Virus record (IMG/VR): IMGVR_UViG_3300035126_000903
Coordinates: 62,001 to 126,000 of that record
Source of the DNA: a virus
Reading direction: 5' to 3' (one strand)
Length of the DNA: 64,000 nt
A program made the translations under genes and the position numbers. The notes beneath the pieces were generated by a model, which ran no database searches, was not told the origin of the DNA, and was given only the letters and a program-made list of their open reading frames with translations. This document shows, piece by piece, positions 1 through 64,000 of the stretch. Every line of letters begins with the position of its first letter. Position 1 is the stretch's first letter.

Positions 1-297
1 GAAGACTGTGTAACCGTAATCTTTGGCCAACTTATAATAAGCTTCCATCTCCCATTCTTGTGTGAATGTGTTGGAAACAACCACCGGCGTGTGTTCGAGT
101 CTCAACAAGAACTCAACTTCTTTTTGGCACCAATTGTGCGCATCCTTGATTTTCGACGGCTCGAACTTATAGTTGCCTTCTCTGTCGACGAAAAACATAT
201 CTGCTTCTTTATGACAGTAGTCTTTGTTGACCAACATTTTTGCGACTGTCGATTTTCCTGCACCAGGCAGGCCGCGTAATAATATTAGATTTTTCAT
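1..297 (-). CDS. P-loop kinase (polynucleotide kinase-like), cut by window edge
   Basis: The product starts MKNLILLRGLPGAGKSTVA, a Walker A loop (GLPGAGKST) at residues 9-17, and continues for 99 codons to position 1 without a stop, so only the N-terminal part is visible. A VVVSNTF stretch and an EADMFFVD stretch resemble the substrate-binding part of small AAA/zeta-toxin/T4 Pnk-type kinases. It is the last gene of a run RNA ligase - metallophosphoesterase - kinase, with 5 bases between it and the phosphoesterase gene. That context suggests RNA 5'-end phosphorylation during repair. A nucleotide kinase of other specificity cannot be excluded because the C-terminus is missing. Confidence 0.8.
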   Translation of the reverse strand, partial: MKNLILLRGLPGAGKSTVAKMLVNKDYCHKEADMFFVDREGNYKFEPSKIKDAHNWCQKEVEFLLRLEHTPVVVSNTFTQEWEMEAYYKLAKDYGYTVF

Positions 298-302
298 AAT
301 TT

Positions 303-959
303 TCAAATTCTTTTTTCGTGATGATCTTGTGGCAGGTAAAGTTTTTTGATACCCCTTCCTGACATAATAACTTGTATCTCTTGCATAAGTAGAGGTTCGT
401 ATTCATTACCATCAACACCAACATCCATAGCTCTACCTTGTGCAACCCTCAGGTGTGCTGGTAAGTGTGTGTGGCCGTGAAGGTGAATCACGCCATTGTT
501 CATCCCATCCCAACTGGCAATAGGATAGTGCATGCAAATAAATTCAAATTTATTTACCAATCCTTTGTTGGTTGAGGAAGGTTGTCTTACATCCAAGTGA
601 AGATAGTCGTGAGTTGAGGTAAAAAGATTCTGGACACCTCCCTTGTTTCTACGAATGTGATGATCGTGGTTTCCAAAAACAAGGTGAACATTTTTACAAA
701 GGATTCTTTGCCGAAACTCTTCTATACTTTCAAATCCACCAAAAGACCAATCTCCTAAGTGGATTAAAACATCATCCTCACCTACTTTAGTATTGATATT
801 ATCAACCAGAGTATTGTTCATGTGATCCAAAGATTGGAAATCACGAGTAACACCATCAGAGTCTTTCCAATTTGTAGTAGCTCTACAAATATTTGAGTGT
901 TTGTAGTGGGTATCACTAGTAAAAAATAATCTTTGGTCTTTTTCTAAAATTAGTTTCAT
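303..959 (-). CDS. calcineurin-like metallophosphoesterase
   Basis: This is a 218-residue metallophosphoesterase with all the family blocks in order: SDTHYKH (D-x-H), HLGDWSFGG (GD), FGNHDHHI (GNHD), MHYPIASWDG (H) and HLHGHTHLP (GHTH). These residues bind two metal ions. I chose the ATG at 957-959 because it overlaps the stop of the ligase gene as ATGA; an upstream start would add eleven residues lying inside that gene. Placed between an RNA ligase and a P-loop kinase, it may remove 2',3'-cyclic or 3'-phosphates from broken RNA, as the phosphoesterase module of bacterial Pnkp does. That role is inference; the fold is clear. Confidence 0.88.
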   Translation of the reverse strand: MKLILEKDQRLFFTSDTHYKHSNICRATTNWKDSDGVTRDFQSLDHMNNTLVDNINTKVGEDDVLIHLGDWSFGGFESIEEFRQRILCKNVHLVFGNHDHHIRRNKGGVQNLFTSTHDYLHLDVRQPSSTNKGLVNKFEFICMHYPIASWDGMNNGVIHLHGHTHLPAHLRVAQGRAMDVGVDGNEYEPLLMQEIQVIMSGRGIKKLYLPQDHHEKRI

Positions 960-1975
960 AGTTTTTTGTATTCGGGTTGTATAATTTTCCAAATCATAGG
1001 GTCTATATTTTTACCGTCCAATAGACCAAATAAAATGGATGGGTGTTTGTATCTTTTAGCGTACTGGGCAAAGATAGCTCTATTTTCTGAAATTTCCTCG
1101 CCCCTTTCTAAGATTTTATAAATCCAATTATATTCATCTTTTATATCATCAAATTTAGAAACAAGTTCCATTTCATATTCCTTTATCTTATCAAAAAATT
1201 CATCAGGAACATCTCTGAGTACCTCTTCCATATTACCACCATTGGATAAAATCTCCCAAACAGATTTAGTCGAAACTTCAGTCATAATCTTATGCAGACG
1301 CAAGTATTCTTCTCCTTTGATTTTTACCCTATTTCCGTTTGAAAACCTTACAACGAAACCTTCTTGGTTGTTAGAAATTATACTCTTCAGTTGGGTATAG
1401 TCTTTAATTCCATCGTATTTTTTAACTAGAACGAATCCTTCGTTTTTCATTTCTGAAAAATCACACTCTTCTCCAGTTTGGGTATTGAGCACACCCAAAA
1501 CAACCAGTTCTTCTAAATCACCGTAATTTACTACTATCCGATTTTCCGGGTAAATAATCTCAAATAGGTAAGTGTAGCCAGTGTAAGTTCCACCTTGCCA
1601 ATTATACTTATCTAAAAGAGTTCTTCCTTTGATGGCTTGGTCGGAAGTGAAAGAACCTCTGGATGCAAAAACGGGTTGCTCCTGATAATAAAAGAAAATG
1701 CCGAGAGAACCGTCCATCTTTTCATATACTTTGAATTCTGAGGTTGGTGTGTGTTTTCCCTCTTCTAAATTGAAAAACTTCTTGAAAGGTCTAGCAACGA
1801 TATTTCCATTATCATCTGTAACCAAACCTCTACACATAAGGGTTATTTCATCCCACTTACCCTCATATTGGGTTGATTGGGAATAATTCCAAATAGTAAG
1901 AGGCAAAGATGGGTGGGTTTGTTTAATCAACCAACCTTCTTCAAAATATTTTTCTAAAGTTATAAATAAGTTCAT
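956..1975 (-). CDS. RNA ligase, T4 Rnl1-like
   Basis: A 339-residue ATP-dependent RNA ligase. Motif I is EKMDGSLG, with the nucleotidyl lysine at K86; CRGLV at residues 48-52 precedes it. Motif IIIa/IV-like segments (FEIIYPENRIV, QEGFVVRF) and motif V (VKIKGEEYL) follow. The T4 enzyme of this family joins tRNA broken by host anticodon nucleases. The stop overlaps the start of the phosphoesterase gene, and the start overlaps the stop of the upstream 92-residue gene, so the genes are likely co-transcribed. The C-terminal 100 residues are charged and helical, compatible with an Rnl1-type RNA-specificity domain. Substrate is not shown by sequence. Confidence 0.9.
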   Translation of the reverse strand: MNLFITLEKYFEEGWLIKQTHPSLPLTIWNYSQSTQYEGKWDEITLMCRGLVTDDNGNIVARPFKKFFNLEEGKHTPTSEFKVYEKMDGSLGIFFYYQEQPVFASRGSFTSDQAIKGRTLLDKYNWQGGTYTGYTYLFEIIYPENRIVVNYGDLEELVVLGVLNTQTGEECDFSEMKNEGFVLVKKYDGIKDYTQLKSIISNNQEGFVVRFSNGNRVKIKGEEYLRLHKIMTEVSTKSVWEILSNGGNMEEVLRDVPDEFFDKIKEYEMELVSKFDDIKDEYNWIYKILERGEEISENRAIFAQYAKRYKHPSILFGLLDGKNIDPMIWKIIQPEYKKL

Positions 1976-2250
1976 CTCAATTTAATTTCACGTTCAACTT
2001 CAACCCAAAAATTAGAAAGAGGATGATTAGCCCAATAAGCCGTTTCGGAATCTAAATCATCTTTTTTCATAAACTCAAAGATTTCGTTTACAATTGCTAA
2101 TGCACATTCTTTATAATGTGGGTTGGTTGGAATCGGTTGATATTTACCTGTGTTTAAGTCTAATTGTTTGCTTCGACTAAACATAACAGATTCTAACAAC
2201 TGGTCTGCTTTTTCTTTGGGTGTAATCCCTATGGGTTTGTATTTTGTCAT
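1972..2250 (-). CDS. hypothetical protein, 92 aa, paralogue of the 4838-5107 product
   Basis: I do not recognise a function. The product has a pattern KADQLLESVMF, then HYKECALAIVNEIFEFM, then YWANHPLSNFWVEVEREI. The gene at 4838-5107 shows the same plan (KARELIYKFYY, NCALIVCNEVLGDM, YEFWSVVKDIIKL), so the two look like diverged copies of one small helical family. Its stop overlaps the RNA ligase start. Upstream lies a 115-base AT-rich gap in which I could not define a promoter or terminator. Confidence 0.7.
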   Translation of the reverse strand: MTKYKPIGITPKEKADQLLESVMFSRSKQLDLNTGKYQPIPTNPHYKECALAIVNEIFEFMKKDDLDSETAYWANHPLSNFWVEVEREIKLR

Positions 2251-2365
2251 AATTTAATAAAAAGTTATGCGGGTAAATTGTTAAATAATACTGTTAGATT
2301 TTGTGCATCTTACTGTATTCGTATGTTTTGGATTTTTAATTAAAAGTTAAATTTTCAATTTATTA

Positions 2366-3568
2366 CTAATGCTTGCTCCATCTTTTTAAAAAGAAATCCC
2401 CAAAATCACCCCCGGGTCCCGATTCGTTGATCGTTGCCCATCTTGAAATTAGAAAAGTAATTAAGAGAGTCACAATCGCTGTTGTCCACTTTGCCCATTC
2501 CGGTGGCTCTACTGTGAGGTAAGAGAATTCTTTGAAGTCTTTTCTGACGTAGTGATCTACTACGGATTTTTCGACAGCACGACAAATTTCGCCAGGGTTG
2601 AAGAAACCAATATCCATAATTTCCTCCCGAATTTCCGGAATTATTCTGCGGTTTGTGGACCAGCTGAATGGCTTTACCCATTCAATTTTATTAGAGGTAG
2701 AATTCATACCAATACAGATAACAAGCTCATTATCGTTTCCCCCATCCCAATAAGCTTCCTGCATAGAGGCAGCTAACTGTGGTTGATCTTTAAAGAAGAG
2801 AAAGAAAATGTGGACTTTCTTTTTCGGCCCGAGCTTGCCGTTTAAATAATCAGACTGCTGTTTGAAGTAATTTACATTTCCAGGGTTGAGTTGTTTTAAA
2901 GAATCCAAACCCAGAACGGTCTCTTGTCTCCACCCATTAATTGCCGGATAGTCAAAAAGATGGTAGCTTTTAACATCATCTTTAGTAAGCTTCACAAAAT
3001 CGAAAGCAGAGTGAGCAGCTTGAACCCGATTTTCGTACCAGTGGTCCGTAGTAGTGGCTTTTGCGTGGAGCGGTTCCTTATCCCATTTGATTGAATACAT
3101 ATCACCATCCTGCCCGCATCCCCAACCTCCATGGTTTATGTCACGGTTTAGTTCAACAAACTGTGGCTTCTGGCCCCAAAGCTTAGTAAGATGTGCGTAG
3201 TACTTCTGGGAAATGCTGAACTGCTGTCCTAGAGAGTTAATAACCACCCACCTAGGAGGATTTTTATCGCAGTAGGAGCAATCATAAGTGGTGGTTACGG
3301 TTGATTTGCCAACTTTGTGGGTTCTGGTGCAAGTTCGGCGAACATAAGTTTCCCAATATTCATAATACCGAGCCTCGGTAACAAGCGCTCCGTGGAATTC
3401 GGTGTCGTTCACTTGAACCTTTTCGACACTGAATTTAAATACAAGGATAAAGAAGAAACAGGCAATGGTTGGAACAACAACTTCCCACCAAGCAAGTGTG
3501 TGTTTATACCATCGAAGCAAAACAAAAGCTCCGATCAACGGAATCAAAAGACTAATCCAAATTGACAT
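2366..3568 (-). CDS. membrane protein of unknown function, 400 aa
   Basis: Two hydrophobic segments lie at the N-terminus (about residues 5-22 and 28-46) and one near the C-terminus (WTTAIVTLLITFLIS), bracketing a roughly 300-residue soluble domain. The soluble part has a cysteine group (CTRTH, then CSYCDKNPPRW) that may bind metal, and later cysteines around WGCGQDGD. The gene follows the LemA-like gene and a hairpin terminator; the two membrane genes probably act together at the cell envelope. The base composition is richer in GC than the flanking hypothetical genes. Function not recognised. Confidence 0.7.
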   Translation of the reverse strand: MSIWISLLIPLIGAFVLLRWYKHTLAWWEVVVPTIACFFFILVFKFSVEKVQVNDTEFHGALVTEARYYEYWETYVRRTCTRTHKVGKSTVTTTYDCSYCDKNPPRWVVINSLGQQFSISQKYYAHLTKLWGQKPQFVELNRDINHGGWGCGQDGDMYSIKWDKEPLHAKATTTDHWYENRVQAAHSAFDFVKLTKDDVKSYHLFDYPAINGWRQETVLGLDSLKQLNPGNVNYFKQQSDYLNGKLGPKKKVHIFFLFFKDQPQLAASMQEAYWDGGNDNELVICIGMNSTSNKIEWVKPFSWSTNRRIIPEIREEIMDIGFFNPGEICRAVEKSVVDHYVRKDFKEFSYLTVEPPEWAKWTTAIVTLLITFLISRWATINESGPGGDFGDFFLKRWSKH

Positions 3569-3582
3569 AATATTGGGTGGAA

Positions 3583-3616
3583 AAAAAAGCCGGTTTTTAC
3601 ATAAATCGGCTTTTTT
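3583..3616. terminator. bidirectional-looking intrinsic terminator
   Basis: A 10-base stem (AAAAAAGCCG at 3583-3592 pairing with CGGCTTTTTT at 3607-3616) encloses a 14-base loop, flanked by A and T runs so that it would work on either strand. On the minus strand it sits after the LemA-like gene and 15 bases before the start of the 400-residue membrane protein, so it may attenuate rather than fully stop transcription. Confidence 0.8.
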
Positions 3617-3637
3617 GAATACCGCTTTTTAAATTGT

Positions 3638-4195
3638 TTAAAATACCTCGACGTTGTTATCTTTTCCGCTTTTGATTACCTCGTCTGTGCGATCTGAAGT
3701 AATCGGTTTGTAAGTCAATCTTGTCCTTCCCATAAAGGATGATAGGATCCAACCGGTAGGAAACCGAGTCATAATGTTATCGTGTTCTAATACGATCGAC
3801 TGAATCATTTTTTCCTCCATGAAAAAACCATCTCTTTGAGCTTCGATTGCTCTACTCAAATCTGCATAAAGAGAAGAAACCGCAGCAAAATTAGAATTTG
3901 GATTTGATTCCTGTACCCATTTCATAAAAATGCCCTGGGCATCCTTCCTTCCAGCCATAATCGCATTTACGTTATTTGAAAACGAGCTGTCATTCTTTAA
4001 TGCAACCTTAGATTTTTGTGAAATCGTTTTCCACATCTTGTCGTAAAAAGCTGTTCTTTCGTCCATCTTTTGTTTGTAGCGGTTCCTTAGATCAACCTCC
4101 TGGTTGGACAAAGAAATTACACTCATGAAGATTCCGAAAATGAAAAGTGCGATAATTCCTAGAATTCCGTACTTGATGATTTGGTTTGTGTTCAT
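3638..4195 (-). CDS. LemA-like membrane protein
   Basis: A 185-residue protein with one N-terminal membrane segment (YGILGIIALFIFGIFMSVI) followed by a helical domain beginning SLSNQEVDLRNRYKQKMD and containing IEAQRDGFFMEEK and LEHDNIMTRFPTG. The order of a single membrane helix, then long helices with NxEVxLRN and FP-x-GW/F-type endings, matches LemA-family proteins carried by some T4-like phages. The C-terminus ends GKDNNVEVF. No biochemical function is established for phage LemA proteins; an envelope role is likely. Downstream are a terminator and the 400-residue membrane protein. Confidence 0.7.
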   Translation of the reverse strand: MNTNQIIKYGILGIIALFIFGIFMSVISLSNQEVDLRNRYKQKMDERTAFYDKMWKTISQKSKVALKNDSSFSNNVNAIMAGRKDAQGIFMKWVQESNPNSNFAAVSSLYADLSRAIEAQRDGFFMEEKMIQSIVLEHDNIMTRFPTGWILSSFMGRTRLTYKPITSDRTDEVIKSGKDNNVEVF

Positions 4196-4220
4196 TTTTT
4201 TGTTTTTGAAATTTTTAATT

Positions 4221-4787
4221 TTAAAGATCTATTTTACATTTAATTTTACCTGATTCCTTTGTGCTCAAATGTACTGATGAATCAACAGTTATGCTACTTC
4301 TATCTGGATCGTTTTTCCAAAATTCATGTCTAATAACCTGTATCAAGTCAAAAGCAACCCGACAACTTTCATCCACTTCATTGGGATTGTAAATACCGTA
4401 ACTTCCATTTTTACCCAAATCTTCTTGTAGGAGTTTGTTTCTACCTTCACTCAGTATTTTATCCGCTTCATCTCTAATTTGATGATACAAGCCATAATCA
4501 ATGGATAGTTTTACATTCTCAACATCAGCCCAAGTACGAATTTCTTCACCATTGCCCCAACTACCAGAAGTTTTGATATAACCCTTTCCAATTTCTACCA
4601 CTTCACCTCTTTCAGTTCGGTCACCAACTTCTAATTGTTTTTTAGGTCGGAGTTTATCCCGCAAAACATTATAGAATGTAGGGTGGTCTTTAATTACCCA
4701 CATCTGTCCTATTCCAATTCGAGAATACATATCCAAAGCTTGTTGGATTAACCTTAATTGTTCGTTTGTTACTTCAAGAGTTGCCAT
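4221..4787 (-). CDS. conserved phage protein, 188 aa, function unknown
   Basis: The product opens with NEQLRLIQQALDMYSRIGIGQ and ends with a hydrophilic tail. Mid-region features are a small beta-rich segment (ERGEVVEIGKGYIKT) and a conserved-looking block YGIYNPNEVDESCRVAFDLI followed by QVIRHEFWKNDP. I recall similar proteins as unannotated genes in other large phages but know no function. It is preceded by a good Bacteroidota-type promoter at 4802-4833, so it is probably the first gene of a transcript that continues into the LemA-like gene. Confidence 0.65.
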   Translation of the reverse strand: MATLEVTNEQLRLIQQALDMYSRIGIGQMWVIKDHPTFYNVLRDKLRPKKQLEVGDRTERGEVVEIGKGYIKTSGSWGNGEEIRTWADVENVKLSIDYGLYHQIRDEADKILSEGRNKLLQEDLGKNGSYGIYNPNEVDESCRVAFDLIQVIRHEFWKNDPDRSSITVDSSVHLSTKESGKIKCKIDL

Positions 4788-4801
4788 AATTTTTTACAAT
4801 A

Positions 4802-4833
4802 CAAATATAATAAAAAGTTCGTATATTTCCAAA
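4802..4833 (-). promoter_or_regulatory. promoter, Bacteroidota type
   Basis: Read on the minus strand the site has TTTGG at 4829-4833 and TATATTTG at 4802-4809, with about 20 bases between the TTG and the -7 box. It lies 15 bases upstream of the start at 4787. The same arrangement recurs at nine other places in the window. Confidence 0.75.
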
Positions 4834-4837
4834 TTTT

Positions 4838-5107
4838 CTATATTAAATTATTATTAATAATTGGCCAGAATTTTGGATTACCTGATAATTCCAATTTTAT
4901 GATATCTTTGACTACACTCCAAAATTCATACCCTCTATCAGAGCCCATATCCCCTAACACCTCATTACATACAATCAATGCGCAATTTACTGATTGATTA
5001 TACCTCAATTCATCAGGATTTTTTGTGCTAATAAAACTTCCATTATTGGGTAAAATATAATAAAACTTATAAATTAGTTCCCTCGCTTTTTCTTCGGCTG
5101 TCCTCAT
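4838..5107 (-). CDS. hypothetical protein, 89 aa
   Basis: Small helical protein of the same apparent family as the product of 1972-2250: KARELIYKFYY near the start, NCALIVCNEVLGDM in the middle and YEFWSVVKDIIKL near the end. Start and stop of this gene and the upstream 218-residue gene overlap by one base (TAATG), indicating translational coupling. No function recognised. Confidence 0.7.
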   Translation of the reverse strand: MRTAEEKARELIYKFYYILPNNGSFISTKNPDELRYNQSVNCALIVCNEVLGDMGSDRGYEFWSVVKDIIKLELSGNPKFWPIINNNLI

Positions 5108-5763
5108 TATTTTAATATTTTATTTTCAGTTGTATTACGTCCAGCACGATTGGCTTCTCCCTCCATTAACTTATTCAAATATTCGCTTAATTCTTTTATG
5201 GTCATCCACCTATCAAAATCAGGTTCAATCCTTTTAATGCTAAGTAGTAATTCTTCTCTCTTACCTCTTTGGTAGTAACCATATTCAATATCATCAGCTA
5301 AATCTTGTAGGTATTGGGGAGCTGCAATACTAATCCTTAAATCGTAGTACGACCATTTAGTCTTGTAATCGTATAATGTAATTCCTCCAGTAAGTTTTTT
5401 GGATAAGTTAGATAAAAACCTATTACGAACCCTTACAATGGATTTATCATTCCCAAATACATAAAGGAATCTCAATACCCAACGAGGACACCATTTAGGT
5501 TTTGCTTCATAATCCATAGCAAGAACTAAGGGTAAAAGTGCCTTAAAAGTATTTGTCCTTGGGTCATAAGGAACTGAACCTAAATAACCATATTTTTCCT
5601 CAAAGTTTTTAGGAAAGAATATTTCACGAATATCACTCCACCCAATATCACGAGTGTAGATAATTCCTTTTTTTCTACCTCTCCAAAATAGGAGTGATTG
5701 AGCAAATTCTTTTGCCTTTACACTAAAAGGACGATTGTCTTTGAATTCAAATTTACTTTTCAT
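5107..5763 (-). CDS. hypothetical protein, 218 aa
   Basis: A basic soluble protein with many aromatic residues. Notable segments are FWRGRKKGIIYTRDIGW, a cysteine/tryptophan block (AKPKWCPRWVLRFLYVFG) and a helical C-terminus (MTIKELSEYLNKLMEGE). No nuclease or transferase signature was seen. It is coupled to the 89-residue gene downstream. Function unknown. Confidence 0.65.
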   Translation of the reverse strand: MKSKFEFKDNRPFSVKAKEFAQSLLFWRGRKKGIIYTRDIGWSDIREIFFPKNFEEKYGYLGSVPYDPRTNTFKALLPLVLAMDYEAKPKWCPRWVLRFLYVFGNDKSIVRVRNRFLSNLSKKLTGGITLYDYKTKWSYYDLRISIAAPQYLQDLADDIEYGYYQRGKREELLLSIKRIEPDFDRWMTIKELSEYLNKLMEGEANRAGRNTTENKILK

Positions 5764-5775
5764 AACTTTTTTATT

Positions 5776-6006
5776 TTATTCCCAAACAAAATTTTCATTT
5801 TTTGCTTTTGATAAATGAATTAAATACTCTATAGCTTTCGGTAATGTATCAAAAGACCTTAAATAAATATTAATATCACTTCTAGTCAAATAACACCTAT
5901 ACTCTTCTTTTAGAAATTCATTCGTTGAATTCATAACCGAATTTTCTTTAAAATGTATTTTACCTATAATACTATTACCCAAATCAATACTATGTAACAT
6001 AATCAT
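5776..6006 (-). CDS. hypothetical protein, 76 aa
   Basis: Small protein with an alternating hydrophobic pattern (SIIGKIHFKENSVM, then CYLTRSDINIYLRSF) and a helical end (LPKAIEYLIHLSKA), which suggests a compact alpha/beta fold. Two in-frame ATGs (6006 and 6000) could start it. The start lies 35 bases after the stop of a tiny membrane gene. Function unknown. Confidence 0.5.
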   Translation of the reverse strand: MIMLHSIDLGNSIIGKIHFKENSVMNSTNEFLKEEYRCYLTRSDINIYLRSFDTLPKAIEYLIHLSKAKNENFVWE

Positions 6007-6040
6007 ATTACTACATAAATATTGATTTTAAATATTAAAA

Positions 6041-6160
6041 TTACCCATTATTAACAACATCCATTACTAAGATGTACATACCATACATAAGCAACGAAGT
6101 GGCAAACAATAAAGATGCTTTGATAATTAAACTTACAAAAAACTGAATTTTAACTTTCAC
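6041..6160 (-). CDS. 39-residue membrane microprotein, GTG start
   Basis: A 40-codon frame starts with GTG at 6158-6160 and ends with TAA at 6041-6043. The product is almost one hydrophobic helix: FFVSLIIKASLLFATS, then MYGMYILVMDVV, with a positively charged N-terminus (VKVK). It fills the otherwise empty gap between the peptidase-like gene (4 bases upstream) and the 76-residue gene. Position and composition support a real small membrane protein; its role is unknown. Confidence 0.5.
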   Translation of the reverse strand: MKVKIQFFVSLIIKASLLFATSLLMYGMYILVMDVVNNG

Positions 6161-6164
6161 AATT

Positions 6165-6590
6165 TTATTTTTTATTGGTTTTATTTAAATAAGCAAGAAC
6201 TTCTTTAAAATACTTTTTTTCAGCATTTCGGGCCTCAACCTCCAATGGGTTTTTCCAATAACCATACTTTTTATAATATACTTCGTATCTTGTTTTTATG
6301 GGTTGAAGTGAGTGTTGGTATTCGTGTATAATTGTCGTTATTAATACTTTTAAAGATTTTACATTATTGTAATATAGTATGAGCTCATTAATTTCCGCAT
6401 CAAAAGCACCATAAGTTTTAGGTTCATAGTGGTTTTTTACAACAGATAATGATATAGCAAATGGATTTCTCATATTTACACCCATATTGGATTTACACCA
6501 CCGAAAAACGCGTAATGCTAACGCTCTTTTATCGGAGTAAGACAAGTCTGAAATGGGTGTTTTTTGGGTATATTTATGGGGTTTTTTCAT
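6165..6590 (-). CDS. predicted zinc metallopeptidase with HEYQH motif
   Basis: A 141-residue protein with IIHEYQHSLQ, an HExxH zinc site, in the middle and PLEVEARNAEKKY about 25 residues later, where the third ligand glutamate is expected. The arrangement resembles small phage and SprT/ImmA-type metallopeptidases. No signal peptide is seen, so it probably acts in the cytoplasm. It is the first gene after promoter 6611-6646, which is preceded by a palindrome at 6675-6692. The substrate is unknown; it could be a structural zinc protein. Confidence 0.68.
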   Translation of the reverse strand: MKKPHKYTQKTPISDLSYSDKRALALRVFRWCKSNMGVNMRNPFAISLSVVKNHYEPKTYGAFDAEINELILYYNNVKSLKVLITTIIHEYQHSLQPIKTRYEVYYKKYGYWKNPLEVEARNAEKKYFKEVLAYLNKTNKK

Positions 6591-6610
6591 ACACTTTTAT
6601 AGTTTACATA

Positions 6611-6646
6611 GTAAAGATACAACAGAAAACCCATATTTCCAAGCTT
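6611..6646 (-). promoter_or_regulatory. promoter with extended AAAAAGCTTGGA upstream element
   Basis: On the minus strand AAGCTTGGA spans the -33 region (TTGG at 6639-6642) and TATCTTTAC lies at 6611-6619, 19 bases apart. The bases from TTAACATAAAAAGCTTGGA inwards match the promoter at 57991-58028 nearly base for base, and the one at 14041-14076 in the upstream half. It should drive the metallopeptidase gene starting at 6590. Confidence 0.8.
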
Positions 6647-6674
6647 TTTATGTTAAATTTAGGTTAAATTTTAC

Positions 6675-6692
6675 TGTCCAATTTATTGGACA
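6675..6692. repeat. perfect palindrome next to stop codon, copy 1
   Basis: TGTCCAAT-TT-ATTGGACA forms an 8-base inverted repeat with a two-base centre. It begins 2 bases after the NUDIX stop codon and lies about 30 bases upstream of a promoter. An identical palindrome in the same setting is at 58073-58090. It may be an operator or a weak terminator; no strong T run follows it. Confidence 0.8.
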
Positions 6693-6693
6693 C

Positions 6694-7098
6694 TTACCTA
6701 ATACGGGGTTTTCTAAAGAAACCACTATAAGAACCCACCACAGACTTTATTATATCCCCAGTAAGAGGTGTAAAAGTGTAATTCTTTAGTTGGGGTAGTT
6801 CTACAAATTTTAGTTCGGAATGAACCCTTTTAATTGCTTTCCCACTCACATAATTACATATGAATGGTATTAATTCCACAGTATCGTTTACAGCGGATTT
6901 AAACTGATGAAATGGCTGTATTTCTATACCAAATTCTTCTTTAAACTCCCTTATAAGGGCTTCATATTCAGTTTCCCCATCATCTACCTTACCACCAGGA
7001 AACTCCCAATAACCCCCAAAATTGGGGTTATCATCCAACCTTTTTCCTATTAAAACCCTGTCCTCATTTCGTAGTAAACCACAAACAACCTTTTGCAT
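6694..7098 (-). CDS. NUDIX hydrolase, MutT-like
   Basis: A 134-residue enzyme whose residues about 34-56 contain a full Nudix box: GGKVDDGETEYEALIREF followed by KEEFGI, with WEFPGGK just before it. The N-terminus (VVCGLLRNEDRVLIGKR) fits the 8-oxo-dGTP diphosphatase/CTP pyrophosphohydrolase group. It should hydrolyse a nucleoside diphosphate linked to another moiety, perhaps cleaning the nucleotide pool during phage DNA synthesis. Its start overlaps the stop of the 46-residue gene upstream by one base. Confidence 0.9.
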   Translation of the reverse strand: MQKVVCGLLRNEDRVLIGKRLDDNPNFGGYWEFPGGKVDDGETEYEALIREFKEEFGIEIQPFHQFKSAVNDTVELIPFICNYVSGKAIKRVHSELKFVELPQLKNYTFTPLTGDIIKSVVGSYSGFFRKPRIR

Positions 7099-7238
7099 TA
7101 ATCATTAATTATACCAAATTGAGATAAGTTAAATTCCATTCCCAACTTTTCAAAAGTTAGTATCATCTTAATTGTTGTAGGAAGCATAACCTCATATCTG
7201 GTGTTCCAGAAAATAGATTGTAAAAAATATTGATTCAT
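7098..7238 (-). CDS. hypothetical 46-residue protein
   Basis: A short frame from ATG at 7236-7238 to TAA at 7098-7100. The product begins MNQYFLQSIFWNTRYEVML and has KMILTFEKLGMEFNLSQFG, an amphipathic helix-like stretch. It fits tightly between the secreted nuclease gene (1 base away) and the NUDIX gene (1-base overlap), which favours translation. Function unknown. Confidence 0.5.
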   Translation of the reverse strand: MNQYFLQSIFWNTRYEVMLPTTIKMILTFEKLGMEFNLSQFGIIND

Positions 7239-7239
7239 T

Positions 7240-7830
7240 TTATTTACATATGAAATCACTTAATTTTGTAGATTTTGGCGCCACATTATAAAAGTAATAA
7301 CACTCATTAATATTCAATTTTTTAGATTGAATTGTTTTATAAAACCCAGTTGGTATAGTAGCACCACCAGGTACTTTTTTAAGTGGTGGGTTAAAATCTA
7401 TTCTAATATATACATAAATATCATCGGATTTCTGTCTCAAATTTCTTTCATATTCTTCCAACTCTTTCCAAGGACCTCTATTTAGAGATTGGTGTTGAAG
7501 AGCGGAGTTTAGATAAGTAAATGTTTGTTTTAACAGGTTTATATCACAACCAAATGCTGCAGCAGGAGCCATATGCCCTTTGTCCCATTCGTTACTTACA
7601 TAATCACCATTATCGGATGTATAATATTCTTTTTCTTTATAAAAATCCAACCCCTTACGAGATACTGAATTTTGGGCGCACTGAACGGTGTATTTAACCC
7701 ATTTTGGTTGTTCCAATACTTCGGAGTACACCATTTCAAATATAGGGGATTTGATATATACACTATCTCGCTTTTGTGCGAAAATAGATAGTGGTAATAC
7801 AAATAGTAATAATAATAATAATTTTTTCAT
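7240..7830 (-). CDS. secreted DNA/RNA non-specific endonuclease (DRGH type)
   Basis: The protein has a clear signal peptide (MKKLLLLLLFVLPLSIFAQ) and a beta-beta-alpha-metal nuclease core with DKGHMAPAAAF in place of the usual DRGHMAPAAD, giving the catalytic histidine. The downstream helix YLNSALQHQSLNRGPWKELE carries the metal-binding asparagine typical of NucA/Serratia nuclease relatives. At 196 residues it is short for the family and lacks part of the C-terminal region. The signal peptide points to the host periplasm or outside, where it could degrade host or competitor DNA or scavenge nucleotides. Confidence 0.88.
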   Translation of the reverse strand: MKKLLLLLLFVLPLSIFAQKRDSVYIKSPIFEMVYSEVLEQPKWVKYTVQCAQNSVSRKGLDFYKEKEYYTSDNGDYVSNEWDKGHMAPAAAFGCDINLLKQTFTYLNSALQHQSLNRGPWKELEEYERNLRQKSDDIYVYIRIDFNPPLKKVPGGATIPTGFYKTIQSKKLNINECYYFYNVAPKSTKLSDFICK

Positions 7831-7833
7831 ATT

Positions 7834-8436
7834 TTAGTCCTTATCATAGTCATTTATCTCATACCAATCATCTTCATAATCATAATCATTATCCATTTCA
7901 TCTTCAGAATCAGTAATATAATCACCATCATACATTATTGCGTTTTCAGATTTAAGTTCTTCTACACACTCTTCCAATATACTTTCTTTTATAGCAAATA
8001 CCTTATCTTCCAATGTATATGGAGATTCATAATCTTCTTTCTCTAATAAAGAACTAAGTTGTTTTTCACTAGAAATTGAATTTGTTGCTGTTCCATAAAA
8101 AGCACCAACATGGACATACTCACTATGCTCATAGGTTGCTTTTACCTCAAAGTTTTCATCAATCTCTCTAAAAATATCGCACATTCTATTTATCAAATCA
8201 TACGGAAAATCGGTATCCGAAGATAAAATTATAACGGATTCATCACCAATAAAAGAATTACTCAATGTGGTTGTGCATGTACCAACACAATTATAATCCC
8301 AATCGTGAGTTGTTTCGTAAAACTGACTTAGTAACCAATTATTATCACCCTCTTTCGGATTTGAGAAAATGGATGAAAGCGTTGATTGCAAATCTTCATT
8401 TCCAATGATTTTGATTGTTGATAGAATTTTATCCAT
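7834..8436 (-). CDS. acidic protein, possible Api92/YubB-like fold
   Basis: A 200-residue protein ending in a very acidic tail rich in Asp, Glu and Tyr (from about residue 170). The first 120 residues alternate strands and helices: ESVIILSSDTDFPYDLINRM, then FEVKATYEHSEYVHVGAFYG. This resembles the layout of the 12611-13183 product (SAWDPVIGF, then WIEHTFEDEAYLFAGV), so the two may be distant relatives with a ferredoxin-like fold. Function unknown. Confidence 0.6.
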   Translation of the reverse strand: MDKILSTIKIIGNEDLQSTLSSIFSNPKEGDNNWLLSQFYETTHDWDYNCVGTCTTTLSNSFIGDESVIILSSDTDFPYDLINRMCDIFREIDENFEVKATYEHSEYVHVGAFYGTATNSISSEKQLSSLLEKEDYESPYTLEDKVFAIKESILEECVEELKSENAIMYDGDYITDSEDEMDNDYDYEDDWYEINDYDKD

Positions 8437-8456
8437 ATGTAATAAATAGTTTAATT

Positions 8457-8651
8457 TTATTGTTGATTATCTTCGTGAATTTTACCAATAGGTTTAACCT
8501 CATATTTATACCCAGAATCAGAATTTGTTTCAAAGATATTAGCGTAGTGTTCCGCTGATTCTTCATCATCAAACTCCCAAACTTCTCCGTGCCCATCTAA
8601 CAATATAACGGGAACATTTTTTTTAATGTATTTTACTATTACAAAGCTCAT
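8457..8651 (-). CDS. hypothetical protein, 64 aa
   Basis: Short soluble protein with a beta-hairpin-like start (SFVIVKYIKKNVPVILL) and EESAEHYANIF helix. The start overlaps the end of the J-domain gene by four bases (ATGA), so it is translated from the chaperone transcript. Function unknown. Confidence 0.6.
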   Translation of the reverse strand: MSFVIVKYIKKNVPVILLDGHGEVWEFDDEESAEHYANIFETNSDSGYKYEVKPIGKIHEDNQQ

Positions 8652-9229
8652 AATTTATCCTCTATTTCATTTAACGGAATTTCACATCCAATTTGTTGCT
8701 CTACGGTTTTTATTACATCCAATTTTTCTTTTTTACTTTTTGAAGTAGCCCAAATCCATGCCAATGATTTTTGCATATCCTTTATTTTATCTTCATAATT
8801 AATTATATTTTTTCTAAGCAAAACCTCATCTTCTGAATCAATTTCGTAATCAATATCATATTTAACTGCTAAATCAATCATTCCAATTAAATTATCTGAA
8901 TCATAGGCTGCTTTTAATGTATAAAAATCTTCGTTTGTTCCACCTCTATCAGGATGAGCTTTAATTGATATGTTTTTAAAAAGTTTTTTATATTTCGTAT
9001 CCGCTTTCTTTTCTATTTCTATTTTGGGTTTCGGTGGTTCGGAAGTATCGGGCTCCTCATTTCTGACCTCACCGGTCTCCTGATTAACCCAATACTCCGT
9101 AACACCTTCATTAGAACCAGAAACCCCCATAACTGGTTCTTTTTCTTCTTTTTTTTGAAATTTACTAAAAAAAGAGTTGAATTCATTCAAATAAGTATCG
9201 AAATCAGTTTCAACATCTTCTAACTCCAT
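8648..9229 (-). CDS. J-domain (DnaJ-like) protein
   Basis: The centre of this 193-residue protein has KKLFKNISIKAHPDRGGTNE, i.e. helix II of a J domain followed by the HPD signature, and FYTLKAAYDSDNLIGMIDL as the next helix. The J domain is internal, with an acidic N-terminal helix and a C-terminal coiled coil. I chose the ATG at 9227-9229, which follows the GroEL stop by 22 bases; a longer frame would overlap groEL. HPD proteins stimulate Hsp70 ATPase, so it could recruit host DnaK. It is the fourth gene of a GroES - HNH - GroEL - J-protein run. Confidence 0.82.
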   Translation of the reverse strand: MELEDVETDFDTYLNEFNSFFSKFQKKEEKEPVMGVSGSNEGVTEYWVNQETGEVRNEEPDTSEPPKPKIEIEKKADTKYKKLFKNISIKAHPDRGGTNEDFYTLKAAYDSDNLIGMIDLAVKYDIDYEIDSEDEVLLRKNIINYEDKIKDMQKSLAWIWATSKSKKEKLDVIKTVEQQIGCEIPLNEIEDKL

Positions 9230-9251
9230 TTGAATGTATTTATACTTCAAA

Positions 9252-11511
<2,260 letters not shown>

Positions 11512-11515
11512 CCGT

Positions 11516-11800
11516 TTATTCTTTTACCATTAAGATTTCGCTTTCACGATATAGATTGTATTTTACTCCATCAATTTTAATTTGAAAACCTGTTCCATCT
11601 AAAACGACTTCATCATCTACTTTAAGTTTCATAGGTATTTTTACACCTTGCTGAGTAAATAATCCATCTCCAACCGCTACAACTTTACCTGTCATAGTTT
11701 CTTTTGCGGTTTCGGGTTTGTACAACCCACCTTTTGTTTTGTCATCGTGTTTGTTTACGGAAACAAGCACATAATCATTCATTGGTTTATAGTTCATCAT
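11516..11800 (-). CDS. groES: co-chaperonin GroES
   Basis: A 94-residue co-chaperonin: MNDYVLVSVNKHDDKTKGGL, mobile loop around DDKTKGGLYKPETAKETMTG, then GKVVAVGDG and VDDEVVLDGTGF. Length is that of bacterial GroES. AAAGGAG lies just before two adjacent ATG codons (11800 and 11797). The promoter at 11821-11852 sits 21 bases upstream and should drive groES, the HNH gene, groEL and the J-domain gene. Confidence 0.95.
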   Translation of the reverse strand: MMNYKPMNDYVLVSVNKHDDKTKGGLYKPETAKETMTGKVVAVGDGLFTQQGVKIPMKLKVDDEVVLDGTGFQIKIDGVKYNLYRESEILMVKE

Positions 11801-11820
11801 AACTCCTTTATTTTTTTGAT

Positions 11821-11852
11821 AAATATACGAAAAAAAGTTTTAATTACCAAAA
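11821..11852 (-). promoter_or_regulatory. promoter of the chaperonin operon
   Basis: Minus-strand TTTTGG at 11847-11852 and CGTATATTT at 11821-11829 with about 18 bases between. The upstream box lies inside the last codons of the preceding gene (stop at 11844-11846), so the promoter is embedded in coding sequence. It precedes groES by 21 bases. Confidence 0.8.
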
Positions 11853-12296
11853 TTTTCCATTGATAAAATCTTTTTGTTTTTGGATTGCATTTTTGAGTTC
11901 AACTTTATCAATTTTGGTTTCAGTTGTTGTTTCTTTTATTGGTTGATTTATTTTAATATTTCTTTCCAATCGTTTTTTTATTAATTCTTTCTCACCACCA
12001 GTGAGAGAATTTGATAATATGGATGAAACATAACAATACGGGTCTTCTGGGTCATCCAATTGTAAGTCATAATAAATACACCCTGGTCTAGTTACCGATT
12101 TAACTCTATAACAAGCCCAACCATCTTTACTATGGTAACATTCGGATACAAAACCAATTTCTCTTTCACCATACCATTTAAACGCAACCATATCGTTTGG
12201 TTTAAATTGGTGTTTTTTAAAGCGTTTCTTATCCTTATTTACATTTCTAACAGTGGGTAGTTCTATATTAGATTTCGATTCCAACAAAACCTCCAT
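11844..12296 (-). CDS. hypothetical protein with SH3-like domain
   Basis: Starting at the ATG at 12294-12296, the product has about 150 residues. Residues about 30-90 form a beta-rich domain (KPNDMVAFKWYGEREIGFV, GWACYRVKSVTRPGCIYYD) suggestive of an SH3/KOW-like barrel; the C-terminal third is lysine-rich and helical. It overlaps the HAD gene end by 29 bases. A TTG 15 bases upstream could also serve as start but lies deeper in the HAD gene. Function unknown. Confidence 0.65.
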   Translation of the reverse strand: MEVLLESKSNIELPTVRNVNKDKKRFKKHQFKPNDMVAFKWYGEREIGFVSECYHSKDGWACYRVKSVTRPGCIYYDLQLDDPEDPYCYVSSILSNSLTGGEKELIKKRLERNIKINQPIKETTTETKIDKVELKNAIQKQKDFINGKFW

Positions 12297-12618
12297 TTTT
12301 TTGAACTTCAATAGCAGTTGCCCTTTTTTCAGTTGGGTTTTTTACACTTTTATTGTTTATCAAAATCCTTTCAGCCCTACCAATACCCATAACCAATTGG
12401 TGAAACGGAATACCTAAAATATTCATCTCATCTATTGTGATTTGGCGTAATTCTTCGGGTCGTGCTGTGGTTAAGACGATATAATTACCCTCATTATACC
12501 AATTGTTCATTTTTTCAACAACGCCGGGCAAGACCATACTTGTCTTAGGGTTTATTTCTTCAAAATTGACTTGATAAACAAGCGTTCCATCAATATCACA
12601 AAAAATTGTTTTACTCAT
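12268..12618 (-). CDS. HAD-superfamily phosphatase
   Basis: A 116-residue minimal HAD domain: motif I KTIFCDIDGTLV (nucleophile Asp at residue 8), motif II VLTTARPEELR, and LINNKSVKNPTEKR towards the end. Cap-less small size fits phage HAD phosphatases of the KdsC/polynucleotide-phosphatase-like type. The final acidic motif is not clearly present within the frame, so catalytic competence is uncertain. It overlaps genes on both sides. Confidence 0.82.
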   Translation of the reverse strand: MSKTIFCDIDGTLVYQVNFEEINPKTSMVLPGVVEKMNNWYNEGNYIVLTTARPEELRQITIDEMNILGIPFHQLVMGIGRAERILINNKSVKNPTEKRATAIEVQKNGGFVGIEI

Positions 12619-13183
12619 CGTTATTGTCTTTTACATATTCTAAATAATAATTCACTTCGGACTCCATTAAATTACGAAGTTCATCTTCGAATTCTTCGTA
12701 GTAAGTACCACCCTCACGGATTTTGGGTACATCCCACCCATCCATATCTGTCCATTCATCGGATGTGTAATCTTTTGCCGCCAAATGAACACCTGCAAAT
12801 AAATAGGCTTCATCTTCAAAGGTATGTTCAATCCAAATATCCTCTTTTATGTTTGATAGAACTTCCGCCAACTTTTCAACAAATCCTATAACTGGGTCCC
12901 ACGCAGATACCATTCTAATAGAGACCCGAGTTTCTTCTTCATTTGCAATATGCCCATAAAACCATTTAGCGCCACACACTTCTACTACCCAATTTCTATT
13001 ATAATCCTTATTACCATTTGCCCATATATTATTGTAAACTCTATTTACCAAATCCACAGTCTTTACATCAATCTCAAAAGGATTATCTTCCCGTCTATTA
13101 GGTTTGAAAATCTCTTTTAATTTTTCAGTAACTTCAGTATTTACATTTTCAACAATAATATAATTTGAAACTTCGTTTGCCAT
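12611..13183 (-). CDS. Api92/YubB-like protein
   Basis: A 190-residue protein with NWVVEVCGAKWFYGHI, VSIRMVSAWDPVIGFVEKL and a second beta-hairpin (WIEHTFEDEAYLFAGVHLA). The order NxxVEVxGAKW, then SAWxP, then acidic FxExA/G is that of Api92-like (YubB) proteins, which occur on plasmids and phages and have no defined role. The C-terminal 40 residues are acidic and helical. It overlaps the HAD gene by eight bases. Confidence 0.6.
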   Translation of the reverse strand: MANEVSNYIIVENVNTEVTEKLKEIFKPNRREDNPFEIDVKTVDLVNRVYNNIWANGNKDYNRNWVVEVCGAKWFYGHIANEEETRVSIRMVSAWDPVIGFVEKLAEVLSNIKEDIWIEHTFEDEAYLFAGVHLAAKDYTSDEWTDMDGWDVPKIREGGTYYEEFEDELRNLMESEVNYYLEYVKDNNDE

Positions 13184-13233
13184 AACTATATTTTAATCTA
13201 CAATGGTGATGTTTGATTCTCGTTTTTTAATTT

Positions 13234-13590
13234 TTAACCTTTGATTATTTCTTTGTTTGTTTTACCGAATTTGTTCTCAAGTTTATCAATACGAGAGTCT
13301 ATCATTCGCCGGATTTCATCGCATTCTTGCTGAATGTCATTAATTTGAGTATCAATGCTTCTATTTGTTTCATCAATTTTCAAAGCCACCTCTCGCATTT
13401 CATCTACGATTCTTCGGTCCATGTTAAACTCATTTGATTCAATCAATCGAACAATATCGTTGGTTCTTTCATCAAAATCGTTTGTGTTTGATTCAATTTT
13501 TTGAATTTTATTCCTCACATTAACCATACCAACAGCTATCAATGTAAATCCAGCTGAAACTACACCTAATACAAAATATACTATTTCCAT
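13234..13590 (-). CDS. membrane-anchored coiled-coil protein
   Basis: An N-terminal membrane helix (VYFVLGVVSAGFTLIAVG) is followed by about 90 residues of heptad-patterned, charged helix (IQKIESNTNDFDERTNDIV, IDKLENKFGKTNKEI). AAAAAGGAG stands eight bases before the ATG. Such single-pass coiled-coil proteins may be spanin-like or scaffold other membrane proteins; nothing more specific can be said. Confidence 0.65.
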   Translation of the reverse strand: MEIVYFVLGVVSAGFTLIAVGMVNVRNKIQKIESNTNDFDERTNDIVRLIESNEFNMDRRIVDEMREVALKIDETNRSIDTQINDIQQECDEIRRMIDSRIDKLENKFGKTNKEIIKG

Positions 13591-13627
13591 AATTTTTTCT
13601 CCTTTTTATTTTAGAGAGAACCAAACA

Positions 13628-13828
13628 TCACCATATAGATAGTTTTCTTTTTAAGTTTTTAATATGTTTACACTCAGAACCTCGTCCAAACTCATAGGAA
13701 GGACAGGAGCAACTGAACCTTTTATGATTAAACGATGTAACTTTATAATATTTTAATTTATTGGTTTTTTTATCACGAGAACCCATCTCAATGTAAACCT
13801 GCGTCCAATCGTTAGTAAGCATTTTCAT
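13628..13828 (-). CDS. SWIM zinc-finger protein
   Basis: The C-terminal half carries FSCSCPSYEFGRGSECKHI, a CxCx(n)CxH SWIM finger. I chose the ATG at 13826-13828 (overlap of 17 bases with the upstream gene); a second one at 13820-13822 or a longer frame from 13867 is possible. SWIM fingers bind DNA or protein. As a 66-residue stand-alone finger it may be a regulator or an accessory to a repair or helicase protein. Confidence 0.75.
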   Translation of the reverse strand: MKMLTNDWTQVYIEMGSRDKKTNKLKYYKVTSFNHKRFSCSCPSYEFGRGSECKHIKNLKRKLSIW

Positions 13829-13997
13829 CCATTTCGGTTCTATAAGTAATTGCTTCATCAATCTCATCGCCGGTCATAGAATCGGCAACTTCCATCAATT
13901 CATCACAAACCTCGTCAGAGCATTGACCATACAACTCAATCATAAGATTTGCCCTTTCCTGAAGGGTAATAAAACGAAAAACTTTTTGTGAAATCAT
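13812..13997 (-). CDS. hypothetical acidic protein, 61 aa
   Basis: A short acidic helical protein (ERANLMIELYGQCSDEVCDE, LMEVADSMTGDEIDEAI). It is the first gene after the promoter at 14041-14076 and the DnaA-box cluster. The leader between the promoter and the start is unusual in having two runs of G/C (CCCCCAAAA, CCCCCCAAAG on the minus strand). Function unknown. Confidence 0.6.
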   Translation of the reverse strand: MISQKVFRFITLQERANLMIELYGQCSDEVCDELMEVADSMTGDEIDEAITYRTEMDENAY

Positions 13998-14040
13998 AAC
14001 TTTGGGGGGTTTATTTTGGGGGTTTATTAATCATTACAAT

Positions 14041-14076
14041 GTAAATATACGAAACTTTTGGTGAAAATCCAAGCTT
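14041..14076 (-). promoter_or_regulatory. promoter, Bacteroidota type, with long conserved upstream region
   Basis: Minus-strand AAGCTTGGA (TTGG at 14069-14072) and CGTATATTTAC (14041-14051) are separated by about 19 bases. Further upstream the sequence TGTGGATAAATTTAA and GATAATTTAA matches the region above the promoter at 57991-58028. It should drive the genes at 13997 and below. Confidence 0.8.
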
Positions 14077-14099
14077 TTTAGATTAAATTATCATTAAAT

Positions 14100-14138
14100 T
14101 TATCCACATTTATTCACAGTTATCCACATTTTGTGGAT
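14100..14138 (-). promoter_or_regulatory. three DnaA-box-like repeats in 10-base phase plus an inverted half-site
   Basis: On the plus strand TTATCCACA at 14100-14108, TTATTCACA at 14110-14118 and TTATCCACA at 14120-14128 repeat exactly every 10 bases, i.e. one helical turn. TGTGGAT at 14132-14138 pairs with ATCCACA at 14122-14128 as a 7-base stem with a 3-base loop. TTATCCACA is the consensus DnaA box. The cluster lies directly behind the stop of the 59-residue gene and about 25 bases upstream of the -33 box of a promoter. It could be a DnaA-dependent origin element or a DnaA-controlled operator. Confidence 0.7.
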
Positions 14139-14139
14139 T

Positions 14140-14319
14140 TTACTCCCCATTTTTATAGGGAAACCACTTATTTAGGGTTTCTTGGCGTTTATCACACCCA
14201 CAATCGGTATTTCCGGTCAATTCTGCTATTTTTTTTGCCAATTCATCCATCTTTGTTGCTGCTGTTATTTTTGCAACAGTATCACCCAATCCTCTACTTT
14301 TTAAATTTTTATTACTCAC
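14140..14319 (-). CDS. small CGC-motif protein, 59 aa
   Basis: The frame begins with GTG at 14317-14319, inside the ClpS-like stop region (GTGAGTAA overlap), and ends with TAA at 14140-14142. The product reads LKSRGLGDTVAKITAATKMD, then NTDCGCDKRQETLNKWFPY. The pattern GLGDTxxKxTxATxxx followed by CGCxxRxxxLNxxFPY is familiar from small unannotated phage proteins and suggests a metal- or nucleic acid-binding peptide. Codon spacing and the overlap support expression. Function unknown. Confidence 0.7.
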   Translation of the reverse strand: MSNKNLKSRGLGDTVAKITAATKMDELAKKIAELTGNTDCGCDKRQETLNKWFPYKNGE

Positions 14320-14536
14320 TTACCAACTCCGTTTTATAATTCATACCTTTTAACTCATTTTGATATAAGTTTGCCATATCAAAATCACCATAAAACACAC
14401 AACACTTACCAACAGTATGAATTATGTTAGCAACGCTGCAAGTTTGGGTTATGGGCATATGAAACATATCTGATAAATGCATTTGAACTTCATCAAACGA
14501 ATGATGATTATCGTTATGAATAAATAATTTTGTCAT
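14312..14536 (-). CDS. ClpS-like adaptor of the Clp protease
   Basis: The 74-residue product follows ClpS from its first strand to its end: LFIHNDNHHSFDEVQMHLSD (family LxxxNDDxxxFDxV), a helix, ANIIHTVGKCCVFYGDF (family xxVHxxGKxxVxxGxx), then ANLYQNELKGMNYKTELV. ClpS delivers N-degron substrates to ClpAP and binds the ClpA/ClpC N-domain. The extended N-terminal tail of bacterial ClpS, which regulates the unfoldase, is absent: the core starts at residue 2. No Clp ATPase or protease is in the window, so it would act on host enzymes. It could redirect or block host proteolysis. Confidence 0.8.
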   Translation of the reverse strand: MTKLFIHNDNHHSFDEVQMHLSDMFHMPITQTCSVANIIHTVGKCCVFYGDFDMANLYQNELKGMNYKTELVSE

Positions 14537-14708
14537 TTTCTATATCAAATTTTTTTTGAAACTTGTTTATATAAATGGGAACTTCATACTCATTACACAT
14601 TTCGGCCAAAATTGGACGATTTGAGTTATCCAATACATAAACAATATGAGTCTGTCCACTCCCCCCAAAATCTACTTCATACTTTAACTTTTTTACTCTT
14701 ATTTTCAT
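14514..14708 (-). CDS. hypothetical protein, 64 aa
   Basis: A small protein with strand-rich N-terminus (MKIRVKKLKYEVDFGGSG) and a helix near PILAEMCNEY. It overlaps the ClpS-like gene by 23 bases and the upstream gene by 32 bases, so all three are likely translated together. Function unknown. Confidence 0.55.
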   Translation of the reverse strand: MKIRVKKLKYEVDFGGSGQTHIVYVLDNSNRPILAEMCNEYEVPIYINKFQKKFDIENDKIIYS

Positions 14709-14892
14709 TTGATTTCTCCATCTTATCGGTGTAATCTTTCAACCTTTGGAGTTTTTCGTATTCTTCGTGCTTTAAATAATAATCAATCAAGTATGGAATT
14801 ACGAGTTTTTTATGCTCTTTAATACCACGATATTTACCTAAAACAACTTCCAGGGTTTCATCCATCACCATTTTTTCGTAATTGTTTACCAT
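14677..14892 (-). CDS. hypothetical protein, 71 aa
   Basis: A lysine-rich helical protein: ETLEVVLGKYRGIKEHKKLV, then LIDYYLKHEEYEKLQRLKDY and a basic tail KSKKVKV. The size and charge suggest an RNA- or protein-binding small factor. No family recognised. Confidence 0.55.
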   Translation of the reverse strand: MVNNYEKMVMDETLEVVLGKYRGIKEHKKLVIPYLIDYYLKHEEYEKLQRLKDYTDKMEKSNENKSKKVKV

Positions 14893-14913
14893 ACAATATA
14901 TATTAAAAAATTT

Positions 14914-15495
14914 TTAATGAAGTTTGTTTAGTATCTTTTTAAAATTATTTCTTAGAACCGATTCAAATATACGAACTTTATCTTTTGGAGCAAAATTATC
15001 TACAACTAATTTAGTTTTTAAAGTTATATCAGGATATTTTAATTTCAAAGCATCTATCGCACGAACATTGGCAGGAGAATCATCCATAAAAGCAATGTCA
15101 GTATATCCACTTTTTATATGTTTCTCAATCCAATCTGCTTTCTTTTGTGGGTTTGAATCACCCAATGCAACTGGGTAAACATCCAACCCAAATTCTTTTT
15201 TAAAGTAGTGTCTAATTGGAAAAGCCAATTGTCTTGCAGTTAATATTGTAACCTTTTTATTTGGGTTTGATAGCATCCTAATCAATAAATCAACATTTTT
15301 TTTGATTATTTTTGGTTCTTTTAGCATTTTATTAAAATCGCTATAATCAAACTTATCACCAGGTTTTGGTTTATATACAGCATACTCACCCGGAGTTAGC
15401 ACCGTTTCTTTACCATCTCTGTGGGTTACTTTAATATTAGAGGATGTCTTTACCAAAGTATCATCCAAATCGAAAACTCTTAATACTTTTCCCAT
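14914..15495 (-). CDS. HAD-superfamily phosphatase, 193 aa
   Basis: All HAD motifs are present: motif I LRVFDLDDTLVKT, motif II VTILTARQLAFPI, a lysine in NPQKKADWI, and motif III/IV YTDIAFMDDSPANVRA. An inserted segment after motif I (about residues 20-60) forms a small cap. The layout resembles phage HAD proteins related to polynucleotide 3'-phosphatases. Substrate unknown. The promoter at 15501-15532 lies immediately upstream (six bases from the start codon), so the leader must be very short or absent. Confidence 0.85.
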   Translation of the reverse strand: MGKVLRVFDLDDTLVKTSSNIKVTHRDGKETVLTPGEYAVYKPKPGDKFDYSDFNKMLKEPKIIKKNVDLLIRMLSNPNKKVTILTARQLAFPIRHYFKKEFGLDVYPVALGDSNPQKKADWIEKHIKSGYTDIAFMDDSPANVRAIDALKLKYPDITLKTKLVVDNFAPKDKVRIFESVLRNNFKKILNKLH

Positions 15496-15500
15496 ACATA

Positions 15501-15532
15501 TAAATATACGAAAAAAAGTTTAATTATCCAAA
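15501..15532 (-). promoter_or_regulatory. promoter before HAD gene
   Basis: Minus-strand TTTGGA at 15528-15532 and CGTATATTTA at 15501-15510, with 17-18 bases between. It fills the whole gap between the stop at 15533 and the start at 15495, so transcripts would begin at or next to the start codon. Confidence 0.75.
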
Positions 15533-16720
15533 TTATTTTACAGAATTTGATTGGGTTTTTTCTCCACGCTGCCTTGCTTTCCTACCAGCACAATGGGCTT
15601 TTTGAGAAAAACCCTTTGGATTATTACAATCTATTGATTTTTTGTATTTGTTAGTCCAATCTTCGCTTAACTTTTTTTTTAATAATTCATAAATGCGGTT
15701 TTCTATGGTTTTTAACTTATCATAGTATTTCGGGTTCTCAAATACATGGTCTTTTGCAATCTCAAATGCCACCTTTTTATCATTGGTATGTTCCATTTCC
15801 ACTTTCACACCTTTTGCTATTTGAGATTTTATTTCATCCACACCCACCCCGTGCTTTTTTGCCAAATCATCCAATGAGTATTTATCTGCCATACCACCAG
15901 GAAAAACATCTTCGTTTCGGGTTTTATCGACCATAGGCATTTCATATAATAATTTACTTAGTGGTGAATACGTAAACTTTTCTATTAAGCTATTTTCAAT
16001 TTTAGCAAATTTTGCAGGCCTTTTAGCACAATTATTATAAGGGTTTTTTTCCTTTATTAAAAGAATTTGATGTGTTATTTCATGCAATACAGCGGTTTCT
16101 ATATCTCTAACCTTACCTAAATCAAATGTAATATAAAGTGGTTCAAATGTTTTTGTATGATAGGTTGTTGCTGCACCCAATCTACCAACCGAACCAAATT
16201 TTATTGGAATTGGGGATATACCAACTGCTTTGCAAACCCCCTTATAATAATTTACAATATTTTGTGGTTTAATTGCCTCGTTTAATTTACCCTCAAATTG
16301 CCCCTGCGTCTTAACCTTAACCCAACCACCACCAGGAATATCAAATATTCTTGCAGGAATTGGTATTATACCTGTCTTTGGTAGATATGATAAGTATTTT
16401 CTATCAATATGTATTACCCTAACTAAATAACTACGAGTCCTATTATCAACACCAACCAATTCAACTTCTACTTGGACTGGGTTTCCATCTACTTTTAATT
16501 TACCCTTATATATATTACCCTTAGTATGTCTTGCCTCAGAAACATCACCCTCAGGTGCAGGTGGTTCGGGTGCAGGTGGTTCGGATGCAGGTGGCTCTTC
16601 CTCTTTTGGAGGTTCTTCTTTCTGGACTAAGTCAATAGGAAACGCATAGGTGTATCCACCGCATCGTTTTCTATATTCCTGTTCGGTTTCACCCTTTTTT
16701 CTTGAGGAGCAATTTGCCAT
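15533..16720 (-). CDS. multidomain protein with HExxH metallopeptidase-like site and DUF5661-like region
   Basis: A 395-residue protein. It starts CSSRKKGETEQEYRKRCGG, followed by a Pro/Glu linker with repeated EPPAPE units (residues about 37-58). The middle carries ETAVLHEITHQILL, an HExxH zinc site. Towards the C-terminus KGVKVEMEHTNDKKVAFEIA with DHVFENPKYYDKL matches the DUF5661 pattern. The end SIDCNNPKGFSQKAHCAGRK is a tail seen on other phage proteins. The basic tail and modular build suggest a virion-associated or packaged protein. The start overlaps the upstream gene by 32 bases. Confidence 0.72.
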   Translation of the reverse strand: MANCSSRKKGETEQEYRKRCGGYTYAFPIDLVQKEEPPKEEEPPASEPPAPEPPAPEGDVSEARHTKGNIYKGKLKVDGNPVQVEVELVGVDNRTRSYLVRVIHIDRKYLSYLPKTGIIPIPARIFDIPGGGWVKVKTQGQFEGKLNEAIKPQNIVNYYKGVCKAVGISPIPIKFGSVGRLGAATTYHTKTFEPLYITFDLGKVRDIETAVLHEITHQILLIKEKNPYNNCAKRPAKFAKIENSLIEKFTYSPLSKLLYEMPMVDKTRNEDVFPGGMADKYSLDDLAKKHGVGVDEIKSQIAKGVKVEMEHTNDKKVAFEIAKDHVFENPKYYDKLKTIENRIYELLKKKLSEDWTNKYKKSIDCNNPKGFSQKAHCAGRKARQRGEKTQSNSVK

Positions 16721-17066
16721 TTTTCAACTTTACATTTTCTCTAATGAATTCAACAAAGGTTGGGGTTTTAGTTACATTCTCTTGAACAATAGCTTTTAGA
16801 TGCTTTTTATATAAATAAGCCAAAAATGGTATTAACTCTTTTACCATTTTATCCTTATCCGAGTCTGTAACAGTTTTGTGTTTTTGGGGGGCAGATTTAA
16901 CTAATTTTTGGTATGATGCCGTAGTTCTACCACCCAAGTATTTATCTTGTGGTGAGTAAGCAATTGGTACATTATAAATTGCATTATGTGCTTGGCTTCT
17001 TAAATTATCCTTCGTTATTACCAAAGCCTCTTTTATGGGTTTATTTTCATTACATCCACAGCTCAT
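16689..17066 (-). CDS. hypothetical protein, 125 aa
   Basis: Begins MSCGCNENK, a short cysteine motif, followed by a helical protein with IPFLAYLYKKHLKAIVQENV and a lysine-rich end. CGC at the N-terminus recalls the motif in the 59-residue protein at 14140-14319. It overlaps the holin start by four bases. Function unknown. Confidence 0.6.
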   Translation of the reverse strand: MSCGCNENKPIKEALVITKDNLRSQAHNAIYNVPIAYSPQDKYLGGRTTASYQKLVKSAPQKHKTVTDSDKDKMVKELIPFLAYLYKKHLKAIVQENVTKTPTFVEFIRENVKLKNGKLLLKKKG

Positions 17067-17497
17067 TTTCTTTCCCCTTTGTGTTTATCAATTTTATCCA
17101 ATATTTCATTTAATAATCCCACTTTAATATATCCAGCCATTGAAGCGTTTTTAAGTGCGCTGATTAATTGGAATACCATAAATGGAACAATAATTACTTC
17201 ACTTAACCAACCTGTTCCTGCAAACCCTCTTTCAATCATTAAAACAGCTGATAATATCATTATCCAAGCAGCAGTGTTTTTTAGTATATCCAAAGCCCGT
17301 CTTGTTTTAAATCCTTCCCGCTTTGTTCCTGCAATCATACCAAATATACCATCTAAAAACATCACACCAATTACAGCAATATATTGGTCTTGATTATCCA
17401 TATATAGTTGCATGAAATAACTACATATGAAAGCGCATGCAGCGGATACTGATGTTATGGTTAATACAATTGGGTCGGTTATTGTAGTGTATTTCAT
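17063..17497 (-). CDS. holin (phage holin family 4-like)
   Basis: A 144-residue membrane protein with three to four hydrophobic segments: VLTITSVSAACAFICSYFM, YIAVIGVMFLDGIFGMIAG, AAWIMILSAVLMIERGF and VIIVPFMVFQLISALKNAS. FLDGIFGMIAGTKREGFKTR is the signature loop of toxin-secretion/phage-lysis holins (D-x-x-x-G between helices, then basic residues). It would form the lesion that frees the endolysin. It lies in a compact lysis region with two coiled-coil membrane proteins and a GH19 endolysin. Confidence 0.82.
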   Translation of the reverse strand: MKYTTITDPIVLTITSVSAACAFICSYFMQLYMDNQDQYIAVIGVMFLDGIFGMIAGTKREGFKTRRALDILKNTAAWIMILSAVLMIERGFAGTGWLSEVIIVPFMVFQLISALKNASMAGYIKVGLLNEILDKIDKHKGERK

Positions 17498-17877
17498 TGT
17501 TTTGGATTTTTAAGGTTTTCAATCTCAGTTCTTAATAAATATTCTTCTACACTATCTTGATGTTTTTTTAATCTAATCATTTCTATCTTTTTTTCTACCC
17601 AAAATTGTATGGAATCCGTTTTAGTCTTTGCTTTTTCGGCTTTTTTATATTTTATTTTTTTGGTAGGAGTATATACTGAATCACTATGTTCAACAAATCC
17701 CTTTTCAAACTCTTTTATCATCCTTTCTCGATGGAGTTGAAATTCTAAATCAGAAATCCTATCTAAAAGGGCTTCTTCGGTAAGTATCAATTCTTTTTCA
17801 GCATGATAGGTTGCTATGTAATAACCCAAAATACCACCCAAAATTGTTGCTACTATTAAATCTAATTTTAATCGCAT
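17494..17877 (-). CDS. membrane-anchored coiled-coil protein, possible inner-membrane spanin
   Basis: N-terminal membrane helix (LIVATILGGILGYYIATY) followed by about 100 residues of charged helix (LLDRISDLEFQLHRERMIKE, MIRLKKHQDSVEEYLL). This type II topology with long periplasmic coiled coil is that of Rz-like i-spanins. It overlaps the holin gene by four bases and the 70-residue gene by ten. No matching outer-membrane lipoprotein was found beside it, so the spanin assignment rests on topology and position only. Confidence 0.5.
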   Translation of the reverse strand: MRLKLDLIVATILGGILGYYIATYHAEKELILTEEALLDRISDLEFQLHRERMIKEFEKGFVEHSDSVYTPTKKIKYKKAEKAKTKTDSIQFWVEKKIEMIRLKKHQDSVEEYLLRTEIENLKNPKQ

Positions 17878-18080
17878 TCTTTTGCCAATTTAACTATATC
17901 TTCTTGTAACTTTTGAACTTCACCCTCTAACTTTGTAATTCTTGATTTTTGGGCTTCGATTTGTTCTTTGTAAACCATCCTATTATCAATATATAAAAAG
18001 ACAATCCCCACCAAAACCAAAAACATAATGGCTTTGATGGGGTCTTTTATAAAATCTTCAAATGATATAGGAAATTTCAT
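17868..18080 (-). CDS. small membrane/coiled-coil protein in lysis region
   Basis: A 70-residue protein: amphipathic start, membrane helix (AIMFLVLVGIVFLYI), then coiled coil (QKSRITKLEGEVQKLQEDIV). It sits between endolysin and spanin-like gene, three bases after the endolysin stop. It could be a lysis regulator (antiholin) or a partner of the longer coiled-coil protein. Function unproven. Confidence 0.55.
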   Translation of the reverse strand: MKFPISFEDFIKDPIKAIMFLVLVGIVFLYIDNRMVYKEQIEAQKSRITKLEGEVQKLQEDIVKLAKECD

Positions 18081-18083
18081 TTT

Positions 18084-18683
18084 TTATTTAAGTAATGTAT
18101 AATATTCTTTAAAGTGCTTAATACGGTCAGGTAAACCAATTGTTCCACCATTAACTCTTTTAGTAATTGCTGTTACACTTGCATCATCCGCACCTTTATC
18201 AGCTAATGTGTTTAATCCGTTGCTTGACCAAAACCAAGCAGCTGATAATAGCGGATATTTAGTTGCTACTAAATCAGGATTTGCGGTAATATCTTCGTTT
18301 ATTGCTTTACCAAATGCAGCGTAATTATTTTTACCTGTCAATTGAATGTATCCTCTACCTCTAAATTTGTATCCATCTCCACTCGCCTCATCACCATTGC
18401 CCATTCTGCCACCATAAACCAAGTTAGCAATCTTTTCAGGTTTTCTTTCATATTGTAAAGCCTTTGCTTCGGTTGGGAAATACTTTTTAAATATACCCAA
18501 TAAACCCTTTGCACCATAGTTTAGGTTTTCTTGAACTGCTTTGAAACCAGCACTTTCATGTCCACATTGTGCCAAAAAGTGAGATAATCTCAACGCTGTA
18601 TCGATTTTGAATGTTGTCATTACTGACGGAATTTGAGTGATAACGGCATCAGGAACATGCCCTTTGAGTTTGTTAATATCCAT
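18084..18683 (-). CDS. GH19 chitinase-like endolysin
   Basis: A 199-residue glycoside hydrolase family 19 lysozyme: LRLSHFLAQCGHESAGFKAV provides the first catalytic glutamate (HES), then ENLNYGAKGLLGIFKKYFP, and the family hallmark KFRGRGYIQLTGKNNYAAFG. WFWSSNGLNTLAD follows. Phage members cleave peptidoglycan glycan strands. No signal peptide, so it depends on a holin. It is the first gene of the lysis region. Confidence 0.93.
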   Translation of the reverse strand: MDINKLKGHVPDAVITQIPSVMTTFKIDTALRLSHFLAQCGHESAGFKAVQENLNYGAKGLLGIFKKYFPTEAKALQYERKPEKIANLVYGGRMGNGDEASGDGYKFRGRGYIQLTGKNNYAAFGKAINEDITANPDLVATKYPLLSAAWFWSSNGLNTLADKGADDASVTAITKRVNGGTIGLPDRIKHFKEYYTLLK

Positions 18684-18724
18684 AAATTACCCTTTCTTAT
18701 AAAACTAATAATAAATATCTATTT

Positions 18725-19126
18725 TTATCTTAAAAATGATTTAAATATCGTTTCTTTTGCTACACCCAATAAAATGTGCCCTATAAAGAAAGCTGCTGCG
18801 GGATAAAAACCAAAAACTAAAAACCCTAAACAAACTGAAATAACTTTCATCATTTGAAAAAAGTGTTCAGCATCACTAAATCCAACAAATAAAGTTGAAC
18901 CATATGGGTATCTTTCAGCTTTCGGCATTGGAACTCCAAAGTGATACCATTTAGGTTCGTATGGTAGTGGGTTTCCGTTTTTATCTAATTTCCATTTGTT
19001 TTTCCAAGAGTTTTTTGTGTTCCATTTTTCAAATTTACCTTTCCAATTGTTTGAAATACATTCATCTTCAAGTTCATTGAAAAACATGAACAAAAATCCT
19101 GATAATAAAATAACCAATAATTCCAT
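18725..19126 (-). CDS. membrane protein, 133 aa
   Basis: An N-terminal hydrophobic segment (LLVILLSGFLFMFFN), a polar aromatic middle with repeated KW/NW pairs (NNWKGKFEKWNTKNSWKNKW), and a C-terminal hydrophobic hairpin (VISVCLGFLVFGFYPAAAFF). Located between the surface-export genes and the endolysin. No family recognised; a role in lysis timing or envelope modification is possible. Confidence 0.6.
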   Translation of the reverse strand: MELLVILLSGFLFMFFNELEDECISNNWKGKFEKWNTKNSWKNKWKLDKNGNPLPYEPKWYHFGVPMPKAERYPYGSTLFVGFSDAEHFFQMMKVISVCLGFLVFGFYPAAAFFIGHILLGVAKETIFKSFLR

Positions 19127-19138
19127 TTTAACTCCTTT

Positions 19139-19540
19139 TTATTTTTTAAACGCTGATTCTAATGATTTTCTTAATGCGGAACTAAATTCTGTTCTTTCAA
19201 ATGGTAGGTTTTCATCCTGTAATTGTAGAATCGTTGAAGAAACTGATGTTTTTGCACTACCTTCCCCAAACAACTCCTTTCCATCCATTTTAATTTTTGT
19301 TTTTACAATTGTTTTCTTTTGCTTAAACTCAAAAGGACCAACCCTAATACCTTTGGTTGGTGCCTCGATTGATAATATTTCTACCTCCACCGGCTTTCCA
19401 TTATCACATAGTGAATATTTATCATTTACCAATTCAGTAACGATTTGGTTTGCACCATAAGTTAGTTTTGTATCAGAAACCCCGTTCATATGAGCAAGTG
19501 TGATAACGCTTGAAATAAAATAACATAAAATTGTATCCAT
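19139..19540 (-). CDS. exported hypothetical protein of the surface island
   Basis: A 133-residue protein with a weak N-terminal hydrophobic segment (ILCYFISSVITLAHMNGV) that may be a signal peptide, then a beta-rich domain (VEVEILSIEAPTKGIRVGPF, KKTIVKTKIKMDGKELFGEG). It follows the lectin gene by 12 bases. The GxRVGPFEFKQKKTIVKTxI pattern looks like a sandwich domain binding another surface component. Function unknown. Confidence 0.6.
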   Translation of the reverse strand: MDTILCYFISSVITLAHMNGVSDTKLTYGANQIVTELVNDKYSLCDNGKPVEVEILSIEAPTKGIRVGPFEFKQKKTIVKTKIKMDGKELFGEGSAKTSVSSTILQLQDENLPFERTEFSSALRKSLESAFKK

Positions 19541-19552
19541 TGTAATCCTTTT

Positions 19553-20530
19553 TTAATAAGTTAATGTTGATTGATTTGTAAATCCTGGTGATAATAAATA
19601 TAGATTAGTTGTTCCTCCATTCGTTGGTGTAAAAGTATAGCTAGATTGAGTGCCTGGTATTGAACTCCTTAAATCCCCCGTTCCCGTTGTTAAACTTGTC
19701 CATTGTGAGTTTGTAAATAATAAAGTTCTTTTTGTCCATCCCAACCCATTTATTCTTCTTGCTATTGTATAAATATCGTTTATTGTAATTGTATTATCAC
19801 CACTTACCTCATATTTGTGATAGTGATGTGATTTGATTGGTGTTCTTTGTAAAACAATATCATCAATTCCTACAAAATCAGCAGAAGATAGATTTGAGGT
19901 TGTGGTTGGAATTACTACTTCAATATACCATTCAATAGAGGGGTTGGTAGGTAAACTAAAAGAATATTGCCCACTAGCATTTGTTATTGATATCGCTTCT
20001 AAAGTCCAAGGAGTAGTAGTAACTATATATTCAAATTCGAGTACATAAGGTAAGGATACATTTGGTAAATCGTTCCACCTACCGCCGCTAACAAATTGAG
20101 CATAATCTTCGTTTCCCGCATTATTAGGTTCACCCCCGTTCCAGTTTGTATAGGTTACTGCTTCATTTGTAACCCATCGCCATTGCCCTTCCACTGCTTC
20201 ATCGGTAAAACCAATCCACCCCGAAGGCCAGGTGTTAAAAACAAATGTATTTTCAGCAGCCGATGTGATTGTTACTAAATGCCCTCCCATATTGGCACAT
20301 GCCGTTCTTGCATTAGTCCAAGTCATTGAGCTGGTAGAACGATAATACGAGTGCCCATTATAATTGGTTTGCGATGTAAATCCAGTTAATACAGGCGTAG
20401 TTCTTTTAAATAGTCTTACTGTTATTCCCGATACTCCTATATTGTTTTCAGTCCTAATTAAACCTGAATGTGTAAAGGTTTGTCCAAATAACGAAATAGG
20501 TAATAATAAAAATAATAATAATTTTTTCAT
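19553..20530 (-). CDS. secreted C-type lectin with dockerin-like segment
   Basis: The start is the ATG at 20528-20530 (MKKLLLFLLLPISLFGQ, signal peptide), which overlaps the stop of the barrel gene; a longer frame from 20614 lies inside that gene. Residues about 55-168 form a C-type lectin domain: WTNARTACANMGGHLVTI, WIGFTDEAVEGQWRWV, NWNGGEPNNAGNEDYA (EPN, mannose-type calcium site) and WNDLPNVSLPYVLEFE. Only one cysteine is present, so the usual disulfides are missing. A later SGDNTITINDIYTIARRING segment resembles a dockerin calcium loop. It lacks a T9SS tail. Likely binds a surface glycan. Confidence 0.85.
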   Translation of the reverse strand: MKKLLLFLLLPISLFGQTFTHSGLIRTENNIGVSGITVRLFKRTTPVLTGFTSQTNYNGHSYYRSTSSMTWTNARTACANMGGHLVTITSAAENTFVFNTWPSGWIGFTDEAVEGQWRWVTNEAVTYTNWNGGEPNNAGNEDYAQFVSGGRWNDLPNVSLPYVLEFEYIVTTTPWTLEAISITNASGQYSFSLPTNPSIEWYIEVVIPTTTSNLSSADFVGIDDIVLQRTPIKSHHYHKYEVSGDNTITINDIYTIARRINGLGWTKRTLLFTNSQWTSLTTGTGDLRSSIPGTQSSYTFTPTNGGTTNLYLLSPGFTNQSTLTY

Positions 20531-21753
20531 AACATTAATTTTGTTCCAGTTAAAACTTGCCAATTTAAAAATGTTTGATTTAATTGATAAACTCCTGAAA
20601 AACTTACAGTCCATTTGAATTTATCAGTTACTTTCAAATCTGTGTTTACCATTGGAATTATCAACAAACCACTTTTATACCATTGACCTGCATAGAAATA
20701 AATATAGGGAGAATATACAGCAAGCCCTAAAAAATTTACACCAATTGATTTTCCACCCTTAAAGTTTGTAAATCCACCACCAATCAAAGACCAATTTCTA
20801 AAAGTATTTTTATCTATCTCACCCAAAGTAAAGGTAGTTCCCCCCATTAAAGTTACTTTATCTATTTTTTGAGCATTGAGTAATGATGCGGTCAAAAACC
20901 AATTATCCTTAAAATTAGTCATATATGATGTAGAAAATATACCCATATACCCCTTAAACTTTAATGAACCATATCCCGATAAGTTAAGTATGTTTTGCCC
21001 CGTCTGATAGTTTATGTTTATACCTTTGATAAATGTTTGGGAGGTATTGACATGGGTCAAAGAAGTATTAAATCTAAAATTATCATTACCTTTCTTTGTG
21101 ATATTTGAATCGTTTCGTATTATAACAATATCCCCAGTAGCGATTAAAGCACCATTGGATACTTTGGAAGAACTTTTACCACCTTTACCTCCACCACCAC
21201 CTTCACCATTATTTTCACTTTCACCACCACTTGCAGTTTGTTGGTTTTTATCATCAACTGGTGTTATTTCACCACCACCCTCGGATGAGCTGCTGTTATT
21301 ATCATTATTAGCCCTACTACCGCCATTTCTCGGTGCGGGTGGGGGTGTAGGAACACTACCAACAGAACTTCCAATAGAACTAGCCATAGATACTACTGAG
21401 GATATGTTTGCTACACCATTCGCTGTAACACTACCTATGAAGTTTGTAACATTGTTTGATTCCGCAACTCCTTCGGATGCGCACGGATTAGCACCTGGTG
21501 GTAAAGCATCTCTAATGGATTGAACCCATTGTTCATATGCCCCCGCACTTAATTCAGCATAAGTAAATATTCTATATTGCCCCGCAAAGAACATTGTAAC
21601 TTCAGAACTTTGTGTTGATAATTGAACACTTTGAGTTCTACCATTACATGGGTTAATATAAGAATAGGTGAAACTTTGAGCTTTTACACTCAAAACTCCA
21701 CCTATTATGAATAATAATACTAATAAATGTTTTTTACCAACCATTTTGCTCAA
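20527..21753 (-). CDS. predicted outer-membrane beta-barrel protein with Gly/Ser-rich linker
   Basis: A 408-residue exported protein with a signal peptide (KHLLVLLFIIGGVLSVKAQ). Residues 27-95 are a small domain with a cysteine pair (INPCNGRTQSV, GANPCASEG). A low-complexity region follows (about 130-200, with SSSSEGGGE and GEGGGGGKGGKSSS). Residues about 205-408 consist of alternating aromatic strands (GYGSLKFKGYMGIFSTSYMT, NWSLIGGGFTNFKGGKS, LAVYSPYIYFYAGQW) typical of an outer-membrane barrel. It lies between the CsgG-like and lectin genes. The barrel may anchor or export a partner. Start 21753 or 21744. Confidence 0.65.
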   Translation of the reverse strand: MSKMVGKKHLLVLLFIIGGVLSVKAQSFTYSYINPCNGRTQSVQLSTQSSEVTMFFAGQYRIFTYAELSAGAYEQWVQSIRDALPPGANPCASEGVAESNNVTNFIGSVTANGVANISSVVSMASSIGSSVGSVPTPPPAPRNGGSRANNDNNSSSSEGGGEITPVDDKNQQTASGGESENNGEGGGGGKGGKSSSKVSNGALIATGDIVIIRNDSNITKKGNDNFRFNTSLTHVNTSQTFIKGININYQTGQNILNLSGYGSLKFKGYMGIFSTSYMTNFKDNWFLTASLLNAQKIDKVTLMGGTTFTLGEIDKNTFRNWSLIGGGFTNFKGGKSIGVNFLGLAVYSPYIYFYAGQWYKSGLLIIPMVNTDLKVTDKFKWTVSFSGVYQLNQTFLNWQVLTGTKLML

Positions 21754-22426
21754 GACGCTTTACGAGGTTCATTGTCGCAACCTCCAAAGCCTTCTGAGTA
21801 GCAATACCAACGGTTGATTGGTCGAATCCCATTGTTGGATTCTTAAAATACCCTTCACCAAATTGAGTTGATTGTCCTTGTCCAGACGCAACTATAAATT
21901 GTGAATTTTCTACATTAACTAAACGAATTTGAATACCCATAATTGTGGTATTTGTTTTTTTCAATTTACCTTTATCGTAGTTTTCTGCGTATGAAACTGA
22001 AAAATCATAGATTTCGGCATAAACAATATATTTGGGTAAACGAATACCCTGCATTTTAAGTTTTGTTTTACCATCATCTAAACCATCAATCTTTTTTTCC
22101 CACGCATCCAACATTTGATTTACAACAGCATCTTTTTCTTCGGTAAACTCAAAACGATTAGTATATAGTAAATTTTCAATAATACGATTAGATACACCTA
22201 AACCAAGTCTTTTTTCTCTTAATTCGGGGAAAGTTTCCCAGAGTTCTTTGTTTACATTTAACTTTGAAAGTTGAAGCGTTTGCTTCTTACCTGTATAAGT
22301 AGAGATAGATTCTAATGTTCTATCTGTCTTTTCAAAATCAGCTTGATATTGAGTAGTTGAAATGCTAGATTTACAACCCACCAATAAAGCAAAGCTTACG
22401 AATGGAATAATAACTATTTTTCTCAT
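21734..22426 (-). CDS. CsgG-like outer-membrane secretion lipoprotein
   Basis: A 230-residue lipoprotein: signal peptide with lipobox LLVGC at residues 14-18. The body follows the CsgG/HfaB layout: GLGVSNRIIENLLYTNRFEF (GxGxxxxxxxxLxxxxRFxxxE), then LPKYIVYAEIYDFSVSY, IMGIQIRLVNVENSQFIVAS and IATQKALEVATMNLVKRL. CsgG forms a nonameric outer-membrane channel that secretes curli subunits, and CsgG-like genes are known from T4-like marine phages. No curlin-type repeat protein is seen here, so its cargo is unknown. ATGA overlap with the upstream gene. Confidence 0.82.
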   Translation of the reverse strand: MRKIVIIPFVSFALLVGCKSSISTTQYQADFEKTDRTLESISTYTGKKQTLQLSKLNVNKELWETFPELREKRLGLGVSNRIIENLLYTNRFEFTEEKDAVVNQMLDAWEKKIDGLDDGKTKLKMQGIRLPKYIVYAEIYDFSVSYAENYDKGKLKKTNTTIMGIQIRLVNVENSQFIVASGQGQSTQFGEGYFKNPTMGFDQSTVGIATQKALEVATMNLVKRLEQNGW

Positions 22427-22821
22427 TCTTCACTCTCCTGCTCTGCCTGCTTAGCTCTCAACCTTTTCATTCTTTCAGCTGGAGTTTCTTTCTTTTCTTC
22501 AATTGGTGCTGCTGCAGGTTGTGCGGCAGGTTGAGCTGCTGGTGCTGCTTCTCTGATTGTTTCTTTTTCTCTGATTATAGTAGTTCCACCACCACCGCTT
22601 GAAGTATTACTTTGGTTATTGTTTTCTAAGTTTAGATTAATAACAGGTTGTGCTGCTGGTGCAACTTGCTCCGTTTTTGCTCCCTCTTCATCGTTATTAC
22701 CCCCACCAAATAGGGTTGTGGAAATCCATACACCACCACCCGTAACTACAGTGGCGAGTGTTCCTACGATAGTTTTCTTGAGTCCGCCCCAAGTACCATC
22801 ATTTTCTGTCTCTTCTGCCAT
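22423..22821 (-). CDS. Ala/Pro-rich membrane protein upstream of CsgG-like gene
   Basis: A 132-residue protein with one hydrophobic segment near the N-terminus (IVGTLATVVTGGGVWISTTLFGG is split by glycines), then a low-complexity region rich in Ala, Pro and Gln and a charged C-terminal helix (PAERMKRLRAKQAEQESEE). AAAAAGGAG precedes the start. Its stop overlaps the start of the CsgG-like gene, implying a joint role, perhaps as an inner-membrane or periplasmic partner. Function unknown. Confidence 0.62.
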   Translation of the reverse strand: MAEETENDGTWGGLKKTIVGTLATVVTGGGVWISTTLFGGGNNDEEGAKTEQVAPAAQPVINLNLENNNQSNTSSGGGGTTIIREKETIREAAPAAQPAAQPAAAPIEEKKETPAERMKRLRAKQAEQESEE

Positions 22822-22836
22822 TTTTTTCTCCTTTTT

Positions 22837-24738
22837 TTAGTATTTAATTATTTTATAAGTTTTTTGCTTCTCATTGGTGGTTAATCTTACAAAATAGAAA
22901 CCAGGCTTTAAGTCGCTAACATTGATTGTTTTCGTAACTATTTCATTTTGATTTACAAAATCTCTACTATTATAATAAGATTTACCCATATAATCGTAAA
23001 TTTCGTATGTTAGATATCCCCAATCAGTTTGGAAATAATCTATATTTAAGACATCAACTACTGGGTTAGGATATACTCTAAACCCATTTACTAATTGGTT
23101 TACCAATTCTCTTGCCCGTCTACCATTTACAACAGTAGCATCTACGGGTGAAGGTATGATATTTAAATCGGTTGCTTTATCACTACCAGCTGCTTTGTTG
23201 AAAATCTTAATAGGTGATTGTTCCCAATTTTGATTTAAAATATCAAACTTAAATGAGAATTGTTGTGTTGGGTTGATAATAAGCGATGGAGACATTTTAG
23301 ATTCATGTCCACCCCAAACTATTTCACCTGGCTTATTTGATAAGAAAGAGTTCCAAGCACTTGCTTCAGGCCCAACACTCACACCTGTGAATTTAAAGAT
23401 TGCTGGGTCATATTTTAATCCTAATTGTGCTGCACCTACTTTATTTCCGTGTGTAATAAAAGTAACATTTACATCTACTGAATTATCTTCTGAAATAGTT
23501 AATTTAGGTATTCTAAATTGAACTGAATCTTGGATATTTTGATAAATAGTACCTTCATCTAAAACATAAGATGTTCCATTAGTAGGGTTATTTACCCTTT
23601 GAATTTGGAATGATACATTATTTAATCCAGTATTTGTTACATCCCCCAAAACATATCCAATATAAGATAATGAACCTAAACCATTAATAGGAACATCAAC
23701 ATTTGTAGTTCCAATAATTGAAGATTGGAAGGTGTTTGGGTTGGTTATAATCGTATTGTATTCAGAGGGGGTGTAATATCTAACATTGTATTCGTTAGCA
23801 ACAGCAGGCGACCAGGTTGTTCTGCCGGTTGCCAAACGATTAAATATCAAATAAGCATCTGCTACTGATAGGGTTGAACTGCGGTTTACATCACCTTGCT
23901 GAAACTCATACGATTGAGCAGTATCAGCGTAAATACTCATATCTGATAACCTATAAGCATCGGTAATATTGATAGCAGAATTATCTGATAAAGTATCCAA
24001 ATTTGATACTAACTTAACATTATAAAAAGATGTATCGTATGGAATTTTAATACTTACCAAACCAACAGCATCTGTTAAAAATCTACCACCACGAGTATAT
24101 GTTTGTTCTGATTTTAATTTGTAATCATATGCGAAAGGCATATCGGCCGCAGGTGTTCCATTCACATTTGTTAATGTTACAGGAAATGTTAATGTATCCA
24201 TTTTAAATGCACCACCATAGTTGTGGGTTAATAATACATTATCAATACCACCAATTGTAGTTGCGATATTAGAATACGATGGATTTCCAATTACCTTGAT
24301 AGAATCAACAGATGATGGATTAAAACCAACTGCGTGTGGAAGTTTAACCTCAAACACAGCACCATCCGGCCAATCAAATACAGCGGAAGTTCCAGTATAG
24401 ATAGCTGTTGCATTTACCCAACCTGGCTGACTATAGTATGAACCATATTTTGTTCCAATTGATGTTGCGGAAGGGCCCCATAAAACAATAGGTTGTTTGA
24501 ATGAAGTAGTTGGATAGAAAAATCTAACCTGAAAACCAGCATAATTGGTTGCTGTTGGGTTATGATAGTGTAAATAAATCACAGTTGTATCATTTAAGAT
24601 ACTACCCAAAGTAAACACCGTATCAACTAGAAAATGCGGTGAGTTACTGTTTGGAGATGTTAATACTTCCGTTCTACCATTTTGTGCGAATAAGTTAAAT
24701 GGTAAAGTTAAAGCAAGTAATAAAAGTATTTTTTTCAT
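22837..24738 (-). CDS. T9SS-targeted surface protein with dockerin- and cohesin-like domains
   Basis: A 633-residue protein with signal peptide (MKKILLLLALTLPFNLFAQ). Order of parts: beta-rich N-terminal region (20-265); dockerin-like segment around 280 (FQQGDVNRSSTLSVADAYLI); cohesin-like domain about 415-545 (VDVNVTFITHGNKVGAAQLG, LKYDPAIFKFTGV, FSFKFDI); and a C-terminal type IX secretion sorting domain from about 555 (FRVYPNPVVDVLNI, YEIYDYMGKSYYN, VSDLKPGFYFVRLTT, TYKIIKY). The tail is used by Bacteroidota to export proteins across the outer membrane and anchor or release them. In a phage it implies exposure on the infected cell. First gene of the surface island. Confidence 0.88.
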   Translation of the reverse strand: MKKILLLLALTLPFNLFAQNGRTEVLTSPNSNSPHFLVDTVFTLGSILNDTTVIYLHYHNPTATNYAGFQVRFFYPTTSFKQPIVLWGPSATSIGTKYGSYYSQPGWVNATAIYTGTSAVFDWPDGAVFEVKLPHAVGFNPSSVDSIKVIGNPSYSNIATTIGGIDNVLLTHNYGGAFKMDTLTFPVTLTNVNGTPAADMPFAYDYKLKSEQTYTRGGRFLTDAVGLVSIKIPYDTSFYNVKLVSNLDTLSDNSAINITDAYRLSDMSIYADTAQSYEFQQGDVNRSSTLSVADAYLIFNRLATGRTTWSPAVANEYNVRYYTPSEYNTIITNPNTFQSSIIGTTNVDVPINGLGSLSYIGYVLGDVTNTGLNNVSFQIQRVNNPTNGTSYVLDEGTIYQNIQDSVQFRIPKLTISEDNSVDVNVTFITHGNKVGAAQLGLKYDPAIFKFTGVSVGPEASAWNSFLSNKPGEIVWGGHESKMSPSLIINPTQQFSFKFDILNQNWEQSPIKIFNKAAGSDKATDLNIIPSPVDATVVNGRRARELVNQLVNGFRVYPNPVVDVLNIDYFQTDWGYLTYEIYDYMGKSYYNSRDFVNQNEIVTKTINVSDLKPGFYFVRLTTNEKQKTYKIIKY

Positions 24739-24759
24739 TATTTTCCTTTTTAGTTTCGG

Positions 24760-25104
24760 TTATTCCTCATTTGACGAAATCGAAACCCCATCTTCTTCAT
24801 CCATTTTTTGAACAAGCATCTTATCTCTGTCCTCATTTGAGAACCAAAAATCTACAACTTTGTTCAAATTACCAACGAAAGCACCCAAAAGAATTAATAA
24901 TAACTCTTTCCAAGCTTCTTCTATTGTTGCTTTAAACATCACTGCTAAAACAATTCCAAAAACAATAAAAAAGAATGTAAATAAAATCAATAAAGTAATT
25001 TTCCAACGATTTGATTGCATCGTTTGGAGCATGAAGTTGAACCTTTGATCGTTTTCAACTTTTTGAAAATCTTCGTTATATAAAAGTTTACTAAGAAGTC
25101 CCAT
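24760..25104 (-). CDS. two-helix membrane protein, 114 aa
   Basis: Two hydrophobic segments (ITLLILFTFFFIVFGIVLA and ELLLILLGAFVGNLNKVVDF) with a soluble N-terminal helix and an acidic tail (EEDGVSISSNEE). The pattern LLLILLGAFVGNLNKVVDFWF recalls phage holin-like or DUF-type hypothetical proteins. It overlaps the 84-residue membrane gene by one base, so the two may act together. Confidence 0.6.
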   Translation of the reverse strand: MGLLSKLLYNEDFQKVENDQRFNFMLQTMQSNRWKITLLILFTFFFIVFGIVLAVMFKATIEEAWKELLLILLGAFVGNLNKVVDFWFSNEDRDKMLVQKMDEEDGVSISSNEE

Positions 25105-25358
25105 TATTCAACCCCACCTTTATCGCAATTGCAATCTTTTTTCTTAAAGATTTTATCTGCGGATGCTAAACCTAAAGCACCAAACGCAAGAGCAGCAACG
25201 GCGTTTACGAGTGAATCGGCTGGAGCAATGTGGGATTCAGTAAACTGATTATGGTACATTGTTATACATAAGGTTAGGGCAGCCATAATTCCCACAAACC
25301 TCTTTGATGAAAATCCTCCCTTTTCGTCTTGGAAGATTTCAGTAAAAAATCTTTTCAT
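25104..25358 (-). CDS. small two-helix membrane protein, holin-like
   Basis: The 84-residue product starts KRFFTEIFQDEKGGFSSKRF, then has two hydrophobic helices (VGIMAALTLCITMYH and LVNAVAALAFGALGLASAD) and a cysteine-rich end (KKKDCNCDKGG). Phages of Bacteroidota often have such an FxDExGxxSSKRF + two-helix protein, usually unnamed or called holin. AAAGGAC precedes the start. It is distant from the endolysin, so the holin name is tentative. Confidence 0.6.
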   Translation of the reverse strand: MKRFFTEIFQDEKGGFSSKRFVGIMAALTLCITMYHNQFTESHIAPADSLVNAVAALAFGALGLASADKIFKKKDCNCDKGGVE

Positions 25359-25412
25359 AGTCTTGTCCTTTCGTTAAAACATAACCAAATTGACAAAACT
25401 TATTTTAAAACC

Positions 25413-25556
25413 TTATATAAATAGGTAATTTTTTGGAATAACCCATTCAATTCCAAATGGATCGTTGATTTTTACATCATTTTCTAATATTTCTTTTATC
25501 TGTACCCTCTCCCCCTCTATCAGGCTTCCTTTGTGGTTCGAAAATGTCCTCAACAT
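25413..25556 (-). CDS. small SH3/KOW-like protein, 47 aa
   Basis: Beginning at the ATG at 25554-25556 the product is MLRTFSNHKGSLIEGERVQI followed by KINDPFGIEWVIPKNYLF, a compact beta domain of KOW/SH3 type. The same frame extends upstream to an ATG at 25622, adding 22 residues, but that stretch coincides with another plausible frame at 25477-25647. Function unknown. Confidence 0.45.
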   Translation of the reverse strand: MLRTFSNHKGSLIEGERVQIKEILENDVKINDPFGIEWVIPKNYLFI

Positions 25557-25647
25557 TCTCACCTTTTCTCCCTTTTTTGGGTTTGAACTTTTCAAATCCG
25601 GCAGGTTCTTCATATTCATCATAGTTTCTTAAATCTACTTTTGGCAT
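25477..25647 (-). CDS. small basic/acidic protein, 56 aa, overlapping out of frame
   Basis: A frame from ATG at 25645-25647 to TGA at 25477-25479 encodes VDLRNYDEYEEPAGFEKFKP followed by KKGRKGENVEDIFEPQRK. The acidic-aromatic start and KKGRKGENVEDIF block look like selected protein sequence rather than noise. It shares about 80 bases with the SH3-like gene in another frame, so one of them may be translated only in part. Confidence 0.42.
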   Translation of the reverse strand: MPKVDLRNYDEYEEPAGFEKFKPKKGRKGENVEDIFEPQRKPDRGGEGTDKRNIRK

Positions 25648-25665
25648 GGTGTTCTTTAATTTTTA

Positions 25666-26943
25666 TTAAAAAATATCGTATATTATATTTTTACTAATTA
25701 ATGGGTTTTTAATTTTTATTTTACCAACTGACATATCTTTTTTGTTTCTTATAAATATCTTAAAATATTCGTATTCATACTCACCAACATCAGTTTGATT
25801 AATTATATAATAAATGTTACTTAAAAATTCCGAAAAATGCTCCTCTCTAAATTGGGAAAACTGAAAATCTATTACAATATCATCATTAACACCTTTATTT
25901 TCAAATATTCTATTTTTTGAATTTAATGTATTAAACACATGTTTATATTTTTCCCAATCTTCATTTGAAATATCTAACAACTTATTTGCAACAATGTGCT
26001 CCGAATCATATATACTTTGCAGTAGTTCTATTATAGACACATCATCAACATATACATTATTAAAAAATTTTTCTATGTGATAAAATTTATTAACATCTGT
26101 TATAGTTCCTCTTATAACGGCGTTAATATTATAAAAGTTTCTTTTTTTAGTACTATGTTCAATATGTCCCCAATTTCTCAAAAATCTACCTATTTCAATT
26201 TGGTCGGCAATTGATTGTAATTCTAATCTACGCTGAGCTTCTGTATTATTTTTATCAAACCAACCGGGTCCTCTGCTGGAGGTGCATGTGAAATGATAAA
26301 CTAACGCATTCCAAATTTGAATAATTTTAGTATCATTTAAAGCTAATCGGGTCAATATATCAGTATCTTCTCTTGAGCGTCTATAAATGGAGTTATGTCC
26401 ACCAATAGAATTCCAAGTATCTTTGTACAAAGAAAATGGTGCAAAGAAAAATTCTGTTATTTTATTTTCCTTTTTGTTTTCTGCGTAATTAGTAAATTTT
26501 TCCAAATCAAAATCTAATGGGCTTAATCCAAAATCATATGTTATTTTTTCACCACTATTTGGATGAATTGGTGGTTCAATTCTTGTAGAGCAAACAACAG
26601 TGTTTGGTTTAATATGTTTTAATATTTCCAAGTCATAATTTCTACAAATAACCATATCAGATTGAATATACGAAACTATTTCATTTTGAGCTTGTAGAAA
26701 CATTTCATTTATATTTGATTGATAACCGTATGGTATTGGTAGTTTGTTTTTTAATATTTTTAAATTTGAAAAAACTAATTTTTGGGAAAGTAACCATTCA
26801 AAAGTATTTTGATTATCACTATCTACAAAAACTATTATCTCATGTTCTTTATTGTATAAATTTTTTTCAAGAGAAGTAAATAATAATTTTATATGATTTA
26901 ACTCATTTTTCCCAGTATTAATACAAAAAGTTATTTTATTCAT
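25666..26943 (-). CDS. glycosyltransferase, GT-A fold
   Basis: A 425-residue protein whose first 260 residues fit a GT2-like GT-A domain: TFCINTGKNELNHIKLLFTS, then EIIVFVDSDNQNTFEWL, NEIVSYIQSDMVICRNYD (DxD-like SDM), and YRRSREDTDILTRLAL with the ED pair typical of the acceptor site. The C-terminal 160 residues are a separate helical region. It is the last transcribed gene of the glycan cluster and overlaps the epimerase start by eight bases. Confidence 0.8.
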   Translation of the reverse strand: MNKITFCINTGKNELNHIKLLFTSLEKNLYNKEHEIIVFVDSDNQNTFEWLLSQKLVFSNLKILKNKLPIPYGYQSNINEMFLQAQNEIVSYIQSDMVICRNYDLEILKHIKPNTVVCSTRIEPPIHPNSGEKITYDFGLSPLDFDLEKFTNYAENKKENKITEFFFAPFSLYKDTWNSIGGHNSIYRRSREDTDILTRLALNDTKIIQIWNALVYHFTCTSSRGPGWFDKNNTEAQRRLELQSIADQIEIGRFLRNWGHIEHSTKKRNFYNINAVIRGTITDVNKFYHIEKFFNNVYVDDVSIIELLQSIYDSEHIVANKLLDISNEDWEKYKHVFNTLNSKNRIFENKGVNDDIVIDFQFSQFREEHFSEFLSNIYYIINQTDVGEYEYEYFKIFIRNKKDMSVGKIKIKNPLISKNIIYDIF

Positions 26944-27712
26944 ATTTTAATTTATTATAAGTTTCTATAATTCCGTGAGTTAATCCTATATATTTTAATC
27001 CGTATGGGGCATTTAATTTTGATTCATAATCTTCACTTAAAGATGTGTCCATATATATAGGAACTTTATAATCTTCTAACTCATTTATAATATTAGCTAT
27101 GTCTAACAATGAAGTTGAATTTACATATGCACAATTACTTTCTTTTAATAAAGAACTTGAGGAAGATTGAATATAATGATTAACTAATGTTACTAAATCT
27201 TTCATGTAAAAAAAAGACATTTTTTTATTTTGCACCAACATTGGTTCTTTATTTATATATCTTTTGATATTGGATTTGATAAATCTAGTATCTAACTCAT
27301 TTTCATCAAACACCGCATATATTCTTATATTGTAAAAATTATCTATTTCAGAAATCGATTTTGCTATAACTCTTTTACTTAATCCGTATGGGGATTCAGG
27401 ACTATGTATTTCTGCTCCTGAACCAAAGTGAATTAGTTTTCCAAATCTATCATTACAATTTAATAAATTATAATACATTTTAAGATTATTATCCATATCC
27501 CCAAATGTATCTGTTTTCAATCTACTACCACCAGTTACGGCACAGTGTATAACAACATCAAAATATGTATGTTTAAGATAGGAATCTAATAATTTGTAGT
27601 TAGTTAAATCAAAATTTTTCCTACCAATAGCAGTTATATTATATTTGTCTTTTAATGATTCATATAAACTTTTAGCTATATAACCATTCTCTCCAGTAAT
27701 TAATATTTTCAT
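26936..27712 (-). CDS. NAD-dependent epimerase/dehydratase (SDR)
   Basis: A 258-residue extended SDR: KILITGENGYIAKSLYESL (GxxGxxG-type glycine loop), VVIHCAVTGGSR, KLIHFGSGAEIHSPESPYGL with the catalytic YGLSK. The C-terminal substrate domain is short. It probably reduces or epimerises a nucleotide sugar; rhamnose-type 4-reductases and GDP-fucose synthase relatives have this build. It is coupled by ATGA overlap to the aldolase gene, which suggests it acts on the product of the TPP/aldolase pathway. Confidence 0.82.
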   Translation of the reverse strand: MKILITGENGYIAKSLYESLKDKYNITAIGRKNFDLTNYKLLDSYLKHTYFDVVIHCAVTGGSRLKTDTFGDMDNNLKMYYNLLNCNDRFGKLIHFGSGAEIHSPESPYGLSKRVIAKSISEIDNFYNIRIYAVFDENELDTRFIKSNIKRYINKEPMLVQNKKMSFFYMKDLVTLVNHYIQSSSSSLLKESNCAYVNSTSLLDIANIINELEDYKVPIYMDTSLSEDYESKLNAPYGLKYIGLTHGIIETYNKLKYE

Positions 27713-28707
27713 ATATTATTAAATTTTTGGGCTATTTCTAAAATTAAATCTTCTTGACCAGCAACCAACTTTCTATTTCCAAGTTCAAAAATTAAAGATG
27801 AATATTCTATGTTGTATAATTTAGAGGCCTTAATAATTGGTTTTTCAAACCCAGAAAATAATTTATTTAATCCCGTTAATACATTAATTGGTGATATTGA
27901 AGGTGCTTCTGGGATTAGATAGTTCATTACATTATCTGCTTCTTTAATGGTTTGTTTAAAATTAATATTTGTTTTAAAACCGCTTTGTTCTAGTACTGGA
28001 ATTAGTATTTCCAAAGCAGCGTTTCCTGCGCCAGCACCAAAACCTCTAATACATGCATCAAGTAAGTCTGCACCACTTTGCACAGCTATTAATGAATTAG
28101 ATATAGCACATCCTAAATTATTATGAGCGTGAAACCCAATCTTTATGTTTATATTTTCTTTTAAAGATAATATTCGTTCTTTAACATCCAGTGGTAAATA
28201 AGTACCCGTTGAATCCATTATTATAATGGCCTCAGCCCCATAACTTTCCATTATTTTAGATTGTTCTACTAATTTTTTAGTATCAATTAAAGCACTCATC
28301 ATTAAAACCCCATACACCTCTTTGCCGGTTTTTGCCAAAAACTCTATATGAGATTTTGATAAAGTGGCTTCAGTACAATGAGTAGCAACTCTAAAAACAT
28401 CCACCCCATAATCAATAGCTTTTTTTGCATCATCAATTGTAGATAAACCCGGAATAGTGTGAACACCTAGCTTACTATTTTTTAAAAATTTTTTAGCAGT
28501 AGTAAGTATTTCTTTATCTGTATTTGGTGATTTTCCTATTAACAATGAAGAAGCGGATAATCCATTCCCATGACCCACTTCTACTATAGGAATTCCGGCG
28601 TTATCGGCAAACTTACAATATTTTTCTATGCTATCTAAACTTATAGTGTGTTTAACACTATGATTCCCATCTCTAAGACTGGAATCTGTTATTAATACGT
28701 CTTTCAT
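27709..28707 (-). CDS. 4-hydroxy-2-oxovalerate aldolase-like enzyme
   Basis: A 332-residue HMGL-like TIM-barrel aldolase: ITDSSLRDGNHSVKHTISL (metal-binding RDG with H), IPIVEVGHGNGLSASS, VFRVATHCTEA, IIIMDSTGTYLP and IGFHAHNNLGCAISNS (metal-binding HxH). Known relatives (DmpG, BphI, MhpE) cleave 4-hydroxy-2-oxoacids to pyruvate and an aldehyde, which is channelled to the partner dehydrogenase. That partner is encoded immediately upstream (one-base overlap). In a glycan cluster the pair may run on a sugar-derived substrate or form a branched or extended sugar; this is not shown by sequence. Confidence 0.9.
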   Translation of the reverse strand: MKDVLITDSSLRDGNHSVKHTISLDSIEKYCKFADNAGIPIVEVGHGNGLSASSLLIGKSPNTDKEILTTAKKFLKNSKLGVHTIPGLSTIDDAKKAIDYGVDVFRVATHCTEATLSKSHIEFLAKTGKEVYGVLMMSALIDTKKLVEQSKIMESYGAEAIIIMDSTGTYLPLDVKERILSLKENINIKIGFHAHNNLGCAISNSLIAVQSGADLLDACIRGFGAGAGNAALEILIPVLEQSGFKTNINFKQTIKEADNVMNYLIPEAPSISPINVLTGLNKLFSGFEKPIIKASKLYNIEYSSLIFELGNRKLVAGQEDLILEIAQKFNNI

Positions 28708-29561
28708 TATTTAACTAATTTTTCGGTTATTTTTATAGCAGCGCAATTTATTATATCTAAATTTCCAGCATATTCTGGTAGGTAGTCACCACTACCCCTA
28801 ACTCTGATGCTCATAACTATAATTCCATTTTCTTCTGTTGGTGGTAAGATTAATTCATAATGGGGTATATATTTTTTTAATTCTTCTATTTTTTCTGTAA
28901 TTTTCTCAATTAAACCATTAAAATTAATATTTTTTGATTTAACAAACATAGTAGTTTGCATATCAACACATGGTTCAGCGGGATTCAAGTTTAAAATTAC
29001 TTTTGTATTATCACAGTTTGTAAATTGATTGATGGCTTTTTGTGTAGTTTTTATATAATTATCTATGTTTATTCTAGTAGCCATACCAGCACTTTTAGAT
29101 GCTATTTGGGATACAATTTCTATATATTCAATTCCACTGCAATATTTAGATAGTAAATACAACATAGGAATAGAGGCTTGCCCACCACAAGTAATCATAT
29201 TAACATTACTTTCATTTAAAATAATATCCCCATTTACATCAGGCACACACATTGGACCTACTTTAGCCGGAGTTAAATCCACTACTTTAATTCCCTGATT
29301 TTTGAAAATTATAGAATGTTGTAGCGCATCTTCAGCATTGGTACAATCATATACAATATCGCAACAATTGGGGTTATTAATAAAATAATTAATTCCTTCA
29401 TTAGTTACATTAATTCCTTTGGCTTTAGCAATTTCAATTCCATCCGAATCTAATCTTCTTCCGGCAAATACAACAAGTTCAATAAAATTTGTTTTAAGAA
29501 TTTTAAGAAGTAAATCAGTACCTATGTTTCCTGTGCCTAGTATAGCAGCTTTTATTTTCAT
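28707..29561 (-). CDS. acetaldehyde dehydrogenase (acylating)-like enzyme
   Basis: A 284-residue relative of DmpF/BphJ/MhpF: KAAILGTGNIGTDLLLKIL (NAD-binding GxGxxG), VVFAGRRLDSDGIEIAKAKG, VVDLTPAKVGPMCVPDVN, and NMITCGGQASIPMLYLLS with the catalytic cysteine C125. RVRGSGDYLPEYAGNLDIIN is the conserved C-terminal block. The family oxidises an aldehyde to acyl-CoA with NAD and binds a 4-hydroxy-2-oxovalerate aldolase, present next door. Start and stop overlap genes on both sides. Confidence 0.9.
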   Translation of the reverse strand: MKIKAAILGTGNIGTDLLLKILKTNFIELVVFAGRRLDSDGIEIAKAKGINVTNEGINYFINNPNCCDIVYDCTNAEDALQHSIIFKNQGIKVVDLTPAKVGPMCVPDVNGDIILNESNVNMITCGGQASIPMLYLLSKYCSGIEYIEIVSQIASKSAGMATRINIDNYIKTTQKAINQFTNCDNTKVILNLNPAEPCVDMQTTMFVKSKNINFNGLIEKITEKIEELKKYIPHYELILPPTEENGIIVMSIRVRGSGDYLPEYAGNLDIINCAAIKITEKLVK

Positions 29562-31309
29562 CTTATTATATGTTCACTTTGTTTATTAATACCACTAATC
29601 ATAGCTTCTTTTATTTCATTCAAGGATAGTAAAGGAGACATTTCTTCTAATAACCCTGCTTTAATACTATTATCATTTTGCTTTATACCCCGTACTTTGG
29701 GGATAAATTCTTGCTCAGGATTCATAAATACTTCCATTATAGCTTGTCCTTCATACTTTATAAAATCATCCATTTTATCATCTGTAAAGTACTCATAATC
29801 AAAAGCCATAGCTATTTTTTTATAATCAGGAAGTTCAACCCCCGTATTTTTATCTACACATGTTTTGTGGTTTTGAAATAGCATTTTTTGCGTATGTTTT
29901 ATCATTAAATAACCATCATTATTAAAAATAATAATTTTAACTGGTAGGTTAAATGTTTTTATAGTTTGAAGTTCTTGTAAATTCATCATCATACCACCAT
30001 CGCAATTAAGACACAAAACGGGATTACTCCCAAACCCAGCACCAACGGCTGCTGCTAATCCATAACCCATTTCTCCCAATCCTAACGAAGTAAACATTTT
30101 TTGGTTAGATTTAATATTAAAACCATAAAACCCACTCAGTAAAGCAGTTCCCATATCGGTAACAATCGTATAGTTATCAGGCCATGCTTTTGATAATTTA
30201 TCAATAAAAGTATATGAATTTTTAGGGTCTAACAAATGCTCTTTCATTACTATTGGATAATCTGCTTTTATTTTATTGCAATATTCTCTCCAATTTTGTA
30301 TATTTAATTTAATATTAGATTTTAATTGAATAAGTCCTTTTAAAATAAGATTAACATCTATATTATAATTTTTTCCTTTAAATTTTTTAGTTTCGGTAGG
30401 GTCTATATCAATATGAATTATTTCAGCATTAGGGGCAAAATTTTCTCTTGAATATCCTGTTTGAAGTAATGATAATCTGCTACCAAATACTATAATTAAA
30501 TCACTATTTTGGACAATGAAATTAGAAGCTCGTTGTCCTTGTACTCCTGGTCTTCCAAAATTATTTTGGTTACTTGTTTCTAATAAATCTATAGCAGACC
30601 AACTTAATACTGTTGGGATTTGGTGGTTTTCAATAAAGTTTTTAAATAACTTTTCAGAATTGGATAATTTTACCCCGTGCCCCCCTAAAATTAAAGGTCT
30701 TTTTGCTTTATTAAGTTTTTTAATTATATATTCTACCTCTTTAATTGGTATTTCTTTCTCCACATTTAGGATGGTAAAATCTTCAAAATGCACATTTTGG
30801 GATTGAGTATCAAATGGAATTTCCAAATAAATAGGGCCGGGTCTTCCACTAGTAGTAATATTAGAAGCTAATGATAATGTTTTAAATATATTTTCTTTGG
30901 TTATGCGAACTGATAATTTTGTGTGGTTTTTATATGTTTTTACAGAATCATACCCTTGAATACCATACATTCTCATATTTTTATATTCATCAATATAGTA
31001 TGTTTGTTCCTGACCAGCAATTATAATTCCCGGAATAGAATCGGCCCAATTTGATAAAATACCGGTGAATGCATTAGATGAACCTCCTCCTGCTGTTACT
31101 AATGCGGCTGATAATTGGCCTGTTGTTCTGTAATAAGCCCCCATAGCCATTACTGCAGCTTGTTCATGATGAGTGGGGATTAGTTTAATTTTTTTATTTC
31201 TACTAATAGAATCAAAAATATGAGAATTAGCAGAACCTATTATACCAAAAACTACTTTAATGTTATTTTTAATTAAAAAATTAACTATAACATCGCTTAT
31301 TTTTACCAT
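29558..31309 (-). CDS. acetolactate synthase-like TPP enzyme
   Basis: A 583-residue thiamine diphosphate enzyme. PYR domain: VVFGIIGSANSHIFDSISRN, LIPTHHEQAAVMAMGAYYR with the catalytic glutamate. Central domain: RPLILGGHGVKLSNSEKLF. PP domain: LCLNCDGGMMMNLQELQTIK and IIIFNNDGYLMIKHTQ (GDG...N cofactor motif). It belongs to the acetolactate synthase/YerE-like group. YerE-type members transfer a two-carbon acetyl unit from pyruvate to a 4-keto-3,6-dideoxy sugar. Here a RmlB-like dehydratase is encoded directly upstream and a 3-dehydratase-like enzyme lies in the same cluster. The exact reaction is inferred. Confidence 0.88.
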   Translation of the reverse strand: MVKISDVIVNFLIKNNIKVVFGIIGSANSHIFDSISRNKKIKLIPTHHEQAAVMAMGAYYRTTGQLSAALVTAGGGSSNAFTGILSNWADSIPGIIIAGQEQTYYIDEYKNMRMYGIQGYDSVKTYKNHTKLSVRITKENIFKTLSLASNITTSGRPGPIYLEIPFDTQSQNVHFEDFTILNVEKEIPIKEVEYIIKKLNKAKRPLILGGHGVKLSNSEKLFKNFIENHQIPTVLSWSAIDLLETSNQNNFGRPGVQGQRASNFIVQNSDLIIVFGSRLSLLQTGYSRENFAPNAEIIHIDIDPTETKKFKGKNYNIDVNLILKGLIQLKSNIKLNIQNWREYCNKIKADYPIVMKEHLLDPKNSYTFIDKLSKAWPDNYTIVTDMGTALLSGFYGFNIKSNQKMFTSLGLGEMGYGLAAAVGAGFGSNPVLCLNCDGGMMMNLQELQTIKTFNLPVKIIIFNNDGYLMIKHTQKMLFQNHKTCVDKNTGVELPDYKKIAMAFDYEYFTDDKMDDFIKYEGQAIMEVFMNPEQEFIPKVRGIKQNDNSIKAGLLEEMSPLLSLNEIKEAMISGINKQSEHIIR

Positions 31310-32253
31310 ATAAATTTATCTTTATAATATTCTATAATTGTAATTAACTCATCATCAAATTGTTTTTTAGATTCCCATCCCAGCTTTTTAAGTTTAGAAT
31401 CATCTAAAGCATACCTAACATCTTGTCCCGGTCTAATACACGACAAATCAACATATTTATCCAATTCTTCAATGTTTTTATTGTACAATATACAAATCTT
31501 TTTTACAGTTTCCAAATTATTTTGTTCAAATCCCCCACAAATATTATATATTTCGTTCTTAACCCCAGATTCTACAATTGTAATTATAGCATCAGCAGTA
31601 TCTTGGGCGTGTAACCAATTTCTAATCGGTGTTCCATTATTATGTAAAGGTATTTTTTTACCTAATTTTAGGTATTTACATGCTTTGGGAATTAATTTTT
31701 CTACATATTGCCCTATACCATAATTATTTGTTGGTCTAACTATAATATAAGGTAGATTATATGTTCTTCCCCAAGCCATAACTAACATGTCTGCTGCTGC
31801 TTTTGTTGCTGAATATGGGTTTGATGGTTTGAGTAAATCCGTTTCGGTATGCGCTCCTTCCTCTATATCACCATAGACTTCATCGGTGCTAAAATGAAGT
31901 AGTATTGGTTTAGATACATTTTCTCCCCTATGATTTTTTATCAGTTCAAGTAAATTATGAACACCATTTATATTAGAGTGTATAAAATCATCGCTATTTG
32001 CTATTGAATTACCTACATGGGTTTCAGCTGCGGTATTAATAACATAATCACAATCATATAAAAATTTTAAATCATTAATATCACAATGCACGAATGAAAA
32101 ATTTGGATATTTTTTAAATTCGCTTAATAAATCTTTATTTGCAGCGTATGTTATTTTATCTACGCCTTTAACATACCAACCCAATTTTAAACAAGTTCTT
32201 GTTATATAAGAACCTATAAAACCTAAACATCCTGTTATATATACTACCTTCAT
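31303..32253 (-). CDS. dTDP-glucose 4,6-dehydratase-like enzyme (RmlB family)
   Basis: A 316-residue extended SDR: VVYITGCLGFIGSYITRTC (cofactor loop), CDYVINTAAETHVGNSI, LLHFSTDEVYGDIEEGAH (TDEVYG with the catalytic Asp-Glu pair), SNPYSATKAAADMLVMAW (YxxxK) and RPTNNYGIGQYVEKLIPKAC. This matches nucleotide-sugar 4,6-dehydratases, which make 4-keto-6-deoxy sugars. It overlaps the TPP-enzyme gene by seven bases and a glycosyltransferase-like gene by four. The nucleotide carried by the substrate (dTDP or CDP) is not clear. Confidence 0.92.
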   Translation of the reverse strand: MKVVYITGCLGFIGSYITRTCLKLGWYVKGVDKITYAANKDLLSEFKKYPNFSFVHCDINDLKFLYDCDYVINTAAETHVGNSIANSDDFIHSNINGVHNLLELIKNHRGENVSKPILLHFSTDEVYGDIEEGAHTETDLLKPSNPYSATKAAADMLVMAWGRTYNLPYIIVRPTNNYGIGQYVEKLIPKACKYLKLGKKIPLHNNGTPIRNWLHAQDTADAIITIVESGVKNEIYNICGGFEQNNLETVKKICILYNKNIEELDKYVDLSCIRPGQDVRYALDDSKLKKLGWESKKQFDDELITIIEYYKDKFIW

Positions 32254-33215
32254 AACTCAAAATTATTTTTTAATAAATACCCATCAACTTTATTTAAAAA
32301 TACTTTTGGTTTACCTTTTCCTTGAGTATGTCCTATAAAGTGAGTTATTTTTGATTTTAGCCCAATCGTCCAACCATTATTTTCATCTTCATTATTTATT
32401 TCCCCAAATTTTGGGTGAACTCCCCAATTAGGCACTACAAAATACTCATTTTCTTCTAAAATATGCGGATATTTTTTTGAAAAAACAACATTCATTAAAC
32501 CAAAAAAACTTTGTTGTTGCGTATCAATAATAAATCTTTCATTACCCCAAATTTCATTACCATTTTGGTCAAAAATAGATTTATATTCAAATAAATCCAA
32601 TAAAAATTTAAATCTATCTTTGGATAAAAAATCATCATATATACTTAAATCAATACCTTGAAATCCAGCATTAAATCCTTTAAACTCAGGATTTCTATTT
32701 TTATAAGCTGTTAAAAACCCTTCTCCAAATACATCTATTAATTTATTTATTAATACCTTATCGCAGTTGATATTCATTGGTTCTGATATTAAAACAGGAA
32801 TTTTGTTTAATACCAGTTTTACAATGTGGTCAAAATTATCATTTATTAAAATATCATCATCATATATTAAATAATAATCTTTACACAAAACTCTTCTAAT
32901 ATAATGTGGCATGATTATATGATAGATTGGTGGCCATATGTTGAATTTATTTTCATAATCCAAATCGTATAAATTTTTAACATAATCTACAAAAAATTTT
33001 CTATCATATGAATATAGATTTTTAATCTCAGAATTTATTAATTTTTCCCATTTATCATTTGTATCATTATATTCATCTTTATTATCCCATAATATATGAA
33101 ATTCAATTTTAATATCAGAATATAATGCTTGTATTTTACTTTGTATTTGGTGTAGAGCAAAAAAACTTTGTTTATTTTTTGTTCTCATCATGTTTGCTAT
33201 AATTATTTCTTTCAT
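32250..33215 (-). CDS. glycosyltransferase-like protein with DDD motif
   Basis: A 321-residue protein with a GT-A-type core: KEIIIANMMRTKNKQSFFAL, IKIEFHILWDNKDEYND, CKDYYLIYDDDILINDNFD (acidic metal-binding triplet) and FNAGFQGIDLSIYDDFL. The layout matches nucleotide-diphospho-sugar transferases. The gene precedes the RmlB-like gene in transcription order. Donor and acceptor unknown. Confidence 0.72.
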   Translation of the reverse strand: MKEIIIANMMRTKNKQSFFALHQIQSKIQALYSDIKIEFHILWDNKDEYNDTNDKWEKLINSEIKNLYSYDRKFFVDYVKNLYDLDYENKFNIWPPIYHIIMPHYIRRVLCKDYYLIYDDDILINDNFDHIVKLVLNKIPVLISEPMNINCDKVLINKLIDVFGEGFLTAYKNRNPEFKGFNAGFQGIDLSIYDDFLSKDRFKFLLDLFEYKSIFDQNGNEIWGNERFIIDTQQQSFFGLMNVVFSKKYPHILEENEYFVVPNWGVHPKFGEINNEDENNGWTIGLKSKITHFIGHTQGKGKPKVFLNKVDGYLLKNNFEL

Positions 33216-33252
33216 ATGTTAATTTATAAGAGTTTTTATCATTAATTTAATT

Positions 33253-33320
33253 TTATTCATAAGCTTTTTTATAAAAATTGATTAATTTTTTTACTATAGT
33301 TTCTATATCATATTTTGTCA
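33253..33320 (-). pseudogene. remnant of an SDR epimerase C-terminus
   Basis: The minus-strand frame ending at TAA 33253-33255 encodes KYDIETIVKKLINFYKKAYE. The last residues of the epimerase at 36817-37662 read KYDIDKIVKKLINHYKK, so 14 of the 17 aligned residues agree. No upstream coding for the rest of an epimerase exists; the fragment starts at the end of the GT10-like gene. It is best explained as the leftover of a lost or recombined epimerase gene. Confidence 0.65.
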
Positions 33321-34118
33321 TATTATATTTTTTATATATTTATTCCATAGTATATCTTCTATTATGTCATATTCTAAACACCTATTAAAATTATCAATAA
33401 TCGCATCTTCTTTTGATAAATAAAGTTCTGGTGTTAAATTATTTGGATCGAAGTTTTCTTCTAGAAAAATAATACCATCTGTATTAAAATATTTTCCTAT
33501 ATTCGTATCTCCATAATATATTGGAATTGTTCCACAAGCAAAACAATCTAATATTTTTTCACTCCAATACCCATCATATGAAGCATTTTCCATTGTTACA
33601 GAAAACATATAGTCTTGTAATGCATCTTCTTTATTTAAGAAATCTCTTATACCTCTTCCATAAAGATCCAATTTATCTTTCAATTTTTTAGCCCATTCTA
33701 ATCTATATAAATGTCCTTGACATTGAGTCTTATTTGATACTATCATAGAACACAGTTTATCCTTTGGATAACAAGCGGGATTTTGTATCCAATATCCTGA
33801 TGGGGGTAAGTAATAAAAGTTATCTTCTAAAGATACTATTGATCTATCATGACTTATTAAAAACTCAAAACATTTAGATATTTCTTTATGATACTTTTTT
33901 ACATCATTAATTAACTCGGGTATTATACCAGATGATTCAACTATCCAGGCTATTTTTTTCGATTCTTTATTTGATAAACCATCAATTATCGCTTCATCTA
34001 CATAACATGTAATTTCTTTAGTTTGATTCTTTGCCCACGTAAAATAACTTGGTTTTTTCCAAAACGTTGATGAATATGCGTGTTGAAATCCTCCCCCTAT
34101 TAATCCTATTTCTAACAT
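33318..34118 (-). CDS. GT10-like (alpha-1,3-fucosyltransferase-like) glycosyltransferase
   Basis: With the start at ATG 34116-34118 (three bases after the preceding stop) the product has 266 residues. The C-terminal half shows the GT10 signature region: KLDLYGRGIRDFLNKEDALQ, then FSVTMENASYDGYWSEKILD and CFACGTIPIYYGDTNIGKYF (family xxENSxxxxYxTEKLxxxxxxGxVPVYxG). The N-terminal half is a Rossmann-like acceptor domain. It would transfer a deoxyhexose from a nucleotide donor, presumably to a surface glycan. Confidence 0.82.
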   Translation of the reverse strand: MLEIGLIGGGFQHAYSSTFWKKPSYFTWAKNQTKEITCYVDEAIIDGLSNKESKKIAWIVESSGIIPELINDVKKYHKEISKCFEFLISHDRSIVSLEDNFYYLPPSGYWIQNPACYPKDKLCSMIVSNKTQCQGHLYRLEWAKKLKDKLDLYGRGIRDFLNKEDALQDYMFSVTMENASYDGYWSEKILDCFACGTIPIYYGDTNIGKYFNTDGIIFLEENFDPNNLTPELYLSKEDAIIDNFNRCLEYDIIEDILWNKYIKNII

Positions 34119-34119
34119 A

Positions 34120-34629
34120 TTAATCAAGTTTGCAAACCAATATATCATCTACGATGTGTCCATCCATAGTATAAAATGAATAATTCTGATTAATGGTTTT
34201 TATATAGTTAATGACGCTTTTATAATTAAGTGTTTCACTATAATTTTTCCAACATCTGATATCATCTATTAATAATATGTGAGTATTTAATTGATGCGAT
34301 TTTATATGTTCTAACTCCTCTAATATAGGAAACTCACTTATTCCAAATCCCGTACCTTCTCCTGAAAAATGTCCATCTAACCAAAAAGTTATTGGTTGAT
34401 TTATATTTTTTATCACATCTCCTAATACTAAAGCAGAATCTCCTTTTATAATTTCAACAGAATTATTGTCATAAAATCTTTGTTTACAAATATTGTAAAA
34501 TTTATCGTATAACTCTATACTATAAACCTTATCATATCCTGCATTTAACGCCAATTGAATCCCATCTCCAACTAATGCGCCTGTTTCTACAAATATATTT
34601 GAATATTTAACTATTGTTTTTATTGGCAT
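34120..34629 (-). CDS. SAM-dependent methyltransferase-like protein
   Basis: A 169-residue class I methyltransferase-like fold: IFVETGALVGDGIQLALNAG (glycine loop, ETGxxxGDG), VYSIELYDKFYNICKQRF, VEIIKGDSALVLGDVIK, ITFWLDGHFSGEGTGFG and THILLIDDIRCWKNY (two acidic motifs). TylF/FkbM-type sugar O-methyltransferases look like this. It sits between GT10-like and trifunctional glycosyltransferase genes, so a sugar substrate is likely. Confidence 0.75.
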   Translation of the reverse strand: MPIKTIVKYSNIFVETGALVGDGIQLALNAGYDKVYSIELYDKFYNICKQRFYDNNSVEIIKGDSALVLGDVIKNINQPITFWLDGHFSGEGTGFGISEFPILEELEHIKSHQLNTHILLIDDIRCWKNYSETLNYKSVINYIKTINQNYSFYTMDGHIVDDILVCKLD

Positions 34630-34644
34630 AATTATTTTTTTATA

Positions 34645-36810
34645 TTATATACATATCCAATTTTCTGGAATTAAATCTTTTATGTTATTTTCTTTTAGAG
34701 ATTCTCCAAACCATTTTTTTGGAGCTATAACTTTTTTATTCGTATTGTTGTTTAACCAAGCTCCCCACCAACTAAAGCTACTATTTGCTATTATATTACT
34801 TTTACACATAGTCATTAAATATAAATCAATATAATCTTTTTCATTTTCAATTATAGTATATTTATTTTCAGTAAATGTTTTTTTTGCATAATTGATATCA
34901 TCGCTAAAAACTAAAAAAATTACATCGTTATCGAAATTATCAATTGCGTTTTGATAATATTGTATATCACAAATAGGATGATGATCTTTACTTAACAAGT
35001 AATCTCCTCTTCTTATATGTAAACTTACAGTATTTTCTTTTAACAATTCTGCATATTTTGCATCTATATATTCTTTGTCTTTTTTGTTTATTTTAAATAA
35101 TTCTAATATGCTATCTCTGTTATGAGAAAAATATTTTTCACTTTGAAAATGACCTTCTAAATATAAATTTTTTTCAAATTTGTATGATATTGGATAATAT
35201 TCAAATCCCGGTTGTTTCCAAATATCAAAATTGGTTGGATTTTCTATAAAATCTATTTTAGAGTATATACCATTGACATATTGTAATGGATCGGATATTT
35301 TCCCATCTAAAGATTGATAAACTCCATTTTTAGTACTTACTTTTAAAGAACACCCATTATCTATTGCAAAAGAATATGCGGCCGCTATTTGAAACATTTG
35401 ATTGCCTAATCTTCCTAACATTCTTGGACTAACGTACTTTTGTTTATTGTCACTTATAACTGAATATGGTTTTATTGATCGTATGTAATTCTCCGATTCT
35501 CTATTTTCATTATAATCCTTTGCCGTTCTTATCGAATTCTCTTCTGACTCATTATAAACATAACACAAATAATCTACTATACCTATTTTCTCTCTCGGTG
35601 ATTGTTCCATAGCAGAACACATTAACGCCACATCATCTCCAAATCTAATCCATTCATCTTTATAAATGAAATCTTTTTCATTAATATTTTTAAATAAAAA
35701 ACCTTTCATTGTTTTTAAATGACTTGCTGTAAATGGGTATTGTCTGTATGTATTATATCTGTGTACAATATCAGGATGATCAAGTCCGTGAGCTGGGGAT
35801 TGTTTTAAACTAGGATAGCACAACATTTTTGAATAAGTTACCCAAACTTTATTTTGTATGTAATATTTAACAACATTTTCAAATACATTACTATAAGAAA
35901 TCCAATCATCCCCATCAATAAAAATTACAATATCTTCATAATCTACAAAATTTTTTGCATGATTCATAAAAGAGTATGCTTTACTCATATTCTTCTGATT
36001 TTTAATTAATGTAAAATTTGTATTATCTCCTATGAGATATTTTGCTATATCGTATGTATCGTCTGAAGAATGATCATCTATATATAGTACTTCATAATTC
36101 TTAAATTTCTGCTCTAATATGCTTTCTATATTTGTTTGAGTCCATTTTTCGTTATTGTATGTCGTAACTATCACTTTTATTTTTGGAGCTCTTATATATA
36201 AAGCATCACCCCAGTTTGCATGAGTCCAAATCGTTTCTAATCGTATAAAACCCCGATTATATAGAAAATTATCAATATCATCAATGATGTCGCAATCTTC
36301 ATATAATTCCTCTTTATTAACTTCTGTATATATGTAATCTATATTTTGTAAATAGTCACCCAAACTCTTTATAGCTCTTAATTCTACGCCTTGCAAATCT
36401 AAATTAAGGAAATTGTATTTACTAATGCTTAACTTATTATTATCTATAATAGTGTCTATTCTCTTTGTTATCACTTCAATTTTTTGCACAACATCTATCT
36501 GCGGATAAAAGTTTTTGTGATTTTTTAATTTTAATATAGATGAACTTTCGCCATTATTAGTTATATTGAATTCCACTTTTTTTCCATCGGTATCACTAAT
36601 GGCTTCATTGATGATAATATTATTTTTCTCGTCTACTAAGTACTTTTTACAAAATTCACTTTTTTCTGGATTCGCCTCTATCCAAACAATATTATCAATA
36701 CCTATTTTTTTATATAACGAAGATTCTTCTGCCTCATGTGCCCCACAATGTATGATTCCTTTAATATTTAAATCATACTTCTTTATTAACTCATTAAGAT
36801 TTATTAGCAT
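34645..36810 (-). CDS. three-domain fusion: FkbM methyltransferase - GT2 - GT11
   Basis: A 721-residue protein. Residues 1-205: FkbM methyltransferase (IKGIIHCGAHEAEESSLYKK, VWIEANPEKSEFCKKY, FLNLDLQGVELRAIKSLG). Residues about 210-440: GT2 glycosyltransferase (IKVIVTTYNNEKWTQTNIES, VLYIDDHSSDDTYDIAK, VIFIDGDDWISYSNV). Residues about 455-721: GT11 alpha-1,2-fucosyltransferase (RMLGRLGNQMFQIAAAYSFA, VSLHIRRGDYLLSKDHHP, ANSSFSWWGAWLNNNTNK). All catalytic motifs look intact. One polypeptide could extend, fucosylate and methylate a glycan. The gene has short spacers on both sides. Confidence 0.9.
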   Translation of the reverse strand: MLINLNELIKKYDLNIKGIIHCGAHEAEESSLYKKIGIDNIVWIEANPEKSEFCKKYLVDEKNNIIINEAISDTDGKKVEFNITNNGESSSILKLKNHKNFYPQIDVVQKIEVITKRIDTIIDNNKLSISKYNFLNLDLQGVELRAIKSLGDYLQNIDYIYTEVNKEELYEDCDIIDDIDNFLYNRGFIRLETIWTHANWGDALYIRAPKIKVIVTTYNNEKWTQTNIESILEQKFKNYEVLYIDDHSSDDTYDIAKYLIGDNTNFTLIKNQKNMSKAYSFMNHAKNFVDYEDIVIFIDGDDWISYSNVFENVVKYYIQNKVWVTYSKMLCYPSLKQSPAHGLDHPDIVHRYNTYRQYPFTASHLKTMKGFLFKNINEKDFIYKDEWIRFGDDVALMCSAMEQSPREKIGIVDYLCYVYNESEENSIRTAKDYNENRESENYIRSIKPYSVISDNKQKYVSPRMLGRLGNQMFQIAAAYSFAIDNGCSLKVSTKNGVYQSLDGKISDPLQYVNGIYSKIDFIENPTNFDIWKQPGFEYYPISYKFEKNLYLEGHFQSEKYFSHNRDSILELFKINKKDKEYIDAKYAELLKENTVSLHIRRGDYLLSKDHHPICDIQYYQNAIDNFDNDVIFLVFSDDINYAKKTFTENKYTIIENEKDYIDLYLMTMCKSNIIANSSFSWWGAWLNNNTNKKVIAPKKWFGESLKENNIKDLIPENWICI

Positions 36811-36816
36811 TTATTT

Positions 36817-37662
36817 TTATTTTTTATAATGATTAATTAATTTTTTAACAATTTTATCAATATCGTATTTACAACTGTATCCATAATTTTTTAATTTAGT
36901 TGTATCCAAATATGAATTTTTAACTTGTACTATATTATGAAAGTGAGTAGGTTTTATTTCTACGATATTGGATTTTGAATTAGATATATCTATAGCCTTT
37001 TTTATTATATTTAGAAACAAATATGGTTTACCGCTACCTACATTAATAATTTCATTAACTGGTGCTTTATTTATACAATGGTGAATAGCTTCACATACAT
37101 CATCTACATAAATATAATCTCTCAATACATTACCACCATAATAAAGTTCCACATCATTATTTTCTACTATTTCTTTTATTAAAAACTGTAAAGCATTTTT
37201 CTTTTTTGAAATTTTATTATCGCCTTCTCCCAATACATTTGCCAATCTAAATATTCTATACTTTATATCGAATGTGTTGCAAAAACTTATTATTAATTGT
37301 TCAGCGCATCTTTTTGTTATAGAATAAAAACCGGTTGGGTTACATGCTAAATCATCTTCTTTAAACGGAATTTTTGTATTTTGCCCATACACGAACCATG
37401 AACTAACAAAATTAAAAATAGTGTCTGAATTATTTTTTGTATGATCTAATACATTCATTAGTACTTTTAAATTTGTATCTATATCTATGTGCAAATTATT
37501 GTGAATATTATAATTATCTATTGTACTTATTAAGTATAATATATTATTAGACTTTGGTTGATAATCATATTTTTCGTTTTTTAATATCGAATCTTTATAC
37601 ATTTCGCAAAATCTTTGGCCTATAAAGCCATTTCCTCCAAAAACATTTATTTTATTTATCAT
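36817..37662 (-). CDS. NAD-dependent sugar epimerase/dehydratase (SDR)
   Basis: A 281-residue extended SDR: INVFGGNGFIGQRFCEMYK (GGNGFIG), NFVSSWFVYGQNTKIPF, CNPTGFYSITKRCAEQLI with the catalytic YSITK, RIFRLANVLGEGDNKIS and RDYIYVDDVCEAIHHC. It resembles UDP/GDP-sugar 4-epimerases or reductases. Its C-terminal 20 residues are echoed by a gene remnant at 33253-33320, so this family has been duplicated or shuffled within the cluster. Confidence 0.87.
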   Translation of the reverse strand: MINKINVFGGNGFIGQRFCEMYKDSILKNEKYDYQPKSNNILYLISTIDNYNIHNNLHIDIDTNLKVLMNVLDHTKNNSDTIFNFVSSWFVYGQNTKIPFKEDDLACNPTGFYSITKRCAEQLIISFCNTFDIKYRIFRLANVLGEGDNKISKKKNALQFLIKEIVENNDVELYYGGNVLRDYIYVDDVCEAIHHCINKAPVNEIINVGSGKPYLFLNIIKKAIDISNSKSNIVEIKPTHFHNIVQVKNSYLDTTKLKNYGYSCKYDIDKIVKKLINHYKK

Positions 37663-37666
37663 TGTT

Positions 37667-38320
37667 TTATATTTTATAATTTTCTAAAATAGAAATTTTA
37701 TCAATAGCTTGCTGAGTTAATTTTCCATGAAAACCAAAAGTTTTATTGAGATCATATTCACAATCAGATATTTGATGTTCGAGAGAGAATTTACACGCTA
37801 CTTCTACGGGTGCATATTTTATACCTTTTGAAGTAAATAAATCATAATAATAATTAGTTACTAAAACATCATTATGTATTCCTTCAATATATGGGTTTTG
37901 TTTTTCTAAATTTAAGAATTTTTTACTTTTTAAAACGAATCCCCCATTACCAACTCTATTTTTTATACACCAATCTAAGTTGTTAGGCCATGGTGCGCCT
38001 ATATAATCATAATTAAAAAATTGATTATTCCACAAAAATGGATTAATTATGAAACCATCATCTTGTATAGACAACATATAATCTGTTTGTATAATATCTG
38101 GCAATTCTTCCATTGCGAATCTATTTATAGTCCCATGCGTATGTTTTATTGTATTCTCATATCTAATATGATTAGGTAATTGTTCTGGTTTATAATGTGA
38201 TATTAATAATATCTCTCCAAAATTTATATACCTAGAACTATACTGCAATGCTTTAATAGATTTTTCTGGACTTACGCAGTCTATTGCTAATAGTGTGATA
38301 TTTTTTAAATCTATTTTCAA
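37667..38320 (-). CDS. DUF5672-like glycosyltransferase
   Basis: A 217-residue protein with IQTDYMLSIQDDGFIINPFL (acidic DD motif), YDYIGAPWPNNLDWCIKN, RVGNGGFVLKSKKFLNLEKQ and KTFGFHGKLT near the end. QDD...YDYIGAPWP...VGNGGFSLRS...FGFHG is the DUF5672 pattern, found in polysaccharide clusters and thought to be GT-A-type transferases. It overlaps the oxygenase gene by four bases. Confidence 0.82.
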   Translation of the reverse strand: MKIDLKNITLLAIDCVSPEKSIKALQYSSRYINFGEILLISHYKPEQLPNHIRYENTIKHTHGTINRFAMEELPDIIQTDYMLSIQDDGFIINPFLWNNQFFNYDYIGAPWPNNLDWCIKNRVGNGGFVLKSKKFLNLEKQNPYIEGIHNDVLVTNYYYDLFTSKGIKYAPVEVACKFSLEHQISDCEYDLNKTFGFHGKLTQQAIDKISILENYKI

Positions 38321-39084
38321 CTTACATAAATTAATTTTGCCGTATCGTAATTAGATCTCTTTCTTATTAATTCTAATACACTTTCATCATTTTTTTGACT
38401 ATCTGTTGGTGCAAATAACGCCCTACTTCTTTTATCAATGTCTTTCGGAGTATCACAAAGATAATAAATAGCTAAACTTTTTCTATACTTATTATCAGAA
38501 CAATTTACCTCTCTACTCATTCCGTGCCAAGAATTTTGAGTTGTATCAAATAATATTGCTTTATTAAAGCCTACTTCTATTTCTTTTTCTAATTTAGAAG
38601 CATCCTTATTCCAAAGACCAAAATGACCACCATATTCATCTTTCCAATCCTCACACAAGTATATTATTAAATTTAATTTTCTTTGTAGCTTTAAATGAGG
38701 GTGTATAGAATAATCTAAATGGGGATTTAATTTTCCCCCATTAGAATGTATGTGCCAACCTCCGCCGTGCAAGCCGTAATCTGGATATAAACGAATGTTA
38801 AATATGTTAGATAATAATTCTAAGATTATGGGAGAATTTAAAAAAGTAAAAATTTCATAGGTATTCGTTGGAAATTTTCTCCAATCACTTAACAATTTTT
38901 TATCTTCTATTTTATTCTTATAATTAAACCAAACGTCATCATTAAAATCTGGAAATTCTTTTGATAATTCATTAGCGAAATTTTCATCTAAAAAATTATC
39001 TATTACAGCATGATTATATGGACTAGATTGTATATTACAATTTAATATTGAAGATATAATTTGTTTTTTGGTTTGCGAATTCAT
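38317..39084 (-). CDS. 2-oxoglutarate/Fe(II)-dependent oxygenase
   Basis: A 255-residue prolyl-hydroxylase-like enzyme. The iron-binding HxD is in GKLNPHLDYSIHPHLKLQRK, the distal histidine in NSWHGMSREVN, and the 2OG-binding arginine in KYRKSLAIYYL. YGGHFGLWNKDASKLEKE is typical of this subgroup of phage and bacterial 2OG oxygenases in glycan regions. The substrate could be a sugar, lipid or protein; none is indicated by sequence. Confidence 0.87.
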   Translation of the reverse strand: MNSQTKKQIISSILNCNIQSSPYNHAVIDNFLDENFANELSKEFPDFNDDVWFNYKNKIEDKKLLSDWRKFPTNTYEIFTFLNSPIILELLSNIFNIRLYPDYGLHGGGWHIHSNGGKLNPHLDYSIHPHLKLQRKLNLIIYLCEDWKDEYGGHFGLWNKDASKLEKEIEVGFNKAILFDTTQNSWHGMSREVNCSDNKYRKSLAIYYLCDTPKDIDKRSRALFAPTDSQKNDESVLELIRKRSNYDTAKLIYVS

Positions 39085-39096
39085 AATTATCTATTT

Positions 39097-40089
39097 TTAT
39101 TTATTAAAATACGGTTTACACAAATTATTAATATATTCTTGCTCAATATCTTTTTGACCTTCTGTACAACCGTAAGCCATATGTATTCCGCAAGAATTTC
39201 TAACATACACAGGATGCATGTTTTTTATTTTTGAATACACATTCATTTGACCTTCATCCCAACCGTCTTTAAAAGTAGATTGACTTTCTTTCCAAAATTC
39301 AGTTTTAATAAATGTTAAATTGTTGCAAAAATAAACTGTATTGTAATGCATAAGACTATACTGTCTTTTATTGAAAATTAAATCTTGATTTTGAATAAAA
39401 GTTTTCGCTATTTCCATATTATATCTATGAGAAAATCTTGCTGGGTGGAAACCTTTTGCGAGTTGCATATACGCCGGAAGATTTATATTCTCTATAGGAT
39501 TAAATCCATCCATAAATTTCCAATAATCCTCATAATCCCATTTTGTTTGATTTTCTATATATTGTTGAACTTTGTTATAATTACAACCCCAAATTCCTAA
39601 ATTATTTTTTACTCCCTCAGTTAAAAATATTTTTCTAAAATAATTTTTTTGCTCTTCGTTAAGGAAATCATCTATGAAAAAATCAACAGTCGGTATTCCA
39701 TTTTGAATTATGGGTATTAGTACTGATACATCACTTTGATCTAAGATATTTACATTTTCTATTATGTAATCCCAAACATGAGAATTTATAAATGTATCAT
39801 CATCCCATTTACATGAATATTCAAATTCCGATTTATGAGCTAATTCAACTTTATGTATATATTCATCATCATTCATACATTGAATTACAATATCTATGTT
39901 TTCATATTTATCATTAGTTAATTCTTCAACCCATTTTTGTTCTTCTAACGCGTTTATATAGACATGTAAATTTACTTTTTCTAAATTATTTTTTTTAATT
40001 TTAGAAAATTGATCTAAACACATTTTAGTAAACCAAAATCTATCTTTGTAATGATTCCCATACGCCGTAAATAAATTTATTTGTATCAT
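39097..40089 (-). CDS. glycosyltransferase-like protein, DDD motif
   Basis: A 330-residue protein with LFTAYGNHYKDRFWFTKMCL at the start, VNLHVYINALEEQKWVEEL, FEYSCKWDDDTFINSHVWD (acidic triplet) and later GFHPARFSHRYNMEIAKTF. The N-terminal half looks like a GT-A nucleotide-sugar-binding domain; the C-terminal half lacks a clear match. It belongs to the glycan cluster by position. Specificity unknown. Confidence 0.68.
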   Translation of the reverse strand: MIQINLFTAYGNHYKDRFWFTKMCLDQFSKIKKNNLEKVNLHVYINALEEQKWVEELTNDKYENIDIVIQCMNDDEYIHKVELAHKSEFEYSCKWDDDTFINSHVWDYIIENVNILDQSDVSVLIPIIQNGIPTVDFFIDDFLNEEQKNYFRKIFLTEGVKNNLGIWGCNYNKVQQYIENQTKWDYEDYWKFMDGFNPIENINLPAYMQLAKGFHPARFSHRYNMEIAKTFIQNQDLIFNKRQYSLMHYNTVYFCNNLTFIKTEFWKESQSTFKDGWDEGQMNVYSKIKNMHPVYVRNSCGIHMAYGCTEGQKDIEQEYINNLCKPYFNK

Positions 40090-40111
40090 TTTGTTTCTAT
40101 TATTTTTAATT

Positions 40112-41089
40112 TTAAATTAATACTTTATTCATATATTTTAACCATATTTGTTTATGGTAAAAAGATTTATAACTCTCTTTAGCGGTTCTACTACAACAAT
40201 TATAAAAATCTTTATCTTCTTTTAATTTCTTTGCTAATTTTTTTGCACTTTCTACATCATGTACATCAACTGATAATTCGGTATGGCAAATTCTTTGAGT
40301 GTCCACATTTTTATTTCCTATACATGGTATCCCAAAGTAAGCACAATTCAAACTAAATGTTCCTGCTGCAACTGTAGGCATTAAATGTACAGCATATTTA
40401 AATGAACTTAATTGTTTCATCCAATCTGTCCAAAGTACTCTTGGTAAATGATTAAATAGTTGTTCTTCTCCCTCACGCATAGCATGGGATGTTTGTCCCC
40501 AAATTGGTAAATCAAACTCTCTAGCAACCATATAACTTTCAAACCCACCATACCATCTTGCAAAATTACCACCTATAATCACCTTATCTTCGGTTATTGG
40601 TTTAATATCTTTAATGGTTTCCTCAATCATTAAGGTAGGAATTACATCTATACTTTTGTTTGGAAATAATCCCCTATAGTATTTAGTATCTTCAACATTA
40701 TGTGCAAATATACCATCAAATTCTGATAGCATATTATAAAAATTAATTTGGTCGCCCAATTCATAATCATTAAACCACCAATGCGGTCCTTCTTGAATAT
40801 AATAAACTTTTTTGTTTTTTTGTTTTAATTCCCCAATAAAATTAGATTCTAACAATTTAGAAATGGGGTTTTCTCCATTTACTATTTTACTACCAGCTGC
40901 GTTTAAAAATACCATTCCTTTTGGGAATATAACAAAAACAACATCATAATCAATCACATCATATATATTGTGTATATTATAATGGTCTGCACCCAACGCA
41001 CACATCCATGCGAATTCAGTTCGCATATTAGGATGATTGGATGGAACTTTACCAATGAATCCCATTTCGGTTAGGAAAGCTATTTTCAT
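40112..41089 (-). CDS. GT-B (GT4-like) glycosyltransferase
   Basis: A 325-residue protein with two Rossmann-like halves: KIAFLTEMGFIGKVPSNHPN (N-terminal) and EDKVIIGGNFARWYGGFESY, LMPTVAAGTFSLNCAYFGIP, CIGNKNVDTQRICHTEL (C-terminal, E/AxG-x-P-like donor-binding region). It overlaps the PLP enzyme by four bases. Donor unknown. Confidence 0.72.
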   Translation of the reverse strand: MKIAFLTEMGFIGKVPSNHPNMRTEFAWMCALGADHYNIHNIYDVIDYDVVFVIFPKGMVFLNAAGSKIVNGENPISKLLESNFIGELKQKNKKVYYIQEGPHWWFNDYELGDQINFYNMLSEFDGIFAHNVEDTKYYRGLFPNKSIDVIPTLMIEETIKDIKPITEDKVIIGGNFARWYGGFESYMVAREFDLPIWGQTSHAMREGEEQLFNHLPRVLWTDWMKQLSSFKYAVHLMPTVAAGTFSLNCAYFGIPCIGNKNVDTQRICHTELSVDVHDVESAKKLAKKLKEDKDFYNCCSRTAKESYKSFYHKQIWLKYMNKVLI

Positions 41090-42231
41090 TTACTAAAAAA
41101 TTCTTTAATTTTATCACAAACATAATCCACATCTTCAATTGTCATTCCGTGGTGTGCCCCTAATAGGAAACCATTCTTCATAATAGTATCGGAATTTTGA
41201 AATGGTTGTAAGTATTCTCTATAAATTGGATGCCTGGTTACATTTCCTGCAAAGGTTACTCGGGTTTGAATATTATTTTCCTCTAAAAAATGCAATAATT
41301 CATATCTTTTTTCAGTTTGAAGTGGAATTGCTAACCAATTAGGTTTAATGCTATCATCAGGTAATAATATTTCTTCTACATCTTTTAAATTTTCTAAATA
41401 CCTTTCAATATTATTCCTTCTAATCTTTTCAAACTCACCAAATCTCTCCAATTGAACTAAACCAAACGCGGCATTCATTTCTGATGACTTCATATTGTAT
41501 CCTAAAACACCATATAAAAACTTATAATCATATGGTATCCCATCTACGCTATGATTGAATCTATCCGACATTGCTTCTGAATTATCTCCTATTCTTCCCC
41601 AATCTCTAAATTGTAAACAGGTATTACGATATTGTTCATTATTAAACATTACCATTCCACCCGAACCACCTGCGGTAATTACATGTGATGCATAGAAGCT
41701 TGTAGTGGCAATATCGGTTTCAGTAGTGTAGGTAACAGTATCGGCTGAATCTTCAATCAGTATAATATCTTCTCTACCCATTTTAATTAGACCCTCTTTG
41801 ATTTTTTTCCAATCAGGCTTATTTCCAATTAAATTAGGTAGCATAAGAACCTTAACATCATCGGTAACAACGCTTAATACCTCATCTACATTAGCAACAT
41901 ATGTGTTTAAATCAACATCTACAAATATAGGAACTAATCCTAATTGAATAATAGGGGCTAATGTAGTAGAAAATGTACAAGCAGGCGTAATTACTTTAGT
42001 TCCTTTTGGTAATAGTAAACTTGCTAACGCAAGTAAACACGCCGAAGAGCCTGAATTTACAAATACTCCGTATTTTTTACCGAAGTATTTTGCAATTTTT
42101 TCTTCAAATTCAATTGACTTAGGACCAAAGCCGGCCAACCAACCTGATCGTAAGCAATCAACAACTGCTTGAATTTCTTGTTCCCCATAAGATTCAAATT
42201 TATTAGGGGCGTACCATACTTTTTTCTTCAT
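41086..42231 (-). CDS. DegT/DnrJ-fold nucleotide-sugar 3-dehydratase-like PLP enzyme (active-site His)
   Basis: A 381-residue DegT/DnrJ/EryC1/StrS-fold protein: VFVNSGSSACLLALASLLLP (phosphate-binding), VITPACTFSTTLAPIIQLGL, ILIEDSADTV (PLP aspartate about 161). Aminotransferases of this fold have a PLP lysine in SFxxxKxxxxGxGG. Here the segment reads TTSFYASHVITAGGSGGMV, so the lysine is H183. Lys-to-His is the hallmark of ColD and the E1/RfbH 3-dehydratases, which remove the 3-hydroxyl of 4-keto-6-deoxy sugars. Length is close to ColD. It suggests a 3,6-dideoxyhexose is made. Confidence 0.87.
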   Translation of the reverse strand: MKKKVWYAPNKFESYGEQEIQAVVDCLRSGWLAGFGPKSIEFEEKIAKYFGKKYGVFVNSGSSACLLALASLLLPKGTKVITPACTFSTTLAPIIQLGLVPIFVDVDLNTYVANVDEVLSVVTDDVKVLMLPNLIGNKPDWKKIKEGLIKMGREDIILIEDSADTVTYTTETDIATTSFYASHVITAGGSGGMVMFNNEQYRNTCLQFRDWGRIGDNSEAMSDRFNHSVDGIPYDYKFLYGVLGYNMKSSEMNAAFGLVQLERFGEFEKIRRNNIERYLENLKDVEEILLPDDSIKPNWLAIPLQTEKRYELLHFLEENNIQTRVTFAGNVTRHPIYREYLQPFQNSDTIMKNGFLLGAHHGMTIEDVDYVCDKIKEFFSK

Positions 42232-42860
42232 AGTGTATTATAATAATTATTTTGTCTTTCTTGTCTTTCAATTGTTTTGGGGTGAATTAAATAACACCCT
42301 TCAAATTGACCCTCCAAAGGTATTGCTGCATATGTAGTAAAACCATCCAATTTTTCATGAACCTTATTTATCCATTTAATAGTTGGTATGTTTTTATATA
42401 TTCTCCATTGGTAATCCGGCCAGTTTACCCATCCTTTAGTATTTAAATTCCACCCCCACCGTTGAATATGCTCTTCTGTCAGACCTTCAACCGTGTTTAC
42501 TCTTGGAACTAAATAAACTTCATTATTTGGATTACTTTCTAACAATTCAGGTAGAATTCCAATTAAGGTTTCTGATGGTAATTCATCTGCATCAATTTGG
42601 AAAATATAATCGCCGGTACATAAAGCGGTAAAATAGTTTTTATGGTCAGCAAAATCATCGTTAAAATCTCGCTCATACCACCCATACCAACCCAATAGTG
42701 AGTAACTACTAAGTATTTCTCTGACTTTGGATGTACCATTTTTACTATCAAAAAGAATTACGATTTCATCTTCTTTTCTCTTTTTTTCAAGTAAAAAACC
42801 AAGTAGTTTTTGAATTTCTACTTCTTCATCTTTGACTGTTATTGCGTAACTTATCTTCAT
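42228..42860 (-). CDS. glycosyltransferase family 2
   Basis: A 210-residue GT2 domain: ISYAITVKDEEVEIQKLLGF, DEIVILFDSKNGTSKVREIL, ERDFNDDFADHKNYFTALC, GDYIFQIDADELPSETLIG (DADE metal-binding). WRIYKNIPTIKWINKVHEKL with EGCYLIHPKTIERQERQN is typical of the LgtF/WaaE-like branch. Linked by ATGA overlap to the dehydratase gene and by 35 bases of overlap to the upstream gene. Confidence 0.88.
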   Translation of the reverse strand: MKISYAITVKDEEVEIQKLLGFLLEKKRKEDEIVILFDSKNGTSKVREILSSYSLLGWYGWYERDFNDDFADHKNYFTALCTGDYIFQIDADELPSETLIGILPELLESNPNNEVYLVPRVNTVEGLTEEHIQRWGWNLNTKGWVNWPDYQWRIYKNIPTIKWINKVHEKLDGFTTYAAIPLEGQFEGCYLIHPKTIERQERQNNYYNTL

Positions 42861-43344
42861 TTATTTTTAATTCTTGCGTTTTTTGGGTTGCGTCTCTTAC
42901 ATCCTTTGGTTCTACCATATCAACGGGTTTATACTTATAATTGAAAACCGTTACCGAGCGGATGTTTTTCCATAGAAATGTCCTATATCCTTCTTGTAAT
43001 AATTTGTTTTTAATTTTTGCGGTATAAACTCCTCGTGAATTTTCGTTAAATTGTAACTTCGCTAATTCTAATCTTTTAATCTTTTTGTTTTCTGATATTA
43101 CCTCCGGAAAATCTTTTGATAATCTTTCAAATATTTGTGGTCTTATATGATTTAAATCCAAACAATGAAAATACAACTTAAAATTTGGTTCTAAAACTAA
43201 TACCCAATAATAATTCAACTCACCATTAACCTTTTCATATTGAACCTTCGCAACCATTCCCCTCTGCAAATATGATTTTGCAAGAGGAGTAGCATCGCTC
43301 AATCTTTGAAGATGTTGGTTTATGAATATTTTATCCGTTGGCAT
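42826..43344 (-). CDS. conserved phage protein of unknown function, 172 aa
   Basis: A beta-rich N-terminal half: KSYLQRGMVAKVQYEKVNGE, YWVLVLEPNFKLYFHCLDLN; then a helical part and LLQEGYRTFLWKNIRSVTVF. The block GMVxxxxYxxxNG...YWVLVLxP...LxxLxL...YRTFLxxxIxSVxVFxY appears in many phages as an unassigned domain, probably an SH3-like or Tudor-like fold. It is not obviously a transferase despite sitting in the glycan cluster. Confidence 0.6.
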   Translation of the reverse strand: MPTDKIFINQHLQRLSDATPLAKSYLQRGMVAKVQYEKVNGELNYYWVLVLEPNFKLYFHCLDLNHIRPQIFERLSKDFPEVISENKKIKRLELAKLQFNENSRGVYTAKIKNKLLQEGYRTFLWKNIRSVTVFNYKYKPVDMVEPKDVRDATQKTQELKINEDKLRNNSQR

Positions 43345-44638
43345 CTACTTTTTTCAGTTTTGGTAATTCAATCTTTTTAAGTTTAGGTAATTGTAACTGA
43401 AGTTGTTGTGGAGCAGAGTCAGCTCCCCACTTATCCAAACATTCTAATAATTTTTTGGTCATCATATCAAATGTAAAATTATCTTTTGCATATTTACGAT
43501 TTTTTCTTGATAATTCCAAATATTTGTTATAGTTTTCATAAACAGCTTTCATATAAGCACCACCCTCACTATGATTTATATTAAACCATTGAGAACCTTT
43601 TATCAACCAATCATTTGCAGCGGAATGGTGTATTTCTCCCAACTCACCACCAACCAATTGATTAAAACCATTATCCAAAAAGTCCATATGACCACTCCAC
43701 TTTGATGCAATAATTGGTTTACCACTAATCATTGCTTCCAATAACGGCCTACCAAATCCTTCACCTTTTGTAAATGAAACATGGGCTTTAACTTTTGGAT
43801 GATTATACAATGAATTCATTTCTATATCTGATAAGTCTCCGCTCAAGATATAAATATTGGGTAATTTTGTTTCACCTACATTATTCCGTATTATATCAAT
43901 CCTCTTTTTTAATTCATGCGTATCTACATACGATGGCGCCATCATACTTGTTTTCAATATAAGTGCTGGTGGATTTTTCTTTCCCTTAAATGTTTGTAAA
44001 AATGTATGAACTAATCCTGCTACATTTTTTCTATCCTGCCCAAACTCACCTGGCAACCAATGCCCTACAAAGAGAAAACAAAACTCTTCGGGTATATTAC
44101 CCAATTCATCTTTTATTGATTGCTCCATTGGTAATTTATTATCATAAACATCCGTATCAAACCCTTCAAAAAGAACCTCCATAGGTTTTTCAAGTTTTAA
44201 CTCACCAACTTTTTGTCCTGTCTTTTCATTCTGCATATCATACTTTACTTGAAAAGTTGATTTGGCGTGTTCGGATGATACCAATGTCAAATTCATTCTA
44301 TTACATCCCTCAATAAATTGTGGAGATGACTGATTCGTTTCAATCCCCGCAGTAACACCTATGTTATAATTACCAACAGGCTGAAATTCATTGGGTATTG
44401 TTATTTGTATCCAAATATCAGGCTTTTGCTGCATTTGCCCTACTATCAACCTAGTAACTAAATCATCATCGGTTGGAGAGATTAAAGCATTTTGAGGTGT
44501 ATTACCCCACCTTTGTGGTAATATCTTCACATCCCACTCAGGCTTTGCTTTAATCAAACTCCTTACAAAATCTCTACTACGAGCACCATAACCACTTCGT
44601 GTTGCTATGGGGCAACTGACTACACATAACTTTTTCAT
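43331..44638 (-). CDS. GT4-type glycosyltransferase with C-terminal LPKLKKI repeats
   Basis: A 435-residue GT-B enzyme. N-terminal half: LCVVSCPIATRSGYGARSRD, IGVTAGIETNQSSPQFIEGC. C-terminal half: EEFCFLFVGHWLPGEFGQDR, VKAHVSFTKGEGFGRPLLEA and MISGKPIIASKWSGHMDFLD (E-x7-E donor-binding motif). The last 25 residues repeat LPKLKKI/V twice. The neighbouring GT4 enzyme starts with a related LPTLRKI, suggesting a shared docking motif. Overlaps neighbours by four and fourteen bases. Confidence 0.88.
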   Translation of the reverse strand: MKKLCVVSCPIATRSGYGARSRDFVRSLIKAKPEWDVKILPQRWGNTPQNALISPTDDDLVTRLIVGQMQQKPDIWIQITIPNEFQPVGNYNIGVTAGIETNQSSPQFIEGCNRMNLTLVSSEHAKSTFQVKYDMQNEKTGQKVGELKLEKPMEVLFEGFDTDVYDNKLPMEQSIKDELGNIPEEFCFLFVGHWLPGEFGQDRKNVAGLVHTFLQTFKGKKNPPALILKTSMMAPSYVDTHELKKRIDIIRNNVGETKLPNIYILSGDLSDIEMNSLYNHPKVKAHVSFTKGEGFGRPLLEAMISGKPIIASKWSGHMDFLDNGFNQLVGGELGEIHHSAANDWLIKGSQWFNINHSEGGAYMKAVYENYNKYLELSRKNRKYAKDNFTFDMMTKKLLECLDKWGADSAPQQLQLQLPKLKKIELPKLKKVDANG

Positions 44639-46056
44639 GCTTTTACTATTTCAAATTTTTTACGAGGTTTCCAATTTTGGAATACCACTTCCATACATTC
44701 TATAAATGTTTCACCCATTTTTTCGGCTGTCATATTACCATCACCCAATACAAATTGGCGAGCCGCCATACCTGCTTCAGCTCTTTCATCTGAAGGTGTT
44801 TCGTACCACTCTTTAATAGCGTTTCCAAAATCTTCATAATCACACCTATCATCAAATATGTAAGGTGTCATTGGTGAACCCTGCAGAGAACGATTAGAAG
44901 GCCATACAGGTTTTACCCACTTACCCCATTCTAACCCACTTATGTATTCTTCCTTAACATTATGTAAAGAACCCAATTCCAAGTAATCGTTTTCATCTAA
45001 AACCTTATCATTAAATTTGAACCCACATTGGTCTTGCAATCCACCAGTAACATTTACTACAATAGGTAATCCAGCTCGCATTCCCTCACAAGTTGCAAGT
45101 CCAAATCCTTCATTGGAAGTTAAATTTACAATTAAATCGCCTGAATTATAATATAAGTTTAATTCTTCGGTAGACATATTTGGTTGAGTAAATACATAAT
45201 TACCCCCATTAGAGCAATTTTTAATTACTTCAGGTATATCAGTTCCATTTTCATCCACAGGATTTGTATGTAAAAATAAACATACCTTATCACGCTTTTC
45301 TTTTGGTAATTGTTGAACAAAATGATTAAAAGCAAGGATTAAATCTCCTGGTTGCTTTCTACGAATATTTCTATTGTTCCATAAGACCACAAATTCCATT
45401 TTATCCAAACCATACTTTTTCTTAAATTCCACCAAATTCGGTTCATCTTTTGGTAGTGGTTTAAAATGCTCAGATACACCATGTGGAACATACCTAAATG
45501 TCCAATCAGGTAAATCCAAACCATACTTTTTTAGACATCTTTTGTTGATACCATATGTTTGTTTTGATATTGCCATCAACAAATCACAGCTGGCGTAAAA
45601 TGGTGCATTCCACATTGGGTCTGGTAAATCATCCCAAATATTGTAATAAAAAATAGGAATAACTTGCCTAATTTCATGCTCCATTTGATACAACCAAACC
45701 CAATATCTTGGGTCAGTAAAGTGTAGAATAGCATCAGGTCTTTCAATATTAATTAATTGACGAACAATATCAGGATTTCCATACCCATTTGTGCAATAAA
45801 TTTTAAGTGATGCGTCCTCTACCCCAGTTTCTTTTTGAGCATCCTGTGATATATCCAAAATCTTTCCATTATCAGGATGATTTAGGGCTGCTCCTAATTG
45901 AACCCAATCGTATTTATGAAGTGTTTTTAAAACGAATTCTTTGGATTGTGTTGCTATACCACTATGTAATCTTAAATCATCTGAAAGAAGTAATATCTTC
46001 TTTTTCTTTGGTTTGTTAGGGTCTATTTTCCTAAGCGTTGGTAATTTTAATTCCAT
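44635..46056 (-). CDS. GT4-type glycosyltransferase with N-terminal LPTLRKI motif
   Basis: I chose the ATG at 46054-46056; a longer frame from 46104 would overlap the upstream stop. The product has 473 residues. It begins MELKLPTLRKIDPNKPKKKK, then KILLLSDDLRLHSGIATQSK, YVPHGVSEHFKPLPKDEP, FVVLWNNRNIRRKQPGDLIL and SNEGFGLATCEGMRAGLPIV (E-x7-E). A glycan donor other than simple hexoses is possible. The 37-base gap upstream is AT-rich and may hold a promoter, but I could not place the boxes with confidence. Confidence 0.88.
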   Translation of the reverse strand: MELKLPTLRKIDPNKPKKKKILLLSDDLRLHSGIATQSKEFVLKTLHKYDWVQLGAALNHPDNGKILDISQDAQKETGVEDASLKIYCTNGYGNPDIVRQLINIERPDAILHFTDPRYWVWLYQMEHEIRQVIPIFYYNIWDDLPDPMWNAPFYASCDLLMAISKQTYGINKRCLKKYGLDLPDWTFRYVPHGVSEHFKPLPKDEPNLVEFKKKYGLDKMEFVVLWNNRNIRRKQPGDLILAFNHFVQQLPKEKRDKVCLFLHTNPVDENGTDIPEVIKNCSNGGNYVFTQPNMSTEELNLYYNSGDLIVNLTSNEGFGLATCEGMRAGLPIVVNVTGGLQDQCGFKFNDKVLDENDYLELGSLHNVKEEYISGLEWGKWVKPVWPSNRSLQGSPMTPYIFDDRCDYEDFGNAIKEWYETPSDERAEAGMAARQFVLGDGNMTAEKMGETFIECMEVVFQNWKPRKKFEIVKA

Positions 46057-46093
46057 ATTTTTTTCGTAACTAACTTTATAATAAATACAATTT

Positions 46094-46492
46094 CTACCCA
46101 ACAAAAGTTGCTTTTGAGCCGGATATTTTCAACATTTTTTTAAAATGGTTTAATTCCATATGGGAAATTTCACCAAAGTAAATTATCTTATCACTATTCT
46201 TCGCAATCAATTCATATTGGTGTAATTTTTGGGTTGGATGATAGGGTTTATCATAATAAGATTCGTTCATCCCACTATAGAGGTTCATTGGAGTGGATGC
46301 GGAATTATATTCAATATACTTAACACCCATCTCCAATGCCCACTTTTTAACCCACTTTTCAACGCCATTTTGATTACCCCTCGTAATCAATATTAAATCA
46401 TCACCATATGTATTTTTCAACTTAAAAACCAAATCTTTTATTTCCATTCGGTTTTCATACCTATCGCTACCTACCAATGAAATCCTGACCAT
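46094..46492 (-). CDS. SLOG-domain protein (YspA-like)
   Basis: Beginning at the ATG at 46490-46492 the product is about 132 residues. VRISLVGSDRYENRMEIKDL, LILITRGNQNGVEKWVKKWA and KYIEYNSASTPMNLYSGM match the YspA-type SLOG (DprA/LOG-like) nucleotide-binding fold. SLOG domains sense or process nucleotide-derived ligands. The start overlaps the PD-(D/E)XK gene; a longer frame to 46546 lies inside that gene. Biological role unknown. Confidence 0.72.
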   Translation of the reverse strand: MVRISLVGSDRYENRMEIKDLVFKLKNTYGDDLILITRGNQNGVEKWVKKWALEMGVKYIEYNSASTPMNLYSGMNESYYDKPYHPTQKLHQYELIAKNSDKIIYFGEISHMELNHFKKMLKISGSKATFVG

Positions 46493-47510
46493 ATCTTTTC
46501 TCTTGTAAAATCTTGGTTTTTGAACCATGTTTTTTCTCATATACATCTAATAAAAAATCAGTTTTAATTCTTTCTTTTTTAGAACACAAATCGTTTCTAT
46601 CCTTAAAAGGACAAAACTTACATTGTTTACTATTATAACCTGCGGTTGCTGGAAACTCACCATCCTGTTTAAAACTACCATCGGTATTAAAAACTTCTTT
46701 TACAAAGTTTTCAAAAACACCTACTGTCTTTTTAAGGGTTCTACCACCATTTGCTGGTGAAAAGTTTTGTAACCTACTAACACCATACATTATTGCCTCA
46801 TTCAACTTTCTTTTTAATATCAAATACTTTACATCAATCTTTTTTTGGTCAATCTCAAATTGCTTCGAAAAGTAATGCTTGTATAGGATAAGTTGTGCAA
46901 TTTTAGTATCATCTGCTTTTTGATAACTGTTCCAACCATTGGTGGAAGTTTTAATATCCAATATTAAAATATCACCAGTGTTAATATCCTCAAAAACGAG
47001 GTCTAAATAACCTACAATTTTTAGGTTTTCATAACCTTCTAATATAGGTTGGTATATTTTAGTTTCAATACCAAATAGCTTCCACTTCCTGGTAGAAAAA
47101 AGTTCAACTCTATTCTTTTTTAATTCATTTAATATTTCAACCCCATCTAAATAAAACTCATTCATTTGGGATTTTGTAATCCATTCCTTTAAATCATCCC
47201 GCTTTTCTGATAAAGATTTATACTCCTTTGCCATAGTATCCCTAAGTAAAGTAGATAAATCCATTTCATCGGATTCTAATGGTGATTTTGTAAAAAGAGT
47301 TTTTAACCATTCTTGAATAGTTTCATGCATACTTGTCCCAAAAAGGAGGTGTATGGATGGTTCATCTTCTTTATGACCATCCATATATGTAAGTTTCCAT
47401 TTCTTTGGGCAATTTGCCCACATAGTAAATTGAGAATATGAAACCTTTACATCACCCGCACTTTCAGGCAAAGTAGTGAAATCAAGTATGCTATTAAACT
47501 CCTTTTTCAT
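46467..47510 (-). CDS. PD-(D/E)XK nuclease, RecB/Cas4-like, with cysteine cluster
   Basis: A 347-residue nuclease: KVSYSQFTMWANCPKKWKLT at the start, LLFGTSMHETIQEWLKTLF (helix with H), LKIVGYLDLVFEDINTGDIL and ILDIKTSTNGWNSY (D...DxK active site), QLILYKHYFSKQF (QxxxY). The C-terminal CKFCPFKDRNDLCSKK together with the N-terminal Cys (ANCPKKW) is the arrangement of the 4Fe-4S cluster in Cas4/AddB nucleases. T4-like phages often carry such a gene in the replication region. It probably works in recombination or end processing. Confidence 0.87.
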   Translation of the reverse strand: MKKEFNSILDFTTLPESAGDVKVSYSQFTMWANCPKKWKLTYMDGHKEDEPSIHLLFGTSMHETIQEWLKTLFTKSPLESDEMDLSTLLRDTMAKEYKSLSEKRDDLKEWITKSQMNEFYLDGVEILNELKKNRVELFSTRKWKLFGIETKIYQPILEGYENLKIVGYLDLVFEDINTGDILILDIKTSTNGWNSYQKADDTKIAQLILYKHYFSKQFEIDQKKIDVKYLILKRKLNEAIMYGVSRLQNFSPANGGRTLKKTVGVFENFVKEVFNTDGSFKQDGEFPATAGYNSKQCKFCPFKDRNDLCSKKERIKTDFLLDVYEKKHGSKTKILQEKRYGQDFIGR

Positions 47511-47760
47511 AATCCATTAAAAATGCTGGGAATGATTCTTTTCCATTCAAGCCCATAATGTTAAACTCAAAGTAATCATATGCCTCATCAAAAGTCATTC
47601 CACTTTCCCTAAGTTTTGATAAAATACACGTGATAGAGTATAGTATTTTTGGTTCGGCTTCGGCTTGAATAACTTTACCTAATATACATTCATCAAACCC
47701 ATCCAGCATTACCATACCTTCATATATATCATCCAATATACTATTTACCCCATTTTCCAT
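47494..47760 (-). CDS. hypothetical acidic protein, 88 aa
   Basis: An acidic helical protein: VNSILDDIYEGMVMLDGFDE, ILYSITCILSKLRESGMTFD, EAYDYFEFNIMGLNGKESFP. It overlaps both neighbours (by 20 and 17 bases), which are a nuclease and a DUF1599 protein. Function unknown. Confidence 0.6.
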   Translation of the reverse strand: MENGVNSILDDIYEGMVMLDGFDECILGKVIQAEAEPKILYSITCILSKLRESGMTFDEAYDYFEFNIMGLNGKESFPAFLMDYEKGV

Positions 47761-48091
47761 TTTGTACCATTTGAGCGATTATACCATATACTGAAAGGTC
47801 TTGGAATGTATCTTGCACAGATTCACCAACTTCATCGGGATGACCCAATACTACTAATTGTTTTAAACGATTAATCTTATCGTTCATCCTAAACCATAAT
47901 CCGGTGAGTGATAATTTTATATCATCCGGCGTTTGAAGTTGAGTTCCAACCGAAATATTTCCTGGCCCATAATTCCTCTGCTTTTTACAGAAGGTTTCAT
48001 ATTGTTCCCACATAATTCGTTTGTATTCATCCATCATTTCAGGATAAACTCTTTCACAATACTCTGTTGCTGTTTCTTGGTTATTTTTCAT
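47741..48091 (-). CDS. DUF1599 (Nmad1-like) protein
   Basis: The 116-residue product follows DUF1599: CKKQRNYGPGNISVGTQLQT, IKLSLTGLWFRMNDKINRLK, then EVGESVQDTFQDLSVYGIIA and QMVQNGKWGK. The domain has been linked to nucleotide modification and to MazG-like nucleotide metabolism, but its reaction is not established. It fits a phage altering nucleotide or DNA chemistry, as do the Mom-like genes at 58-60 kb. Confidence 0.82.
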   Translation of the reverse strand: MKNNQETATEYCERVYPEMMDEYKRIMWEQYETFCKKQRNYGPGNISVGTQLQTPDDIKLSLTGLWFRMNDKINRLKQLVVLGHPDEVGESVQDTFQDLSVYGIIAQMVQNGKWGK

Positions 48092-48554
48092 CTTTATACA
48101 TTTTATCTATTTCGGAATCTTTTACTCCATATTTTTTTATAATTGTTCTAATCTCCGCCTCTGTCAGCATCTCACAATACTCTTCGGCTTCTCTCGTTGA
48201 TATCTCATAGTATTTACAAATATACGAAATAATTTCATCAGAAACAAAGTTTTTTCCGGTTTTTTTAATATATTTGTCAAAAGTTTTTTTCTTTGGTAAA
48301 AAATCAAAATACACCTTATAAACACTTCGGGCATCTAAATAACCATTAGTATATTGTTGAACTTCATTGATTAACTCAACAAATTCCATATTCATACTCA
48401 ACCAACGATTAGCCAAATAGATATTAAATGATTTTTTATCAGCCTCTGAAAGAGTTTCCCATTTTGTTTTGTTCTCCTTCAAACCCGATAAATGTTCAAA
48501 AAGGGTTTTGGTTTTTATTACCCCACCCGAATCATTGCTTTTTTTCTTCGGCAT
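48081..48554 (-). CDS. clamp-loader small subunit (T4 gp62-like)
   Basis: Starting at the ATG at 48552-48554 (MPKKKSNDSGG), the product is 157 residues and helical. LFEHLSGLKENKTKWETLSE, ADKKSFNIYLANRWLSMNME, FVELINEVQQYTNGYLDARS and VYFDFLPKKKTFDKYIKK follow the pattern of gp62 subunits of T4-like phages. The gene lies two genes downstream of the gp44-like ATPase, as expected for a clamp-loader operon. It overlaps the zinc-ribbon gene by 23 bases. Confidence 0.78.
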   Translation of the reverse strand: MPKKKSNDSGGVIKTKTLFEHLSGLKENKTKWETLSEADKKSFNIYLANRWLSMNMEFVELINEVQQYTNGYLDARSVYKVYFDFLPKKKTFDKYIKKTGKNFVSDEIISYICKYYEISTREAEEYCEMLTEAEIRTIIKKYGVKDSEIDKMYKDEK

Positions 48555-48816
48555 CGTTAAATAAACCTTTTGGTACAAACTTTGGATGAACAGTCCCACA
48601 CTCACTACAAATAACCACAGGTATTGGAATCATAGATGCCTGTCCCGTTGGAGATTGAATCGCTGGTAGTTCTTTGAACATCATTCTCTCCTCAAAAAAT
48701 ATACCATTACAATTTGGACAACTAACTGTTTGTAGTTTTGTTGGGTCTACATTAAACCCAATTTGTTCGTTCTTTTGTTTAGGGTTACTTCCCTTAAAAT
48801 CTACTATTTTTGCCAT
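48532..48816 (-). CDS. zinc-ribbon protein, 94 aa
   Basis: Four cysteines in two pairs, TVSCPNCNGIFFEERMMF and VVICSECGTVHPKFVPKG, form a zinc ribbon, preceded by a basic tail with KGSNPKQKNEQIGF. It lies between the two clamp-loader genes (seven bases after gp44-like). It may be a replication accessory or a late-transcription cofactor, as clamp-linked factors are in T4; that is a guess from position. Confidence 0.72.
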   Translation of the reverse strand: MAKIVDFKGSNPKQKNEQIGFNVDPTKLQTVSCPNCNGIFFEERMMFKELPAIQSPTGQASMIPIPVVICSECGTVHPKFVPKGLFNDAEEKKQ

Positions 48817-48822
48817 TTTTTT

Positions 48823-49734
48823 TTACATTAAAATATTTACAAACATTGCCATTACATTTATTTCTTTATCCACAACCAAAGAATCTTTGTATTGTGCTTC
48901 CGCAATATTAACTATGGTCACACCAACTTTATTTCCAGCATACTCATCAACCCTTTCATACAACATAGAATATAATTTAGTGTAATCCCTTATTCGAGAA
49001 TCAGCCAATATTTGACGGATTGCATTGAATTTCGTTTTAGTATCAGAACCACTTTTTAGTATATCTATAATTTTTTCAGCATAGGTCAATTCAATAGTAG
49101 ATTGTTTATCAATAACTAATTTACCATTTATGATTTGCCTTTGTGCTGAATTTATTACCCTGCGAATATCGGGATAACCACTATTAACAATTGGCGCCAA
49201 ATCCTGCATTTCGAATTGGATACCCTCATTTACTAAAATATCATTCAACCTTTTAGCAACTTCTTTTTTAGATGGTGGTATAATTTCAAATAATTGACAC
49301 CTACTTTGAATTGGTGGTAAAATTTTTTCAGGATGATTACAAGTCAATATAAATCTCGTACTCTTACTGAATGTTTCCATAAGATTACGAAGTGCTGCCT
49401 GAGTAAATGATGTTAAGTAATCAGCCTCATCTAATATTACTATTTTCCAAGTTTTAAACCCAACCGATGCAGCAAATCCTCTGATTTTATCTCTCAATGT
49501 ATCAATACCCCTTTCATCGGAAGCATTGATATACATATAATCACAATCAATACCATGCACTATAATTTTAGCAAGTGTTGTCTTACCTGTTCCAGCAGCA
49601 CCATGCAATAGTAAGTGCGGAACATCATTATTTTCAATGTATATTTTTATTTTTTCTAAAATATATTCATTTCCAATATATCCTTCAAGACTCCCCGGTC
49701 TAAATTTCTCCACCCACAAACTATTTTCGTTCAT
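48823..49734 (-). CDS. clamp-loader large subunit (T4 gp44-like AAA+ ATPase)
   Basis: A 303-residue AAA+ protein: EKFRPGSLEGYIGNEYILEK, Walker A HGAAGTGKTTLAKIIVHG, Walker B WKIVILDEADYLTSFTQAAL, sensor 1 STRFILTCNHPEKILPPIQS and the SRC arginine-finger motif (QSRCQLFEI). YPDIRRVINSAQRQIING is the sensor 2 region. This is the RFC-small/gp44 family that opens the sliding clamp. Upstream gene overlaps by four bases. Confidence 0.94.
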   Translation of the reverse strand: MNENSLWVEKFRPGSLEGYIGNEYILEKIKIYIENNDVPHLLLHGAAGTGKTTLAKIIVHGIDCDYMYINASDERGIDTLRDKIRGFAASVGFKTWKIVILDEADYLTSFTQAALRNLMETFSKSTRFILTCNHPEKILPPIQSRCQLFEIIPPSKKEVAKRLNDILVNEGIQFEMQDLAPIVNSGYPDIRRVINSAQRQIINGKLVIDKQSTIELTYAEKIIDILKSGSDTKTKFNAIRQILADSRIRDYTKLYSMLYERVDEYAGNKVGVTIVNIAEAQYKDSLVVDKEINVMAMFVNILM

Positions 49735-50948
49735 CTTCCTACTTCTTTTAAATATTTTTCTTTCGATTGTTCCCAGCTCATTCCTATAATATCAACATAA
49801 AATAAACTTTCAGGTTTAATTCTCCCTTCATCAAACAAGGTGGTGTATCTACGAATTGCTTTGGGTTTCCACCAATTTATCGTATATTCATCACCCTTAA
49901 CAAACTTATCTTTCATAACCAATTCTTCTTCACTTATCTTTCCCTGAAGAAATTCGTTACCATTCTCATAGAATGGCGCAAGATACACCCCTCGTTTGAA
50001 TCCGTGATCGTAAGTATCGGATTTAATACCAAGCTCTTTGTAAATTTGGTGTATGATTTTTTGTTTTATCCCACTAACAGGCCCGTTTCTTTCGTAACCC
50101 ATATTCGCACCATTTCTCTCCCTCTCTTCCGTTATTTCCCTCTTATACCAATCTGAATGGTTTTCTTTTAACCATTGATGCCACGGGTCATACACACTAT
50201 CATCAGGCTTAATACTAATCTTACCCTTACTTTCCCCCAAAGTTTTAAAATGAGGTATTCCATTATATTGAGAGTGAATTCCATACAATGAAGTCGTTCC
50301 TAATGCTATCAATACATTATCATACTTCTTTTTCCAATAATTTCTAACAATTGGCGATGTAGCAAGTGCGGCAATTAATTTACCACCTAAAAAGTTATAA
50401 CCAAATGGTTGTGTAGAAACAATCGTAGTTGCGATACTCGTATTGTTTAACTTCCCTTCTTTAAACTTATTATCCTTACTCCACCCAATGTAGGCATCTC
50501 TTACACCCAAAGATGTAATATCAGAACCTAATGAAATTTGCCCTAAAATCTTTCCACTAACCTTATCCTTTACATAAATCTTTACATTTCGACCAGGATT
50601 AGCAACAAACTCCATCGTATGGATTAGTTTTCGGATTTCTGTCCAACGAGTGGATTCCTTCGCATTATCATCAACAATTTCTACATAAGGTTCTAATGCC
50701 CCTATCTCCGAAATGGTCAATTCTTTATTGTAAATATCCGTAGGAAACCACAGTGATTCATAGTGAAGAGCGATATTTGCTTTTTTGGGCATGGTGTTTT
50801 TTAGGTCACCATTCCATTCTTGCCACTTTTTGTAAAGTGTCTGCTCTTCTACTGACATTGATGATAGATAGTTCAAATTATCAATGAACTTCTTTTTTTC
50901 AACATCATAGTTGAATTCAGGTTTCGTTGGTTCAGTATCCCAAAACAT
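49731..50948 (-). CDS. DUF4338 (DruA-like) protein
   Basis: A 405-residue protein. The core GKILGQISLGSDITSLGVRD, YIGWSKDNKFKEGKLNNTSI, ATTIVSTQPFGYNFLGGKLI and TTSLYGIHSQYNGIPHFKTL matches the DUF4338 domain of DruA from Druantia anti-phage systems and of related phage proteins. The N-terminal 100 residues and C-terminal 120 residues are extra. No other Druantia component is in the window. It lies between sliding clamp and clamp loader, so it is expressed with replication proteins. DNA-directed modification or counter-defence is possible; no reaction is known to me. Confidence 0.82.
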   Translation of the reverse strand: MFWDTEPTKPEFNYDVEKKKFIDNLNYLSSMSVEEQTLYKKWQEWNGDLKNTMPKKANIALHYESLWFPTDIYNKELTISEIGALEPYVEIVDDNAKESTRWTEIRKLIHTMEFVANPGRNVKIYVKDKVSGKILGQISLGSDITSLGVRDAYIGWSKDNKFKEGKLNNTSIATTIVSTQPFGYNFLGGKLIAALATSPIVRNYWKKKYDNVLIALGTTSLYGIHSQYNGIPHFKTLGESKGKISIKPDDSVYDPWHQWLKENHSDWYKREITEERERNGANMGYERNGPVSGIKQKIIHQIYKELGIKSDTYDHGFKRGVYLAPFYENGNEFLQGKISEEELVMKDKFVKGDEYTINWWKPKAIRRYTTLFDEGRIKPESLFYVDIIGMSWEQSKEKYLKEVGR

Positions 50949-50949
50949 A

Positions 50950-51648
50950 TTACTTCACTTCAACTAAATAGTATTCAGATTTATAACCCTCACTCTCAAA
51001 AGAACATTGCGCCAAACCAGCAGTTGCAATTTTCATAATTGCTGATTTTGGTGATTTGTTTGCATTCAAAATTTCTTTCAAATACTTTGCTGAAAATGAA
51101 ATTGGTTGAATTGAATCCTTACTACACTTACAATCAACTTTAATAGAAATTCTATTTGAGTTAATTTTAGCATATCCCAAAATGATTTCACCTTTACCAC
51201 CTTTACATTGGAATGTAAAAGTATCAGATTCGTTCAACGCACTTTTTGATTTAATGAACCTATTAATAAATTCATCACTCAAAACAATTTCAGATTCAAA
51301 CTCAGGAATTTGTTTGATATCAGGCACCGCAGGAATAACCGAAACATCAGCCATCATATAATTCACAGTTGTTGAATTATCGGAAAACTCCAATGCAGCA
51401 CTTCCAGCAGTTACATTGATGTTAGCATCCAACACACCCAATAGATTTTTTAATTGAGATGTTGTATATACTCCGAATTCACCATTAGCGAACTCACCAT
51501 CTTCAGATGTAACTGTCCCAAGTAGGGTTTTATCATCTGAAATGAATTTTACACTCATACCATCATCGGTTGATACAAGTTTTACAGATTCAATTTCACC
51601 ACCAAGATTATAGCGGCTAATGAATCCTTCCAAAGAGATTTTTTTCAT
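50950..51648 (-). CDS. DNA polymerase sliding clamp (T4 gp45-like)
   Basis: A 232-residue protein close to the length of T4 gp45. The strand-rich pattern with VKLVSTDDGMSVKFISDDKT, TTSQLKNLLGVLDANINVTA, SDEFINRFIKSKSALNESDT, and CSFESEGYKSEYYLVEVK at the end is that of the two-domain PCNA-like phage clamp. It sits next to the polymerase and clamp-loader genes and has its own promoter at 51671-51706. The trimer encircles DNA and tethers polymerase. Confidence 0.9.
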   Translation of the reverse strand: MKKISLEGFISRYNLGGEIESVKLVSTDDGMSVKFISDDKTLLGTVTSEDGEFANGEFGVYTTSQLKNLLGVLDANINVTAGSAALEFSDNSTTVNYMMADVSVIPAVPDIKQIPEFESEIVLSDEFINRFIKSKSALNESDTFTFQCKGGKGEIILGYAKINSNRISIKVDCKCSKDSIQPISFSAKYLKEILNANKSPKSAIMKIATAGLAQCSFESEGYKSEYYLVEVK

Positions 51649-51670
51649 AGTTTTTTATTTTTTATTTTTA

Positions 51671-51706
51671 TACAATATACGAATAATTTTCTTAAAATCC
51701 AAAAAA
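51671..51706 (-). promoter_or_regulatory. promoter for the clamp gene
   Basis: Minus-strand TTTTTTGGA (cc at 51699-51700) and CGTATATTGTA (51671-51681) with 18-19 bases between. The -33 element overlaps the last codons of the polymerase gene. It gives the clamp and clamp-loader genes expression independent of the polymerase. Confidence 0.7.
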
Positions 51707-54190
51707 TTGTGATGCTTTTTGTAAGTTTTCATTGGGTAAATCCCACTTCATAGCGTTGTAAAAATCATCTATTTTGTTTTGAAGCGAACCCTCCCAAATA
51801 GCATCTAAGTCTGCATGGTCGTTGATAATCTTCTCAATCTCCGGCGGGTCATTCCATCCCGTGAAACCAATAGAGTCTAACCCCCATTGATTTTGCTTTA
51901 AGTAAACCCATTTAATTTTATCACCGTCTTTCATAGGTTCATATTTGTAAGGGCACTTAAAGTATTTCAATAGTTGATTATATATAATAGCCGATTTAAC
52001 ATGCGCAGGTGTTCCTTTAGGTGATTTACCCAACGATAATTTACCATTATCGTATTTACTCAACTCTTTTACGGCTGAATTCTTTGCTACATCTTTTTTG
52101 GGTTGCGTTTCCATATCCCTCTTAAAATCCAATATCTTTTTATCAATATCCGATTTATTTACCCCCTTCAATATATCCGAAAGTACCTGTTCCATTACAC
52201 CCTTAAAATATGTTGGAAAATCAGAGCGTTTAACATCTAACCCCTTCGCATCTATTTTATCACAGGGGACGGTATTATCATTAATAATCCATTGAGCGTA
52301 TCTCTTTTTAGCAACCCAAAAACCTGCTTTCGCAATAGTTTCTTGTTTAATATCAAATCGGTGTTTATCAATATTAAACAATCTCTTCGCCATTACATCA
52401 TAGGTTTTATTGATATGTTCTTGTACCTCTTTTGCAACGGATAAAATTGCGGGCACCATTTCTTCATCCGATTCTACATTTATGTTTGGATTTCGGTGTT
52501 TGACAAGTGGCAAGGCTGAAAAATAGACAGAATCAGTATCAGTATAAATGTTGTAATCACCACTACTTCCTATTTGGGATATGTAATATTGATTGGCAAT
52601 TTTTTCAGTAGTTTTAATTACCGTCTGCCCAGTAATTGTAACCGCTTCTGCGTTTTGAACATCATAAAATCTGAACGATGGTAAACCCAATACACCATAG
52701 AGTGAATTCAACATAATCTTTTGAACAAGTTGGCGTTGGGAATAAAACTTATACAATTCTTTGTTTCCCTCCTTACCATACTTTTTCATCAAATCTTTGT
52801 ATTCAACCCTCTTATCAAACCACACATTAAGAATTTCAGGTATTACACCAACAGATTCATTTGAGTATATAATTCCATTGGATGAAATAGAATACCCATT
52901 TGTTTGTATTAGTTTGTTTAGCTCATCTCTATTCATTTCCGGCAAAGCCTGCCCATCCTCACAAACAATTTTATATGATTTAATATCATCTTTGATATAC
53001 GCCTCACTAGTAAATCCGGTTATTGAACCAACCTTTGTTTCTGGGCTGATATTTAAACTCATAATAATGGACGGGTATAGGGATGTTAAATCCAAATCAT
53101 ACAACCATTGATACAATCCAGGCATCGGTTCTTTCACATACGCACCCTCAAACTTGCCCTCGCTCTCTCCACCCTCTCTTTTAGGTCTATTTGGTGCTAC
53201 CCTACCACTCCTTCTTAAAAAGGTTAATATAGCCCCTTCTAACCACTTAGATGAAAAAAGAAAATCCTCATAAGGAACATGCCCAGAATGGCATATCGCC
53301 CTTGCCAAATCAATGAATTGTAGTTTTGAATCTAAATCTACAACCAATTTAACATCCTCAATATTGTATTCAATAAATCGTTCTAAATCATCTCGCATCA
53401 ATTGGTCCAAATTACCACTATAAGTAACTTTACCCCTACCCAACTCTAATTTAGAAATAGTATCCAATCTATAATTTGGAAACTCCTGATAAGTGTAGGT
53501 TTTATATAACGCTAAATAATCTAAACAGGAAACACCTGCAATTACATATCTTTCTCTATTCTTTAAGTAATCAACTTTACCAATAGGTGATATTGAATTT
53601 GCAATCTTTTGACCCAATACCTTTTTTGCCCTATTGTAAAAATAAGGTATATCAAAGAAATCAATATTCCAACCCGTTACAATTGTTGGGTTTATTTCCT
53701 GCCATTTTTGGATAAATGCCCACAACAAATCCCTTTCATTGTTAAAGATGTTTACCTCTGCGCCAGATATGGTTTTAGATGAACTACTCCCACCCAATAC
53801 ATACACAAAGTAATCACCCGTAGCAAAATCATGCGCTGCGATAGATGTTATAGTATTATCCGCCATTTGAACATTCGGCAGGCCGGTGTTCATTTCAACC
53901 TCAATATCAAAAGTTAATACTACATTGCCCTCTGAAACATCATCGGATGAACCATACTCATCAATTAAAATTCGGGTATAATCGTTTACATCGGATTCAT
54001 ATAACTCTAATTTAGTATCTTTTTCCCAATAAGTAATCTTCTTTAATCGTTGGCCATGTATAGAAAAATAAGAGCCATTTCCATCAGGTGTGTAGGCGTA
54101 TCTACTATGCTTTTTAACATAATGCCCCTTAACATCATCCCAAAAGTGAACAACATTTTCTTCTTTATCATAGTATATGTTTTTATACAT
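51692..54190 (-). CDS. DNA polymerase, family B (T4 gp43-like)
   Basis: An 832-residue replicative polymerase. Exonuclease motifs: VVLTFDIEVEMNTG (Exo I), TGWNIDFFDIPYFYNRA (Exo II), YNIEDVKLVVDLD (Exo III). Polymerase motifs: DLDLTSLYPSIIMSLNISPE (A), QKIMLNSLYGVLGLPSFRFY (B), IYTDTDSVYFSAL (C). The last residues NLQKASQFFGF resemble the clamp-binding tail of T4-type polymerases. Proofreading appears intact. The start overlaps the stop of the glycosyltransferase gene upstream. Confidence 0.97.
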   Translation of the reverse strand: MYKNIYYDKEENVVHFWDDVKGHYVKKHSRYAYTPDGNGSYFSIHGQRLKKITYWEKDTKLELYESDVNDYTRILIDEYGSSDDVSEGNVVLTFDIEVEMNTGLPNVQMADNTITSIAAHDFATGDYFVYVLGGSSSSKTISGAEVNIFNNERDLLWAFIQKWQEINPTIVTGWNIDFFDIPYFYNRAKKVLGQKIANSISPIGKVDYLKNRERYVIAGVSCLDYLALYKTYTYQEFPNYRLDTISKLELGRGKVTYSGNLDQLMRDDLERFIEYNIEDVKLVVDLDSKLQFIDLARAICHSGHVPYEDFLFSSKWLEGAILTFLRRSGRVAPNRPKREGGESEGKFEGAYVKEPMPGLYQWLYDLDLTSLYPSIIMSLNISPETKVGSITGFTSEAYIKDDIKSYKIVCEDGQALPEMNRDELNKLIQTNGYSISSNGIIYSNESVGVIPEILNVWFDKRVEYKDLMKKYGKEGNKELYKFYSQRQLVQKIMLNSLYGVLGLPSFRFYDVQNAEAVTITGQTVIKTTEKIANQYYISQIGSSGDYNIYTDTDSVYFSALPLVKHRNPNINVESDEEMVPAILSVAKEVQEHINKTYDVMAKRLFNIDKHRFDIKQETIAKAGFWVAKKRYAQWIINDNTVPCDKIDAKGLDVKRSDFPTYFKGVMEQVLSDILKGVNKSDIDKKILDFKRDMETQPKKDVAKNSAVKELSKYDNGKLSLGKSPKGTPAHVKSAIIYNQLLKYFKCPYKYEPMKDGDKIKWVYLKQNQWGLDSIGFTGWNDPPEIEKIINDHADLDAIWEGSLQNKIDDFYNAMKWDLPNENLQKASQFFGF

Positions 54191-55308
54191 TATTTAAAAT
54201 CCTTTCTAGCAATATTAACAAAGTTTTTTTCAATATCCCAACTTTTAAGTTGATGTTCCCAAAGTAATGATTGTGCTATTGTAGTAACATCAGTTCTAAC
54301 TATATTATCATCCAATAAATTTATAATCATTTGTATAAACTCATCCTTTGTATTATATAATAATGGGTATTGTGTTCCAACCATTTCAGGATAACAAAAA
54401 TTATTTGGTAGTAAATATGGAACACCACGAGATAAACCATCAGTAACCGACATACTCCAAGCGGAATATTGTTGAAAAGTTCCCACACCAAAGTGGGCTT
54501 TTGATAATTGATTCATGTAAACATCTCTATCAGCATGCCCAATGTATTTGGTATATGGTTTATCCATTTCTTTTAAAGTAGTCCATACTTCAAAATCTTT
54601 TCTACTTTCCCACAATTTATCCATTATCTCAAAAAACCACTCCGAACCTGTATATACACCCCATCTATGATTATATAAAATAGTTTTTGGTACATATCCC
54701 CCCGATGGAGTTGCTGAATCACAACCTAAATACCAAGGTTGAATTATATCTTTTAGTTTTTCTATAATATGGGGTTGAAATGTTTCTGATGCTCGTTTTA
54801 TAACCAAATCTTTTACCCATTGTGAGTTTACACCACAAACTTTCATTTGAAGCATACCCCGTATATTTCTCCAAAATGAATTAACATCCCTTGCACCATT
54901 ATCATCTATTTCCCACCAATGACAATAACCAATGATGGGTTGAAGTTTATTGTAAATACGGGTTATCATATATTCATTTGTCCATTCAGGCAAATGCGAC
55001 CATATTAAATTAAACTCACCATCATATTTATCAATTAATTTATTAAAAAATTTATGTGGATAATCTACCCTCATTTTTGGTGGAAAGCAATCCAATCCAT
55101 CCATTTTAACCAACTGAACATTCGGGTATTCAAATCCATTTATAATGCCTGGATGATTATTTAGGTCGGGATATGGTAGAATCCATTCCCACTCTTTTCC
55201 AATTTGGGTATTATCTAAAAATGACTTAAACACCAATAGGAACGAATCCCTATTGATGTCTTTTGCCATCCCAAAGTTTGTATAGTTTGGTATTACTAAT
55301 ACTCTCAT
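54190..55308 (-). CDS. GT-B glycosyltransferase next to DNA polymerase
   Basis: A 372-residue protein with VLVIPNYTNFGMAKDINRDS, LIWSHLPEWTNEYMITRIYN, PIIGYCHWWEIDDNGARDVN, ILYNHRWGVYTGSEWFFEIM and a C-terminal donor-binding half (AHFGVGTFQQYSAWSMSVTD, GLSRGVPYLLPNNFCYPEMV). The two Rossmann-like halves are of GT4/GT-B type. It is isolated from the glycan cluster and embedded between an unknown 610-residue protein and the DNA polymerase. It might therefore act on DNA, like T4 glucosyltransferases, but no hydroxymethylase is in the window. Confidence 0.75.
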   Translation of the reverse strand: MRVLVIPNYTNFGMAKDINRDSFLLVFKSFLDNTQIGKEWEWILPYPDLNNHPGIINGFEYPNVQLVKMDGLDCFPPKMRVDYPHKFFNKLIDKYDGEFNLIWSHLPEWTNEYMITRIYNKLQPIIGYCHWWEIDDNGARDVNSFWRNIRGMLQMKVCGVNSQWVKDLVIKRASETFQPHIIEKLKDIIQPWYLGCDSATPSGGYVPKTILYNHRWGVYTGSEWFFEIMDKLWESRKDFEVWTTLKEMDKPYTKYIGHADRDVYMNQLSKAHFGVGTFQQYSAWSMSVTDGLSRGVPYLLPNNFCYPEMVGTQYPLLYNTKDEFIQMIINLLDDNIVRTDVTTIAQSLLWEHQLKSWDIEKNFVNIARKDFK

Positions 55309-55309
55309 A

Positions 55310-57142
55310 TCAATTATTACTATTAAAAATATTCTTCAATGATTCTGCATCCGCCAAAACACGATACTTGTTATTTCTAACAAAATAGCCCTCATTATTC
55401 ATCACCAACTTATGGTTATTTTCAGAAAACCACTTCCAATATTCTAAATTGGAAACATTGTGATTAACATTATTTTTAGAGCGGTTATGGTATTTTTCCT
55501 GAATAATACAATTTTCAATAGTATAACCAATCGTTTGTATTTTCTGTCCCAAATCCAAACCAGCACTATCTCTATCAGTTGCCCCAAAATCAATGGTAAC
55601 AATTTGGGGTTCGTTGTAAGATTCGGTTGTAAATTTTATTACTTCGAATTGGGTTTGTCCTTTTAATAAAGGTTCAATTTCCTGAAGTAAAGTTTTGTAA
55701 ATACTTTCTTTTGTATCCTTCTTTGGAGAGTTTGATGCGTATGAATCTTTAAGTTTGTTATAAGTTGGTAGAATCAACTTTTGGAATCGGTTATCCATAC
55801 TAGCCCCATCATTGAAAAGACTTTCATTTTCAACCACCTCTTTCATTTGTTCAATCAAAACTTTCACAAAATCAGTAACCAATGTATTGATTTGAGTTTC
55901 TGATGTTCTATCACCTATAAGTGGTAAAGATTCTCTCAACTCCATTACAGCATCCACACACGCCATACCAAAATCTTCCTTACGCAATGAAGCATCTTCT
56001 AAGTTTTTAGTATCTAATGCGTCGGATTGTAAATTCAATAGTTCTTTTCGTTTGTTTTCATATGAATCCCAAGCCACATTATCAGCGATTTGGTTCATAA
56101 TTGTCAACTCCAATTTAGCATCTGCTTCAGTAACATCTTTAGTGTGTAAAGCCATCAATTGATTTTTAATATCACACTCAACCGATGAGTAGTAGTATGA
56201 CCCTCTGTTATCAAAGGTAGTCAACTTTCGTAATCCTAAAAACCTCATAGGTATAATTTCACTATATTCAGATACCTTTCGTTTGTAAATAGAGATTGCT
56301 GATGAGAAGATAACAATTTTAGAATTACCCACAAATGTGTTCAGAGTATCAATGTGGTTTCGGATTGCTTCAATATTAAGAGTATTTCTAAAGTAGGAAT
56401 CTGAATCATCTTTTTGCATCACCATGCCAACAAATGAAAGGAACGCTTTTTGATATTCAATCCATTTGTTGGAAGTATTATTAAGTCCTAAAATCTCCCG
56501 CATATGAGCATATATACTCTCTTTACGAACCTCAATACTTACTTCAAAATCATTAAGTGTTTTACCAAATGATGGAACATTCTCACAAATCATCTGAATG
56601 GAAAGTGTTCGTTCTGATTTTTTAGTACTAGCGCTATTTTGTTGTTCGTTTAATTTTTCAATGTATTTTTGAACATCAGTTAAAATAGAAACAGTATGTG
56701 AAATTGAATAGTCTGCCATCCAATTATTAATTGATTTACATTCTCTAATTAGTTTATCAATAACTTGTTTAAAAGTTGTAATTGAAAACTTTGTTGTATA
56801 GTGCGAACACACCAAAGTAGTGATGTGTCCCCTATCTTTCATTAGAAAATTTTCTAATTTAAAACTTTCATTCACAATCCAAGAAATTGGAAGTTGGTTA
56901 TACGAAGAAATACCACTACCAATTCGAATTGCGTATTCCAATTTATCTTTTAATACAGAAGAGATATCAAAGTTGGGGAGACGATTCCAAACAGAGTTAA
57001 AGATGTAATATTTAATCTTATCTACTGTTGATAAATCCTCTTTTGGTTTGAAGATTCCTCTTATTTCAGATATAGTTGTGATAATGACTGTGGATTTTTT
57101 ATCACTTTCTACAAATCCACGTAACTTGTCAATTAATTTCAT
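55310..57142 (-). CDS. large protein of unknown function upstream of DNA polymerase
   Basis: A 610-residue protein that I do not recognise. It is helical, without membrane segments. Segments worth noting: STVIITTISEIRGIFKPKED, HITTLVCSHYTTKFSITTFK, FVGNSKIVIFSSAISIYKRK, RFLGLRKLTTFDNRGSYYYS and a C-terminal VIKFTTESYNEPQIVTIDFG followed by ATDRDSAGLDLGQK. The end shows NLEYWKWFSENNHKLVMNNE. No Walker motif or nuclease triad was seen. Its own promoter (57165-57196) and position at the head of the replication operon suggest an early role in replication, recombination or host takeover. Confidence 0.7.
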   Translation of the reverse strand: MKLIDKLRGFVESDKKSTVIITTISEIRGIFKPKEDLSTVDKIKYYIFNSVWNRLPNFDISSVLKDKLEYAIRIGSGISSYNQLPISWIVNESFKLENFLMKDRGHITTLVCSHYTTKFSITTFKQVIDKLIRECKSINNWMADYSISHTVSILTDVQKYIEKLNEQQNSASTKKSERTLSIQMICENVPSFGKTLNDFEVSIEVRKESIYAHMREILGLNNTSNKWIEYQKAFLSFVGMVMQKDDSDSYFRNTLNIEAIRNHIDTLNTFVGNSKIVIFSSAISIYKRKVSEYSEIIPMRFLGLRKLTTFDNRGSYYYSSVECDIKNQLMALHTKDVTEADAKLELTIMNQIADNVAWDSYENKRKELLNLQSDALDTKNLEDASLRKEDFGMACVDAVMELRESLPLIGDRTSETQINTLVTDFVKVLIEQMKEVVENESLFNDGASMDNRFQKLILPTYNKLKDSYASNSPKKDTKESIYKTLLQEIEPLLKGQTQFEVIKFTTESYNEPQIVTIDFGATDRDSAGLDLGQKIQTIGYTIENCIIQEKYHNRSKNNVNHNVSNLEYWKWFSENNHKLVMNNEGYFVRNNKYRVLADAESLKNIFNSNN

Positions 57143-57164
57143 ATTTTTTTAATTTTTATTTACA

Positions 57165-57196
57165 CTAATATACAAAAGAATTTTTGATTTTCCAAA
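57165..57196 (-). promoter_or_regulatory. promoter for the 610-aa gene
   Basis: Minus-strand ATTTGGA at 57191-57197 and TGTATATTAGTG (57164-57175) about 18 bases apart. It lies 22 bases upstream of the start at 57142. This is a slightly weaker match in the -7 box (TATATTAG rather than TATATTTG). Confidence 0.65.
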
Positions 57197-57234
57197 TCTC
57201 AATAGAAAAAATTTACTACTCATATTTGAGGACG

Positions 57235-57486
57235 TTATAACCAATAATAACTTTTACCTGTTTTTCCAATCTTCCAGTTTGAATACCAGTCCGATGTATC
57301 AGAGTTATTACATAATACCATATATTCATCAAATTGTTGTTGTGTTATCTCGTTTTCTGGTGTTTCTTTATCAATGTAAAAAACTAATTTCGCTTCTTTA
57401 CCTTCTTCATATTTAGTCACAACAATTAACTTACTACCATTTCTTAATAACTCTTCAATATCTTTGTTAGTTTTTGAATTTTTCAT
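57235..57486 (-). CDS. hypothetical protein, 83 aa
   Basis: A small alpha/beta protein: KNSKTNKDIEELLRNGSKLI, VVTKYEEGKEAKLVFYIDKE, TPENEITQQQFDEYMVLCNN and a C-terminal KIGKTGKSYYWL. It is a single gene behind its own promoter at 57505-57537. Followed by about 90 noncoding bases carrying the next promoter. Function unknown. Confidence 0.6.
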   Translation of the reverse strand: MKNSKTNKDIEELLRNGSKLIVVTKYEEGKEAKLVFYIDKETPENEITQQQFDEYMVLCNNSDTSDWYSNWKIGKTGKSYYWL

Positions 57487-57504
57487 AAAAAACGTTTTAT
57501 AACA

Positions 57505-57537
57505 GCAAATATAAGAAATAAATTTTGAATTTCCAAA
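57505..57537 (-). promoter_or_regulatory. promoter for the 83-aa gene
   Basis: Minus-strand TTTGGAA at 57531-57537 and CTTATATTTGC at 57505-57515 with about 18 bases between, the best TATATTTG match to the Bacteroidota -7 consensus in this part of the window. It starts right after the stop of the gene at 57538. Confidence 0.78.
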
Positions 57538-57969
57538 TTATACCATTGGAAATCCACTCACAGTATTATTTGTGGTTGAACGGGTTGATACCGAAACTGC
57601 TAAAGCATCCATTGATGAACCCATAGGTGCTTTTATTGTTGGCGCCCATCCTTTTGAACGATTGCTGTACACAGGTCGGAACGAACCACGAGAAGCGACT
57701 GCGGGCGATGGTTGCCCAATAGTATCCCAACCACTTTCCCACTTTTTAAGTTGAGTCCCTTCCTTAAAAGTAATCGTATCTTCGGTAAATCCGGCCAACA
57801 TCTTCATCGGAGCCTGGCGAAAGATGTTCTTTCGTTCCTCACGATTTACCTCAATAAAAAGGACTGAACGGGCCTTTACCCTACAAACCTTTAGGTTCAT
57901 AGTGTAATCTTTACCATTGACGGGGATTGTCACTGCCACAACCTTACCCTGCAAATTTTGTAGTTCCAT
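57538..57969 (-). CDS. hypothetical protein, 143 aa
   Basis: A beta-rich N-terminal domain (GKVVAVTIPVNGKDYTMNLK, VCRVKARSVLFIEVNREERK) followed by a proline/serine-rich, basic C-terminal half (GSFRPVYSNRSKGWAPTIKA). The tail resembles disordered DNA-binding or virion peptides. It is transcribed alone from the promoter at 57991-58028. Function unknown. The C-terminal codon use is richer in GC than the rest of the window. Confidence 0.62.
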   Translation of the reverse strand: MELQNLQGKVVAVTIPVNGKDYTMNLKVCRVKARSVLFIEVNREERKNIFRQAPMKMLAGFTEDTITFKEGTQLKKWESGWDTIGQPSPAVASRGSFRPVYSNRSKGWAPTIKAPMGSSMDALAVSVSTRSTTNNTVSGFPMV

Positions 57970-57990
57970 ATTGTTTTTTTAACTTACATA

Positions 57991-58028
57991 GTAAAGATAA
58001 GGATAAAACTTCAAATATCCAAGCTTTT
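57991..58028 (-). promoter_or_regulatory. promoter with extended upstream element, copy of 6611-6646
   Basis: Minus-strand AAAGCTTGGA (TTGG at 58019-58022) and TTATCTTTAC (57991-58000), 18-19 bases apart. TTAACATAAAAAGCTTGGA is shared with the promoter at 6611-6646. The TGTGGATAAATTTAA upstream stretch is shared with that at 14041-14076. It drives the 143-residue gene. Confidence 0.8.
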
Positions 58029-58049
58029 TATGTTAAATTATCGTTAAAT

Positions 58050-58058
58050 TTATCCACA
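58050..58058 (+). promoter_or_regulatory. single DnaA-box-like site
   Basis: TTATCCACA at the same distance from the promoter -33 box as the innermost box of the cluster at 14100-14128 (about 30 bases). One copy only here. It could be a shared promoter element rather than an origin component. Confidence 0.5.
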
Positions 58059-58072
58059 TTTTGGGTTAAAAC

Positions 58073-58090
58073 TGTCCAATTTATTGGACA
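58073..58090. repeat. perfect palindrome next to stop codon, copy 2
   Basis: TGTCCAAT-TT-ATTGGACA, identical to 6675-6692, again two bases after the stop codon of the upstream gene (a Mom-like gene) and upstream of a promoter. Flanking bases CTTA on one side and AC on the other also match. Confidence 0.8.
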
Positions 58091-58091
58091 C

Positions 58092-58886
58092 TTACCAAAA
58101 AGTGGCCCCAGTTGGTTCATATGCGGTTTCGTGTCGTTCTATTTGGGGTATAAACTCCTCAGCATTCTTTGGATAATCCCTTATTTGATGCTTTAATTTT
58201 GAGTGTAACTCTCTTTTTTCTTTTTTGTTTCCCAAAATTTGAACATACCTATGTTTATCGGGTTCTTTCCTCCTCCAAAACTCCGTATAACCCTCCTTAC
58301 CAATCTCCCTCTTTAAATGGTCTAAGTTATTACTACCCCACTTACTAAACACCGTTCTACTATGTATCCATGTATATGGGTCTTTTGTTAGGGATATTCC
58401 GTAGTTGGGCATTAAAGCAATTTCCGATGATACACCTTGGTAAATCCAATTTGTCGCCTGATATATCTTACCCAAATGCTCTTGCCCACTATCTGCGTAT
58501 GATATTAGTAGTTTTATTTCCGTATCATTTTCCTTAAACCATTTAAAAGTCTGTCCCAATGCATAACTTTCAATATTTGAACCATACCCATCATGCACAA
58601 ACAATCGGGTCAATTCTAATGCATTATCTTTTGATAATCCCTCACAAATTGAAGTTGCTGCTTTTGCTCCAACAGGAAATCCGTAAATAGCACAACCAAT
58701 CAGTTTTTCATTATTACCAAAAACATCCCGTTCATCGCCCATATAAAATATACCAAAAGCGTATCTGCACATTGTCCACGCGTGGGTGTAATGGTAGGTT
58801 ACTATCATATCCTTTGCTATTGATTTTGCAATAGGTGCCACTCTAACCCTGGTTACATCGCAATATTCTTTACCTTCAATTTTCAT
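58092..58886 (-). CDS. Mom-like DNA-modification protein, copy 1
   Basis: A 264-residue protein of the Mom type: VRVAPIAKSIAKDMIVTYHY (YHYTH), RYAFGIFYMGDERDVFG, KLIGCAIYGFPVGAKAATSI, ALELTRLFVHDGYGSNIES, IKLLISYADSGQEHLGKIYQ and ATNWIYQGVSSE. The GNAT-like core with H-Y-S/T-H, ELxRL and SYAD...G-x-IYQAxNW is that of phage Mu Mom, which modifies adenine to evade restriction. C-terminal 80 residues carry WRRKEPDKHRYVQIL. Its start overlaps the neighbouring paralogue by 11 bases. Confidence 0.85.
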   Translation of the reverse strand: MKIEGKEYCDVTRVRVAPIAKSIAKDMIVTYHYTHAWTMCRYAFGIFYMGDERDVFGNNEKLIGCAIYGFPVGAKAATSICEGLSKDNALELTRLFVHDGYGSNIESYALGQTFKWFKENDTEIKLLISYADSGQEHLGKIYQATNWIYQGVSSEIALMPNYGISLTKDPYTWIHSRTVFSKWGSNNLDHLKREIGKEGYTEFWRRKEPDKHRYVQILGNKKEKRELHSKLKHQIRDYPKNAEEFIPQIERHETAYEPTGATFW

Positions 58887-59631
58887 TTGGTTCTAATTTG
58901 TGTATTTCTTCCAATATAACCTCCCCCACTTTTGGATATGGTTGTAGGGGATGTTTTATACTATTCAGTATCTTTTTTCTATTCTTTTTATCCAATATAT
59001 AAAAATACCTGTGCTTTTTAGGTTCTCTTCGTATCCAAAATGGTTTTGTTATTACTTTTTGTATTTGTTTTGGGTCATTTGTTCCAAATCGGACAAAAGA
59101 TGTTCTACTATGAAACCAATCACCATCCTCATCCCACCTAAAACTCCAACTATCAGTCCACCTTAAATTATTACCTTGATACAACCAATTGGTAGATTGA
59201 TACACTGTACCTAAATGCCCTTCTTTCGGGTCTGAATACGATATTAAAGCACGAATATGTGGTGCGTTTTTTCTCAACCAATCAAATGTTTGTGATACAA
59301 ACCAACTTTCAATATTACACCCATACCCATCTTCAATCCACAAGCGGGTTAATTCCAACACCTCCGTTCTTTGCAAAAGCTCGGATATGGAAGTGCCGGA
59401 ATTTCTACCCACTGGGTCACCATAACAGGCAACACCCACCAACTTTTCATTAACCCCACCGAAAAATTGATGTTCCCCCTCATCTAAATAAAATAATCCA
59501 ATTGAATAACTAACTTTAGTCCACAAATGACTATAATGGTTTTTTATAATCATCTCCTTTGCTACGGACTTACTAATCGCCCTTACACAAAATTTGGATG
59601 TGTCTGAATAATTTTTACCTTCAATTTTCAT
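58876..59631 (-). CDS. Mom-like DNA-modification protein, copy 2
   Basis: A 251-residue paralogue of the preceding product, aligning along its whole length: KSVAKEMIIKNHYSHLWTKV, SYSIGLFYLDEGEHQFFGG, EVLELTRLWIEDGYGCNIES, IRALISYSDPKEGHLGTVYQ, STNWLYQGNN and FWIRREPKKHRYFYIL. The catalytic-type aspartate (SYSD) and HYSH are kept. Divergence is high, which argues for distinct partners or sequence specificities rather than a recent duplication. Confidence 0.83.
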   Translation of the reverse strand: MKIEGKNYSDTSKFCVRAISKSVAKEMIIKNHYSHLWTKVSYSIGLFYLDEGEHQFFGGVNEKLVGVACYGDPVGRNSGTSISELLQRTEVLELTRLWIEDGYGCNIESWFVSQTFDWLRKNAPHIRALISYSDPKEGHLGTVYQSTNWLYQGNNLRWTDSWSFRWDEDGDWFHSRTSFVRFGTNDPKQIQKVITKPFWIRREPKKHRYFYILDKKNRKKILNSIKHPLQPYPKVGEVILEEIHKLEPNEN

Positions 59632-60206
59632 TTTCTAAGAGATTTATAAAAAATAATTTTACGATTTTCACCAGTTGGTTTTACAAACTTTTGAGATAAT
59701 TCATCTGAATTGTGCCATTTCATTGAAGATGATTTATGGTCAGGTAATCCTGCTGTCATACCAACAACCTCCCAATTATCAGCTCTATAAACTGCTCCAT
59801 TATTACCACCTGCTACAAATGTAATTATATGATTTAATTCATCACCATATTTTTCTTTCCAAGCCAATGGGGCAATCTTTCTTAATTCTTTTAGTATTTT
59901 AGTTCCAGCGTTTTTTATAGATTTAACCATACAAAATCTCCAATTGTTACATACACTATTGAAAATATCTTTGTATTCGGATTTACTCAAACCCATTCTA
60001 TTTAATAAATCTTTTGGTGGTGGATAAACAGACGAACCAATACCTATCATACCAATTGGTTGAGCTGGAAAACTATCATCCTCATAAATTAACCAATCAA
60101 TTCTTCTACCAACCGATGCGTTTGATGGGACATATGAATGGTATTTTTCAATTATATTTTTTACAATATCCTTTTGAGATTGTGTTTTTACTTCCACCAA
60201 AAGCAT
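59628..60206 (-). CDS. GNAT/Mom-like protein, third member of the array
   Basis: A 192-residue protein: IIEKYHSYVPSNASVGRRID, WLIYEDDSFPAQPIGMIGIG, VCNNWRFCMVKSIKNAGTKI, LKELRKIAPLAWKEKYGDEL, HIITFVAGGNNGAVYRADNW and EVVGMTAGLPDHKSSSMKWH. The series RI-W-I, PIGMIGI, N-RF, GAVYRAxNWxxVG is that of Mom/DUF4338-type acetyltransferase folds. It is shorter than the other two copies. Its stop overlaps the start of copy 2 (ATGA). Confidence 0.72.
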   Translation of the reverse strand: MLLVEVKTQSQKDIVKNIIEKYHSYVPSNASVGRRIDWLIYEDDSFPAQPIGMIGIGSSVYPPPKDLLNRMGLSKSEYKDIFNSVCNNWRFCMVKSIKNAGTKILKELRKIAPLAWKEKYGDELNHIITFVAGGNNGAVYRADNWEVVGMTAGLPDHKSSSMKWHNSDELSQKFVKPTGENRKIIFYKSLRK

Positions 60207-60211
60207 GATTC

Positions 60212-60412
60212 CTATTTAGCATCATCATAAGGCCAAGTCAGTATATGTTTCCAAGTATAACCCCTCACAATTTTACGAATGTTAGCAGTAGAAACACCAT
60301 TGTTCCTTGCAAGGACTTTGATGTTTCTATGCCCAACACTCCACAACTCACGAATGGTTTTAACCTGCTCTTCTGTAAGTTTGTGTTTGGGGTGATTTTC
60401 GCCTCGTAACAT
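60212..60412 (-). CDS. HTH DNA-binding protein, remnant of a homing endonuclease
   Basis: Beginning at ATG 60410-60412, immediately after the MazG-like stop (TAATATG), the product has about 66 residues. ENHPKHKLTEEQVKTIRELW, SVGHRNIKVLARNNGVSTAN and IRKIVRGYTWKHI form the helix-turn-helix found at the C-terminus of HNH homing endonucleases. No nuclease motif is present, so it is probably a degraded or minimal element, or a small regulator. Confidence 0.7.
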   Translation of the reverse strand: MLRGENHPKHKLTEEQVKTIRELWSVGHRNIKVLARNNGVSTANIRKIVRGYTWKHILTWPYDDAK

Positions 60413-60413
60413 A

Positions 60414-60851
60414 TTAAACTTCCGCATCCCCAAAAGGAATTTCCCGTTGTACCCTTTCCGCTTCCCAATAAGAATGGACAATCTTACCTATATCAGGCTT
60501 TTTGTAATTTGGCCCTTTTAAGATTTTACCATCCTCTCTATAAATTGGATTTCCATTCTCATCCAACTTTGACATATTGGAGCGATGAACTTCATCAAAT
60601 ACATCTTCGATAATATCCGCCATTCCATGTGCAAGAATTGTTCCTAATAAGATATAAAGTTGGTCTGCAAGTGCATCAGCAATACCCACTGGGTCATCCC
60701 CGTCATTTGCTTCTTTATACTCATTTAATTCCTCCAACCCAAGTTTGTATCTTAAATTACAAATCTCATCTGTCTGAGCAGTTGGTGATGTTTGATATTT
60801 CTGACGATATACATCATGAAATTGTTTTACTTGTTCTATTTGCTTTCTCAT
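60414..60851 (-). CDS. MazG/HisE-like nucleotide pyrophosphohydrolase
   Basis: A 145-residue all-helical enzyme: RYKLGLEELNEYKEANDGDD (ExxE), PVGIADALADQLYILLGTIL (ExxD-like second metal site, DALAD), AHGMADIIEDVFDEVHRSNM and SKLDENGNPIYREDGKILKG. GNPIYREDGKILKGPNYKKP is typical of phage dimeric MazG/HisE homologues. These hydrolyse nucleoside triphosphates such as noncanonical dNTPs or ppGpp-type alarmones. It sits with ribonucleotide reductase and thioredoxin in a nucleotide-metabolism operon. Confidence 0.87.
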   Translation of the reverse strand: MRKQIEQVKQFHDVYRQKYQTSPTAQTDEICNLRYKLGLEELNEYKEANDGDDPVGIADALADQLYILLGTILAHGMADIIEDVFDEVHRSNMSKLDENGNPIYREDGKILKGPNYKKPDIGKIVHSYWEAERVQREIPFGDAEV

Positions 60852-60856
60852 AACTT

Positions 60857-60888
60857 ACAATATACGAAATAATTTTTAAAGTGTCAAG
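60857..60888 (-). promoter_or_regulatory. promoter for MazG-like gene
   Basis: Minus-strand ACTTGACAC (TTG at 60885-60887) and CGTATATTG (60858-60866) about 18-20 bases apart. The -33 region lies inside the thioredoxin gene end. The -33 box reads TTGACA rather than TTTGGA, so it differs from the other sites. Confidence 0.65.
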
Positions 60889-61112
60889 TATTCTCCTGCG
60901 GGTTTTACCCCAATAATTCTTCTTATCTCTACACCATCTTTTAAAGCAAGAACAGTTGGGACACTTTTTATACCCCATTGAGATGCTAATTGTGGGTTTT
61001 CATCAATATCAATCTTTTTTACAGGTATCGTTTTTGATACCTCTAACATTGTTGGTGCTAACACCCTACATGGTGCACACCATTTTGCGCTGAAATATAA
61101 ATATTCTAACAT
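60876..61112 (-). CDS. thioredoxin
   Basis: A 78-residue thioredoxin fold: YLYFSAKWCAPCRVLAPTML with redox pair CAPC (canonical thioredoxin is CGPC), VKKIDIDENPQLASQWGI, KSVPTVLALKDGVEIRR (cis-Pro loop). I chose the ATG at 61110-61112 because AAGGAG lies eight bases upstream; a longer frame adds six residues. It probably reduces the phage ribonucleotide reductase encoded upstream. It lacks the first strand/helix of full-length thioredoxins, as do many phage versions. Confidence 0.9.
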   Translation of the reverse strand: MLEYLYFSAKWCAPCRVLAPTMLEVSKTIPVKKIDIDENPQLASQWGIKSVPTVLALKDGVEIRRIIGVKPAGEYLTL

Positions 61113-61113
61113 T

Positions 61114-61287
61114 TTAATCTCCTTTTTCAAGCATTATCCATAATATAAAATATATTAAACCAAATCCACCGAAAATCGCAATGATTCTCCATATGATTGG
61201 GTCTATTCCTGTATGATTCCCCAAACCATGGCACACACCACCGATGTATCCACTTTTTGGAAATCTATATAATTTGTTTGTTTTCAT
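61114..61287 (-). CDS. PspC-domain membrane microprotein, 57 aa
   Basis: A frame from ATG 61285-61287 to TAA 61114-61116. The product has KLYRFPKSGYIGGVCHGLGN, HTGIDPIIWRIIAIFGGFGL and IYFILWIMLEKGD. This is a whole PspC domain (KLYRxxxxxxxGGVCxGLxxxxxxDPxxxRxxxxxxxxxGxxxYxxLWxxxP). PspC proteins act in the phage-shock response to envelope stress. The stop codon lies within the ribosome-binding region of the thioredoxin gene, so the two are coupled. Confidence 0.82.
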   Translation of the reverse strand: MKTNKLYRFPKSGYIGGVCHGLGNHTGIDPIIWRIIAIFGGFGLIYFILWIMLEKGD

Positions 61288-61297
61288 AATTTATTTT

Positions 61298-63091
61298 TTA
61301 ACCGTCGCACGAAATACAATCTGGGTCTGTTGCCCTTGCTGCAATATCTCCTCGTAAAACACTTTCTGTCCTCATATAATAAAGCGTTTTTATTCCTTCT
61401 TTCCAAGCCTCAAAGTGAACTTGGTTTATCCATTTTGGTGTTGCTTGTGATGGAAATGCCAAATTTAAAGAAACTGACTGGTCAATGTATTGTTGTCTAA
61501 TACCTGCCTGCTTTATCAATTCCAATTGGTTAATTTCCTTAAATGTTTTATAAACATCTTTTACCCAATCAACTTGTTTATTTTGAATAGTATCTTCGGG
61601 CATTTCCTGTATGTGCATAAGTTTACCACCCAAAAATCCCCACTTTTCTAATTCATCAATACCCTGCACCGAACCACCATCTTCCAATATCTTATCCCAA
61701 GTTTCTTTATTGTTTATACCAATTTTACGCAAAACTTTTTCTAATTCAGGATTTTTACGAATAAATGTTCCCTTTGCAGTTTGCTCCGTAAATACATTCG
61801 CTGCCCAAGGTTCAATACCTGCTGAAATATTACCACTCAACTTTGAATTTGATACCGTTGGTGCAATTGCCCTTAAATGGGTGTTTCTCATTTCAGTTCC
61901 AACACACCAAAGTGGTTCACCATATTCGTTTGCTAAATCCCTACTTGCCCTTTCACTCTCTATCTTTATTTGCGAAAATATCTTTCTTGTCTCAAATTGA
62001 GCAGGTAATCCCTCAAAAGAAATACCCCTTTGTTGTAAATAAGTATGCCATCCCAATACACCCAATCCCAATGCTCTACCTTTTTCAGCAGAACGAACTG
62101 AATTTTCAAAACCTCTCATATTTTTTGCTTTTTGAATAAACTCTTCCAATACCCCATCCAAAAACCAAGTAGCAGTGTATATCAAATCAGTATCTTTCCA
62201 CTCATCGTATTTAGCAAGATTTAGGGATGAAAGACAACACACAAAAGAGTGAGATTCATCCGTATGAAGTGCAATTTCACTACAAATATTCGTCATAAAC
62301 ACTTTTAACCCATTCTTTTTATATGCGTCTGGGTTTTGTTTATTTACATTCCCCTTATACATTATATAAGGTTCTCCTGTTGCTTTTCTTTTTTGTAATA
62401 ATTTAGACCATTTTCTTCTTGCTTCCTCATTCCCATCTTCTAATTTACGCATAAACTTATCACCAACAATTACACATTGGTGTAGGTTTAACGATTGGCG
62501 ATTTACATCACCCTTTGGTTCTCTAATTTCCAACCAATCTTCAAAGTCTTTATGTTCAATGTTCAAATTGACGGATGCTGCCCCCCTACGAACTGCTCCC
62601 TGATTTGTTGCAAGGATTGTAGAATCAAATATTTTACAAAAAGGAACTACCCCATCAGATGTCCCATTTTGGCTTATTTTAGACCCAGCAGGCCTAATCA
62701 TATTTACACCAATACCGACACCACCACCATGCTTCGCTAAAAGCATCATTTCAAGATTTTTTTGACCAATCTCTTGGATTGAATCACCAACATCTATACC
62801 AAAACAGGAAATAGGTAATCCCCTATCTGTCCCTGTATTTGATAAGACGGGTGTTGCAAGGTTTAGCCAACCCCTCCAAATATAATCAAAAAACTTTGAT
62901 GCAAGTTGTGGTTTATTTAACCTCCGTGCAACGGCTGTACACACTCGCCAATAAGCATCTTTGGGTTTTTCTCCTGGTAAAACATATCCCTTTGATATTG
63001 TTTTAAGATATACTTCGGTATGTCCCCACGATGGATAATCAACCTCTTTTTGCCATCCTAATTCTTCTGCTATTTTATCTGCTACATTCAT
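61298..63091 (-). CDS. nrdA: class I ribonucleotide reductase, large subunit
   Basis: Starting at ATG 63089-63091, the product has 597 residues. Active-site cysteines: C96 (LPISCFGIDVG), C270 in MTNICSEIALHTDES with N268 and E272, and the pair at 285/286 (SFVCCLSSL). The C-terminal CISCDG is the swinging disulfide. PVLSNTGT and NLEMMLLAKHGGGVGIG are typical of the barrel. It is shorter than E. coli NrdA by about 160 residues because the N-terminal ATP-cone is missing, so dATP feedback inhibition is probably absent. Confidence 0.95.
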   Translation of the reverse strand: MNVADKIAEELGWQKEVDYPSWGHTEVYLKTISKGYVLPGEKPKDAYWRVCTAVARRLNKPQLASKFFDYIWRGWLNLATPVLSNTGTDRGLPISCFGIDVGDSIQEIGQKNLEMMLLAKHGGGVGIGVNMIRPAGSKISQNGTSDGVVPFCKIFDSTILATNQGAVRRGAASVNLNIEHKDFEDWLEIREPKGDVNRQSLNLHQCVIVGDKFMRKLEDGNEEARRKWSKLLQKRKATGEPYIMYKGNVNKQNPDAYKKNGLKVFMTNICSEIALHTDESHSFVCCLSSLNLAKYDEWKDTDLIYTATWFLDGVLEEFIQKAKNMRGFENSVRSAEKGRALGLGVLGWHTYLQQRGISFEGLPAQFETRKIFSQIKIESERASRDLANEYGEPLWCVGTEMRNTHLRAIAPTVSNSKLSGNISAGIEPWAANVFTEQTAKGTFIRKNPELEKVLRKIGINNKETWDKILEDGGSVQGIDELEKWGFLGGKLMHIQEMPEDTIQNKQVDWVKDVYKTFKEINQLELIKQAGIRQQYIDQSVSLNLAFPSQATPKWINQVHFEAWKEGIKTLYYMRTESVLRGDIAARATDPDCISCDG

Positions 63092-63104
63092 ATTGTTTCT
63101 ATAA

Positions 63105-64000
63105 TTAAAATATATCACCCCAATCTTCACCTTCACCAGCCTTACTATAATCGGTAGGCCTCATCGCAAAAAAGTCGGTATGTGTATGACCCCCGGTAAG
63201 ATGATAAAACCACTCCAACTTTGATGAACTTTCTTTATCAACTTCAAAATAAAAGTCCCCTCCGGGCATTGGGTTGTATCCAAGTTCTGCTAGCTTTTCG
63301 TTGGCCCTTTGTTTTATAAACTCTTTCAAATCTACTGCATTTAGATTTTCCAAATTACCCATCTCAAACATTTTATCAATGAACTTTAATTCCATCTCTA
63401 CCATTAATTTGGCAGCGGTTTGGATTTCATCCCTAACACTTTCTAACAAAGTTGGGTATTCTTCGCACATATGTCTAAAAAGTGTACAACCCATTTTAGA
63501 ATGAAGAGATTCATCCCTTACACTCCATTTCATTTGTTGTCCAATCCCTTTTAGAAGATTTCTCATTTGGAATGAATAAAGAACTGCGAATGATGAATAT
63601 AAAGAAACACCTTCTGCAAAGGCTGAAAAGATTGCAAGGCTTCTACCCACCTCTTCTCTTGCTTTTGGGTTTTCTTTTAATTGTTCGGGTGTCCAGTCCG
63701 CAGATACCTTTGTTAAATATTCAAACTTTTCTTTGATTTCCGGCTCATGCATAAAAGCCTCAAAATCTTCCAACCCAAGTGTTTCATTCAAATAAGAATA
63801 TGCGGTTGCGTGAATAGTTTCCTGCGAACCAAAACATATTGCCATTTGTTTAATTTCATGTTTTGGAAACCATTTTGTAACCATCCCAGTCCAATAATCA
63901 GAAACAGCGCATTCGGTTTGAGCAAAACCTAAAAGAATATTTCCTACAAGATTTTTTTCATGCGGTTTTAAATTTTCTTTCCAATCTTTTACATCTCCCT
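63105..64000 (-). CDS. nrdB: class I ribonucleotide reductase, small subunit, cut by window edge
   Basis: Coding continues beyond the right edge; the visible part reads DWKENLKPHEKNLVGNILLG and then NrdB to its C-terminus EGEDWGDIF. SQETIHATAYSYL aligns with the iron ligands E-x-x-H and the radical tyrosine of E. coli NrdB (ETIHSRSY), so tyrosine is kept. RDESLHSKMG gives the second E-x-x-H. The gene is just upstream of nrdA, 13 bases apart, as in a nrdBA operon. Confidence 0.93.
   Translation of the reverse strand, partial: GDVKDWKENLKPHEKNLVGNILLGFAQTECAVSDYWTGMVTKWFPKHEIKQMAICFGSQETIHATAYSYLNETLGLEDFEAFMHEPEIKEKFEYLTKVSADWTPEQLKENPKAREEVGRSLAIFSAFAEGVSLYSSFAVLYSFQMRNLLKGIGQQMKWSVRDESLHSKMGCTLFRHMCEEYPTLLESVRDEIQTAAKLMVEMELKFIDKMFEMGNLENLNAVDLKEFIKQRANEKLAELGYNPMPGGDFYFEVDKESSSKLEWFYHLTGGHTHTDFFAMRPTDYSKAGEGEDWGDIF

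Follow-up and report, generated by a model that had tools for sequence, protein, structure and literature searches.

A cohesin scaffold with a type IX secretion sorting domain in a conserved gene cassette of phages related to Flavobacterium phage immuto

A 633-amino-acid (aa) protein of the phage DNA analysed here combines a Sec signal peptide, a dockerin-like module, a cohesin domain and a type A C-terminal sorting domain of the type IX secretion system (T9SS), and its gene opens a conserved multi-gene cassette that includes lectin-type proteins with signal peptides and a dockerin-like end. The window, meaning the whole 64,000-nucleotide stretch analysed, covers positions 62001-126000 of a virus record of 135,671 bp. 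There is about an even chance that the cassette encodes a T9SS-exported cohesin scaffold that displays dockerin-ended adhesins on the infected cell. The features of the scaffold gene, in window coordinates, are as follows:

22837..24738, minus strand: T9SS/cohesin/dockerin-like scaffold gene, 633 aa (open reading frame with ATG start, profile matches)
24685..24738, minus strand: predicted Sec/SPI signal peptide, residues 1-18 (sequence; Q19 begins the mature protein under the Bacteroidetes Q-rule)
23623..24006, minus strand: dockerin-like module, residues 245-372 (hhalign to the C-terminal module of the adhesin-slot protein; Dockerin_1 in 13/30 homologues)
23155..23520, minus strand: cohesin domain, residues 407-528 (PF00963 above cut-off; Foldseek with the whole-protein model)
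22843..23076, minus strand: T9SS type A C-terminal sorting domain, residues 555-632 (TIGR04183 and PF18962 above cut-offs)

The scaffold protein and its C-terminal tail

The initial annotation had read the end of this protein as a standard T9SS type A tail, and each of the strings it quoted is found in the 633-aa open reading frame. The tail is real: the TIGR04183 profile search that had been proposed as a check, when run, matches residues 555-632 (of 633) at 42.4 bits against a cut-off of 23 (E 5e-11), and Por_Secre_tail (PF18962) matches the extreme C-terminus at 47.5 bits (cut-off 27). In the AF2 model calculated from a 30-sequence family alignment (mean pLDDT 77, mostly 75-90 in the tail), residues 554-632 form seven strands, consistent with the seven-stranded Ig-like C-terminal domain of T9SS cargo described in PMC11285876. 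Besides being encoded in 13 close IMG/VR relatives, the scaffold was followed through a diverse set of 30 viral homologues with identity down to about 26%, in which PF18962 matches all 30 members and TIGR04183 and Cohesin PF00963 match 29 each. The dN/dS of the tail is about 0.09-0.26 among pairs with unsaturated dS. Because all 30 homologues keep the tail and it is under purifying selection, its presence is beyond chance, with no decay. A short tblastn search for T9SS tails in other phage records returned one match, in a 1.8-kb unannotated record, which is uninformative.

At the other end of the protein, the N-terminus MKKILLLLALTLPFNLFAQ is judged to be a Sec signal on sequence and a hydrophobicity rule, as had been claimed; on the same basis the signal peptide is MKKILLLLALTLPFNLFA followed by Q, which places the Q-rule site between FA and Q, and Q19 is nearly invariant in the family alignment. 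With a signal at one end and a sorting domain at the other, export through the host T9SS is the best inference for the scaffold.

Between these ends, the previously suggested cohesin part stands, and the dockerin part holds as dockerin-like, without a Dockerin_1 match in the window protein. Residues 407-528 match PF00963 at 32.5 bits (cut-off 24.1), and cellulosomal cohesins are among the best Foldseek matches of the whole-scaffold model (TMt 0.75-0.79). Dockerin_1 (PF00404) gave no match at E<1 in either the scaffold or the lectin protein of the window; it matches 13 of the 30 scaffold homologues weakly, with a best E of 0.0013. Of the two calcium-binding F-hand repeats that characterise a type I dockerin, the first is degenerate here, and in the loop of the second the residues D283, N285 and D294 are invariant in the family. 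Residues 245-372 may thus be described as a divergent module that resembles dockerin. The N-terminal domain was also considered as a second cohesin, which is unsupported (hhalign probability 8%).

A conserved cassette with an exchangeable partner

In order of transcription, the window cassette consists of the scaffold, a 132-aa protein, a 230-aa lipobox protein, a 408-aa protein, a C-type lectin protein and a 133-aa protein. The genes other than the scaffold are listed below, together with two small membrane proteins on the upstream side:

22423..22821, minus strand: small hydrophobic protein, 132 aa (conserved cassette member, 58/61 loci)
21734..22426, minus strand: lipobox protein with predicted CsgG fold, 230 aa (AF2, Foldseek, lipobox VGC in the sequence)
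20527..21753, minus strand: exported protein, 408 aa (alignment; 61/61 loci)
19553..20530, minus strand: adhesin-slot C-type lectin protein (PF00059; dockerin-like C-terminal module)
19139..19540, minus strand: 133-aa protein, distant relative of the CsgG-fold lipoprotein (hhalign probability 93%; 61/61 loci)
24760..25104, minus strand: 114-aa membrane protein, sometimes adjoining the cassette (14/50 loci)
25104..25358, minus strand: 84-aa holin-like small membrane protein, often adjoining the cassette (32/50 loci), for which a holin role is suggested

Synteny was assessed in 61 IMG/VR loci with sufficient flank, many of them near-duplicates, so that the counts are not independent. Within this set the scaffold lies upstream of the lipobox gene in 58 loci, the 408-aa and 133-aa families follow the lipobox gene in all 61, and a dockerin-ended protein is present in 49. 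The three loci with no scaffold match (L073-L075) form a distant lineage, and one of them, L075, encodes near the cassette a 949-aa protein in which Por_Secre_tail and Cohesin fall just below the Pfam cut-offs.

The dockerin-ended protein is the variable part of the cassette. In the window it is a 353-aa open reading frame (likely start Met29) with a signal peptide, a C-type lectin match (PF00059, 63.5 bits) and no T9SS tail. Its C-terminal 125 residues are homologous to scaffold residues 245-372 (hhalign probability 99.5%, E 1e-22; the cohesin, as a control in the same comparison, reached 0.15%). In the slot proteins of the relatives the module usually ends 0-3 residues from the C-terminus, with a signal peptide ahead and no T9SS tail, and the region ahead of the module is exchanged: C-type lectin in the window and in phage immuto, PA14 in loci L012 and L020 and, over 41 representatives, Lectin_C in 20, PA14 in 14, Laminin_G_3 in six and GEVED in two. 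Dockerin_1 matches one of these 41 proteins.

For the 230-aa protein, the AF2 model (pLDDT 66) has as its best PDB match by Foldseek the CsgG structure 4uv2 (E 9e-8, probability 1.00, TM about 0.4); PelC and further lipoproteins with the CsgG fold come next. PF03783 (CsgG) is reached by one of 32 homologues (E 2e-4) and, even with the threshold relaxed to E 10, matches nothing on the virus record; a PDB profile search with the 230-aa family gave no matches. Transmembrane hairpins are not evident in this monomer model of pLDDT 66. Modelling therefore supports a predicted CsgG fold and leaves the designation of a curli pore unsupported; the lipoprotein may be periplasmic rather than a pore. Orthology to pelagiphage CsgG has no sequence support. 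Similarly, the 408-aa protein, which in the alignment begins with an F-x-Y-x-Y-x-(N/D)-P-C segment followed by a Gly/Ser-rich linker, shows no profile or pairwise relation to CsgF (PF10614), and its PDB profile matches are low-complexity matches; from its sequence, it also has a probable outer-membrane barrel.

A scan of viral contigs found 419 stretches that encode a relative of the 230-aa CsgG-fold protein. Two scans of bacterial genomes, pattern-based and of limited sensitivity, found none for the 230-aa protein and, with the scaffold family, a single MAG contig carrying the whole cassette. This 254-kb contig (CAIWBA010000291.1, locus L138), binned with uncultured Bacteroidetes, has its complete cassette adjoining tail-collar-like and endolysin-like genes and is probably a large phage contig within the bin.

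The virus record, its cultured relative and the host

The phage origin that had been assumed for this DNA is supported by the virus record itself and by the genes it has in common with immuto (vB_FspM_immuto, NC_055915), a cultured myophage of Flavobacterium sp. LMO8: replication genes, ribonucleotide reductase, GroEL, holin, endolysin, a glycosyltransferase cluster and the cassette. None of the annotated head and tail genes of immuto was found on the virus record, which may be a fragment. In the window, the phage GroEL lies at 9252-10874 on the minus strand (PF00118, 212 bits; 46% identity to that of immuto), and a holin (PF05105) and a GH19-type endolysin lie at 17063-17497 and 18084-18683, both on the minus strand and immediately downstream of the cassette. 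Directly upstream of it is a stretch of about 20 kb (25666-46104, minus strand), partly common to immuto, with genes for sugar biosynthesis, methyltransferases and glycosyltransferases. A DNA/RNA non-specific endonuclease with a Sec signal (7240-7830, minus strand; PF01223, 97.5 bits against 23) could degrade DNA that enters the periplasm; in immuto its homologue, gp012, immediately precedes the lectin gene. Outside the window, the same virus record encodes a second T9SS type A protein (G000:C1:9313-10869, minus strand, locus L002) of 518 aa, which matches PF18962 at 37.6 bits (cut-off 27) and is unrelated to the cassette scaffold.

Immuto gp013-gp019 make up the same set of cassette genes as in the window, annotated there only as 'lectin C-type', 'cohesin' and 'hypothetical'. 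The scaffold of immuto is two genes and that of the window one, at 28% identity, and the immuto lectin gene precedes the scaffold, whereas the window lectin gene follows the 408-aa family. Immuto gp014 carries a signal peptide, the N-terminal domain and the dockerin-like module; gp015 carries its own signal peptide, the cohesin and the T9SS tail, with cohesin and Por_Secre_tail both above cut-offs, as in the window scaffold. A single frameshifted gene is ruled out by the separate signal peptide of gp015 and by the same split in several IMG/VR relatives (e.g., L117, L121, L124, L126 and L130). Since each of the two products has a signal peptide, the halves would meet outside the cytoplasm, and fusion in one lineage with separate export in another is classic evidence that they work together. 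A cohesin and a dockerin-like module are the expected pairing of such halves, which would presumably bind each other.

Concerning the host, the tail had been taken to fix it as a T9SS-positive member of Bacteroidota. A T9SS-bearing host is indeed implied, but narrowing it to Bacteroidota goes further than the tail by itself allows, because the T9SS is found across the wider FCB group (see also PMC7468147). The Q-rule, by comparison, is reported to be specific to Bacteroidetes and not to extend to that wider group (Bochtler et al., PMC5837995), and Q-rule signal peptides have been noted earlier on P. gingivalis phage proteins (PMC10367356). The pattern [A/G/S/V/N]-Q occurs at the cleavage region in 28 of 30 scaffolds, in all 42 members of the 408-aa family and in all 41 scoreable slot proteins, as against 15% of open reading frames without a signal. 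These signal peptides, together with a cultured relative on Flavobacterium, make a Bacteroidota host very likely for the window phage.

A candidate display system, its alternatives and its relation to known systems

In the proposed mechanism, Sec would carry the scaffold to the periplasm, where SPI would cut between FA and Q, and the host T9SS would recognise the C-terminal domain and take the protein across the outer membrane. Outside the cell, the scaffold would form a cohesin-bearing, cellulosome-like platform, on which operon partners with the terminal dockerin-like module would dock by their modules and thereby be shown on the infected cell. The glycan-binding domains that these partners bring are exchangeable (C-type lectin, PA14, laminin-G, GEVED). 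For those partners that have no T9SS tail, assembly or export at the outer membrane could depend on the CsgG-fold lipoprotein and the proteins that go with it. The most likely purpose would be to remodel or shield the infected surface (superinfection exclusion) or to make the cell adhere to particles or to new hosts, with roughly equal odds for superinfection exclusion and for adhesion or aggregation. The sugar-biosynthesis and glycosyltransferase cluster beside the window cassette, with one also in immuto, fits surface remodelling. Points against the scaffold model are the degenerate first dockerin repeat, the lack of a Dockerin_1 match in the window protein together with the single match among 41 slot proteins, and the quality of the CsgG-fold model (pLDDT 66, TM about 0.4).

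A different reading of the shared module keeps the scaffold as T9SS cargo and takes the module as a phage-specific sorting tag for the CsgG-fold and barrel machinery. The operon would then amount to a separate, virus-encoded secretion system in which the T9SS protein serves as a component or as a cap. Most slot proteins have the module within 0-3 residues of their C-terminus, as expected of a tag; these proteins have no T9SS tail, few of them match Dockerin_1, and the CsgG-fold lipoprotein and probable barrel always adjoin. In the fused scaffolds, however, the module is internal and stands beside the cohesin, and the dockerin-type loop residues of the second repeat are invariant, so that a sorting tag is considered unlikely. 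Slightly less probable is a cassette for late lysis or for breaching the outer membrane, in which the exported proteins would weaken the envelope for lysis and the T9SS tail merely takes one of them to the outer leaflet. The proximity of lysis genes to the cassette in part of the family makes lysis the chief functional rival: the window cassette runs straight into the endolysin and holin genes, 19 of 50 loci have an endolysin homologue no more than about 7 kb away, 32 of 50 have the 84-aa holin-like family near the cassette, and phage CsgGF has earlier been proposed to act in lysis (PMC9004378). Yet a holin/endolysin pair of immuto is about 27 kb away (a further annotated endolysin lies at about 6 kb), and it is not obvious what interchangeable lectins and a cohesin scaffold would do in lysis.

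Two further explanations were weighed. Receptor-binding proteins could make use of lectin, PA14 and laminin-G type domains, and the cassette might accordingly encode virion components with chance Sec-like N-termini and an Ig-like C-terminal domain. This is highly improbable, given Q-rule signal peptides on nearly all of the scaffold, 408-aa-family and slot proteins examined, a tail above T9SS-specific curated cut-offs and the position of the immuto cassette in a replication and metabolism region, away from the head and tail genes. Type A T9SS proteins are abundant in Bacteroidota, which would suit the recent capture of a surface protein from the host without any role for the phage; the operon is nevertheless kept over deep divergence (identity down to about 26%), the tail is under purifying selection, and bacterial genome scans of limited sensitivity place the cassette only on one MAG contig, with tail-collar-like and endolysin-like genes, so that recent capture is scarcely credible.

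The proposed T9SS-exported scaffold with docked adhesins has partial parallels in known systems. Passages of Bellas et al. 2020 (PMC7468147) describe a Bacteroidetes phage with genes for type A T9SS cargo, one of them with PA14, and propose hijacking of the host T9SS with a role in competition or superinfection exclusion. Like the window scaffold, that cryophage cargo, a PA14-domain protein included, carries type A sorting domains, but in the same passages the genes (endoglucanase, GH39, PA14) are variable and single, belong to one 76-kb phage and are mentioned with no cohesin, dockerin or CsgG, whereas in the window family a single conserved scaffold gene forms part of an operon of several genes carried by large myophages. 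CsgG and CsgF were reported in marine myophages in 2020 and 2022 (PMC7029224, PMC9004378), and the csgGF genes of pelagimyophages and Melnitz likewise place a CsgG-fold lipoprotein in an export operon of large T4-like phages. The window cassette nevertheless shows no detectable sequence relation to that of HTVC008M (hhalign probability 4% to CsgG and 0.3% to CsgF), in which a curlin-associated gene is annotated and no T9SS or cohesin gene is. The cellulosomal scaffoldin/dockerin system also consists of a cohesin scaffold with exchangeable, dockerin-tagged surface partners, and its cohesin fold matches that of the window; in contrast, the present system is viral and T9SS-tagged, with lectin-type partners instead of cellulases, a divergent dockerin and predicted binding.

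No earlier description of the cassette, of a phage cohesin/dockerin scaffold or of a T9SS tail in immuto was found in the open-access literature searched. The conserved cassette and the scaffold architecture thus appear new, phage T9SS cargo and phage CsgG having already been published. If the model is true, phages use the host T9SS for a conserved modular surface complex and not for a stray cargo gene, and the cassette would connect the published puzzle of phage T9SS cargo with that of phage CsgG operons. Because the cultured pair of immuto and Flavobacterium sp. LMO8 carries the cassette, exported phage adhesins are directly testable. Relatives of the CsgG-fold gene occur in hundreds of environmental viral contigs (419 matching stretches), and it is tentatively suggested, at somewhat less than an even chance, that large Bacteroidota phages share a dedicated surface-display system, in which a T9SS cohesin scaffold, swappable dockerin-tagged lectins and virus-specific CsgG-fold machinery would give the infected cell an adhesin coat of the phage's choosing.
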